Shown: piece after piece, positions 1 through 42,762 of the stretch | Position numbering within the stretch: position 1 is the stretch's first letter | Layout of the letters: each line of letters starts with the position of its first letter | DNA from: Gammaproteobacteria bacterium | Lineage (GTDB): Bacteria > Pseudomonadota > Gammaproteobacteria > UBA6429 | NCBI GenBank assembly: GCA_030635835.1 | Contig: DAOVYB010000001.1 | Span: forward strand, 1-42,762 | Length of the DNA: 42,762 nucleotides | Direction of reading: 5' to 3' | Program-made: the position numbers and the translations under genes | Notes under the pieces: generated by a model | What the model was told of the DNA's origin: nothing | Database searches by the model: none | Seen by the model: only the letters and a program-made list of their open reading frames with translations

Positions 1-228
1 ACTTTCTTTTTCGCCTTCTTCTTAGCCGCTTTTTTCTTGGCTACTTTTTTCTTGGCCTTCTTCTTAGCGACTTTCTTTTTCGCCTTCTTCTTAGCCGCTT
101 TTTTCTTGGCTACTTTTTTCTTGGCTTTCTTCTTGGCGACTTTCTTTTTCGCCTTCTTCTTAGCCGCTTTTTTCTTGGCTACTTTTTTCTTGGCCTTCTT
201 CTTAGCGACTTTCTTTTTCGCCTTTTTC
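1..228. repeat. 69-bp tandem repeat encoding the adenylate kinase tail
   Basis: Three nearly identical 69-bp units start at 1, 70 and 139, and a fourth degenerating unit starts at 208. Each encodes 23 residues of KKA/KKV pattern on the minus strand. Differences between units are mostly synonymous changes. The array runs off the left edge, so the true copy number is unknown. Being a multiple of three, units can be gained or lost without breaking the frame. Confidence 0.95.
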
Positions 229-1067
229 TTAGTCACTTTTTTCTTAACGACTTTCTTCTTCGCTGTTTTCTTCTTGGTTGCTTTTTTCTTGCTGGATTTC
301 TTCTTAGCGGCAGTTTTCTTTTTAGCCGCTTTTTTCTTCTTCACAGGTTTTTTAGCTGGAGCTGCAGCAACTTCTGCAGGTTTCTCTTCAGCAGTTTCAG
401 CTTTAGCTTCGATACTGCTTGGTAAACTTTCTAATACACGTTGAACGGCAGCAAAAATGGAATCGACTTCACCAACACCACGTACGGTACGTAATTTTCC
501 CTGTTTACGGAAATAATCAACTAATGGAGCCGTTTCAGCATCATAGACTTTCAAACGATTACCAATCGTTTCTTCATTATCATCTGCACGATGATCTAAA
601 CCACCACCACATTTGTCACATCGACCTTCAATACGAGGAGGCGAAGTATGGATATTAAACATTTGACCACATGAACCACAGGTACGACGCCCGGTTAAAC
701 GCTGCATCAGGATATTAAACTCAACATCAATCAGTACTGATGCCTGAAGGGGTTTATCCACATCATCTAACATGTTGTCTAACGCTTCAGCTTGAGGAAT
801 ATTGCGCGGGAAGCCATCTAAAATAAAGCCATTTTGAGCGTCACTTTCAGCGAGACGTTCTTTAATCATACCCAGCACAATATCATCAGAAACTAATTGT
901 CCGGAATCCATTGCTTGCTTGGCTCGCATTCCTAATGGTGAGCCGGCTTTTACAGCTGCACGTAATAGATCACCTGTTGAAATTTGAGGAATGCCATATT
1001 TTTCTACAAGTAGCTTTGCCTGTGTGCCTTTGCCACCGCCAGGGGCACCTATTAATACGATTCTCAT
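1..1067 (-). CDS. adk: Adenylate kinase with long Lys/Ala-rich C-terminal tail (3' end beyond window)
   Basis: Catalyses ATP + AMP to 2 ADP in the cytoplasm. Reading the minus strand from the ATG at 1065-1067 gives one open frame to the window edge (355 codons, no stop). The normal kinase fold occupies about residues 1-216: P-loop GAPGGGKGT at 7-15, DGFPR at 84-88, and a LID with four cysteines (130, 133, 150, 153) that should bind zinc. An acidic/Ala/Pro linker (about 218-237) leads into a tail of more than 115 residues made almost only of Lys, Ala, Val and Thr, resembling histone H1 or AlgP. Bacterial enzymes of this class usually stop near 215-220 residues. A GGAG lies about 11 nt before the start. 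The frame was followed by hand through the junction and no frameshift was seen. The kinase assignment is firm; the role of the tail is unknown. Confidence 0.95.
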   Translation of the reverse strand, partial: MRIVLIGAPGGGKGTQAKLLVEKYGIPQISTGDLLRAAVKAGSPLGMRAKQAMDSGQLVSDDIVLGMIKERLAESDAQNGFILDGFPRNIPQAEALDNMLDDVDKPLQASVLIDVEFNILMQRLTGRRTCGSCGQMFNIHTSPPRIEGRCDKCGGGLDHRADDNEETIGNRLKVYDAETAPLVDYFRKQGKLRTVRGVGEVDSIFAAVQRVLESLPSSIEAKAETAEEKPAEVAAAPAKKPVKKKKAAKKKTAAKKKSSKKKATKKKTAKKKVVKKKVTKKKAKKKVAKKKAKKKVAKKKAAKKKAKKKVAKKKAKKKVAKKKAAKKKAKKKVAKKKAKKKVAKKKAAKKKAKKK

Positions 1068-1433
1068 TATTCTTATACTCCATTAACTCGGGATTAATCT
1101 GTATTTTGATAGCAGCTGGATTTATAAAAATTCCAGCCCAATCAATAAATAAAATTATGGTAAACACTAAAACTAATCCTTGAACTCAGCTAAGTCAATG
1201 CTATTAATTGTGAATTTTGATCTACTTTTAGTAATTTAGGCGATTTGCATTCCGAATATTATCTACACTGTTCGATTAAAACGTGACGACTGTTACAAAT
1301 ACCCCTTTATTTACTGCGATTTATATAAATTTCACTGGATTATGTGTTTTAGCAACATGCTGATAGAATAACCGGCCTTTTTCTGCTTGCACTAGCAAGC
1401 AGAGCATCAAAAATTATCACGAGGATTAAATAT
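1068..1433. other. Divergent intergenic region between adk and ppa
   Basis: A 366-bp gene-free stretch lies between the divergent adk and ppa starts and must hold both promoters. Short open frames exist on both strands, but none has a plausible ribosome site or a recognisable product. The only clear structure is the hairpin at 1382-1403. No well-formed -35/-10 pair could be assigned by eye. Confidence 0.6.
1382..1403 (+). promoter_or_regulatory. Hairpin in the ppa 5' leader
   Basis: TCTGCTTGC (1382-1390) and GCAAGCAGA (1395-1403) form a perfect 9-bp stem with a 4-nt loop. The hairpin ends 30 nt before the ppa ATG and has no T-run after it, so it does not look like a terminator. It could stabilise the leader or act as an operator; function is inferred only. 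Confidence 0.5.
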
Positions 1434-1982
1434 ATGAACCTGGATAGAGTAAGTACCGGTAAAAATGTCCCGGACGAAATTAACGTAATTATTGAAATCC
1501 CTTCTCATAGTGATCCTGTGAAATACGAAGTCGACAAAGAAACCGGCGCCATGTTCGTTGACCGTTTTATGAATACGGCTATGCATTACCCTTGTAACTA
1601 CGGTTATATTCCGCACACCCTTTCTGAAGATGGTGATCCGGTTGATGTGTTAGTCCTTACCCCTATCCCGTTAATTAGTGGTTCCGTCATTCAGGCCCGT
1701 GTTATTGGTATGTTAAGCATGACTGATGAAGCCGGCCCCGATGCCAAACTGCTTGCTGTGCCCATTACCAAGTTATGCAAAACATATGAAAATATGAATA
1801 GCCCGGAAGATGCGCCACAACAGTTATTAGCGCAAATCACGCATTTCTTTGAACACTATAAGGATCTAGAGGAAGGCAAATGGGTCAAAGTTGAAGGCTG
1901 GGTGGGTGCTAATGAAGCCAAAGCTGAAATTACCTCAGCAATCCAACGTTTCCAGGATGCGCCTGAAAAACCTTGTTTCTAA
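1434..1982 (+). CDS. ppa: Inorganic pyrophosphatase, family I
   Basis: Hydrolyses pyrophosphate to two phosphates in the cytoplasm, pulling biosynthetic reactions forward. The 182-residue length fits the hexameric bacterial family I enzyme. The diagnostic metal-binding stretch DGDPVDVLV and the upstream [14 protein letters not shown] and [11 protein letters not shown] segments are present. A GAGG ribosome site lies about 10 nt before the ATG at 1434. It sits 14 nt upstream of the phosphoesterase gene and is probably co-transcribed with it. It diverges from adk; both genes serve the nucleotide and pyrophosphate economy. Confidence 0.97.
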
Positions 1983-1996
1983 GAAAGTAGAAAACC

Positions 1997-2554
1997 ATGA
2001 AAGTATGTATTGTTTCCGATAGTCACGATAACCGCTTTTTACTTGCCGCAGCAGTAAAAGAGGCGAAAGAGCTTGGTGCAGAATCTGTTCTGCATTGTGG
2101 TGATGTGGTTGCCCCCACAACGCTTCGAATATTAAATCCTATCGGTTTGCCGGTGCATGTCATTCATGGCAACAATACGGGCGATATGTTCAGCCTTTCT
2201 CGCCTGTCACACCATGCCGATAGCGTAGTGCAATATTACGGCCAGGATGCCGGTATTGAGCTGGCCGGTAAAAAAATCTTCATGGTGCACTACCCTCATT
2301 ATGCTGAGGCAATGGCCACAACTGGCGACTGGGATATTGTTTGCTGTGGCCATGACCACAAGGCCAGTGTTCGCGATATTAAAAATATTAAGGATTCGAC
2401 AACCCTATATGTTAACCCCGGTACCGTTGGCGGTATCGGTCATGCACCAACTTACATAATGGCTGATCTTGAAAAAATGGAATTTGAGATTCGTGAAGTG
2501 CCGGTTGACGATAAACTCCAAATCAATAAAACACCGGTTTCAAAACACAGCTAA
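1997..2554 (+). CDS. YfcE/MJ0936-type metallophosphoesterase
   Basis: A 185-residue calcineurin-like phosphoesterase with the metal-ligand order of the family: DSH near residues 8-10, CGDVV near 35, GNN near 59, and GHDH near the C-terminal third followed by NPGTVGG. Relatives in this family (YfcE, MJ0936) hydrolyse phosphodiesters with Mn or similar metals, but the physiological substrate is usually unknown and cannot be told here. No signal peptide, so cytoplasmic. The ATG is 14 nt after ppa and the ribosome site is weak, which suggests it depends on read-through or coupling from ppa. Confidence 0.85.
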   Translation: MKVCIVSDSHDNRFLLAAAVKEAKELGAESVLHCGDVVAPTTLRILNPIGLPVHVIHGNNTGDMFSLSRLSHHADSVVQYYGQDAGIELAGKKIFMVHYPHYAEAMATTGDWDIVCCGHDHKASVRDIKNIKDSTTLYVNPGTVGGIGHAPTYIMADLEKMEFEIREVPVDDKLQINKTPVSKHS

Positions 2555-2570
2555 GTACCAAAATTTTTGA

Positions 2571-2749
2571 ACCACGGAGGTACACAGAGGGGAAACGTGT
2601 TTTATATAGCTGCATGTTGGAATGTAGGTTGGCCTTCAGATCAACACAGCAGATAGCTTTTCAACTATTCTTTTCTCTGTGAGCCTCTGTGTCCTCGGCA
2701 ACTGCTCCTGCGTTGCTCTACCTCCTGCGTCCTTGCAGTCGTCCGTGGT
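2571..2749. repeat. Dispersed inverted-repeat element, copy A (ACCACGGAGG type, interrupted)
   Basis: The left arm starts ACCACGGAGGTACACAGAGG. The right arm on the opposite strand has the same ends, but about 45 bp rich in CTCCTGCG/TTGCTC motifs interrupt it. It lies between the convergent ends of the phosphoesterase and moaE genes. It belongs to the family at 7056, 40312 and 41443. The rest of 2555-2768 holds no gene. Confidence 0.75.
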
Positions 2750-2768
2750 AAAAAAGGTTCTAAATCTT

Positions 2769-3197
2769 TCAGGTGTTTTTCTCTACCCAGCGTGTTTCTT
2801 CAGTCAGGCTTTCTTTTTTCCAGAAAGGCGCACGTGATTTGAGTTCTTCCATCAAATAGCGGCTGGCGTCAAATGCTGCTGCCCGGTGAGCCGACCACAC
2901 CGCGACTAATACAATCGGATCATTCGGCAACATTTCACCGACGCGATGAACAATCAGTGAATCGAGAATATCCCACTTAGATGCAGCTTCTTTGCTGATT
3001 TTTTCAAGGTACTTTTCGGTCATACCCGGGTAATGCTCGAGCAACATCGCTTCAACATCATCGCCCTGATTAAATTCACGCATACTGCCAACAAAAACGG
3101 CTGTGGCACCATATTTTCCGGAAAAACCCGCTTCTGCCTGATAATCGAGCAAACGTTGATAAGGCTCAAAGGGCTCGGCTTTAATTTCAATCAACAT
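2769..3197 (-). CDS. moaE: Molybdopterin synthase catalytic subunit MoaE
   Basis: Large subunit of molybdopterin synthase. With MoaD it transfers sulfur to cyclic pyranopterin monophosphate to make the dithiolene of molybdopterin. At 142 residues it is near the usual 140-150. Family features are FVGSMREFNQGD (35-46), LEHYPGMTEKYL (53-64), HRVGEM, and two lysines at 120 and 127 that match the catalytic lysines of the E. coli enzyme (stated from family knowledge). It begins 2 nt after the moaD stop, so the two are translated together. No other Moa gene besides moaC is in the window. Confidence 0.95.
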   Translation of the reverse strand: MLIEIKAEPFEPYQRLLDYQAEAGFSGKYGATAVFVGSMREFNQGDDVEAMLLEHYPGMTEKYLEKISKEAASKWDILDSLIVHRVGEMLPNDPIVLVAVWSAHRAAAFDASRYLMEELKSRAPFWKKESLTEETRWVEKNT

Positions 3198-3199
3198 CG

Positions 3200-3442
3200 T
3201 TAACCACCAGTGACCGGAGGGAAAAAGGCGACTTCATCCCCGGCTTTCACAGCATATGTCGCATCAACGTAATCCATATTTACCGCCATCAGGGTATTGT
3301 CAGGTAAGCTCATCTTATTGGTAGCACTGTTCCATGCTTCGAAAACAGTGGAAACCTCACTTTCTGATACCTCAGCCTCAGCTAAACCAACCTGTTCGCG
3401 CAAGCTGGCAAAAAATTTTATCTTAATTACTGAATTACTCAT
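3200..3442 (-). CDS. moaD: Molybdopterin synthase sulfur-carrier subunit MoaD
   Basis: An 80-residue beta-grasp, ubiquitin-like sulfur carrier. The chain ends FFPPVTGG; the terminal Gly-Gly is where the thiocarboxylate forms before sulfur transfer to the pterin in MoaE. N-terminal VIKIKFFASLREQVG matches the family. The gene directly precedes moaE in a minus-strand pair and diverges from moaC across about 105 bp. Confidence 0.95.
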   Translation of the reverse strand: MSNSVIKIKFFASLREQVGLAEAEVSESEVSTVFEAWNSATNKMSLPDNTLMAVNMDYVDATYAVKAGDEVAFFPPVTGG

Positions 3443-3547
3443 AAAAATCGCTTTCTCTGGTTTGCGTATTTAAGCTTGCAAGCCTATCATGATTTAACTT
3501 TTTAACCAATCACAACATATATAACCTATTGATTTATAAGGATAAGC
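3443..3547. promoter_or_regulatory. Shared moaDE/moaC promoter region with a 10-bp palindrome
   Basis: This 105-bp gap lies between divergent molybdopterin genes. A perfect palindrome GCTTGCAAGC is at 3474-3483 and could be an operator serving both directions. No Moco riboswitch-like structure was recognised. Confidence 0.35.
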
Positions 3548-4024
3548 ATGTCGGATTTAACGCATTTTAATAGCCGTGGCGAAGCACACATGGTCGATGT
3601 CGGTGAAAAAAACCAAACACACCGTATAGCGGTTTGTGAAGGCACCATCACAATGCAGGCTAAAACGCTGGAAAAAATTCTGCAAGGTGACCACAAAAAA
3701 GGCGATGTACTCGGTATTGCCCGTATTGCCGGCATCATGGCAGCAAAAAAAACCTCAGATTTAATTCCATTATGTCATCCGCTCATGCTCACCCATGTTG
3801 ATATCGACTTTGTTCCTGATTCTGATAGCAATAGTATTTATTGCAGCTGTCGGGTTGAAACACGCGGCCAAACTGGGGTCGAAATGGAAGCGCTCACCGC
3901 GATTCAGGTCGCTTTGTTGACCATCTATGACATGTGTAAAGCAGTTGATCGGGGCATGACCATGACAAATATCCGCTTAACTGAGAAAGCTGGCGGAAAA
4001 TCTGGGCATTGGCAACAAGCATAA
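3548..4024 (+). CDS. moaC: Cyclic pyranopterin monophosphate synthase MoaC
   Basis: Converts the MoaA product (3',8-cyclo-7,8-dihydro-GTP) into cyclic pyranopterin monophosphate, the substrate of MoaD/MoaE. At 158 residues it is the usual length. Family motifs are present: [42 protein letters not shown], and the end segment [18 protein letters not shown]-rich ribosome site (TAAGGATAAGC) precedes the ATG at 3548. It is divergent from moaD-moaE, so three of the core cofactor steps cluster here while moaA is elsewhere. Confidence 0.97.
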
Positions 4025-4039
4025 ATGTTAAAACCTACC

Positions 4040-4074
4040 AGTTTAGTAGCATTTTTATAAAAAAATACTAAACT
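4040..4074 (+). terminator. Possible hairpin terminator after moaC
   Basis: AGTTTAGTA (4040-4048) and TACTAAACT (4066-4074) form a perfect 9-bp stem around a 17-nt A/T loop, 16 nt after the moaC stop. The stem is AT-rich and the T-run is in the loop rather than after the stem, so termination strength is doubtful. Confidence 0.35.
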
Positions 4075-4141
4075 TGTCTGAATAATTAAATTGAAAATAA
4101 TTATAAAACGATTAAAACTTCACTCTTAGAAATTTCACCTT

Positions 4142-4173
4142 GAGGTCTACAAATTTAGAGGTCTACAAATTTA
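4142..4173. repeat. 16-bp perfect tandem duplication
   Basis: GAGGTCTACAAATTTA occurs twice in direct succession (4142-4157 and 4158-4173), ending about 28 bp before the Sel1-protein start. It probably lies in the promoter or leader of that gene and may be a replication-slippage duplication. Confidence 0.9.
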
Positions 4174-4201
4174 TAAAACATAACAAAAAGGGAAACGATT
4201 T

Positions 4202-5188
4202 ATGATGTTCTTAACCCCCAAGAATAAATCATTATTAACTATATTAAGCAGCATTTTATTAACGATAACAATTTCCACCACAGCCTCAGCCAACACCGCT
4301 GATTGGGGCATGGTGCAGCAATTTAATAAAAAAAGTGAATTAGCTGAACAAGGCAATATCCGGGCAATGTACGATGTTGGAAAACTTTATGAACGTGGCC
4401 GTGGTGTAAACAAAGACATGGCGCAAGCCGCTGAGTGGTTCCAAAAAGCATCTGATGCGAATTACGCTCCCGCTCAGGCACGTTTAGGCATACTCTACTT
4501 TGAAGGACGTGGTGTTACACAAAATTACAAAAAAGCCGTTAGCCTGTTAGTTGCCGCCGCAAAAAAGAATATTCCCAGTGCGCAGTTTCAACTGGCTAAT
4601 ATGTATGAACTCGGTGCCGGCGTTAACCAAAACCTACTAAAATCCATAGCCTGGTATAAAAAAGCTGACCAATATGGCTATTACCTTGCTAAAGCTAAAA
4701 TCACTCGCTTACAACAATTATTAAGCACAGCTGGCACAAACAGCAAATCACTAACGGCTGCTGGCGCAAATACAACAAGCATACCGTTAATTCAAACTAT
4801 ATTGAGAGGCCATTGGTTGAAGCGTAAATCTGCTGTAGGGTATTTACCTTCTCTTATTTCCAACTGTACTAAAAACACCCCTTACTCGGTTCACTGTATT
4901 TCAACATCGCAGGAAAGAAGTACCGGTTCAGAAATTATTACTTACAATACAGAAAGCACCATTACCGCAAGCAGCAAAACAGCTTTCAATATTGAATACA
5001 CAAATAACGTACTCGAGGTCGCTTTATTAAATGCTGAAAATGGCGATGGTGAAACAATTGAGAAAACAGCCTCACGTATTAAAAAGGGCAAGCAGGGGGA
5101 AAAACGAAATCTAAAGTGTAGCCTTAAAAACAAGACAAAAATAACATGCTCTAAAGGTTCTTCAAGCTTTGATTTAGTTAGTCCATAG
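4202..5188 (+). CDS. Secreted Sel1-repeat protein
   Basis: A 328-residue protein with an N-terminal signal sequence (charged start, hydrophobic stretch about 10-27, cleavage likely after ASA near 30). Three Sel1-like (TPR-type) repeats follow at about 50-160, each with a G-x-L/M-Y-x-x-G-x-G-V pattern (VGKLYERGRGV, LGILYFEGRGV, LANMYELGAGV). The C-terminal half (about 185-328) has no family I recognise and carries four scattered cysteines that could pair in the periplasm. Sel1 repeats mediate protein contacts; the specific role here is unknown. A second in-frame ATG directly follows the first. It lies upstream of mutH but is separated by an inverted-repeat element, so probably not an operon. 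Confidence 0.8.
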   Translation: MMFLTPKNKSLLTILSSILLTITISTTASANTADWGMVQQFNKKSELAEQGNIRAMYDVGKLYERGRGVNKDMAQAAEWFQKASDANYAPAQARLGILYFEGRGVTQNYKKAVSLLVAAAKKNIPSAQFQLANMYELGAGVNQNLLKSIAWYKKADQYGYYLAKAKITRLQQLLSTAGTNSKSLTAAGANTTSIPLIQTILRGHWLKRKSAVGYLPSLISNCTKNTPYSVHCISTSQERSTGSEIITYNTESTITASSKTAFNIEYTNNVLEVALLNAENGDGETIEKTASRIKKGKQGEKRNLKCSLKNKTKITCSKGSSSFDLVSP

Positions 5189-5221
5189 AATTTAAATACT
5201 GACGATACAAATAAGAACTTT

Positions 5222-5341
5222 AAGAGATCATTGCACGGATAGCGAGAAGCCAGAGAAGAATTTTTCATCGTACCCCATTGTTGAAATATGGGAAGGTAAA
5301 CGTAATTATCTGGCTTCGCAGCATTCGTGCAATGATCTCTT
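5222..5341. repeat. Inverted-repeat element with 33-bp arms (5-kb copy)
   Basis: Arms at 5222-5254 and 5309-5341 match at 28 of 33 positions. Outer AAGAGATCATTGCACG and inner GAAGCCAGA blocks are perfect, around a 54-bp centre. T-rich sequence follows the right arm, so it may also terminate the Sel1 gene. The arm segment TTGCACGGATAGCGAGAAG matches 15 of 19 bases of the arm of the 13-kb element, although the centres differ. Confidence 0.75.
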
Positions 5342-5353
5342 TTAATTTTATAT

Positions 5354-5383
5354 AACTGACATACAATACACCGTATGTCAGTT
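5354..5383 (+). promoter_or_regulatory. Perfect hairpin covering the mutH start codon
   Basis: AACTGACATAC (5354-5364) and GTATGTCAGTT (5373-5383) form an 11-bp perfect stem with an 8-nt loop. The mutH ATG (5375-5377) lies inside the right arm and there is no clear ribosome site upstream. The structure could hold mutH translation low, or the palindrome could be a protein-binding operator. Both are inferences. Confidence 0.6.
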
Positions 5384-6043
5384 TCCCCTCCAACCAGCGA
5401 AGCAGAACTCCTCGAACGTGCAAGACAACTTGCGGGTTTAACCATGGCTGACCTCGCGACAAAATTTAATCAGGCTATTCCTAAAGATGCTCGCTCTGCT
5501 AAAGGCTGGATTGGTCAGTTGGTTGAAACAAGCTTAGGGGCAACGGCTTCTTCCTTAGCTGAACCGGATTTTCAACTAATAGGTATTGAACTTAAAACCT
5601 TGCCACTCACAAACAGTGGTAAGCCAAAAGAATCGACCTATGTTTGCACGGTTCCTTTAACTAAATTACATGAACAGGAATGGTCAACATCCTGGTTTAA
5701 AAGAAAACTACAACGTGTTTTGTGGCTACCCATCGAAGCTGATAAACAAATTCCGCTTGCAGAACGCCACATAGGTAATGCAATTTTATGGAGTCCAAAC
5801 GAAGTTGAAACCGCGCAATTACAACAGGACTGGGAAGAGTTAATGGAACTCGTTTGTCTTGGTAAATTAGATCAAATTACATCTCACATGGGGCGCTATT
5901 TACAAATACGCCCTAAAGGTGCAAATGCAAAATCACTTACAACAACACTGGATGAAGAAGGTAATACGATACAAACTTTACCCCGGGGTTTTTATTTACG
6001 CCCTGAGTTTACCCAGAGAATTATTCAGGCTAATTACGCGTAA
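5375..6043 (+). CDS. mutH: DNA mismatch repair endonuclease MutH
   Basis: Sequence-specific nickase of methyl-directed mismatch repair. Activated by MutS and MutL, it cuts the unmethylated strand at hemimethylated GATC. The 222-residue length is close to E. coli MutH (229). Catalytic residues of the type II restriction-like fold are visible as D65, E72 and K74 in DFQLIGIELKT. KGWIGQLVE near 43-51 and the C-terminal LPRGFYLRPEFT also fit the family. The start at 5375 is supported because the N-terminal SPPTSEAELLERARQLAG aligns with E. coli MutH, even though the codon lies inside a hairpin. Presence implies a Dam-type methylase elsewhere. An inverted-repeat element sits just upstream. Confidence 0.96.
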   Translation: MSVSPPTSEAELLERARQLAGLTMADLATKFNQAIPKDARSAKGWIGQLVETSLGATASSLAEPDFQLIGIELKTLPLTNSGKPKESTYVCTVPLTKLHEQEWSTSWFKRKLQRVLWLPIEADKQIPLAERHIGNAILWSPNEVETAQLQQDWEELMELVCLGKLDQITSHMGRYLQIRPKGANAKSLTTTLDEEGNTIQTLPRGFYLRPEFTQRIIQANYA

Positions 6044-6112
6044 ATTTATAATAAAATAAATCACAGAGATCACTTAATGCCGTTCAGTTAAGGTGTTATT
6101 TATTTGTTGCAG

Positions 6113-6130
6113 GTTCGAATTCATTCGAAC
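6113..6130. promoter_or_regulatory. 18-bp perfect palindrome upstream of the methyltransferase
   Basis: GTTCGAAT (6113-6120) and ATTCGAAC (6123-6130) flank a TC centre, 90 bp before the chosen methyltransferase start. The size and symmetry fit a dimeric repressor site, but no matching regulator is known from this window. Confidence 0.45.
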
Positions 6131-6220
6131 GTGGTGTATATACCAACCTTTATGGTTGATTTTTTTCTTACTGCTACAATTGATTCGGTTAGTTTATTAA
6201 TAAGCAGATGGATTATAAAA

Positions 6221-7033
6221 ATGGATGAAAAAGAAGCTATAAGCCAGGTATTTAATCTGGTAGCAACAAAGTATGACAACCCGTCTTTACGTTTTTTTTC
6301 TTTTTGTGCAGACAAGCTTGTTGACCACGCAAAAATAAAACCCAGCAATAAAGTTCTGGATATTGCGACAGGCACAGGTGTCGTTGCCATGGCTGCAGCA
6401 CAATGTCTAAGTAATGGTGGTCGTATTCAGGCCATTGATTTGTCTGAAAACATGATTCATCAAGCACAACAAAATCTAAAAAAAACCGGTTTAGATAATG
6501 TTGATTTCCATATTATGGATGCAGAGAATCTTGAATTTAAAAGTAATTATTTTGATGTCATCACCTGTTCTTATGGATTATTTTTTATGCCGGATATGTC
6601 TGCTGCATTAAAGAGTTGGTTACGTGTTTTAAAGCCCGGAGGCAAAGTGATTTTTAGTAGTTTTGCGCCATCGGCTTTCCAGCCATTATCAGATATTTTT
6701 TTAAAAAATCTGGAAGAATATGATGTTATTCCACCCACTCCACGTTGGTTACAGCTTGCTGAAGAAGATTTGTGTAAACAAATTTTAACGGACAATGGTT
6801 TTGAAGCAGCTCAAGTATCACAGGCACAACTTGGTTATCATTTAAAAGAGACTAAAGACTGGTGGGAAGTGATTCAAAGCGCGGGCTATCGTGGATTATA
6901 TGAACAGCTTCCACAGGAACATCGTACAGAATTTCAAACAAAGCATCTTACCGAAGTTGAAAAACTTATGACCGATAAAGGTTTGTGGATGGATGTGCAA
7001 ACCTTATTTTCAACGGCATTAAAACCAGTATAA
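6221..7033 (+). CDS. Class I SAM-dependent methyltransferase (UbiE-like)
   Basis: About 270 residues from the ATG at 6221. The frame stays open upstream to a TTG at 6104, but the extra 39 residues do not resemble the family and would cover an 18-bp palindrome. The start MDEKEAISQVFNLVATKYD is typical of UbiE/COQ5-like enzymes. SAM-binding motif I is VLDIATGTGVVAMAA, followed by the acidic IDLSEN and then MDAENLEF and VLKPGGKVIFSSF. The substrate cannot be deduced; UbiE-like proteins act on quinones, lipids and many small molecules. A true UbiE is shorter (about 250) and ends differently, so this is probably a paralogue. No signal peptide. Confidence 0.8.
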   Translation: MDEKEAISQVFNLVATKYDNPSLRFFSFCADKLVDHAKIKPSNKVLDIATGTGVVAMAAAQCLSNGGRIQAIDLSENMIHQAQQNLKKTGLDNVDFHIMDAENLEFKSNYFDVITCSYGLFFMPDMSAALKSWLRVLKPGGKVIFSSFAPSAFQPLSDIFLKNLEEYDVIPPTPRWLQLAEEDLCKQILTDNGFEAAQVSQAQLGYHLKETKDWWEVIQSAGYRGLYEQLPQEHRTEFQTKHLTEVEKLMTDKGLWMDVQTLFSTALKPV

Positions 7034-7055
7034 GCATACCGATTAAAAATCATTC

Positions 7056-7127
7056 ACCACAGAGGACACGGAGGTTCACAGAGAAAATAAAAAATAAAAC
7101 TCTGTGTACCTCCGTGTCCTCTGTGGT
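7056..7127. repeat. Dispersed inverted-repeat element, copy B (ACCACAGAGG type)
   Basis: 28-bp arms at 7056-7083 and 7100-7127 match at 27 of 28 positions around a 16-bp A/T loop. Arms begin ACCACAGAGGACACGGAGGT. It lies between the convergent 3' ends of the methyltransferase and the glutamate-synthase-like gene, so a transcript from either side would fold into a strong hairpin. Cleanest copy of the family in the window. Confidence 0.9.
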
Positions 7128-7171
7128 AAGAATACTTTGATCTTACAAGCTCTGCTATATATAAAAATACT

Positions 7172-8680
7172 TTATTTATATTTTTCTAATACCTCCTGCT
7201 CAGGATATAAAACATCAAGCGATATAGATTTTCCATCTGCTTGCACAATACGACAGTGCTGTCGGGATAATTCTCGTGGATGTTTAACACCACAGGAATG
7301 CGCAATTAACCCAATGCCGTATCGTATTTTTTCCACAAAGTTTTTAACACGTACAGACTTTTCTTCTATATTAAGCCCTTTTTGTAATTTTTTATCATGT
7401 GTCGTGATACCTGTTGGACAGGTATTTTTGTTACATTTTAAAGCCTGAATACAACCTAGAGAAAACATAAAACCACGTGCAGAAGTTATAAAGTCTGCAC
7501 CACTGCAAAGCGCCCAGGCCACCCCCGAAGGAGTAACCAGTTTACCGGATGCAATTATGCGAATGCGTTCACGTAAACCATAGCGTGTTAAAATATCCAC
7601 CACCATCGGTAACGATTCTTTAATAGGCAGCCCTACATCATCCATTAATGGCATCGGTGCGGCACCTGTTCCACCATCACAACTGTCGATGGTAATAAAA
7701 TCGGGTGCGCATTCAATGCCACACTTTTGTATTTCCTCGCACATTTCTTTTAACCAATCATCTGAACCGATCACCGCTTTAAAGCCGGTTGGCTTTCCTG
7801 TGATATCACGCACATGATGAATAAAATTCAATAACTCTTTCATATTACTGATTTCTGGATGCCGATTAGGAGAAATGGAATCTTTACCTGCTGCTATACC
7901 GCGAATTTTTGCTATCTCTGGTGTTACTTTATTCCCGGGTAAAATACCTCCCTTACCCGGCTTAGCACCCTGACTCATTTTAATTTCAAACATTTTAAGC
8001 TGCGGCAACTTTGCAATATCATTCAACTTCGTATCATCAAGCTTGCCATCATTCGTACGCACACCATATTTTGCTGTACCAACCTGAAATACTATATCGC
8101 AACCACCTTCAAGGTGATGAGCAGACAATCCTCCTTCACCTGTATTCATCCAGCAGCCTGCTAACTTTGCACCTTTCGACAATGCTCTAACAGCGGGTTT
8201 TGAAAGTGCGCCATAACTCATCCCTGAAATATTAATCACAGAATCGGCTTCATACGGCTGACGACAATATGGTCCTATGAGTACTGATGGAGACGAAGTC
8301 GCATGCTCATCCAAGGTAGGAAAAGGACAATTAATAAATAGAGGGGTACCAGCAGAGTTCAGATTTTTAGTTGATCCAAAGGCCATGGTGTTATCAATGC
8401 CTCGCGAGGACTTATTTACCCATTCTCGCTCTGCTCTGTTAAAAGGCATTTCTTCTCTGTCCATCGCGAAAAAATATTGTCTGAAGAATTCACCCAAAGT
8501 ACTAAAAAGGTAACGAAAACGACCAATGACAGGATAGTTACGACGAATCGCATCCCGGGTTTGTGAGATGTCGGTAATAAACAAGAACGCAATAAAAAGA
8601 ACAATAAGTCCCACCATAAAAATAAAAAGTGAGGATAAAAAATCTAAACTTTGACCAGTTAGCTCTGTTATCAGAGACAT
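7172..8680 (-). CDS. Membrane-anchored FMN-binding glutamate-synthase-domain protein
   Basis: A 502-residue member of the stand-alone glutamate synthase domain family (GltB central/FMN domain without the amidotransferase). An N-terminal membrane segment (about 14-37) precedes the soluble domain. FMN barrel signatures are visible: INISGMSYGALS, MNTGEGGLS, FEIKMSQGAKPGKGG, and ITIDSCDGGTGAAP. A cysteine group CIQALKCNKNTCPTGI near 418-433 would ligate a 3Fe-4S cluster. In full enzymes this domain forms glutamate from 2-oxoglutarate and ammonia; in short membrane-anchored versions the physiological reaction is not established. Transcribed alone, convergent with the methyltransferase. Confidence 0.87.
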   Translation of the reverse strand: MSLITELTGQSLDFLSSLFIFMVGLIVLFIAFLFITDISQTRDAIRRNYPVIGRFRYLFSTLGEFFRQYFFAMDREEMPFNRAEREWVNKSSRGIDNTMAFGSTKNLNSAGTPLFINCPFPTLDEHATSSPSVLIGPYCRQPYEADSVINISGMSYGALSKPAVRALSKGAKLAGCWMNTGEGGLSAHHLEGGCDIVFQVGTAKYGVRTNDGKLDDTKLNDIAKLPQLKMFEIKMSQGAKPGKGGILPGNKVTPEIAKIRGIAAGKDSISPNRHPEISNMKELLNFIHHVRDITGKPTGFKAVIGSDDWLKEMCEEIQKCGIECAPDFITIDSCDGGTGAAPMPLMDDVGLPIKESLPMVVDILTRYGLRERIRIIASGKLVTPSGVAWALCSGADFITSARGFMFSLGCIQALKCNKNTCPTGITTHDKKLQKGLNIEEKSVRVKNFVEKIRYGIGLIAHSCGVKHPRELSRQHCRIVQADGKSISLDVLYPEQEVLEKYK

Positions 8681-8966
8681 ATCATTACTCCATTAATTTA
8701 TTGTTCTCATGAATACTAAATACATGACAGTGGTAATTATTAATTAGTTCAATACTAAATATACCGTTTAATGAAGTATCAAATAATCCTACATATTGTA
8801 TTTTGTAATAATTACCCCATATAACGTATTTAGCTATCTGCCAATATATCCACCCTGGATTTAAGGTTAAATTGGAGCGGATATAAACAAACCTTGATAT
8901 TTTTTCGCTATAATAGCCGACCAAAATATTCATGATACACAGTACGATTTATGCAGGAGTTTTTAC

Positions 8967-9653
8967 ATGAGCGAATCAAATGAGATTAGCGCAGCCTTAT
9001 CTGGTGACGAACGCCAGGAGCTAGCCGAAAAATTAACCAGCTACCAGGATAAGCTAAAATCACTACCTGCAGACACACCTGATCTGGAACGTGCATTAAT
9101 TCAGCTGGATATCTCTGAGCTCCTGTTAGCCTTAGATCAAAAAGAAGAAGCATGGAATGAAGCACGTGCAATATTCGATATTTTTATGAAAAATGAACAA
9201 TGGCAACATGCCGTTGAAGCTTGCAATGTCATGTATCAAACTGAACAACCTGCTTCAATTGTTGCGTTAGGTCATGGTGTCTGGTTAGCGGTAACTTATC
9301 CGATTGAAGCGGATACTACTGTTGCTGTTTTAAATCATATTGTAGATGAAACACCAGCGGACTCCGATGGTGCCGCTGTAGCTGCCATGGTTGGATATTA
9401 TATTGCAGACATTCGTACAACAGATGAAAACCATGAAAGCATGACGTTTTTAGCAAAGACAATTTTAGGTAACGTTGCCAAGCGCCACAGCAATGTACAA
9501 ACACAAAAAGAAATGGATGCCTGGTTATTCAAACTTGAACTGAATGATCCGGCTATTTTTCTTCCAAGGCTATCCTTAGTGGTTAACTCGATTGTTGGAG
9601 AGAGCTGGTGGTTTGATCGTGATGATCTACGCTCGCGTCTACCAGTAAACTAA
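8967..9653 (+). CDS. Hypothetical cytoplasmic helical protein
   Basis: A 228-residue acidic protein of no family I recognise. It has no signal peptide or membrane segment and is largely predicted helical, with Leu/Ala-rich helices such as LERALIQLDISELLLALDQ and EEAWNEARAIFDIFM that look TPR-like, though no clean repeat emerges. A strong ribosome site (CAGGAG, about 8 nt upstream) and clean codon use indicate a real gene. A -10-like TATAAT lies about 55 nt upstream without a matching -35. It is separated from the next gene by an inverted-repeat element. Confidence 0.7.
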   Translation: MSESNEISAALSGDERQELAEKLTSYQDKLKSLPADTPDLERALIQLDISELLLALDQKEEAWNEARAIFDIFMKNEQWQHAVEACNVMYQTEQPASIVALGHGVWLAVTYPIEADTTVAVLNHIVDETPADSDGAAVAAMVGYYIADIRTTDENHESMTFLAKTILGNVAKRHSNVQTQKEMDAWLFKLELNDPAIFLPRLSLVVNSIVGESWWFDRDDLRSRLPVN

Positions 9654-9659
9654 AAACCA

Positions 9660-9785
9660 TTTCACAAATATTGAGAAGCGCGATAACGGCGTCAAAAACC
9701 GACTCAAAATGCTCATTTACTTCGTGTAAATTCCGCTTTTTCATCGATTTTTTCCTTGTTCTAGCACTTCTCAATATCCGTGAAA
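9660..9785. repeat. Conserved-core inverted-repeat element (9-kb copy, core on minus strand)
   Basis: 22-bp arms at 9660-9681 and 9764-9785 match at 19 of 22 positions. The 76-bp core 9683-9758, read on the minus strand, aligns without gaps to the core of the 13-kb element at about 57 of 76 bases (hand count). Shared blocks include ATGAAAAAG, TTTACA, AGTAAATGA, TTTTGAG and CGGTT. No open frame of note. Lies between two plus-strand genes. Confidence 0.85.
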
Positions 9786-9827
9786 AGATTTTATTGTTAA
9801 ATATAAAAGCATAATGAGATAAATATC

Positions 9828-10370
9828 ATGGGCAATCCTTTTCAAGACCAACTACTTAAAGCTGGCGTAGTGACTAAACAACAAGTCAAAAAAGCGCAAA
9901 AAGATTCCAGCAAAAAGAAAAAAGAGCAGCGTTCTAAAAAGGAAAAGGTTGTCGATGAGAGTAAGCTTAAGGTGCAACAGGCAGCTAAAGAAAAAGCAGA
10001 GCGTGATAAAGCGCTAAACCTTCGAAAAGAAGAGCAAGCTAAACAAAAAGCAGTGTCTGCGGAGATTGATCAACTCATTACTAAGAACTGTCTTAAACGA
10101 GATGAAGCCTGTGATCTTGTTTATAACTTTGAGCACCGTAAAAAAGTTAACCGCGTCTACGTTAATGCAGAAATGAGACAACAAATTATTAATGGGAAAT
10201 TAGGGCTTGCACGTATTGAAGGTCGTTATGAACTAGTACCTAAAATGATTGCAGAAAGAATTCAACAACGAAATGAAAAACGGGTTGTTTTATTTGAGCA
10301 TGAAGAGCAAGTCATTGATGAGAATGACCCGTATGCAGAATTTCAGGTTCCGGATGATTTAGTCTGGTAA
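9828..10370 (+). CDS. DUF2058 (YaiL-like) protein
   Basis: A 180-residue highly charged protein of the DUF2058 family (E. coli YaiL). The family N-terminus MGNPFQDQLLKAGVV is followed by a long Lys/Glu/Gln coiled region (about 20-85) and a compact C-terminal domain with NFEHRKKVNRVYVN, RQQIINGKLGLARI and YELVP. Family members are described as nucleic-acid-associated, but no function is established. Cytoplasmic. Single gene, ending close to the convergent HD-GYP gene. Confidence 0.87.
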   Translation: MGNPFQDQLLKAGVVTKQQVKKAQKDSSKKKKEQRSKKEKVVDESKLKVQQAAKEKAERDKALNLRKEEQAKQKAVSAEIDQLITKNCLKRDEACDLVYNFEHRKKVNRVYVNAEMRQQIINGKLGLARIEGRYELVPKMIAERIQQRNEKRVVLFEHEEQVIDENDPYAEFQVPDDLVW

Positions 10371-10409
10371 ATAACCACTCATATCATATTAATTAACCGC
10401 ATGTAATTT

Positions 10410-12428
10410 TTATACATGCTTATGCTTTTCATACACGTTCATTATTTCAGGTAATGCACGCTTAAACGCCTTAACCACAACCGGGTCAAAGTGTTTACCT
10501 GACTCTTCATCAATCAACTTGAGTGCTTTATCTACGGACCATGCATCTTTATAAGGTCGTCTGGAAGTTAAAGCATCAAACACATCAGCTAATGCAACAA
10601 TTCGTGCAGACAAAGGAATCTCCTTGCCTTTACGTTGATAGGGATAACCACTGCCATCATATTTTTCATGATGCCCTTCAGCGATTTCAATGCCTATCTT
10701 AAACATAGAGTAACCAGCTTTATTCACTTGAGATTCACAACGTCGTAGTACATCTGCTCCGATTACCGGATGTTTTCGCATTTCTACCCATTCATCATCC
10801 GTTAATTTTCCGAGTTTTAATAAAATACTGTCTTCTACACCGACTTTGCCAATATCATGCATTGGTGCAAAATGAAAAACATGGCGAGCATAACTACTTT
10901 TAAATTCCCCCTGATATATCCCCTCATCATAAAGCTCTTTTGCCAGAATATAAGAATACAAACTCATCCTGACAAGGTGATCACCTGTTTCAGGATCCCG
11001 ACTTTCAGCAAGTTTAGCTAAGCCTTCAACTGCAGAAACCACTAAACTTTCCATACCAATGGAACGATCAAAAGCATGACTTACCTGCGAAGTGATATTA
11101 TTCAGTAATTCTCTATGAGAGGTACGATAAGCATTCTCTGTATGTGTTGCAAAAACCAGTAAAGCCTGCTCTTCTCCACTAATGCAGAGAGGAAAAACAA
11201 TCATGGATTTCATATTCATTCGTACAAGGTTAATAAAAAAACTATCCTCGCCATTATATTTTTTAAGTTCTTCTTCTAAATTATCAAAACTCATTACCTT
11301 ATTTTCATTAAATACATCCTGTATAACAGGATGCTGAATTGAAACAACATCACCTTCACGTAATATCTGTTCCTCTTTGGAATAAATATGCCCTACAACC
11401 ATTTGTTGTTTTGACACATCCATTCTTAACATGGCGACCCAGTCAATGGGTAACAAACCATTAAATTCTTCGTAAACAAACTTAATGATCTCATCCAGAT
11501 TAGTCGCCTGATAAATTCGGTCTGTCAGACCAAATAAAGAATTGAGTCTTCCGGTAAGACGATTAAAACTATGTGTTAATTTTCCCAGTTCTTCGGTATC
11601 ACTGACTTCTATCTGGTGAGTCAGTTCTCCCTGCGCAACCCGCTGAAAAGCATTAACTGTTGCGGCCATTGGTTTAAATACTTTTTTATAGACAACCCAA
11701 AATATTGTGATAGCAATTAAAAGCGATAATATGATGGATATTCTATTTAACCAGGTAATTTGATTTAACTTCTGTTCCATCATATTACGAAAAGCGGCGG
11801 TTAGACTGGTAGCTGAATGCATCAGGTTATCTTCGTTATACAAAACGTACTGCGCAGCAGCTTCCAGACGCGGTTCTTTCAGGTTACTACCAAGTTCTTT
11901 ATTCAACCCCTGTTTAAATTTATTCCATGACTTAGAAGATTCTATCAATTCATTACGTGCTGTTTTATTCCAGGTGCAATAAATGGGATCATATTTAGCT
12001 GATATTTCAGGAATGTTTATTTTGTTTTTACGAACAGAAAGGATGTCATTTTGAAAAAGTTCAGGCGCTAGCTGACGCGCCTTAAAAGAGTCTATAATTT
12101 TGTCATAGCGTGAAATCAAACTCTGTAACTGTTTATGATAAAGTGCAACATCACGATAATAACTTGTATAATTTCTTGGTGCATTATCCGCATAAGCCGT
12201 ACTATGATTCACCAATAACTGACTGATTACTCTTAACTGACCAGAAAGGTTAAGAATAAGATAATCATGTTTCCTAAGTTCTAATAAATAAAGTGTTGTC
12301 GATACGATTGAAACGAGAACAATAAATTGAACGCCTAATGCTGTACCAATTTGAACTTTTAAAGATCGAAACAAAGTACACCCCAAAAATAATTTATGAA
12401 TAAAAGATAGACCTGCTATTTGCCGCAT
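10410..12428 (-). CDS. Membrane HD-GYP c-di-GMP phosphodiesterase with HAMP and GAF domains
   Basis: A 672-residue sensor-type phosphodiesterase. TM helices at about 27-50 and 226-250 bound a roughly 175-residue periplasmic sensor region. Its start LILNLSGQLRVISQLL resembles the helix of PilJ/NarX-type sensors. HAMP follows at about 250-300 and a GAF-like domain at about 305-450. The HD-GYP domain (about 462-660) has HDIGK (524-528) and HHEKYDGSGYP (586-596) intact, so hydrolysis of cyclic-di-GMP is expected. AGGAAC lies 5 nt before the ATG, fixing the start. It should lower c-di-GMP in response to an external cue and may oppose diguanylate cyclases elsewhere. Divergent from the 112-residue gene. 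Confidence 0.92.
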   Translation of the reverse strand: MRQIAGLSFIHKLFLGCTLFRSLKVQIGTALGVQFIVLVSIVSTTLYLLELRKHDYLILNLSGQLRVISQLLVNHSTAYADNAPRNYTSYYRDVALYHKQLQSLISRYDKIIDSFKARQLAPELFQNDILSVRKNKINIPEISAKYDPIYCTWNKTARNELIESSKSWNKFKQGLNKELGSNLKEPRLEAAAQYVLYNEDNLMHSATSLTAAFRNMMEQKLNQITWLNRISIILSLLIAITIFWVVYKKVFKPMAATVNAFQRVAQGELTHQIEVSDTEELGKLTHSFNRLTGRLNSLFGLTDRIYQATNLDEIIKFVYEEFNGLLPIDWVAMLRMDVSKQQMVVGHIYSKEEQILREGDVVSIQHPVIQDVFNENKVMSFDNLEEELKKYNGEDSFFINLVRMNMKSMIVFPLCISGEEQALLVFATHTENAYRTSHRELLNNITSQVSHAFDRSIGMESLVVSAVEGLAKLAESRDPETGDHLVRMSLYSYILAKELYDEGIYQGEFKSSYARHVFHFAPMHDIGKVGVEDSILLKLGKLTDDEWVEMRKHPVIGADVLRRCESQVNKAGYSMFKIGIEIAEGHHEKYDGSGYPYQRKGKEIPLSARIVALADVFDALTSRRPYKDAWSVDKALKLIDEESGKHFDPVVVKAFKRALPEIMNVYEKHKHV

Positions 12429-12615
12429 TGTTCCTGTTTATTACGAACGACTTATTTTTATCAAATAATAACCCACACTTCAAACGAGGCTTACACTTTA
12501 CTATAGTAAGAAAATATCCTACATACCATGATAAAAAATAACCTATTATCACTGCAAAATACACATTTTTGACTTAAAATTAGAGTATGACTATTGAAAT
12601 TTAATAGGGCATCAA

Positions 12616-12954
12616 ATGACAAGTTTTAAAATAACCAATGATGATGTAGCGGTTCGCGGATTACAGGAAAGCAATAAGACACCGGTAATCTCAGGACCGG
12701 TTTTGCCGGTAAAACCAAGCAACCCGGTTCAAAAATCACCAGAGAATCCAGCCCTAAAACCTGTACAAGCAGATAACAAAAACGTTCAATCACCGCATAC
12801 ACATCGTAGATTACATGACCGACGTAAAGCAGATAACCCGGTTTTACTCGATACCCGAAGTCAACATGACCGTCGTACTAAAACAGGAAGAAGTAGCAAT
12901 GCCGAGAGTACTGAGAAAATCCCGCCATTACATGGCATTGATGAAATAGTATAA
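12616..12954 (+). CDS. Small hypothetical protein with Arg/His-rich motif
   Basis: 112 residues, mostly Pro/Asn/Lys-rich and probably disordered. A basic central segment, RRLHDRRKADNPVLLDTRS followed by RRTKTGR, is the only conserved-looking part. Comparable RR..DRR...VLLDTRS stretches occur in small uncharacterised gammaproteobacterial proteins (recollection, not checked). No signal peptide or TM. It has a weak AGGG ribosome site and is divergent from the HD-GYP gene. Its 3' side abuts an inverted-repeat element. Function unknown; may bind nucleic acid given its charge. Confidence 0.6.
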   Translation: MTSFKITNDDVAVRGLQESNKTPVISGPVLPVKPSNPVQKSPENPALKPVQADNKNVQSPHTHRRLHDRRKADNPVLLDTRSQHDRRTKTGRSSNAESTEKIPPLHGIDEIV

Positions 12955-12974
12955 GGTTTATTTTAAATCTTTAT

Positions 12975-13118
12975 ATTGAGTCCTTGCACGAACTGTGAGA
13001 AGTTAAGGAGCAAGGCGAGAATCAACGAAAAAGGTGAGTTTACAATTAGTAAATGAACTTTTTGAGGCGGTTCTCAACGCAGCTATTTAGCTTCTCACAG
13101 TTCGTGCATGGACTCAAT
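12975..13118. repeat. Conserved-core inverted-repeat element (13-kb copy), overlapping the pirin stop codon
   Basis: 28-bp arms at 12975-13002 and 13091-13118 match at 27 of 28 positions. The outer part of each arm is ATTGAGTCC and the inner part is like TTGCACGAACTGTGAGAAG. The core 13011-13086 is homologous to the 9-kb element core. The right arm includes the last codon and stop of the minus-strand pirin gene (13114-13116), so the element edge forms coding sequence. No open frame inside. Confidence 0.88.
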
Positions 13119-13851
13119 CGACGAAGGGGCCGTATTGTTTAATGGGTTCTCCATGTGGTTTTCCCATACAAACCATAAAGTGACTTTTTTCTAGTGCCTG
13201 TATATCCAATGCATCAATACTTTCAAAAAAATAAGCTTCTCTTTGATTAACTATTTCTGTATTTACCTTCAGCTGACCATTAAGAAGATAAATAAACCCA
13301 CGAAAATCTTCGGGAACATTTTCCGTTAGCTTTGCTTCTGCATTTAAATTTACACTTAAATAACGCACAGGTGTTTTTAATTTAACCGGTGATTCATCAC
13401 CGACAATAACCCGTATACTGCCACCTTCAATTTCAACAAGTGGAATATTTTCTTCATCAACCTGTTGATAATCGGGCTCAATTGTTTTTAATTTTTTCGC
13501 AAGATTAATCCATAACTGAATACCATTACTCATTTCTTCAGAATCTGGCATTTCAGAATGCTCTAATCCCCGACCAGCAGTAAAACGTTGTGCACCACCT
13601 GAAGTCACGGTTGAATGATTACCCAGATTATCTTTATGTTCGATGCTGCCTGTAAACATATAGGTAATCGCTTCAAAACCACGATGAGGATGTGTTGGAA
13701 ATCCCCGTTCCGGTCCAAGGTTAAAATTATCCCATAAAACAAACGGATCATAATTCATCATTTTACTGCTTACCGGGAAGAGACGATTAACATCAACACC
13801 ATCACCTTCACTCATTTCAACAGCCGGTTTTATAAAAATATTATTTTCCAT
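13114..13851 (-). CDS. Pirin family protein (YhhW/YhaK-like bicupin)
   Basis: A 245-residue two-cupin protein. The N-terminal cupin carries FPTHPHRGFEAITYM (metal histidines near 54-57) and QRFTAGRGLEHSEMP (second His and Glu), the metal-site pattern of pirins with quercetinase activity such as E. coli YhhW. Natural substrate unknown; pirins are linked to redox or electrophile sensing. Its ATG overlaps the stop of the upstream GST gene by one base (TAATG), implying coupled translation. Its stop codon lies within the arm of an inverted-repeat element. Confidence 0.9.
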   Translation of the reverse strand: MENNIFIKPAVEMSEGDGVDVNRLFPVSSKMMNYDPFVLWDNFNLGPERGFPTHPHRGFEAITYMFTGSIEHKDNLGNHSTVTSGGAQRFTAGRGLEHSEMPDSEEMSNGIQLWINLAKKLKTIEPDYQQVDEENIPLVEIEGGSIRVIVGDESPVKLKTPVRYLSVNLNAEAKLTENVPEDFRGFIYLLNGQLKVNTEIVNQREAYFFESIDALDIQALEKSHFMVCMGKPHGEPIKQYGPFVD

Positions 13852-14858
13852 TAGATACTTTCTCTATTATGTTTTTGCATAAGATCCTGTTCGGGGCCAA
13901 TGGGGACTATACGAGTCGGATTGATCATATTATGACTAGAATAATAGTGGTATTTAATATGATCCATGAAGATTGTATCTGCTATACCCTGCCACTGGTA
14001 GAGCTCAAGCATAAAATTATATAAATTTGTATAGTCAAAAATACGTTTTTTATTACATTTGAAATGACCAACATAAACTGCATCAAACCGAATTAAGGTA
14101 ACAAATAAACGCCAGTCTGCTTCTGTTATTTTTTCACCGTTTAAATACCGATTCTTAGCTAATATAGCTTCAACCTGATCCAGGGCATAAAATAAATTGT
14201 TATATGCCAGTTCATATGTTTTTTGCGTTGTGGCAAAACCTGTTTTATAAACACCATTATTAATATTGTCATAAATTAATGCATTGATTTTATTAATTTC
14301 TGTTTGTTTATTTTCTGGATACAGATCGAGTATTTTTGCATCGTCATCATCAATTAAGTGATTAAAGGCACTGTTCAACATCCTGATAATTTCTGATGAC
14401 TCATTGTTCACAATCGTTTTTTGTTTTTTATCCCATAAAACAGGCACGGTGACTATTCCACTATAATCAGCCTGACCCATGGTATAAATTTTATACATAT
14501 GTGATTCGTTATAAAGTGTATCTCCCGTTGCATCTGGAAAATCACTTTTAAAATTCCAACCATCATCACTCATAAAAGGATGAACAACTGAAACACTAAT
14601 CATGTCATCAAGTTTTTTTAACTTTCTGAAAATTAATGTTCGATGTGCCCAGGGACAGGCATAGGAAACATAAAGATGATAACGATCTTTTTCTGCAGCA
14701 AAACCACCTTCTCCCGTTGGGCCTGGCTGACCATCTGGCGTAATCCAATGGCGAAATTGAGAATCTTTACGAACATATTCACCATCATTACTGACATCAT
14801 CAAACCAGTCTTCTTTTAACTGACCATTTATTAACAAACTCACTGTTCTTCCTTTCAA
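13851..14858 (-). CDS. Glutathionyl-hydroquinone reductase (YqjG/Ecm4-type GST)
   Basis: A 335-residue Xi-class glutathione transferase. The active-site motif CPWAHR begins at C68; this cysteine reduces glutathionyl-hydroquinones with glutathione. Surrounding family blocks are present: RYHLYVSYACPWAHRTL, SVVHPFMSDDGWNF, TVPVLWDKKQKTIVNNES and the C-terminal helical domain with ADWRLFVTLIRFD. Length fits YqjG (328). Sits between doxX and pirin in one minus-strand unit, with a one-base overlap to pirin. The context points to quinone or electrophile detoxification. Confidence 0.93.
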   Translation of the reverse strand: MKGRTVSLLINGQLKEDWFDDVSNDGEYVRKDSQFRHWITPDGQPGPTGEGGFAAEKDRYHLYVSYACPWAHRTLIFRKLKKLDDMISVSVVHPFMSDDGWNFKSDFPDATGDTLYNESHMYKIYTMGQADYSGIVTVPVLWDKKQKTIVNNESSEIIRMLNSAFNHLIDDDDAKILDLYPENKQTEINKINALIYDNINNGVYKTGFATTQKTYELAYNNLFYALDQVEAILAKNRYLNGEKITEADWRLFVTLIRFDAVYVGHFKCNKKRIFDYTNLYNFMLELYQWQGIADTIFMDHIKYHYYSSHNMINPTRIVPIGPEQDLMQKHNRESI

Positions 14859-14996
14859 AAATATAATTAACTACCCCTGCAAGTTCGCACTAAAACATGG
14901 TTTTTAGTACGGACCCGGTAAGCGAAAAATTTAAATCAAATCGCTTTCGCAAACTGCAGACATGTTCTGACTTTGCACGAATAATTTATCTATTTA

Positions 14997-15365
14997 CTAG
15001 CGATTCTCTAAACTAAATGCACCCGCGCCATGTTCGGCTAATAATAATAGACCGCCGGCAATGGCAAAGTTTTTCATAAACATGATCATTTGAATTTGCT
15101 CACCAAAATTACTGTGAAAAATAATCGCTGCAATAATGGTAAAACCGGCTAATGCATATGAAATATTACGCGTTTGCCAGCCCACAATTAACGCTAAACC
15201 ACCACCCAGTTCCAATATGATGACTAAAGGTAACAACATACCCGGAACCCCCATCGCATCCATATATCCCTGCGTGCCTGCATAGCCGGAAATTTTTGAA
15301 AATCCCGCTAAAACAAAAATATGTGCCAGTAATACTCTCGCCACGACGCTGCTATATTTATTCAT
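14997..15365 (-). CDS. DoxX family membrane protein (YqjF-like)
   Basis: 122 residues from the ATG at 15363-15365, which has AGGAGCAGGAAA just upstream; longer in-frame starts upstream lack a ribosome site and would run into the regulatory region. Four hydrophobic segments, with the DoxX-type start YSSVVARVLLAHIFVLAGFS and the conserved LELGGGLALIVGWQTR. It resembles E. coli YqjF, encoded next to YqjG. It is the first gene of the doxX-gst-pirin unit, 138 bp before gst. Inner membrane; biochemical role not established. Confidence 0.88.
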   Translation of the reverse strand: MNKYSSVVARVLLAHIFVLAGFSKISGYAGTQGYMDAMGVPGMLLPLVIILELGGGLALIVGWQTRNISYALAGFTIIAAIIFHSNFGEQIQMIMFMKNFAIAGGLLLLAEHGAGAFSLENR

Positions 15366-15421
15366 TTTCCTGCTCCTTTTCCCTTTTAATATTGATTTAA
15401 ATACATAATAGAGCAAATTAT

Positions 15422-15459
15422 TAGATGTAAAAGTACAATATTTAGCTGAAATACATCTA
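15422..15459. promoter_or_regulatory. Probable LysR operator between doxX and lysR
   Basis: TAGATGTA (15422-15429) is mirrored by TACATCTA (15452-15459), and a nested TGTA-aaag-TACA is at 15426-15437. Position between a LysR gene and its divergent neighbour, plus AT-rich dyads with T...A ends, fits LysR-type binding sites. Not tested. Confidence 0.5.
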
Positions 15460-15481
15460 GATAACTGATACATTGAAAGTT

Positions 15482-16378
15482 ATGAAAAATCATCCTCGTG
15501 TGACATTAGAGCAATGGCGGGTATTTCAAGCCATTATTGAGCATGGTGGCTATACACAAGCCGCTGCCTACCTTCATCGCAGCCAATCGGCTGTAAGTTA
15601 TTCCATGTCCCGATTACAGGAACAACTGGGGATTTCACTTTTAAAAATCGAAGGACGAAAAGCACTCCTAACTGAACAAGGTAAAGTCCTGTTACATCGT
15701 TCTCAGCAATTACTTGAAGAAGCGGGAGAAATTGAAAACTTTGCTCAACATTTATCTCAGGGACGTGAAGCTGAAATTAAATTGGTTGTTGATGCGGCTT
15801 TCCCAAACGACTTACTGATGAATGCATTAGCACAGTTTGCGCAGCAAAGTCAGGGAACACGTGTGCAGTTGAGTGAAGTCATTCTTTCAGGTGCAACTGA
15901 TGCCCTGGTTAATAATGAAGCTGAACTTGTTATCGGTGTCGATACACCTCATGGCTATTTATCTGATCCCCTCATTGAAGTGGAAATGATTGCGGTTGCC
16001 CACCCGGAGCATCCATTACACAACCTTGAACATCAAGTTACTTTGACTGATCTTGCACAACATATGCATGTTGTCATACGGGATTCCGGTCAACATGAAA
16101 AAATGGATGTAGGTTGGTTAAGTTCCCAGGATCGCTGGACGGTAAGCAGTATAGATAGCTCCTGCAACGCGCTCAAGCATGGGCTTGGGTATGGCTGGTT
16201 ACCAGGCAACCGTATAGCGAAAGCCTTAGAAAAGGGAGAGCTTAAAGTGCTACCACTTGAACAAGGCGAAAAATATAAAGCATATTTATTTATGAGTTTT
16301 GGGCATCCACAAAATATCGGCCCAGCCACTCGAGAACTTGCAAGTATTATAAAAAACACAGTGAAAAAAAATTCTTAA
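15482..16378 (+). CDS. LysR family transcriptional regulator (YhaJ-like position)
   Basis: 298 residues from the ATG at 15482; an in-frame TTG lies 9 nt earlier. N-terminal winged helix-turn-helix: TLEQWRVFQAIIEHGGYTQAAAYLHRSQSAVSYSMSRLQEQLG, written here only as its parts: VFQAIIEHGGYTQAAAYL then SQSAVSYSMSRLQEQLG. The periplasmic-binding-like effector domain covers about 90-295. It is divergent from the doxX-gst-pirin unit, with dyad sites between them, and probably controls that unit in response to a quinone or aromatic electrophile, as YhaJ does for yqjF in E. coli. The effector is inferred from context only. Confidence 0.9.
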   Translation: MKNHPRVTLEQWRVFQAIIEHGGYTQAAAYLHRSQSAVSYSMSRLQEQLGISLLKIEGRKALLTEQGKVLLHRSQQLLEEAGEIENFAQHLSQGREAEIKLVVDAAFPNDLLMNALAQFAQQSQGTRVQLSEVILSGATDALVNNEAELVIGVDTPHGYLSDPLIEVEMIAVAHPEHPLHNLEHQVTLTDLAQHMHVVIRDSGQHEKMDVGWLSSQDRWTVSSIDSSCNALKHGLGYGWLPGNRIAKALEKGELKVLPLEQGEKYKAYLFMSFGHPQNIGPATRELASIIKNTVKKNS

Positions 16379-16565
16379 AACCCGATCCTTGCGCTATTAT
16401 GTAACTTTAATTAAATAGACACAAAATGTAACAGACTTAACAGGACACTAATAACTTATCGGGTTATCATTAAAATTTGTCTTTGTCGTTTAGATAAATC
16501 ATAACAACACTGCCAATGAATTTTCTATTGAGACTTGTTCATATAACACACCTTAAATAAACCTT

Positions 16566-17210
16566 ATGACTATCAAAATCCTTACTGTTGATGACCATGC
16601 ATTATTTCGCCGTTGTATGGTGGAATATCTTGATGCGGTAGAAGATTTGACTGTGGTCGGTGAAGTGGCTTCACCTGAGAAAGGCTATGAGCTCGTACAG
16701 AAAGTAAATCCCGATCTCATTTTGGTTGACCTTGATTTGGGTGGCAAGGATGGGATGAATCTGGTCGAAAAAATTCTGGATAATAATCCTGATGCTCTCG
16801 TTGTAATACTGACAGCATCTACAGAAGAAGAACAAATGATTCGCGCTATGAAGTTAGGCGCAAAAGCTTTTCTGAATAAAGAAATTGCACCGGATGAAAT
16901 GGTAATAGAACTACGCAAAATCATGCAGGGCGAAATGAGCTATCCACTAAATTTTCTGCTGCAACAGGCAAAAAATAATGTTTCTCGAGATAAAAAAGAA
17001 AACAACCAACCAGGTGATTTAACCACAAGAGAAATTGAAGTATTGCAATGGGTAACCGACGGAAAAACAGACAAAGTGATCGCAGAAAAACTCTCCATCA
17101 GCGAACACACCATTAAAAATCATATGAAAAGTATTCGTAAAAAACTGGGAGTGAGTAATCGATTGCAAGCATCACATAAAGCTATCGATATGGGGATAAT
17201 AAAAAGGTGA
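16566..17210 (+). CDS. NarL/FixJ family response regulator
   Basis: 214 residues. Receiver domain about 1-120 with acidic pair D9/D10, phospho-acceptor D55 (LILVDLDLGG), switch T83 region (VVILTAS) and K104 (FLNKE). A LuxR-type helix-turn-helix sits at about 150-210 (LTTREIEVLQWVTDGKTDKVIA, shown here as LTTREIEVLQWVTDGK, then SEHTIKNHMKSIRKKLG). It lies 49 bp upstream of a histidine kinase on the same strand, so the two form a two-component system. Target genes unknown; the divergent neighbourhood offers no obvious regulon. Confidence 0.93.
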   Translation: MTIKILTVDDHALFRRCMVEYLDAVEDLTVVGEVASPEKGYELVQKVNPDLILVDLDLGGKDGMNLVEKILDNNPDALVVILTASTEEEQMIRAMKLGAKAFLNKEIAPDEMVIELRKIMQGEMSYPLNFLLQQAKNNVSRDKKENNQPGDLTTREIEVLQWVTDGKTDKVIAEKLSISEHTIKNHMKSIRKKLGVSNRLQASHKAIDMGIIKR

Positions 17211-17259
17211 TTTATCAATTACCCTTTTCGTTATAGTAAACAAGAGAATTTAAATCCAC

Positions 17260-18615
17260 ATGACCGCAGTTATTGATATTCAACAGCAAGCTCCAATCAA
17301 TCGTTTTACACGTTTAACATTATTATGGATTATTATTGCTATCTTGTTAGCAGGCATAAGTGCCAGCATATTATTTGTAAAAATACTTATTGAAAGAGAC
17401 CAACAACTCATCGCTGGCTTTATTAGTAGTTCGATCGATCAGATTTTCTCAAGTCAGAATAAAAAAGACATAAACAACAATAATAAAAATACCGATATCT
17501 TTAATAAATTACAGCGTTATTATCAAGTAGAGAAAATGGTATTTTATGATACGAACGGTAATGCCATCTGGGCGAGCCAGGGAAACATCGCCGCTATAAA
17601 AAAAGAATCGCTAAAGAATCTAAACAAACCGCTTCATGGGCTAATACAAATCCAATACGCATCATCACAGCAAACCGTAGATGGAACGCACAAAAAAAAT
17701 ATCCAATATATATTCCCCTGGTTACCGGAATTATTAATTCCTATACATAGTGATTCTTATGACGTGATAGGTGTTGCAAGAATTACCCGAATACCTAAAC
17801 TTTTATTTGAAGATTTATACTTTGGTCTCTTCATATTATGGGGAATACTGATTTTATCCGGTGGTGGATATTATTATTTCTTTTACCGGTTACTAATGCG
17901 TACTTCTAACGAACTAATATCCTGTGAATTTGATCTGGAAAAAAGTCGTAAACTTGCTGAATTAGGTGCATGTGTCAGTATGATTGTTCATGACACTCGT
18001 AATTTAATGAGTAGCATACAGTTTTTACTGGAAAGAATGCGTGATGACAAAATTACTAAAGAGCGACGCAACGAACTAATCGATAGCGCTAAACGCCCAT
18101 TACAAATGTCATTCGCCATGATGGAAGATATGCTGTCTTTTGTCAGTGGTAAACATCCTTCATTAGCATGTTACAAACATGAATTAAAAAAACTCATCAC
18201 TGAAGGTCAGGATATGCTGGTAGCGATGCTGGAATCATCAGGGCATCAGCTCAAAATAGATATTCCAGATGATTTGATTATCTATTGGGATTCACAAAAA
18301 TTACTGCATATTCTCGTTAACCTGTTACGTAACGCTTCTGAAGCTATGTCGGAGCCAGGGGTGGTTACAATAATTGCGGCAAGAGAAGAAGGCGGAGTTA
18401 GAATGCAGGTTAAAGATTCCGGCAAAGGTATCCCGGAAGAACTCTTACCCAAATTATTTGAACCCTTTATGTCTGAATCTGGTAAAACACGCCCCGGATT
18501 GGGATTGGCAATTATTCGTGATTTAGTCCGACGCCATGGTGGTGACGTAATCGCAAAAAACTGGGAGCAAGGTGCCGAATTTGACCTGTACTTCCCTGAC
18601 TGCCCTACAGATTAA
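17260..18615 (+). CDS. Membrane sensor histidine kinase
   Basis: 451 residues. TM1 about 20-43, periplasmic sensor about 44-185, TM2 about 186-210, then a short linker. The phospho-accepting His is H244 in MIVHDTRNLMSS, a HisKA-type box rather than the HisKA_3 box usual for NarL-type partners. The ATPase domain has an N-box around N355 (LVNLLRNASEAM), DSGKGIP (386-392) and GLGLAI (414-419), all intact. Partner of the preceding response regulator. The periplasmic domain is Asn/Lys-rich with no family I can name, so the signal is unknown. Confidence 0.92.
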   Translation: MTAVIDIQQQAPINRFTRLTLLWIIIAILLAGISASILFVKILIERDQQLIAGFISSSIDQIFSSQNKKDINNNNKNTDIFNKLQRYYQVEKMVFYDTNGNAIWASQGNIAAIKKESLKNLNKPLHGLIQIQYASSQQTVDGTHKKNIQYIFPWLPELLIPIHSDSYDVIGVARITRIPKLLFEDLYFGLFILWGILILSGGGYYYFFYRLLMRTSNELISCEFDLEKSRKLAELGACVSMIVHDTRNLMSSIQFLLERMRDDKITKERRNELIDSAKRPLQMSFAMMEDMLSFVSGKHPSLACYKHELKKLITEGQDMLVAMLESSGHQLKIDIPDDLIIYWDSQKLLHILVNLLRNASEAMSEPGVVTIIAAREEGGVRMQVKDSGKGIPEELLPKLFEPFMSESGKTRPGLGLAIIRDLVRRHGGDVIAKNWEQGAEFDLYFPDCPTD

Positions 18616-18693
18616 GAGGCATATCTTCCCCTCCTAAATTCGATGTTCAATGTAACACCTATCTTATCAGTCTTCTTTTCATCAGATAGCTAT

Positions 18694-18717
18694 AAAGGGC
18701 TATGCATATAGCCCTTT
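18694..18717 (+). terminator. Intrinsic terminator after the two-component operon
   Basis: AAAGGGCTAT (18694-18703) pairs perfectly with ATAGCCCTTT (18708-18717) over a 4-nt loop and is followed by CTGTTTCTT. It lies 79 bp after the kinase stop and about 100 bp before pntAA, separating the two units. Confidence 0.75.
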
Positions 18718-18817
18718 CTGTTTCTTCAAAATGACCTTTTCTAGGAATTTTCTTTTTCCTTACAAATCTATAAATTACCCCATTCTAATTATTAATAAAC
18801 TCTGTGGAGATCGTGAC

Positions 18818-19930
18818 ATGTATATAGGCATCCCAAAAGAAAGCGAAATCAATGAAACCAGGGTTGCTGCGACTCCTGAAACAGTACAAAAATATGTCAA
18901 TCTTGGGCTTGGAGTTAAAGTTGAATCATCTGCCGGTGTTGGCTCATTTTATAGTGATGCTGACTACCTCAAGGTTGGCGCTGAAATAGTTGAACACGAC
19001 CAGGCCATGGCCGCTGATATTGTTTTAAAGGTTAATCGCCCAAACAGCCAGGAAGCGGGCAAATTCAAACCCGGTTCAGTTCTCGTCTCCCAAATGCAAG
19101 CGTGCACACCTGATGACTTAATTAACACCCTGGCAGATGCCGGTGTCTCGTCCTTTGCACTTGAACGCGTACCGAGAATTTCCAGGGCACAAAATGTCGA
19201 TGTTCTTTCATCGCAAGCAGGGATTGCAGGTTACCGTGCAGCGCTTAAGTCTGCTGAACTTTATGGCAGTTTTTTACCCATGATGATGACTTCAGCAGGA
19301 TCAGCAAAACCCGCCAGCATACTTGTGTTGGGTGCGGGTGTTGCAGGCTTGCAGGCAATCGCAACAGCCAGAAAATTAGGTGCTCGTGTCTTTGGTTATG
19401 ACATACGTCCAGAAGTTAAGGAACAAGTAGAATCTCTAGGTGCAACTTTCCTCGATTTAAAAATGGATGAAGATGCAAATGGTGAAGGTGGTTATGCCAG
19501 GCAACTGGATGACGATGCACAAGCCAAACAACAACAATTACTCTCAGATGAAATCATTAAAATGGATATTGTCATATCGACAGCAGCAATTCCCTGTCGA
19601 AAAGCACCCATTTTAATTCCAGAAGAAACAGTAAAACTAATGCGCCCAGGCTCAGTGATTGTTGATATGGCCGCATCAAGTGGCGGTAACTGTAACTTAA
19701 CTCAGGCAGATGAAACTATTGTTCAAAATGAAGTTACGATCTGTGGTATCACTAATTACCCTGCGCTTATGCCAAAAGATGCCAGCGCATTTTTTTCACG
19801 CAATATATTAAATTTTGTAAAACTGTTGGTAAAAAAAGAAGATGGATGTTTAACGTTAAATGAATTTAGCGATGATGAAATTATATCCACATCACTCACA
19901 ACTAACAGTGGCGAGGTCTGCTTCGCATAA
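18818..19930 (+). CDS. pntAA: NAD(P) transhydrogenase subunit alpha part 1 (NAD(H)-binding)
   Basis: Domain I of the proton-translocating transhydrogenase, binding NAD(H) and passing hydride to PntB-bound NADP. The ATG at 18818 is preceded by GTGGAGATCGTGAC, and the product starts MYIGIPKESEINETRVAATP as in the family; the open frame extends 87 nt further upstream without support. 370 residues. Family loop SSQAGIAGYRAAL (about 131-143) and Rossmann motif LGAGVAGLQA (171-180) are present. No membrane helices, which are supplied by PntAB. First gene of a three-gene operon, as in Rhodospirillum rubrum, rather than the fused PntA of E. coli. Confidence 0.96.
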   Translation: MYIGIPKESEINETRVAATPETVQKYVNLGLGVKVESSAGVGSFYSDADYLKVGAEIVEHDQAMAADIVLKVNRPNSQEAGKFKPGSVLVSQMQACTPDDLINTLADAGVSSFALERVPRISRAQNVDVLSSQAGIAGYRAALKSAELYGSFLPMMMTSAGSAKPASILVLGAGVAGLQAIATARKLGARVFGYDIRPEVKEQVESLGATFLDLKMDEDANGEGGYARQLDDDAQAKQQQLLSDEIIKMDIVISTAAIPCRKAPILIPEETVKLMRPGSVIVDMAASSGGNCNLTQADETIVQNEVTICGITNYPALMPKDASAFFSRNILNFVKLLVKKEDGCLTLNEFSDDEIISTSLTTNSGEVCFA

Positions 19931-19961
19931 ATGTTAAATATTTCTAAAAAGGAATCTCAAT

Positions 19962-20255
19962 ATGTCTGATTTTATGTCAACGATGTATATTTTTGTTTTA
20001 GCCTGTTTTATTGGCTATTGGGTTATTTGGAATGTGACTTCGGCATTACATACACCTTTAATTTCATTAACCAATGCCATTTCAGGTGTCGTTATCGTAG
20101 GCGCTATTATGATGGCCAGCTTTGGTGAAATGACACCAACGATGGAAGTGATTGGATTTTTCGCCGTCATGCTCGCTTCGATCAATATATTCGGTGGCTT
20201 CTTTATCACTCATCGTATGCTAGAAATGTTTAAAGTTAAAAAAGGCAAAGGATAA
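19962..20255 (+). CDS. pntAB: NAD(P) transhydrogenase subunit alpha part 2 (membrane)
   Basis: 97 residues with three transmembrane segments, corresponding to the C-terminal membrane part of fused PntA. The hallmark VIWNVTSALHTPLISLTNAI stretch is present, as is the GGFFITHRMLEMF end. It lies 31 bp after pntAA (AAAGGAATC ribosome site) and 4 bp before pntB. With PntB it forms the proton channel. Confidence 0.96.
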   Translation: MSDFMSTMYIFVLACFIGYWVIWNVTSALHTPLISLTNAISGVVIVGAIMMASFGEMTPTMEVIGFFAVMLASINIFGGFFITHRMLEMFKVKKGKG

Positions 20256-20259
20256 GATT

Positions 20260-21654
20260 ATGACCATTGATACAAATTTAATATCGTTAGCGTATTTAAT
20301 TTCTGGCGTTTTAACTATTCTTGGCCTGAATCGACTTTCACGTCCCACTACCGCAAGAAAAGGTAATTTTTATGCCATGACAGGCATGTTCATTGCGATT
20401 ATAGCCACCTTGCTTAATCCAAAATTGTCATCTTACGGATTTATCGTTTGGGGCATATTAGCTGGAGGCGCTATCGGTATCGGTATTGCTTACCGTATTA
20501 AAATGACGGCAGTACCGCAACTCATCGCTATCATGCATAGCTTTGTAGGACTTGCAGCTGTATTGATCGCGGTAGGAATTTGCATAGCGCAACTTAACGC
20601 TGACATTTTAACAACCACATTAGCTATTGAATTAAGTATTGGCGCAGCCATTGGTGCAGTCACCTTTACAGGTTCAGTCATCGCTTTTGGGAAACTACAA
20701 GCAATTATCCCAACTCAGGCGATGCATTTTCGCGGCCAGCACATAGTTAACCTTGCACTTGGATTGGTTATCGTGGCTTTAGTTGGGTATTTTATTACTA
20801 CACATAGTTTAATCGCTATGCTTGCGGTTATTGTTGTCGCCATGGCTTTAGGAATTTTATTAATTCTACCTATCGGTGGACCTGATATGCCCGTGGTTAT
20901 TTCAATGTTGAATTCTTATTCGGGTTGGGCTGCTGCTGCGACAGGTTTCACACTGGGCAATCCATTACTCATTATGGTTGGCGCGTTGGTTGGTTTTTCC
21001 GGTGCTATTCTCTCTTTCATTATGTGTAAAGCCATGAATAGAACCTTATTCGAAGTTATTTTAGGTGGATTTGGAAGAGAAGACTCGTCTAACAATGTCA
21101 CCAACATCAATAAAAACAAACCCGTAAAAACAGCATCTGTTGAAGATGCCACGTTTATGATGACCAATGCTGAAAAAGTGATTATTGTTCCGGGTTACGG
21201 TATGGCAGTTGCTCAAGCGCAGCAGGCCGTTAAAGAATTAGTACAGTACCTTTCAAGCACAGGTGTGGATGTTAAATTTGCAATTCACCCGGTTGCTGGC
21301 CGTATGCCGGGTCATATGAACGTCTTATTGGCAGAAGCTGATATTCCATTCGAGCAAGTTGTTGAGATGGAAGAGATTAATCCTGAATTTTCGGCAACAG
21401 ATGTTGTTCTTGTTGTTGGCGCAAATGATGTTACTAACCCGGCAGCCAAAAATGATACCACTAGCCCAATATATGGAATGCCGATATTAGATGTGGAAAA
21501 TGCTAAACACACCTTCTTTATCAAAAGAAGTATGAAGCCAGGTTATGCAGGCGTGGATAACCAATTATTTTATAGAGATAATTGCTCACTGGTGTTTGGC
21601 GATGCTAAGGATATTTGCCAGAAAATGGCAGTAGAATTTTCTATTGCAGCTTAA
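20260..21654 (+). CDS. pntB: NAD(P) transhydrogenase subunit beta
   Basis: 464 residues: eight or nine membrane helices (about 1-260), a linker, then the NADP(H)-binding domain III (about 290-464). The domain III signatures VIIVPGYGMAVAQAQ, HPVAGRMPGHMNVLLAEA, VVLVVGANDVTNPAA and PGYAGVDN are intact. The complex uses the proton gradient to drive NADH + NADP to NAD + NADPH. It ends the pnt operon and faces the convergent GGDEF/EAL gene across 51 bp. Confidence 0.97.
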   Translation: MTIDTNLISLAYLISGVLTILGLNRLSRPTTARKGNFYAMTGMFIAIIATLLNPKLSSYGFIVWGILAGGAIGIGIAYRIKMTAVPQLIAIMHSFVGLAAVLIAVGICIAQLNADILTTTLAIELSIGAAIGAVTFTGSVIAFGKLQAIIPTQAMHFRGQHIVNLALGLVIVALVGYFITTHSLIAMLAVIVVAMALGILLILPIGGPDMPVVISMLNSYSGWAAAATGFTLGNPLLIMVGALVGFSGAILSFIMCKAMNRTLFEVILGGFGREDSSNNVTNINKNKPVKTASVEDATFMMTNAEKVIIVPGYGMAVAQAQQAVKELVQYLSSTGVDVKFAIHPVAGRMPGHMNVLLAEADIPFEQVVEMEEINPEFSATDVVLVVGANDVTNPAAKNDTTSPIYGMPILDVENAKHTFFIKRSMKPGYAGVDNQLFYRDNCSLVFGDAKDICQKMAVEFSIAA

Positions 21655-21705
21655 TAATAAGAGAGAATATTTGAGACAACCTTGCGAGAAAATTTTACAT
21701 TAAAC

Positions 21706-23265
21706 TTAACCCGCTAATTCATTGCGAACTTGTTCCAGAACATTTTTCATATGCATTGAATCCTGCTGAATATTAGTAAATTCATCAACCGACAATGGCT
21801 TACTGAAGAGAAAGCCCTGTATTGTTTTACAACCTAACGCATGTAAGTAAGAAAGTTCCTGTGCAGTTTCAACACCTTCTGCCACAACATCTAAGCGTAA
21901 ACTATGTGACAAAGCCATAATTGCTGTAACAATCGCTGCATTATCACCGCCTCTTCTATCCTGTACATTAGTAATAAACGAACGATCAATTTTTAATGTA
22001 TCAATAGGGAATTTTTTAAGATAACTTAACGATGAGTAACCGGTACCAAAATCATCAATCGCAATATCAATACCTATGTTTTTAATATCATGCAAAATAT
22101 TAATGTTTTTGGTGACATCATCCATTAGGCAACTTTCTGTTAGTTCAACTTCAAGATACTTAGAGTCAAGCCCTGTTTCTTTTAATGCCTGTTCAATTCG
22201 TTGAATAAAATTTCCTTGTTTAAACTGCACACTTGAAACATTAACAGAAACCCGAATAGGATCCAGTCCCTGATCCTGCCACATTTTATTAAGCCGGCAG
22301 GATTCGCGTAACACCCAATCACCGACGTCAACAATTAAACCACTTTCTTCAAGTACTGGAATAAACTCTACAGGGGAAACTATACCTCGCTCAGGATGAA
22401 TCCATCGAATTAAAGCTTCCATACCATTTATAATGCCCGTTGCTGCTTCAACTTTAGGCTGAAAATATAAACAAAATTCATTCTGTTCCAGTGCTTTACG
22501 CAAGTCATACTCTTGACTTAGACGCTTTGAGTTATCTACATTCATTTCAGTGTTATAATATTTATAATCATTTCCGCCTGCATTTTTCACACTCTCTAAT
22601 GCCAAATCTGCAAAGTGACTTAACTCATCAACACTGCCTTCATCTTTAGGGTAAACACAAATACCATAACTAACTTTAAGAATGAGATTCTCATCATTAA
22701 TAATAAATGGTTGTTGCATGCCTTTGAATATACGTTGTAATCCACGATCAACTTCTTCATTATGCTCAATAAAATTCATACTTAAACCAAAACCACTACC
22801 TCCAAGACGCGCAACTGTGTCACTCTCCCGGGTCAAATCATCTAAACGAGCCGCAACATCAGCAATTAAGATATCAGTTTTTTTATAACCATAATGCCGG
22901 TTTACTTCCGATAACTTATCAATATCCAGATGAACAATTGCGAGTACTTTGTTATGCCTTTTAGCGATAGAGACAGCATATTCAAGGTGCTCAAGAAATA
23001 AGGTGTGATTTGGCAGATGAGTTAAAACATCTCGTAATTTATTTCCTGATATTACTTTTCTGGAAAGCTGTGAACATCGGGAAATAAAACTGAATATAGA
23101 AAAGGCAACTAATATAAGAAATGTCAGGCCATAAAAGAGCAAAGGTAAGGAAATGACCTTCAACATTTGTAATCCGCTGAGCAACACAACAAAAAGTGAT
23201 GCAAACAAAAGTAAGAAGGTAAAACGATTAGACTGAAAAAGTTTATTTTTTAATGGTTTCAACAT
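21706..23265 (-). CDS. Membrane GGDEF-EAL protein with degenerate GGDEF motif
   Basis: 519 residues. Two N-terminal membrane helices (about 15-36 and 40-62), a GGDEF domain (about 70-235) and an EAL domain (about 250-510). The cyclase signature reads GGSGF (155-159) instead of GGDEF, so diguanylate cyclase activity is unlikely. The EAL domain keeps EALIRW (283-288), DDFGTGYSSL (404-413) and KIDRSFI, so c-di-GMP hydrolysis is likely, perhaps with the dead GGDEF domain as a GTP sensor (known for similar proteins, inferred here). Transcribed in the same direction as the CheY-like gene 155 bp upstream. Confidence 0.92.
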   Translation of the reverse strand: MLKPLKNKLFQSNRFTFLLLFASLFVVLLSGLQMLKVISLPLLFYGLTFLILVAFSIFSFISRCSQLSRKVISGNKLRDVLTHLPNHTLFLEHLEYAVSIAKRHNKVLAIVHLDIDKLSEVNRHYGYKKTDILIADVAARLDDLTRESDTVARLGGSGFGLSMNFIEHNEEVDRGLQRIFKGMQQPFIINDENLILKVSYGICVYPKDEGSVDELSHFADLALESVKNAGGNDYKYYNTEMNVDNSKRLSQEYDLRKALEQNEFCLYFQPKVEAATGIINGMEALIRWIHPERGIVSPVEFIPVLEESGLIVDVGDWVLRESCRLNKMWQDQGLDPIRVSVNVSSVQFKQGNFIQRIEQALKETGLDSKYLEVELTESCLMDDVTKNINILHDIKNIGIDIAIDDFGTGYSSLSYLKKFPIDTLKIDRSFITNVQDRRGGDNAAIVTAIMALSHSLRLDVVAEGVETAQELSYLHALGCKTIQGFLFSKPLSVDEFTNIQQDSMHMKNVLEQVRNELAG

Positions 23266-23420
23266 GTTGTCCGATGGCCCGATACGATTCAGGATTCCAA
23301 ATGATATATATTAGTATCGGAACTTAATTTAAAACCTTTAAAACTATTTGATAATATAGAACAAAATGTACTGAAAACACCCGCACAAAAAGAACAGGTA
23401 ACTCATTGATATTTATAGGA

Positions 23421-23885
23421 TTATATGACCTCAGCTTTAACTAAATGCTCACCTAAGAGGTGAAATAATTCAACTCGATCTACCGGCTTAGGTAAAAAGC
23501 CATTTGCCCCTACACGCAAGCCCCAAAATTTCTCCGTAGCCTGCTCATTACCGCTAATGATAATAATAGGAATATTTAGCGTAAGTTCTTCTTTTCGCAA
23601 AATTCGAGTTGCCTGAAAACCATTTAATCCCGGCATAATGACATCCATCAGAATCAAATCTGGCTGATGCTGTTTAGCCATTTCAATACCGCTTTCACCG
23701 TCTAATGCACTGATGATGTCGTAGCCTGTGGGCTCCAGTATTTTACTCAAAACAGCAATTGCTGTTCGTGAGTCGTCGATAATTAAAATCGTAGCGCTAT
23801 CAGGTAACTTTACCCTTTCTTCAGTACGTCTATCCGTACCTTTACCCTGGGCACTGCCAAAAAGTGATTTCAGATTAAAAGCCAT
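23421..23885 (-). CDS. Stand-alone CheY/PilG-like response regulator
   Basis: 154 residues. A basic, probably flexible N-terminal extension (about 1-30) precedes one receiver domain. Acidic pair D37/D38, phospho-acceptor D81 in LILMDVIMPG, and the PKP switch lysine near the C-terminus are intact. No output domain. The extension (MAFNLKSLFGSAQGKGTDRR) resembles that of twitching or chemotaxis-associated receivers. It lies upstream of the GGDEF-EAL gene on the same strand, so a link between receiver phosphorylation and c-di-GMP turnover is plausible. No cognate kinase nearby. Confidence 0.88.
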   Translation of the reverse strand: MAFNLKSLFGSAQGKGTDRRTEERVKLPDSATILIIDDSRTAIAVLSKILEPTGYDIISALDGESGIEMAKQHQPDLILMDVIMPGLNGFQATRILRKEELTLNIPIIIISGNEQATEKFWGLRVGANGFLPKPVDRVELFHLLGEHLVKAEVI

Positions 23886-24048
23886 ATTGATTTCCGTAAT
23901 ATTTTTAATTAATTGCTATTTTATCGAATATTAATAAAACCGCAAGAAAACACCTTTTTATTAATGGCTGAGGATATACTTTAATTAATTTAATATCTAA
24001 TATTTCATCACAAATGAATTATTAATAATATTTAGCGTGTATAAAAAA

Positions 24049-25320
24049 ATGACTGATTTTCTTAATAACATTATTCAACGTGCTTTGATAATTAGTATGT
24101 TGATATCCAGCCTTTTTATGGCCAATAATTCTTTGGCAGAAAATGAAATAGTTGTTCCGGTTTCATCCGGTGATGAAATCAGCGTTGAACTATTTCCCGC
24201 TTCTGGGAAGTACCTCATATTATGGCTGGCACCTGAATATGGCTTACGTGGTGCTCACCGCTCATTAGCCCGTATGTTAACTAAACAAAATATTGAGGTT
24301 TGGCAAACAGATATAGTGGAATCACTTTATTTACCTAAAAGCTCAACATCAATCAAAAAACTATCAGGCAATCATGTTGCAGATATCATTGAATACGCAT
24401 ACAAAACTACCGGTAAAAAGATTGTTGTTGCTGGTGATTCTTATGCCACGATTAATGTCCTGATGGGTGTACACCAATGGCAAAAACGAAAACAAACTAA
24501 AGCTTACCTAATTGGCGCAATTCTTTTCTCACCTTATATGTATTCTTCTATTCCACCTCTGGGTCAATTACCGGAATACATGCCGGTTATATCTGCGACA
24601 AATATTCCTCTCATGATTTATCAGGCAAAAAATAATGGGAACATTGGTCAGTTTGATTATCTGGTAGAAAAGTTACAGCAACATGGTAATCCTGTTTATA
24701 CACGGCTGACGCCAAAAATAATGAGTTTATTTTATGAAGAAAACCCAAGTGAAGATATGGAACAACAGGTTAAACCTATGCCTATCAGTATAAGTAAAAT
24801 AATCCCTGTTCTGGAAAAACACCAAGTACCACTAAAACCTGTCGCTCTAAAAAAACTTAAGGAACATAAAACAGGCATTGATATTTATCTTAAAGAATAT
24901 AAAGGCAGCGTTATACCTTTGCCAATAAAACTTAAAGACGCATATGGAAAAGAAATCACAAAAAGTCTTTATAAAGGGCAAGTTACCGTTATTAATTTTT
25001 GGGCAACCTGGTGTCCGCCCTGTGTAGAGGAGATACCTTCTCTAAACCGACTAAAACAAAATATGTCTGGCTTGCCATTTGAGCTTATCTCAATTAATTA
25101 TGCGGAAGATAAAAATACAATACTTAAATTTATGAAAAAAATAAAAGTCGAATTTCCTGTTCTGCTGGATCAGGATGGTAGTTTTGCTAAAAAATGGAAT
25201 GTAATTGCTTACCCGTCAACTTTTGTCATTGATAAGCAAGGCAATATTAAATATGGCGTTAACGCAGCTATTGAATGGGATAATCCTGAGCTGATTAAAA
25301 AGCTCAAAGCCTTGCTTTAA
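24049..25320 (+). CDS. Exported fusion: alpha/beta-hydrolase-like domain plus TlpA-type thioredoxin
   Basis: 423 residues from the ATG at 24049 (an in-frame GTG lies 12 nt earlier). A signal sequence with a hydrophobic stretch to about residue 26 and a SLA-type cleavage site indicates export. The N-terminal domain (about 35-250) has an alpha/beta-hydrolase look: strand KKIVVAGDSYATINVL around 124-139 with GDSYA as a candidate nucleophile elbow. The C-terminal domain (about 285-423) is a thioredoxin of the TlpA/ResA kind with FWATWCPPC (active cysteines about 322 and 325) and the cis-Pro strand YPSTFVID. It probably acts on disulfides in the periplasm; what the first domain does is unknown. 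Monocistronic. Confidence 0.82.
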   Translation: MTDFLNNIIQRALIISMLISSLFMANNSLAENEIVVPVSSGDEISVELFPASGKYLILWLAPEYGLRGAHRSLARMLTKQNIEVWQTDIVESLYLPKSSTSIKKLSGNHVADIIEYAYKTTGKKIVVAGDSYATINVLMGVHQWQKRKQTKAYLIGAILFSPYMYSSIPPLGQLPEYMPVISATNIPLMIYQAKNNGNIGQFDYLVEKLQQHGNPVYTRLTPKIMSLFYEENPSEDMEQQVKPMPISISKIIPVLEKHQVPLKPVALKKLKEHKTGIDIYLKEYKGSVIPLPIKLKDAYGKEITKSLYKGQVTVINFWATWCPPCVEEIPSLNRLKQNMSGLPFELISINYAEDKNTILKFMKKIKVEFPVLLDQDGSFAKKWNVIAYPSTFVIDKQGNIKYGVNAAIEWDNPELIKKLKALL

Positions 25321-25416
25321 ACTATACATACATTATATTATTTAATGCCTTCTTTAAAGTAGCCTAATCTTTAAGATATTAACAATAACTAATATACCTA
25401 CGTCATGAGGAAAACG

Positions 25417-26046
25417 ATGAATACTATAATCAAAAATATATTTTTACTTGTCTTTATAACTCTTGCCCTTTCGGCCTGCTCAACTATGAACAAAAGCGAG
25501 TGTGTAACCGCAAATTGGAAAACCATAGGTTATGGTGATGGTACAAATGGCCAACCTGCTTCAAGAATCAGCCAGCACCGCTCAGCCTGTGCTGAATATG
25601 GTGTAGCACCGGATTTAGCTGCATATAATGCTGGCCGAAATCAAGGTCTGGCACAATATTGTATTCCTCCTAAAGGCTATAATCATGGGCTCTCAGGCTC
25701 AAGCTATAACGGAGTATGCAGAGACCACAATGAGAAAGCTTATTTAGAAGCATTTAATTATGGGATGGCTGTTCACAAAGAACAAGTAACATTATCTAAA
25801 CTAAAAAGTAATTATAGAAGTGCAGAATATAATATTGGTAGTTTAGAGAAACAACATAGTCGCAATGAACGTAAAATTACCAGTGGTAAGCTTTCTGAGT
25901 TAAAAATTTATAAACTGTTGCAACGAAACAAAGAAATATCTGAGGAAATCGGCAGATTAAAAGGTGATCTCGGTCCTTTGTCTAATGCAATTAGTGACCA
26001 GCAACTTCGTGTTGATGATATGAAAAGAGGTGGAAGCTATAATTAA
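25417..26046 (+). CDS. DUF2799 lipoprotein
   Basis: About 209 residues from the second ATG at 25417, which has AGGAAAAC at the right distance; an in-frame ATG lies 12 nt earlier. A lipoprotein signal peptide ends LALSAC, with the lipobox Cys at about 20. The DUF2799 core is clear: TANWKTIGYGDGTNGQP, HRSACAEYG, AYNAGRNQGLAQYC and YNGVCRDHNEKAYLEAF. A C-terminal coiled-coil (about 130-205) follows. No function is known for the family. A strong terminator lies just downstream. Confidence 0.87.
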   Translation: MNTIIKNIFLLVFITLALSACSTMNKSECVTANWKTIGYGDGTNGQPASRISQHRSACAEYGVAPDLAAYNAGRNQGLAQYCIPPKGYNHGLSGSSYNGVCRDHNEKAYLEAFNYGMAVHKEQVTLSKLKSNYRSAEYNIGSLEKQHSRNERKITSGKLSELKIYKLLQRNKEISEEIGRLKGDLGPLSNAISDQQLRVDDMKRGGSYN

Positions 26047-26322
26047 TTATAGTTTTTAAACTGAAAAATTAACTAATTGACTACCTCAGTTTGAGCGTAG
26101 TCAATTAGTTTTTTTATTTAGCATGTCATAACTTCAGTAAAACAGTAACTGTATCTTAGATTTAACACATCAAACATTGAGCCGGTAGAGCCAAATCAAG
26201 ATTCATGAGAATACTTCCCTATGTTCTTCCTGCCTGACGCATATCCTTGCGACAGACGATCTTAATTTAGCTCTAACGTTCTCTGCCCTCACTTTACAAT
26301 TCGAAACAATGCTTGCTTCTCA
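26047..26322. other. Convergent intergenic region
   Basis: Apart from the terminator at 26071-26116, this 276-bp stretch between the convergent DUF2799 and mddA genes shows no open frame, repeat or RNA structure that I can support. Confidence 0.5.
26071..26116 (+). terminator. Strong intrinsic terminator after the DUF2799 gene
   Basis: AACTAATTGACTAC (26071-26084) pairs perfectly with GTAGTCAATTAGTT (26097-26110); the 12-nt loop can pair further through CTC/GAG. A run of T follows. Best terminator in the window. Confidence 0.9.
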
Positions 26323-27105
26323 CTAGTAAATCTTCGGAATTAAAGTCGCGACTTCATGTTTATATTGTCTGTAGCTTTCACCATGCTCATCCAGAAGATC
26401 TCTTTCTTCAAAAGTGATGCCGATAAAAACATAAACTGTAAATAATGAAGCCATCACAAATTGCGAAACACTCATAACGGGCACACACCACATTCCGATT
26501 AACAAGCCGAGCATCATAGGGTGACGGCTATAGCTATACATAAACTTATTTGTAAACGGAATGCTGGTATAAGGTTTATTACGAAAATACAGGTATATTT
26601 GGCGCAACCCCATCAACTCAAAGTGGTTAGTAACAAATGTTGCTAGTAACAAATAAGTCCAGCCCAACGCATAAAGTCCCCACAAACCAATCATTAAACC
26701 GGTTTGCTCAACATGCCACACCACACCAGGCAGAGGTTGCCAAAATACGATTGCTATAATGAGTATGCTACCTGTGAATAATAAAAATGTAGCACGTTCA
26801 GTTGCCGCTGGCAGCCAATTACGCATCATCGCTTTAAATCCCGGGCGAGCCATAATAGTGTGCTGTACTGCAAATAAAACAACCAAACCAACGTTAATGG
26901 TTATTGCGCCAAGAGTTGATGTGGTTTGCAGTAAACCAAACGAAGTGGGGGCGAGCCCTCCCATCGCAAGAATAAACCACAACAAACTCACCAGACCGGC
27001 TGTATAACCTACCAGCCCATATAGTAATACCAATACACGCTTTATCCAGCTTGCATCAAGTAATTGGGGCATTTCATTTGTGTTTAGAGTGTATTCTTGT
27101 GCCAT
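26323..27105 (-). CDS. mddA: Methanethiol S-methyltransferase (MddA-like) membrane protein
   Basis: About 260 residues from the ATG at 27103-27105, chosen because GGGAG lies 7 nt upstream; the frame extends another 22 residues without a ribosome site. An isoprenylcysteine-methyltransferase-like membrane enzyme with about six hydrophobic segments. Blocks that recall MddA are LFAVQHTIMARPGFK, LATFVTNHFELMGLRQ, YSRHPMMLGLLIGMW (SAM site) and FEERDLLDEHGESYRQY. MddA makes dimethyl sulfide from methanethiol with SAM. The family match is from memory; NnrU or another ICMT relative is the alternative. It is divergent from a membrane-bound regulator gene, a likely regulatory pair. Confidence 0.75.
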   Translation of the reverse strand: MAQEYTLNTNEMPQLLDASWIKRVLVLLYGLVGYTAGLVSLLWFILAMGGLAPTSFGLLQTTSTLGAITINVGLVVLFAVQHTIMARPGFKAMMRNWLPAATERATFLLFTGSILIIAIVFWQPLPGVVWHVEQTGLMIGLWGLYALGWTYLLLATFVTNHFELMGLRQIYLYFRNKPYTSIPFTNKFMYSYSRHPMMLGLLIGMWCVPVMSVSQFVMASLFTVYVFIGITFEERDLLDEHGESYRQYKHEVATLIPKIY

Positions 27106-27286
27106 ACTCATTCTCCCTGTAATTTGTTTTGCCATGTTTTTGTTCACGACAAAGACCTTAGGCAAAAACATGGAAAAATTTGTGGCGGAAGCTTGAAGGT
27201 TTCATGAAGATTATATGAATACAAATAATATATTTTAAATCAACAAGTTAATGTTTATTTTATAAAAATGGATTTTTGCTTCAACT

Positions 27287-28966
27287 ATGGAAAATGAAGT
27301 AATCAACCTCACTGAAGTCCCTTTTTGTATTGGCCATTGGCACATTGAACCCAGTCTTGGGCGTGTCACAGGAGGAGACTCTGAACCATCCAAACTTGAA
27401 CCTCAGGTTATGGCGGTATTACTATGCTTGGCTAAACAACAGGGCCAGGTTGTCTCTCGCGAAACGATTGAAGCGCAAGCCTGGCCCAACCGCATTGTTG
27501 GCTATGACTCTTTATCCACTGCTATCATAAAACTGCGCAAAGCCCTTGCTGATGACTCAAAAAATCCACGCTATATTGAAACGGTACCTAAAAAGGGCTA
27601 CCGATTGATTATGGCAATTACACCAGCTAAGGCTATAAAACCTGAGCCTGTTCATACTAGTGATAAAACCAAATCACACCGTCAAAAATTAACGTTTATT
27701 TTAATGGTAAGCCTTGTTTTAGCAGGATTAAGCATTGTCTTCTATAACAAAATGTTCTATCTATTTACTACTACTCAAATCACTCACAACAATACCATCG
27801 CAGTATTACCATTTAAAAATATGAGTGAAGATATTCAACAGGAATATTTTAGTGATGGCATTACCGCTGATCTGATTACTGATCTTTCTAAGTTATCCGG
27901 GCTCGCTGTCATTGCCAGAAATTCAGTGTTTGCATACAAACACAGCGCAATTGATGTCCGGAAAATTGGAAAAGAACTTTCGGTAAGATATATTGTTGAA
28001 GGCAGCGTACGTAAGAGAAATAATATAATACGTATATCAGCCCGTTTAATTGATGCTAATAATGGGCATAACCTTTGGGCGGAACGTTTTGATGGCAGTC
28101 TCGAAAATATATTTACTTTGCAAGATAATGTCACTGCTGAAATTATCACCGCCCTACAATTAAAACTAAGTGACCGGGAACAACAACAGCTAGCCAAAAA
28201 ATATACTAACAGTTTTGAGGCGTATGATTATTTTCTACATGGCTGGCAACGCTTTTGGGAATATTCAAAAGAAAGTAATACACTGGCAAAAGCACATTTT
28301 AAAAAAGCCATTGAACTCGATTCTCAGTTTGCACGCGCTTATGCAAACCTGGCTTTATCTTATGCTTATGACGTATTAAATGGCTGGACGAATACACCTG
28401 AAAAAAATTTAAAACTCGCTAAAGAGCTTTCACAAAAAGCCATAGCATTAGATGATCAGCTTGCTCAGGTTCATTGGGCGGTGGGCTTCACCGCACTGAT
28501 CAGCCGCGACTATCAATTTGCGCTCTCTGAGTCACAAAAAATCATTGCTTTAGAACCTAACAATGCTGATGGCTATGGGTTACTCGCGGCAACCTTAAAC
28601 TATGCAGCAAAACCTAAAGATGCCTTAATGCATATGAAAAAGGCCATGCAGCTTAATCCACTTCATCCTTTTGTCTATAAGGTGATTATGGGTGAAATTT
28701 ATTTTAATTTGCATGATTACAATAATGCAGTAAAACAATTTGAACTTGCGTTACAAAGAAACCCAAGTACTCAGGAATCACGTATATGGTTAGCCGCATC
28801 CTATGCACAACTAGGACGATTAGATGATGCAAGCTGGCAACTTGATCATATACGTAATGATGATCCTGAGTTTTCCATTACTAATATTGAAGCTGTTATT
28901 CCATTCAGAGATCCTATGCAGTTAAAACACCTGATCGATGGACTTCACAAAGCCGGGTTAAAATAA
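27287..28966 (+). CDS. CadC/ToxR-like membrane transcription regulator with TPR domain
   Basis: 559 residues. An OmpR-type winged helix (about 15-110) with KLEPQVMAVLLCLAKQQGQVVSR (key residues L37 to R59) and ETVPKKGYRLI; one TM helix (about 135-155); then a periplasmic part. That part opens with IAVLPFKNMSEDIQQEYFSD and GLAVIARNSVFAYK, the FlgO/TolB-like segment common in such regulators, followed by TPR repeats (about 310-520). It likely binds DNA from the membrane and senses a periplasmic cue. It diverges from the mddA-like gene across about 180 bp. Its last 9 bp overlap the convergent dienelactone hydrolase gene. Confidence 0.88.
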   Translation: MENEVINLTEVPFCIGHWHIEPSLGRVTGGDSEPSKLEPQVMAVLLCLAKQQGQVVSRETIEAQAWPNRIVGYDSLSTAIIKLRKALADDSKNPRYIETVPKKGYRLIMAITPAKAIKPEPVHTSDKTKSHRQKLTFILMVSLVLAGLSIVFYNKMFYLFTTTQITHNNTIAVLPFKNMSEDIQQEYFSDGITADLITDLSKLSGLAVIARNSVFAYKHSAIDVRKIGKELSVRYIVEGSVRKRNNIIRISARLIDANNGHNLWAERFDGSLENIFTLQDNVTAEIITALQLKLSDREQQQLAKKYTNSFEAYDYFLHGWQRFWEYSKESNTLAKAHFKKAIELDSQFARAYANLALSYAYDVLNGWTNTPEKNLKLAKELSQKAIALDDQLAQVHWAVGFTALISRDYQFALSESQKIIALEPNNADGYGLLAATLNYAAKPKDALMHMKKAMQLNPLHPFVYKVIMGEIYFNLHDYNNAVKQFELALQRNPSTQESRIWLAASYAQLGRLDDASWQLDHIRNDDPEFSITNIEAVIPFRDPMQLKHLIDGLHKAGLK

Positions 28967-29737
28967 TTCTTCGAAAAGATGTTCCATTTCAAGCCATGAT
29001 TTTTTATCTGCATCAGCATTATAAGCTAAGGGGATTTTAAACTTAGTACCAAACTTATCTGCTTCCGGATTAGTAAATGCATGTTTTGCACCAGGATAAC
29101 TTATAAATTTAAAATCAACATGGGCTGCTTTCATTTCATTTTTAAAAGCGGTGATACTTTCTACTTTTACAAATGGATCAGCTTTGCCATTTAACACAAG
29201 TACTTTAGCTTTAACCTTTCCTTTAGAGGCTGGTGTTTTAGTTCCTAAGCTGCCATGAAAACTCACTACTGCATCAAGATTAACACCACGTCGAGCCATT
29301 TCTAAAACAATGCCTCCACCAAAACAATAACCGATAGCGGCCATTTTATCTTTTGCAACATTATCCTGTTTTTGTAATAACGAATAAGCAGCCATAAATC
29401 GTTTTTCGGCAACTGCCATATTCTTTTTTACTTCACCCGAAAATTTACCAGCATCCTTAGGATGAGAAGCATTTTTGCCATTGCCATACATGTCCAATGC
29501 CAAAGCCCGATAACCTAATGCAGCTAACATGCGTGCACGTTTTTTTGCATAGTCATTATGCCCCCACCACTCATGCACAACAATGATGCCGGGACGCTTT
29601 CCTTTTATGCTGTCATCATAGGCAAGATAACCTTTCATATTAGTCTCGCCGTCAGAATAATTAACTTCTTTACTGATTACTTTTGCCTGTAATGAAAAAG
29701 ATAAAAATGTTAATAAAATAAATATTTTAATTTTCAA
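28958..29737 (-). CDS. Secreted dienelactone hydrolase family protein
   Basis: 259 residues with a signal peptide (MKIKIFILLTFLSFSLQA). The alpha/beta hydrolase has the dienelactone-hydrolase arrangement: E56 (VVHEWWGH), nucleophile C138 in GYCFGGG, D187 (GKADPF) and H219 (KHAFT). Export is unusual for true catabolic dienelactone hydrolases, which are cytoplasmic, so the substrate here is open. It lies 19 bp after nnrS on the same strand and is probably in one transcript with it. The 3' end overlaps the convergent regulator gene by 9 bp. Confidence 0.9.
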   Translation of the reverse strand: MKIKIFILLTFLSFSLQAKVISKEVNYSDGETNMKGYLAYDDSIKGKRPGIIVVHEWWGHNDYAKKRARMLAALGYRALALDMYGNGKNASHPKDAGKFSGEVKKNMAVAEKRFMAAYSLLQKQDNVAKDKMAAIGYCFGGGIVLEMARRGVNLDAVVSFHGSLGTKTPASKGKVKAKVLVLNGKADPFVKVESITAFKNEMKAAHVDFKFISYPGAKHAFTNPEADKFGTKFKIPLAYNADADKKSWLEMEHLFEELF

Positions 29738-29756
29738 CTTTTCTCTCCTTTATTAT

Positions 29757-30953
29757 TTAACCTTCGCGACCATCAATACGTGCTCGAAGCCACATTGGCG
29801 TATAAACAATAGCATAAATAGAAAAAGAAACGATCCAAAACCAGCCAGAAATATGAATAGAATTCAAATATAGATCAGGAATGAACATTGGTATAATGAC
29901 TCGAACAATGACAGCAATATTTATAAGGATAAAAGATAATACCATCCATCGATCTAATATCATTTCTCTGCCGGTGTGACCAATACTTACACGAGCCATC
30001 ATACCCAGAGTCATGATTCCAATTCCCCCAACGGCAAAAGCATGAAAGGCAAACACACTTTTATCTATACTGAAAATTGTTAATGCCTTAATAATAAATC
30101 CAATAATAAACCAGGCATATGCAATCTGTAAGATCCAAACCAGCGGGACATACCAGATTTTATGTGAATACCATCCAGCAAGTCTGATGAAATGAATTAT
30201 TGCAGCAAATAATGCAAAAAAGCCCGTGATAGTACTATTTGGATAAACAAGATCGGAAAGAACAACAAATATAACACTCAGTGGTGATAAATGTTCTATC
30301 CAGTTCCATTTTTTAGTCACGACACCGTTAACTCCTCTTTCTGTGAAAAAAGGAATTACACGACCGCCCATAACAACAATGAGTAAAACAACCAAATAAA
30401 CCATTGCCCGACTTCCGGTAACAACTGACAAACTAATAATGTCCAGGGCACTTAAATGAACAGCAAAGTTAGCAGCCGCCATAGTAAGTAAGAGAGGAAC
30501 AAAAACAAAATTCGACCATTGCTTCATTTTTATAACTGGTACAGCCAAAATGAAGGCAACTAACGGGATAAATGTTAAATCTAATAAAGCAATAAGCCAG
30601 TAAGGTAGCTCTGGAATAAAAGGTGCAAAACGACCTAACAAAAAGGTGACAGATAATAAAACCAATCGCCAGCCATGAATCATTCTTGTTCCGGTCCAGT
30701 TACCTGCGGCAGTTAATAAAAACCCGGCAATGACTGCAACGGTATAACCAAATAACATTTCATGTGCATGCCAGCCTGTGGCAGTGTAATAACCTGAAAC
30801 CGATATTGTTCCATTTAATTGTAAAAGCCACAAAGTGATAAGAATGGGAGCTATAAAAGCGGCAAAAAGAAAAAATGGACGAAAACCTAAAGCAAAAAGT
30901 GCAAAGGTATTTTTGTCTACAATTTTATCCGGATCTTCTATATTTAAAGCCAT
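29757..30953 (-). CDS. nnrS: NnrS family heme-copper membrane protein
   Basis: 398 residues with about twelve hydrophobic segments. NnrS family features: FALGFRPFFLFAAF at 17-30, TGWHAHEMLFGY (His near 62-64), VMGGRVIPFFTERG, and MARVSIGHTGREM. NnrS proteins protect against nitric oxide or related nitrosative stress in several Proteobacteria (established for the family). No nitric oxide reductase or denitrification gene is in the window. It is 36 bp after the yheS stop and 19 bp before the dienelactone hydrolase gene. Confidence 0.93.
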   Translation of the reverse strand: MALNIEDPDKIVDKNTFALFALGFRPFFLFAAFIAPILITLWLLQLNGTISVSGYYTATGWHAHEMLFGYTVAVIAGFLLTAAGNWTGTRMIHGWRLVLLSVTFLLGRFAPFIPELPYWLIALLDLTFIPLVAFILAVPVIKMKQWSNFVFVPLLLTMAAANFAVHLSALDIISLSVVTGSRAMVYLVVLLIVVMGGRVIPFFTERGVNGVVTKKWNWIEHLSPLSVIFVVLSDLVYPNSTITGFFALFAAIIHFIRLAGWYSHKIWYVPLVWILQIAYAWFIIGFIIKALTIFSIDKSVFAFHAFAVGGIGIMTLGMMARVSIGHTGREMILDRWMVLSFILINIAVIVRVIIPMFIPDLYLNSIHISGWFWIVSFSIYAIVYTPMWLRARIDGREG

Positions 30954-30989
30954 GATACTTCCTTAATATTTTACAAATACTCAATTACA

Positions 30990-32888
30990 TTAACTGTTAG
31001 CCATCTCAAGTTGCTCACTAACATCTAACCAGTCCATTTCAACCTGTTGCAGACTTGAATCAACAGTTCCCTGTTCTTCTAATAAAGATTTTAAAGTCTC
31101 TTTATTTTTTTCATTATATATTTCATTATCTGCCAGCTTTCCTTCTATTAACTCTTTACTCGAACTTAATTCTTCCATTTGTTTTTCAAGTTTTTTCAAC
31201 TTGTTTTGTAATGGTTTCAATAACTTTCTTTTTTCTGCCGAGTTTTGTCTAATTTGTTTTTTATTTTGCGAATCATCAGCATCATTTATTTTTTCTACCG
31301 ATACAGTTGATTGCTTCTTATTTTGCTGACTTAACCATTGACGATAATCTTCCAGGCTGCCATCAAATTCAGCTACCCGACCATGAGCTACTAATAGTAA
31401 ATTATCCGTTACAGTACGTAATAAATGCCGGTCATGTGAAACAATGATCATTGCACCTTCAAATTCCTGCATTGCAATGGTTAAAGCATGCCGCATTTCC
31501 AAATCAAGATGATTGGTAGGTTCATCCAGCAATAATAAATTAGGCTTTTGATAAACAACAAGGGCTAAAACTAAACGCGCTTTTTCACCACCTGATAACG
31601 GCGCAACAGGCTCGATTGCCATATCATTATTAAAAGCAAAGCCACCTAAGTATTTTCGCAAATCACTTTCTGTTGCTTTAGGGTCAATACGCTGTAAATG
31701 TAATAATGGACTGGCTTCAAAGTCGAGTTGTTCCAGCTGATGTTGTGCAAAATAACCAATATTTAAATCTTTAGCCGTTGTAAAATCACCACTTAACGTT
31801 TTAAGTTCACCAGATAATAATTTTATTAATGTAGATTTACCCGCACCGTTATGGCCAAGTAAACCTATGCGATCACCGGGATGAATAATTAATTTAACTT
31901 TTGATAAAAGTGCCTGTTCAGTATAGCCCACCGCAGCATCATCTAATGTAACAAGTGGATTAGGCATTTTTTCAGCTTGACGAAAACTAAAATTAAACGG
32001 CGAATCAACATGTGCGGGAGCAATTAATTCCATACGCTCCAGTGCTTTAATTCGGCTTTGTGCCTGTTTGGCTTTTGTTGCTTTAGCACGAAAGCGTTCA
32101 ACAAATTTATGCATATGTTGCACTTCACGCTGCTGTTTTTCATAAGCAGATTGTTGGGTAGCCAGATGTTCCGCTCGACGCACTTCAAAAGCTGAATAAT
32201 TACCGCTATATAACGTAATTCTCTGATTTTCAATATGTGCGATATTATCAGCAACATTATCCAGAAAATCCCGATCATGTGAGATTAATAAAAGAGTACC
32301 TTTATAATTTTTTAACCATGTCTCCAGCCAGATGACAGCATCCAGATCAAGGTGGTTAGTCGGTTCATCAAGCAACAGAATATCGGAGCGACACATTAAT
32401 GCCTGTGCCAGGTTAAGGCGCATACGCCAGCCACCTGAAAATTGTTTTACCGCTGAGTTTTCCTGCTCAGTAGTAAAACCTAAACCACTCAGCAAGGTCG
32501 CGGCACGACTATTTGCGCTATAACCATCAATAGCTTCCATTTCACTATAGAGATGTGCCAGTTCCTCACCATGATTATTTTCTTCTGCCTGGCGGATTTT
32601 TTCTTCGAGTTGACGTAACTGAATATCACCATCTAAAACATATTCTATAGCAGTGGTCTCCAGAGCTGGCGTTTCCTGTGCGACATGCGCAACCAGCAAA
32701 TTATTTGGTAAAAAAATATCACCCGCATCAGCATGCAAATGACCAAGTATTAATGCAAACAAGCTGGATTTACCGACACCATTACTGCCGGTAATACCGA
32801 CCTTTTGACCATGGTAAATGGTTAAATCAACGTTTTGAAGCAGCTCGCGGGGACCGCGACGTAAAGATAATTGAGTAAACTTAAGCAT
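30990..32888 (-). CDS. yheS: ABC-F family ATPase YheS
   Basis: 632 residues with two ATP-binding cassettes and no membrane domain. Walker A GSNGVGKSS near 34-42 and GHNGAGKST in the second half; signatures SGGWRMR and SGGEKAR; both Walker B regions read LLLLDEPTNHLDL. The linker FRAKATKAKQAQSRIKALERM is the ABC-F interdomain helix, cited here by its central KATKAKQAQSR, and the following PAHVDSPFNFSFR matches E. coli YheS closely. A Lys/Glu-rich coiled C-terminus (about 530-632) follows. ABC-F proteins act at the ribosome E site; the exact role of YheS is not settled. Upstream of nnrS on the same strand. Confidence 0.95.
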   Translation of the reverse strand: MLKFTQLSLRRGPRELLQNVDLTIYHGQKVGITGSNGVGKSSLFALILGHLHADAGDIFLPNNLLVAHVAQETPALETTAIEYVLDGDIQLRQLEEKIRQAEENNHGEELAHLYSEMEAIDGYSANSRAATLLSGLGFTTEQENSAVKQFSGGWRMRLNLAQALMCRSDILLLDEPTNHLDLDAVIWLETWLKNYKGTLLLISHDRDFLDNVADNIAHIENQRITLYSGNYSAFEVRRAEHLATQQSAYEKQQREVQHMHKFVERFRAKATKAKQAQSRIKALERMELIAPAHVDSPFNFSFRQAEKMPNPLVTLDDAAVGYTEQALLSKVKLIIHPGDRIGLLGHNGAGKSTLIKLLSGELKTLSGDFTTAKDLNIGYFAQHQLEQLDFEASPLLHLQRIDPKATESDLRKYLGGFAFNNDMAIEPVAPLSGGEKARLVLALVVYQKPNLLLLDEPTNHLDLEMRHALTIAMQEFEGAMIIVSHDRHLLRTVTDNLLLVAHGRVAEFDGSLEDYRQWLSQQNKKQSTVSVEKINDADDSQNKKQIRQNSAEKRKLLKPLQNKLKKLEKQMEELSSSKELIEGKLADNEIYNEKNKETLKSLLEEQGTVDSSLQQVEMDWLDVSEQLEMANS

Positions 32889-32997
32889 GCTGCAAGTTTA
32901 CCAGATTTAAGATGGATTTTATTGTAAATGCTTGTTTGAATTTTTAACCACAAGGTACATGGGGATTTATTTATTTACATTCTAAATATTTTAATAT

Positions 32998-33354
32998 TTA
33001 AAAACCAAACTCACCAATCCATTCATTATTTTTAAAATCTATTTTCAACCAGTGAGGCACAAATGCTTCCGGTTTTTTAATTGGAAAATCTGTCAGTGGT
33101 GGCTCATCGCCCTCATAATCAATTCCACATGATTCTGTCATTACCGGTCGAAAACGTACTGCTAATTGATCGGTGACATTAACCCGGTCACCTTCAGGAT
33201 TTTCCCTGAAACGTACTTTTTTACGAATTAAACAACTAAAATATAATTCCATTTCGGCTATCAGTAATGTATCCCGAAGTAGCAATGCATCTTCTGCTTT
33301 ATGCGTTAATGACACCATTACATTTTTATTTAAAATATTTATCTGTTTATCCAT
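32998..33354 (-). CDS. Conserved-looking hypothetical protein
   Basis: 118 residues with no family I recognise. The N-terminal helix carries LTHKAEDALLLRDTLLIAEMEL, given here as AEDALLLRDTLLIAEMELY, followed by FSCLIRKKVRFRENP and a basic/aromatic C-terminus (VPHWLKIDFKNNEWIGEFGF). No signal peptide or membrane helix. It starts 16 bp after the glycosyltransferase stop, so the two are probably co-transcribed. Two cysteines (about 40 and 76) are present but no metal motif. Confidence 0.7.
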   Translation of the reverse strand: MDKQINILNKNVMVSLTHKAEDALLLRDTLLIAEMELYFSCLIRKKVRFRENPEGDRVNVTDQLAVRFRPVMTESCGIDYEGDEPPLTDFPIKKPEAFVPHWLKIDFKNNEWIGEFGF

Positions 33355-33370
33355 TGTGTATCCTGCTTAT

Positions 33371-34537
33371 TTAGAATCGAATTTTTTGATACTTCTTTAG
33401 TTTCTTAATAGGGTATAAAGTTCCACGCCAGATAATTCCACCACGCAATAAACACATACAACCAGACCATAACATCATTAGAGAAATAATAAGCTGGCCC
33501 AGAGGAATAAATAATCCAACACTATAACGTGTACCAGAGCTTCCTTTTCCAACAATCATCATTACAGGGATCCATAACAGGGTTACAGCTGCGAAAATAT
33601 ATAACCACAAAGGAGTATCAACTATTAACATAATAAAAGGTGCGAATACCCATAACCACATTAATATCACCATGACCAGTAAACGCAAAAACTGATAATG
33701 CGCACCGGCACCAAAAAGATTTTTTTCCAAACCCACAAACATGGCTGAGACAGAGGGATACCAGGCAACAGACAATAACTGTTGAGCCATTGCAAAAACA
33801 CTTTTACCTCCGGCACGTTTTATTAATAGTCCCATGCCAACATCATCTGCCACTTCCATGCGCAACCATTTTAGCCCTCTGGATTTATCCAGAATGGATT
33901 TTTTAACCAGGTTAAAAGCGCCAACACCAATCACAGCCTGTGTATCGGGTTTTTCGAGTTCATGAACACGAGTGGTAAATAAAAACATTAACCCAAATGC
34001 TCTGATAACCACATCTAACCAAAAATTTTGAGTAACGACATCTGGCAGCAAAGCAAGATGGTCTGCATTTTTCGATAACACATAAGACACTGCTTTTTTT
34101 AAGGCTCCGGGTTTAAAATGAATGTCCGCATCAGTAAATAAGACCCATTCGCCATCAACCTCATTCACTGCAACAGATTGTGCATGTACTTTACCTAACC
34201 AGTTTTCCGGTAGTTCCTTAATATGAAGTGCTTTAATCCTGTTATCTTCAGCAAGCAGATCAATAATTTTACCGGTATTATCCGTTGAACGATCATTCAC
34301 TAAAATAATTTTTAAATTCGGATAATCCTGAGTTAATAAACTTTTAATTGCTGTCTCAATACCTTCTTCTTCATTACATGCAGCTATTACAACATTTAAT
34401 TCTGGCCAGTATTCAGGTTCAATACTTTCATAATTACCCAGTTCTCTAATACTAAAAATGGTTTTAATTATTACCCCATAGATAAACCACCAGGCAAGAC
34501 AAAAAATGATTCCGTATGTAATCAGCATATTTTCCAT
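33371..34537 (-). CDS. Membrane glycosyltransferase, family 2
   Basis: 388 residues. One N-terminal TM helix (about 6-27), a GT-A catalytic domain (about 45-260) and three or four C-terminal TM helices (about 275-370). GT2 features are VVIAACNEEEGIETAI, VNDRSTDNT (80-88), and the metal-binding DADIH at 136-140. The acceptor-base region may be MEVADDVGMGLLIK. The overall layout resembles membrane GT2 enzymes that act on lipids such as carotenoids or hopanoids, but the acceptor is not visible and no lipid biosynthesis genes are adjacent. First gene of a pair with the 118-residue gene, divergent from the GcvR-like gene. Confidence 0.88.
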   Translation of the reverse strand: MENMLITYGIIFCLAWWFIYGVIIKTIFSIRELGNYESIEPEYWPELNVVIAACNEEEGIETAIKSLLTQDYPNLKIILVNDRSTDNTGKIIDLLAEDNRIKALHIKELPENWLGKVHAQSVAVNEVDGEWVLFTDADIHFKPGALKKAVSYVLSKNADHLALLPDVVTQNFWLDVVIRAFGLMFLFTTRVHELEKPDTQAVIGVGAFNLVKKSILDKSRGLKWLRMEVADDVGMGLLIKRAGGKSVFAMAQQLLSVAWYPSVSAMFVGLEKNLFGAGAHYQFLRLLVMVILMWLWVFAPFIMLIVDTPLWLYIFAAVTLLWIPVMMIVGKGSSGTRYSVGLFIPLGQLIISLMMLWSGCMCLLRGGIIWRGTLYPIKKLKKYQKIRF

Positions 34538-34627
34538 TATTTAACCTTTAAAAAATAATAAATTAATAGCATCGTTTTTAATTCTTATCTATTATAGTCA
34601 TACTTTATTTCATTACAGGTAATTAAA

Positions 34628-35155
34628 ATGAATAATAATTTGGTGATCTCAGCCCTTGGTACTGACAAGCACGGTATCGTTAATAAATTATCAAAAGCTA
34701 TTCTTGAATATGGTGGAAATATTACTGAAAGTCATATGATGGTTTTAGGTGGTGAATTTTCCATGATGTTACTGGTATCGGGTAATCATGATTGCATAGA
34801 AAATATTAATTCTAATCTTGAAGAGTTAGGTAAATCATTAGGATTAACTTTAATCGCGAAAGAAACACAATTACATGATTCAGATAAAACTCACCTGCCT
34901 TATCAGGTAAGTGTTGTGTCTATGGATCATCCGGGTATTGTCCATGATATTTCAGATTTTCTATCAAGTCATAATCTTAATATTGAAGAAATAGAAACAA
35001 AAACTTATCCCGCAGCGCATACTGGTACACCGATGTTTTCACTGGATATGACCATTAGTGTTCCTGCTAATAGCTCAGTACGCGCTTTACGTGATGAATT
35101 TATTCTTTTTTGCGATGATTTAAATCTGGATGCAAGTCTGGAAACGAAACGTTAA
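34628..35155 (+). CDS. GcvR-like double-ACT-domain regulator
   Basis: 175 residues containing two ACT domains (about 3-80 and 90-170). The first starts LVISALGTDKHGIVNKLSKAI, represented here by its central ALGTDKHGIVNKL. The second has VSVVSMDHPGIVHDISDFL. This is the arrangement of GcvR, which represses the glycine cleavage system with GcvA in E. coli. No gcv gene is present here, so a direct role in glycine metabolism is inferred. It also resembles generic ACT proteins encoded near peroxiredoxins. Single gene with CAGGTAATTAAA before the ATG. Confidence 0.82.
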   Translation: MNNNLVISALGTDKHGIVNKLSKAILEYGGNITESHMMVLGGEFSMMLLVSGNHDCIENINSNLEELGKSLGLTLIAKETQLHDSDKTHLPYQVSVVSMDHPGIVHDISDFLSSHNLNIEEIETKTYPAAHTGTPMFSLDMTISVPANSSVRALRDEFILFCDDLNLDASLETKR

Positions 35156-35384
35156 TTTATAACTACATAATTAACATTCACTAATAACAATTCAAAACCT
35201 CATTTTTGTTACATCTAATAAAAAATTATTTTATCTCATACCGTCTTATTCGGGCACACTATAACTTATTAAAATTTAACATTTAGCTACATATTATCTT
35301 GGTGTTTATTGCATGCAAGAGATAAAATCTGTCTAATATATTATATTAACCTCGGTTAATTGACTTATTTTTAGTGGGTGCTAA
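35156..35384. promoter_or_regulatory. Upstream region of the binding-protein/kinase operon
   Basis: 229-bp AT-rich gap that should hold the promoter for the binding-protein/kinase pair. A short stretch TTAACCTCGGTTAA (35346-35359) is a near-perfect dyad (TTAACC..GGTTAA) 26 bp before the start codon and could be an operator. Nothing else recognised. Confidence 0.35.
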
Positions 35385-36299
35385 ATGTTTCGTTATATGT
35401 TTATTACATTACTGATACTATCGCCTCCAATATTAAATGCAGCAAATGATATTAAAAAAACCATCGCCTTTGCACAGGATAATATGGCAAATGACTTTCG
35501 CAAATCTCAGGTTTATGAAGTCAGAAATGAATTATTAAAACATCCCCGGGTTTCTTTTATTTACTCTGACGCGAAAGGTCAGACATCATTAATGATTCAG
35601 CAAATTGAATCATATATAAAACAAAAGATTGATGTACTCATTCTGGGAACAAGTGATGAAAGAGCAATTGTACCTGTCATATCAAAAGCCTACAAAGCAG
35701 GTATTGCTATTGTTCTTCTTGATAGAGGAATTCTTAGCGATGACTACACAACATTTATAAAATATGACAATCGCAAGATAGGGCAAATTGCAGGCAAATT
35801 TATAGCAAATAAAATAAATGGCAAAGGCCAGGTTTTACTCCTTGAAGGTGTACCAAAAACTGATGTAACTAAATTAAGAACAAAAGGTTTTTTTGATAAA
35901 ATAAATAAATATAAAAAAATACAGGTTATTAAAAGAACCGGTAATTTTTTACGAAAAGATGCCATTATTGAAATGGAAAAATTACTTATAAAGGGAACCA
36001 GGATTGATGCCATATTCTCTGAAAGTGACAGTATGCTTAGTGGGGTTCGTTTAGTACTCAAGCGCTACAACATTGCAGCAAAATCAATCCCTATGGTTGG
36101 TGTAGATTTTATTAGTGAAGCTCAAACTGCTATCCGCAATGGCAATCAGCTAGCAACCATAACTTATCCGCTAGGTGGTAAAAAAGCAGCTGAAATTGCT
36201 TTGAAAATTGTTAAAGGTAAAAAAGTACCTAAACAAATTTCCATATCCAGCACACTAGTAACCAAAAGAAATGTGGACCAGATTTCTCCCATATTTTAA
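35385..36299 (+). CDS. Periplasmic sugar-binding-type protein (LuxP/ribose-binding fold)
   Basis: 304 residues with a signal peptide (hydrophobic 5-19, cleavage after LNA). The mature part is a type I periplasmic binding protein: strand KKTIAFAQDNMANDFRKSQ, given here as IAFAQDNMANDFRKS, then DVLILGTSDERAIVPVISKA, GIAIVLLDRGI, LLEGVPKTDVTKLRTKGF, and ESDSMLSGVRLVLKR. These match ribose or autoinducer-2 binding relatives. No permease or ATPase gene is nearby; instead the stop codon overlaps the start of a hybrid kinase gene by one base. It probably works as the ligand-sensing partner of that kinase. Ligand unknown. Confidence 0.87.
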   Translation: MFRYMFITLLILSPPILNAANDIKKTIAFAQDNMANDFRKSQVYEVRNELLKHPRVSFIYSDAKGQTSLMIQQIESYIKQKIDVLILGTSDERAIVPVISKAYKAGIAIVLLDRGILSDDYTTFIKYDNRKIGQIAGKFIANKINGKGQVLLLEGVPKTDVTKLRTKGFFDKINKYKKIQVIKRTGNFLRKDAIIEMEKLLIKGTRIDAIFSESDSMLSGVRLVLKRYNIAAKSIPMVGVDFISEAQTAIRNGNQLATITYPLGGKKAAEIALKIVKGKKVPKQISISSTLVTKRNVDQISPIF

Positions 36300-39031
36300 T
36301 GATGTATAAACTTCGAATGAATATTTTAAAACAAAAAATCAACCTTCAAACAAAACTCTCCATACTTGTTGCTACAGCAATCATGCTTGTTGTTACAGCA
36401 CTAGGTTTTTATTTTGACTCTTTCCTTAGAAAGAGTTCTCTTAATAATGCCCACACCAGAATATTGCATGGTTACCAGCGCCTTTCATACAACCTTAAAA
36501 ACATTGAGAAAAACCTATATGACGATATATCTTTTACTCAATCAGATGAAAAAATGCATGCCTCTATTGAACTCATCAATAATTACCAGGATAAAAATAA
36601 TTATAATACTTACCTCATTGATGAAGAGAAAAAAATACTGGTCAATCAATTATTAAACAGAGTCAAACTTTCATTTAATGAAGAAATATATCTCTATGAT
36701 AAACATAATGAATTAATTGCTTATGTAAATAAAATAGAGGGACAATATCAACTTGGATATATCTCCTATAGCGATTCCAAATCAAGAAAATTTACACGCA
36801 ACGAAAATCAACGTGAATACAGCGCTGAAAATATTCAAATTACACCCCATATTGATAATCACGGCGATTTATCGACAACCAACAAAATAACTTATCACCA
36901 TTTTGATGACCGAATTAAAATAAAATCTCATCAACATATTTTCATTAGCAGCATGAAAAAATTTATTGGCCATATTGAGATATCACGAAACCTTGATAAA
37001 AACTATTTTAAAGAATTATCACAAACTCTGGGGATTAATATAAAACACTCCTTCGACCAGTCTTTGGAAAATAAAGCTCAAGTTTTTACCCATAATATAA
37101 ATTCTCAAAATCTTAGCATCAGTCAAGATGAGCAAAGTTACTCTGTAATTTTAAAAAAGCCCAGCATGGATGACTCCATTTACTATCTTGTTGAACTGGA
37201 CAAAACCAGTTTAAATTTACTATTAAACAAGAGCAGAAAACAGTTTTTAATACTGCTGGTACTGGTAACAATTTCCATTATTGTACTTATGAGATACATC
37301 ATTAATTATAGTCTTGCTCATCCATTATCCAGATTAATGAAACAAATCGATAAAATTGAGCATCGGGATTATTCACCATCAATATCTGTTGCAACCGGTG
37401 ATGAATTAGAAGTCGTATCTAAAAATATTAATCAACTTGCTCAAACAGTACAGGAACGAGAAAACTCTCTGAGAATGTCGATGGTAGAACAAGCCCAGCT
37501 TTCATCACAAATTCGAGACAGTGAAGCACAACTACATACTTTAATTCAAACATTACCCGATCTGGTATGGCTTAAAAATTCTGACGGAGTCTATCTGAGC
37601 TGTAACAAAAAAATGGAACGTTTATATGGTGCTAAAGAAAAAGATATTATTGGAAAAACAGATTATGACTTTGTAAATAAAGAACTGGCTGATTCTTTCA
37701 GAAAACATGATCTTGCTGCGATAGCTGTTGGCAAAGCCTCCATGAATGAGGAAGAAATCACATTCGCAGATGATGGTCATAAAGAACTTGTTGAAACAAT
37801 TAAAACCCCGATGCTTTCGCCAGAGGGGAAAGTCATTGGTGTATTAGGTGTTGCCCGGGATATTACTGAACGTCGTCAGACCGAAAAAGAACTACGTCGT
37901 TCACAAAAAATGGATGCAATCGGTCAACTTACAGGCGGCATTGCTCATGACTTCAATAATCTTCTTGGTATTATACTCGGCAATCTTGAACTGCTTGAAC
38001 TTCAAACTCCTGCTGATGACCGCAGTCACGATAAAATTCAAAGTATATATAAAGCCGGCCAGCGTGCAGCTAACCTGACAAAACAATTGCTTAATTTCTC
38101 GCGTCGTGAAGCAGAACAAGTTTCAACAACAAATATAAATCAACTACTTGAAGATATGAATGAACTGATGACACGTTCACTCACACCAGAAATTAAAATA
38201 TCACATCAGCTTGATAAAAATCTATGGATGTCAGAAATAGACTCCGGTGATTTTGAAGACACCTTACTAAACCTCTGTATCAATGCTCGTGATTCAATGA
38301 ACGGCCATGGTCACATAACTATTTCAACTAAAAATGTTACTTTTGATACAGAGTACTGTGAACAGAACCCTAATTGCATACCTGGTGATTATATCGAAAT
38401 TGCTGTAAGTGATACTGGTGAAGGAATACCCGATGAACTTAAAGAGAAGATTTTCGAGCCATTTTATACAACCAAAGATCAGGGTAAAGGAACGGGTCTG
38501 GGACTCGCAATGGTTTATGGTTTTGTTACTCGTTCGGGAGGCTCAATAAAACTTGAGTCTGAAATTGGGCTAGGTACAACATTCCGGCTTTATATACCAA
38601 GATCACGCAATGAAGATATCACTATAAATAAAAATAATATTGGAAAAGATGATATACCTCATGGGCAGGAAACTATTCTGGTTGTTGATGATGAAGAAGG
38701 CTTGCTACATATCGCACAAGCATTACTTGAAAAACAAGGCTATCACGTACTGACAGCAAATGATGGAAAAAAAGCATTAGAAATTTTATCTGCTGATCCA
38801 ACGATAGATTTATTATTTAGTGATATTGTAATGCCAAATGGTATTAATGGTTATGATTTAGCAGCAAATGCTATTGCTCTGCGAGATGATCTAAAAATAC
38901 TACTCACCTCTGGTTACACTGAAAAAGTACAACTCAAAGATGAGCAAAAACATTTTTCTAAAAACATTTTAAGCAAACCTTATCGTTACGAAGAGTTAGC
39001 AAAAAGAATACGCAGCATACTTGATGAATAA
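36299..39031 (+). CDS. Hybrid sensor histidine kinase (periplasmic sensor, HAMP, PAS, HisKA, HATPase, REC)
   Basis: 910 residues. TM1 about 22-40 and TM2 about 314-335 bracket a roughly 270-residue periplasmic region. HAMP-like linker about 336-390, PAS about 407-525 (LPDLVWLKNSDGVYLSCN, then GKTDYDF). HisKA with H550 in GGIAHDFNNLLG; ATPase with N-box around N656-N662, DTGEGIP (705-711) and GLGLAM. C-terminal receiver (about 790-908) with phospho-acceptor D842 in LLFSDIVMPNG. There is no Hpt or DNA-binding domain, so phosphate must be passed on elsewhere. Start ATG overlaps the stop of the binding-protein gene (TAATG). Layout recalls LuxQ with LuxP. Confidence 0.93.
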   Translation: MMYKLRMNILKQKINLQTKLSILVATAIMLVVTALGFYFDSFLRKSSLNNAHTRILHGYQRLSYNLKNIEKNLYDDISFTQSDEKMHASIELINNYQDKNNYNTYLIDEEKKILVNQLLNRVKLSFNEEIYLYDKHNELIAYVNKIEGQYQLGYISYSDSKSRKFTRNENQREYSAENIQITPHIDNHGDLSTTNKITYHHFDDRIKIKSHQHIFISSMKKFIGHIEISRNLDKNYFKELSQTLGINIKHSFDQSLENKAQVFTHNINSQNLSISQDEQSYSVILKKPSMDDSIYYLVELDKTSLNLLLNKSRKQFLILLVLVTISIIVLMRYIINYSLAHPLSRLMKQIDKIEHRDYSPSISVATGDELEVVSKNINQLAQTVQERENSLRMSMVEQAQLSSQIRDSEAQLHTLIQTLPDLVWLKNSDGVYLSCNKKMERLYGAKEKDIIGKTDYDFVNKELADSFRKHDLAAIAVGKASMNEEEITFADDGHKELVETIKTPMLSPEGKVIGVLGVARDITERRQTEKELRRSQKMDAIGQLTGGIAHDFNNLLGIILGNLELLELQTPADDRSHDKIQSIYKAGQRAANLTKQLLNFSRREAEQVSTTNINQLLEDMNELMTRSLTPEIKISHQLDKNLWMSEIDSGDFEDTLLNLCINARDSMNGHGHITISTKNVTFDTEYCEQNPNCIPGDYIEIAVSDTGEGIPDELKEKIFEPFYTTKDQGKGTGLGLAMVYGFVTRSGGSIKLESEIGLGTTFRLYIPRSRNEDITINKNNIGKDDIPHGQETILVVDDEEGLLHIAQALLEKQGYHVLTANDGKKALEILSADPTIDLLFSDIVMPNGINGYDLAANAIALRDDLKILLTSGYTEKVQLKDEQKHFSKNILSKPYRYEELAKRIRSILDE

Positions 39032-39039
39032 AATAAATT

Positions 39040-40239
39040 TTATTCTTTTACCGGCTTAACCTTAGTTGCGGCTTGTTTAGCACGCTTTCTCGCATTTTCA
39101 ACATCATCACCATATGCCAAAGCTACGCCCATGCGACGTTTTTTAAATGCCTCTGGTTTACCAAATAATCGAATATCGGTTTGAGGAATCGCTAACGCAG
39201 CTTCAATGTTGTCATATGCGATACCCTTATCATCCATTTCACCATAAATAACAGCACTTGCTCCAGACTCACGTAAAGATGTTGAAACTGGTAAACCTAA
39301 AATAGCACGAGCATGCAATTCAAACTCATTTTGATATTGAGTTACCATCGTTACCATACCGGTATCATGTGGACGCGGACTGACTTCACTAAACCAGACA
39401 TCATCCCCTTTAATAAATAACTCAACCCCAAATAAACCGCGACCATCCAGATTACCTGTAATCGCCCTCGCAATATCCTGTGATTTTTGTTTTGCAACAT
39501 CACTCATTAATTGCGGTTGCCAGCTTTCAACATAATCACCATTTTTTTGTATATGCCCGACAGGTTCACAAAAATATGTTTCGATATTTCCCTGTTCATT
39601 TAAAGCTCGAACAGTTAATAATGTTATTTCATAATCAAATTGAATCATTTCTTCAACTATCACACGCCCTCGATCAACCCTGCCGCCACTTTTAGCATAA
39701 TCCCATGCCTTTTCAATATCAGCTTCACTATTAATTGTTGATTGCCCTTTACCGGAAGATGACATAACAGGCTTTACAATACAGGGATAGCCAACACCAT
39801 TTTCAATGGCTTGTTTTATTTCTTGCTGACTTTCTGCAAATGCATATTTGGACGTAGCCAAGCCTAGCTCTTCTGCCGCTAAACAGCGAATGCCTTCACG
39901 GTTCATTGTCAGTTGCGTTGCACGTGCTTTCGGAATAACCTCAGCCAGACCTTGCTTTTCTATTTGAGCTAACATCTCTGTATCTAAGGCTTCAATTTCA
40001 GGCACAATCAAATGTGGCTTTTCTTTTTTTACCAGCTCAAGTAAAGCGTCACCATCTGCCATATTAATGGTATATGCACGATGAGCAACCTGATGACCGG
40101 GCGCATTTTCATAACGATCAACTGCAATCACTTCTACGCCTAAACGCTGTAATGCAATAATAACTTCCTTACCCAGTTCACCTGAGCCCAATAACATAAC
40201 GCGCGTTGCTGTTGCTGAAAGTGGTGTACCTATTTTCAT
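39040..40239 (-). CDS. purT: Formate-dependent phosphoribosylglycinamide formyltransferase PurT
   Basis: 399-residue ATP-grasp enzyme that makes formyl-GAR from GAR, formate and ATP in purine synthesis, an alternative to PurN. Family features: N-terminal [19 protein letters not shown] (13-31), [20 protein letters not shown] cited as [44 protein letters not shown] (ATP-grasp lysine loop), and [15 protein letters not shown]. Length matches E. coli PurT (392). Single gene, convergent with the hybrid kinase across 8 bp, divergent from the P-loop ATPase gene. No PurR-like box was found upstream by eye. Confidence 0.97.
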
Positions 40240-40540
40240 ACTATTCGCCTATATAAAATTGATTTTTATAATATGTCTGCTTCAACAAAGAGTCCAGAAA
40301 AGAAATTAAAAAACCACGGGGGACACGGGGTTCACTGGGAATATATTTACAATATTGTGTTCTCAGCAAGTCTATGCAATCGACCTCGACCTTTGCACTC
40401 TAATTATTTCTGCACTCCATTAGCTTGTAGTAGTAATACGCTTTCCCTGTGTGCCCCGTGTTCCCCGTGGTTAAAAAGTTCTTCATATATTAGTACGGAC
40501 AAATCACTAAAACTGCCTTACAATAGCTCAGGATTTAAGC
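40240..40540. other. Divergent intergenic region purT / ATPase
   Basis: About 300 bp with no credible gene. A short open frame across it lies inside the inverted-repeat element and is not coding. It contains repeat copy C and, just before 40541, AGGATTTAAGC serving the ATPase gene. Confidence 0.55.
40312..40472. repeat. Dispersed inverted-repeat element, copy C (ACCACGGGGG type)
   Basis: Left arm begins AACCACGGGGGACACGGGG (40312 on). The right arm ending at 40472 is its reverse complement with a few changes. A centre of about 100 bp separates the arms, much longer than in copies B and D. It sits between divergent genes, unlike the other copies, so its placement is not restricted to gene ends. 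Confidence 0.85.
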
Positions 40541-41404
40541 ATGTCTGGAGTTGAAGTAGTGAAATTTAGTGTAGAAGAATTCAGGAACTGGCAACACAAA
40601 AGCATTACCCTACTGGGCATGTCGGGTGTAGGCAAAACACGCCTGTCAAATATGTTGCCGACTGATGAATGGTTTCATTTCTCGGGAGACTACCGTATTG
40701 GTACGCATTACCTCGATGAACCCATACTGGACAATATTAAAAAACAGGCCATGCAAATCCCTTTTTTGAGAGATTTATTACGCTCGGACTCAATATATAT
40801 CCAGAACAATATCAGCGTAAATAATCTGCAACCGGTGTCGACTTTCCTTGGAAAACTGGGCAATCCGGAAAAAGATGGCTTACCACTGGATGAGTTCACA
40901 CATAGACAGGAGCTCCATCGTCAGGCAGAAATTGCGACTATGCGTGATGTACCTGCTTTTATTCAGAAAGCACAGGAACTTTATGATTATAAACATTTCA
41001 TAAATGATGCAGGTGGTAGTGTTTGTGAGCTGGATGATGATGAAACACTGGAAATTCTCGCAGAACATACACTTGTTTTATACATCAAAGCGACTGAAAA
41101 AAATGAACAATCATTAATTCAACGTGCGGAGTCAGATCCTAAGCCATTATATTATCGAGAAGCATTTCTTGATAAACAACTTGCAATTTATATGCAGGAA
41201 AATAATCTGGAATATGTTGCGATGATTGATCCAGATGAATTTGTACGCTGGATTTATTCAAAACTATTCTATTCGCGGATACCGCGTTATGATGCAATAG
41301 CAGAAAAATATGGTTATACCATTACAACAGATGAATTAGCACAAGTGAGCAACAAAGATGAACTTATGCTATTAATTGAAAAAGCCATAAAACGACAAAA
41401 GTAA
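40541..41404 (+). CDS. P-loop ATPase/kinase-like protein of unknown function
   Basis: 287 residues. Walker A GMSGVGKT at 26-33, then a conserved-looking WFHFSGDYRIGTHYL (about 44-58), which resembles a group of uncharacterised bacterial P-loop ATPases with shikimate-kinase-like folds (recollection). VCELDDDETLEIL and the Walker B-like HTLVLYIKA strand follow. C-terminal YYREAFLDKQLAIYM and FVRWIYSKLFYSRIPRYDAIA. No signal peptide. AGGA lies about 9 nt before the ATG. It precedes metA on the same strand, but an inverted-repeat element intervenes. Function unknown. Confidence 0.8.
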   Translation: MSGVEVVKFSVEEFRNWQHKSITLLGMSGVGKTRLSNMLPTDEWFHFSGDYRIGTHYLDEPILDNIKKQAMQIPFLRDLLRSDSIYIQNNISVNNLQPVSTFLGKLGNPEKDGLPLDEFTHRQELHRQAEIATMRDVPAFIQKAQELYDYKHFINDAGGSVCELDDDETLEILAEHTLVLYIKATEKNEQSLIQRAESDPKPLYYREAFLDKQLAIYMQENNLEYVAMIDPDEFVRWIYSKLFYSRIPRYDAIAEKYGYTITTDELAQVSNKDELMLLIEKAIKRQK

Positions 41405-41442
41405 AATTTAAACTTCTGAGTCAAAGAATGAAAAAACTTTTT

Positions 41443-41514
41443 ACCACAGAGGTCGCGGAGGTTCACAGAGTTTTTTATTTTAATTTCTCTGTGTTCCCCT
41501 GTGACCTCTGTGGT
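41443..41514. repeat. Dispersed inverted-repeat element, copy D (ACCACAGAGG type)
   Basis: 28-bp arms at 41443-41470 and 41487-41514 around a 16-bp T-rich loop, with several mismatches. Same size and geometry as copy B (72 bp). Lies between the ATPase and metA genes, both on the plus strand, ending about 75 bp before metA. Confidence 0.88.
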
Positions 41515-41588
41515 AAAAGAATTTTGACTTTTATATTATAGAGACATTTACAGTTTAATAACTAATATTAAAGATAGAGAATAAAACA

Positions 41589-42653
41589 ATGCCACTGGTA
41601 GCCAACTCAACATTACCGACATTCAACCGTCTGAAACAAGAAGGTGAAACGGTTTTAAACCGGGACAATGCGGTAAAACAAGATATTCGTGAACTACATA
41701 TCGGGGTACTGAATATGATGCCTGATGCTGCGTTATCGGCAACCGAACGCCAGGTTTTCCGCTTAGTCGGTGAAAGTAATTCAATAGCACAATTTTACAT
41801 GCATCCCTTTACGCTGAGTGAATTACCACGCAACGATAAAGGACGCGCGCATGTTGAAGAATTTTATGAGTCCTTTGAACAAATCAAAGAACAAGGCCTT
41901 GATGCGCTTATTATTACCGGTGCTAATGTCACTGGTTCTGAACTTTCAGCAGAACCTTTTTGGGAACCGCTGATTGAAGTCATTGACTGGGCCTACGAAA
42001 ATGTGACTTCAACACTTTGCTCATGCTTAGCGACCCATGCTGTCTTACAATTTCGTTACCAACAAAAAAGAAGACCACTTGGTTTTAAACGCTGGGGAGT
42101 GTACTCACATCATGTAACTAACCGTAATCATCCTTTAACGAATGGTGTAAATACTCGCTTTGATGTTCCCCATTCGCGTTATAACCAGATTGATCGCTCT
42201 CAATTTGAAGAAGCGGGATTACATATTTTAGCCGAAAGTAATGATGCTGATATTCATCTTGCCGTAAGTGAAGATCAATTTCGCCTGGTGTTTTTCCAGG
42301 GGCATCCGGAATATGACATTATTAGTTTATTAAAAGAATATAAACGTGAAGTAAAACGTTTTATTAATGATGAATGTGATGATTATCCACCCTTCCCGGA
42401 AAATTATTTTTCATTACAGGCTCAAGCATCTTTAAATGAATATAAGACTCACGTCATTAATGCCAAACAAAACAAAAAAATAACACCTGAGTTCCCGGAA
42501 AAACTTATCAGTAATAAGCTGGATAACACATGGCATGATTCTGCTGAAGCTATTATTAATAACTGGATTGGCAAGGTTTATCAACTTACTAACATGGATC
42601 GAAAGAAACCTTTTCAGGACGGCATCGATCCTAAAAAACCTTTAGGTTTCTAA
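41589..42653 (+). CDS. metA: Homoserine O-succinyltransferase/acetyltransferase MetA
   Basis: 354-residue member of the MetA family (class I amidotransferase-like fold), catalysing the first committed step of methionine synthesis: acyl transfer to homoserine. The catalytic cysteine is C146 in CSCLATHA. LNMMPDAALSATERQVFRLV near 41-60, here cited as NMMPDAALSATERQ, replaces the usual LNLMP...TE pattern, and FFQGHPEYD supplies the His/Glu part. It is longer than E. coli MetA (309) by a C-terminal extension of about 45 residues with an unusual KKPFQDGIDPKKPLGF end. Acyl-donor (succinyl or acetyl) cannot be told with confidence. Possible transcript start after repeat copy D. Confidence 0.92.
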   Translation: MPLVANSTLPTFNRLKQEGETVLNRDNAVKQDIRELHIGVLNMMPDAALSATERQVFRLVGESNSIAQFYMHPFTLSELPRNDKGRAHVEEFYESFEQIKEQGLDALIITGANVTGSELSAEPFWEPLIEVIDWAYENVTSTLCSCLATHAVLQFRYQQKRRPLGFKRWGVYSHHVTNRNHPLTNGVNTRFDVPHSRYNQIDRSQFEEAGLHILAESNDADIHLAVSEDQFRLVFFQGHPEYDIISLLKEYKREVKRFINDECDDYPPFPENYFSLQAQASLNEYKTHVINAKQNKKITPEFPEKLISNKLDNTWHDSAEAIINNWIGKVYQLTNMDRKKPFQDGIDPKKPLGF

Positions 42654-42762
42654 GATAAAAGGTGTTTATACTTTAGTCTGCAACCGTTTGTCCGCTATAT
42701 TTATGTAGTATAGTTATTCTTTTTTACACAGATGTAAATTGAACAGGGATGAAAAATAATTA
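42654..42762. other. Right edge after metA
   Basis: 109 bp of AT-rich sequence with no gene start recognised. TATACT and AGTATA form only a weak distant pair; no terminator is clear. Confidence 0.4.

Follow-up and report, generated by a model that had tools for sequence, protein, structure and literature searches.

Adenylate kinases of the zinc-LID type (TIGR01351 / NF001380) include solved proteins such as 1zin and 5g3y, whose chains comprise 217-226 residues. The protein described here is encoded at one end of a 42,762-nucleotide stretch of gammaproteobacterial DNA (hereafter the window, meaning that entire stretch). It shares with these enzymes the whole kinase domain, the conserved arginines and the four LID cysteines, but adds at least 139 residues of polycation. 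Long Lys/Ala-rich C-terminal tails are also described for AlgP and PhaF of Pseudomonas, and that of AlgP is built from repeats and predicted to be disordered (PMC9239181). Those tails are KPAA repeats on granule proteins, whereas the window has KKKA/KKKV motifs on a metabolic kinase (PMC9239181). Actinobacterial TopA likewise carries C-terminal lysine repeats on an otherwise ordinary enzyme, yet one that acts on DNA (PMC7398561), whereas the tailed Adk acts on nucleotides.

The tail further resembles histone H1-like/HC2 proteins (PF07382, NF038053) in its length, predicted disorder and richness in lysine and alanine, yet no family profile matched it in Pfam and NCBIfam searches of the tail alone; some of the listed homologues do have PF07382. 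The PRK13808 model (NF010381, 335 positions), which we take to represent a basic-tailed rhizobial form of adenylate kinase, is also longer than the kinase domain. The window's protein scores 232 bits against it, below the cut-off of 426, with the best stretch in the kinase part, and the tail alone gives no match. In the literature searched (open-licence PMC papers) we found neither a lysine-tailed adenylate kinase nor a lysine-rich PPi-dependent phosphofructokinase (PFP, the product of pfp). An H1-like basic tail on a core metabolic kinase is new to that literature and common in public gammaproteobacterial sequence. The novelty that an earlier note on this DNA had attributed to the arrangement holds for the papers searched.

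The window encodes an adenylate kinase with a lysine-rich tail

The adk frame opens with an ATG at position 1067 and runs for 355 codons without a stop, its 3' end lying beyond the window (Table 1). The earlier note had described a zinc-LID adenylate kinase joined in one frame to a Lys-rich tail that is still open at the edge, and this description holds, with 139 tail residues visible. The extent that it gave for the gene, 1..717, is replaced by the span in Table 1.

Table 1. Coordinates of adk, its tail repeat and the neighbouring ppa gene in the window.
Feature	Position	Strand	Basis
adk, zinc-LID adenylate kinase with C-terminal lysine-rich tail	3..1067	(-)	Open frame, NF001380, Pfam
adk kinase domain, residues 1-216	420..1067	(-)	NF001380, Pfam, solved relatives, AlphaFold2 pLDDT mostly 70-91
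adk LID domain, residues 127-162, four invariant cysteines	582..689	(-)	PF05191, alignment
adk tail, predicted disordered, residues 217-355, net charge +72, still open	3..419	(-)	Composition, AlphaFold2
69-bp (23-codon) tandem array, three near-identical units (1-69, 70-138, 139-207) and a decayed one	1..260	(-)	TRF, unit comparison
Shared head-to-head intergenic region between adk and ppa, 366 bases	1068..1433	.	Gene layout
ppa, inorganic pyrophosphatase	1434..1982	(+)	NF002317, 285.5 bits (cut-off 200)

Residues 1-216 form a complete adenylate kinase, which exceeds the cut-offs of NF001380 (291.2 versus 251 bits) and of a second, TIGR01351-type adenylate kinase profile (246.5 versus 168) and matches both Pfam ADK and ADK_lid (PF05191, 44.0 bits, cut-off 26.6). 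The P-loop reads GAPGGGKGT. In an alignment of 23 sequences, the window's included, the LID cysteines C130, C133, C150 and C153 are invariant, as are R36, R88, R123, R160 and R171, presumably the equivalents of the substrate-binding arginines of E. coli adenylate kinase. The best solved relatives are 5g3y, 5g3z and 1zin. Judged by its sequence, the protein is a genuine adenylate kinase, catalytically intact.

The kinase part has a net charge of -2. The tail contains 77 K, 33 A and 11 V among its 139 visible residues, a lower bound on its length because it runs off the window edge. The K+A fraction of the adk frame is 0.39, compared with 0.25 or less in the other listed window ORFs of at least 100 aa. 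The tail is predicted to be disordered: in an AlphaFold2 model based on 23 sequences, pLDDT is below 50 in nearly all of residues 219-355 and these form no secondary structure. Because the same kinase-tail fusion recurs in independent assemblies, it is very unlikely to have arisen artificially from a frameshift or a chimera. The window edge itself most likely reflects an assembly that broke off within the repeat, as 8 of 23 loci from the window's order likewise leave their contig within the tail or shortly before it.

The visible end of the tail is encoded by a tandem array with a period of exactly 69 bp (TRF: 3.8 copies, 94% matches, score 457), in agreement with the in-frame units at 1, 70 and 139 that the earlier note had listed. 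Units 1-69 and 139-207 are identical and unit 70-138 departs from them by 2 bases; the decayed unit, 208-276, agrees with the others at 55-56 of 69 bases. Across the three 23-codon units of 1-207 there are 4 codon differences, all of them synonymous.

Comparison of close homologues indicates that tail length changes by repeat units. Some pairs share the same kinase sequence and are set apart by a single clean gap in the tail, of 28 residues in P0010/P0011 and of 5 residues in P0057/P0058 and P0055/P0056, in keeping with the earlier proposal that the tail can change length in frame. The kinases of P0047 and P0049 are 99% identical and their tails differ by a gap of 28; other close pairs differ less cleanly. 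In L214, P0032 and P0044 the tail end seems to have switched to another frame (E/G/S/Q-rich or R-rich), which suggests either indels within the repeat or faulty assembly.

Distribution of tailed adenylate kinases

The named loci nearest to the window's adk (L001 and L002, 91% identity) belong to the same order as Thiohalophilus (G008). Comparison of adk lengths across related genomes, which the earlier note had suggested, bears out the tail. A kinase of this first type was found in 32 of the 40 genomes of the order (hand count), the other eight having only short-type adk matches or none. The tail is present on 27 of the 31 first-type kinases that were read, which include all but that of G024, and the other four are cut by contig ends. 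In a sample of the class, 116 of 185 genomes had a match at E<=1e-55; among the 30 best loci, which were read, 25 are tailed and 5 untailed, two of the 30 (L216 and L221) being G008 and G007 of the window's order.

A tail that is 20 residues or longer and contains 25% K or more is found in 116 of the listed homologues (the best 120 of 8000 scored), but not in P0017, P0072, P0082 and P0115. The 119 tails of at least 20 residues in this set have medians of 136 residues, 51% K and a net charge of +70; over all 120 listed homologues the median net charge is +70.5, and 111 lie above +25. An arginine-cap pattern is found at the tail end in 94 of the 120, with RRR as the last three residues in 36, KKR in 19 and RHR in 13.

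In a quick tree of 91 kinases, built without an outgroup, the gammaproteobacterial family forms one group (SH-aLRT 98) with 53 tailed, 7 untailed and 4 truncated members, and this group stands beside untailed Nitrospirota kinases. For this tree L012-L080 were thinned to every fourth locus plus L071, identical kinases were dropped and the four truncated rows were left unlabelled. The tail label requires at least 5 changes, against a mean of 27 when shuffled, a clustering that near-copies help to produce. A single gain of the tail followed by later losses would be allowed by the tree. Because seven untailed members sit in the tailed kinase group, the tail is dispensable somewhere. By record title, the nearest kinases from outside the Gammaproteobacteria (L012-L064) belong mostly to Nitrospirota, Thermodesulfobacteriota and Archaeoglobus, which hints at an old lateral transfer.

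Many genomes encode a second adenylate kinase. In the order, a second adk exceeds the cut-off in 27 of the 32 genomes with a first-type kinase (hand count), and is missing in G035, G039, G029, G028 and G007. Outside the order, it occurs in 11 of 23 tailed genomes versus none of 5 untailed ones (p 0.12), and the tailed kinase is the sole adk at E<=1e-40 in the other 12, where it must therefore also serve the whole cell. Because fewer than half of these 23 genomes have a dedicated second Adk, such an enzyme as the reason for the tail is no general rule. Nine second, short adenylate kinases (L097-L105, seven of them from the order) are of a different, also four-cysteine type and lie far from the tailed kinase on the tree.

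Lysine-rich extensions on other proteins

In the window's order, PFP carries a KKKA/KKKV-like extension at its N-terminus. PFP was found in 32 of the 40 order genomes, and of the 30 loci read, 17 have at least 20 K/R in the 60 residues before the core and the others 8-15. Among 120 listed PFP homologues the extension has at least 6 K/R in all, at least 10 in 116 and at least 20 in 49. A lysine-rich N-terminal extension of variable length was noted on the PFPs of L134, L135, L137, L165, L169 and L182-L211 (L135 confirmed by the NF010675 profile, the rest assigned by similarity or by eye). The adk and PFP tails are not strictly coupled, because G023, G037 and G040, in which the only adk detected were short-frame ones, also have long PFP tails; the 16 PFPs linked to tailed adk have no long extension.

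Two further proteins carry comparable extensions. The DksA of L147, which matches the DksA profile and also HC2 over its cut-off, has a Lys/Ala-rich N-terminal extension, and L153, from a genome without an adk match (G033), encodes an RNase R with a long lysine-rich C-terminal tail. DksA-like proteins with a Lys/Ala-rich N-terminal extension were also recognised by eye in L141-L145, L148, L150, L152, L154-L160, L162, L163, L166 and L168. Small proteins composed almost wholly of KKKA/KKKV repeats occur at L136:1369-1758 (-) and in L138 and L149; such repeat-only proteins at contig ends may be pieces of tails. The list of lysine-tailed proteins is not exhaustive, because a census with the tail as query missed most of them: even at E<=10, of the adk tails in the seven tailed genomes searched, only that of G008 was recognisable.

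The tail as a probable polycation anchor

We consider it rather probable, largely by analogy, that the tail, as a polycation, anchors the active kinase to ribosomes, RNA or the nucleoid. As a non-specific electrostatic anchor it would keep the enzyme on abundant polyanions instead of freely diffusing, the candidate targets being polysomes, rRNA and mRNA, the nucleoid and, where present, polyphosphate. Anchored Adk would convert AMP back to ADP near reactions that release AMP and PPi, and the DNA repeat would offer an easy in-frame means of lengthening or shortening the anchor. Such a function is favoured by the wide conservation of the tail (27 of 31 first-type kinases read in the order, 25 of 30 class-sample loci and 116 of the 120 listed homologues), by its predicted disorder, by the largely synonymous drift between repeat copies and by the like extensions that PFP, DksA, RNase R and small proteins bear in the order. 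Against it speak the 12 tailed genomes outside the order whose sole adk at E<=1e-40 is the tailed one, and the seven untailed members of the kinase group.

Two described systems point towards an anchor. In E. coli, a GFP with a charge of +25 attaches to ribosomes and the diffusion of positive GFPs is slowed by up to 100-fold, although a high positive charge is no guarantee of ribosome binding (PMC5726854). AlgP, with its K/A-rich tail, is found on polyP granules, and on the nucleoid when the polyP kinases are deleted (PMC9239181). By analogy with GFP and AlgP, the Adk tail should bind whichever polyanion abounds. Ribosomes or RNA appear at least as likely a target as DNA, and DNA binding is plausible.

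Genes for pyrophosphate-consuming enzymes next to adk

The window's adk lies head-to-head with ppa (Table 1). The products of ppa and pfp both consume pyrophosphate. The neighbouring pyrophosphatase, which the earlier note had remarked on, proves to be a conserved partner of tailed adk. In the DNA read on either side of adk, which extends for about 1.5 to 4 kb, is shorter near contig ends and so misses more distant partners, ppa is head-to-head with 17 of 19 tailed and 4 of 4 truncated adk in the order loci L111-L133. Among L001-L011 it accompanies 7 of 9 tailed adk (at about 2.4 kb in L006 and L008). In the class sample, the 25 tailed adk have pfp head-to-head in 16 cases and ppa in 5. L071, whose adk tail is arginine-rich, has pfp head-to-head at a distance of 189 bases. 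None of the 68 untailed adk of L012-L080 is head-to-head with ppa or pfp, nor is any of the nine second adk. Elsewhere in the window (2769-4024), moaE-, moaD- and moaC-like genes were recognised by eye near ppa and a phosphodiesterase-like gene.

It is possible, if somewhat doubtful, that these neighbours account for the tail, in that the tailed Adk and a partner that uses PPi (the product of ppa or of pfp, the latter itself tailed or not) would form a co-expressed, co-located unit that clears AMP and PPi. The head-to-head partners in 21 of 25 tailed class-sample loci and in 17 of 19 order loci would fit such a unit, as would the lysine-rich N-terminal extension of PFP, which has at least 6 K/R in all 120 listed homologues. 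However, the class-sample contrast is small (21 of 25 tailed versus 1 of 5 untailed, p 0.011, kinship ignored). Nor does the pairing require the tail, because the untailed adk of L010 and of L236, the single untailed case in the class sample, are head-to-head with ppa too; the untailed adk of L009 has neither partner. In addition, pfp shares its strand with the untailed adk in L079 and L080, the 16 adk-linked PFPs lack a long tail, and long PFP tails also occur in the three genomes with short-frame adk only.

For the polycation anchor, the pairing with PPi users suggests a purpose, namely that the tail would serve local recycling of AMP and PPi. A further step, in which Adk and the PPi user would together make up an anchored AMP/PPi-recycling unit on the polysome or nucleoid, through polylysine tails or through head-to-head co-expression, is speculative, and we hold it to be doubtful, tending to unlikely.

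Other explanations for the tail

An unlikely alternative is that the tail holds Adk on polyphosphate granules, where, paired with a polyphosphate kinase, it would produce ADP/ATP out of AMP plus polyP. K/A-rich-tailed AlgP does localise to such granules and its C-terminal domain is needed for granule spacing (PMC9239181), and PPK1 is present in 20 of the 32 order genomes with a first-type kinase (hand count). However, PPK1 is no commoner with the first-type kinase than without it (20/32 versus 6/8, p 0.69). Neither PPK1 (E<=1e-60) nor PPK2 (E<=1e-30) was detected in 11 of the 32 genomes with a first-type kinase and in 9 of the 27 with a visible tail, counts to be read with the reservation that drafts can miss genes. 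Among these genomes is the isolate Thiohalophilus (G008), which has a full adk tail. Because 9 of 27 visible-tail genomes show neither kinase, polyphosphate is unlikely to be the general target of the tail, and the polyphosphate tethering put forward in the earlier note does not hold as a general rule.

Slippage in a lysine-codon repeat could also have lengthened a harmless tail, leaving a nearly neutral decoration, and we regard this as improbable. The number of repeat units does differ between identical kinases, and a few copies (P0032, P0044 and L214) have frame-shifted ends. However, the tail persists across deeply diverged kinases, and its DNA uses both K codons and several A codons side by side. 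The tail is also clustered on the tree (5 changes versus a shuffled mean of 27, with help from near-copies), the arginine-cap pattern ends 94 of the 120 listed homologues, and a like composition is shown by DksA and by PFP, in the latter at the other terminus. Between shifted repeat copies in 38 tails (those with 35% K or more, a length of 40 codons or more and no N), we counted 702 synonymous against 347 non-synonymous single-base codon changes, where a synonymous share of 25-29% is expected without constraint; part of this excess is inherent in the comparison, since lysine makes up half of the residues and the shift used was the one that gave the most identical codons. The counts show a tail composition apparently kept while the DNA drifted, which does not mean that each residue matters.

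That the enzyme serves APS-based sulfur oxidation is a highly improbable and largely refuted explanation of the tail: the nearest kinases outside the Gammaproteobacteria come from Nitrospirota, Archaeoglobus and other lineages known for sulfate reduction, and aprA exceeds the cut-off in 25 of 40 order genomes, but it does not do so in the window's closest relatives (G001 and G002) and in visible-tail genomes such as G003, G006, G025 and G026.

Implications for nucleotide and pyrophosphate metabolism

According to PMC5726854, 'free' positive proteins are essentially absent from the cytoplasm of E. coli, L. lactis and Hfx. volcanii, and slowed diffusion may be part of the explanation. In whole lineages related to the window's organism, a central metabolic enzyme is maintained at a charge of about +70, and PFP, a second such enzyme, at a median of +26.5. 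Either the charge is the point, as it would be for anchoring, or these cells tolerate what others avoid. Anchoring by the polycation tail, if true, would link the nucleotide and pyrophosphate economy to the sites where AMP and PPi arise, and if a recycling unit exists, aminoacyl-tRNA, RNA and DNA synthesis would be the local sources of AMP and PPi. A free metabolic enzyme would in that case have become ribosome- or chromosome-bound, with the length of its anchor set by a DNA repeat.
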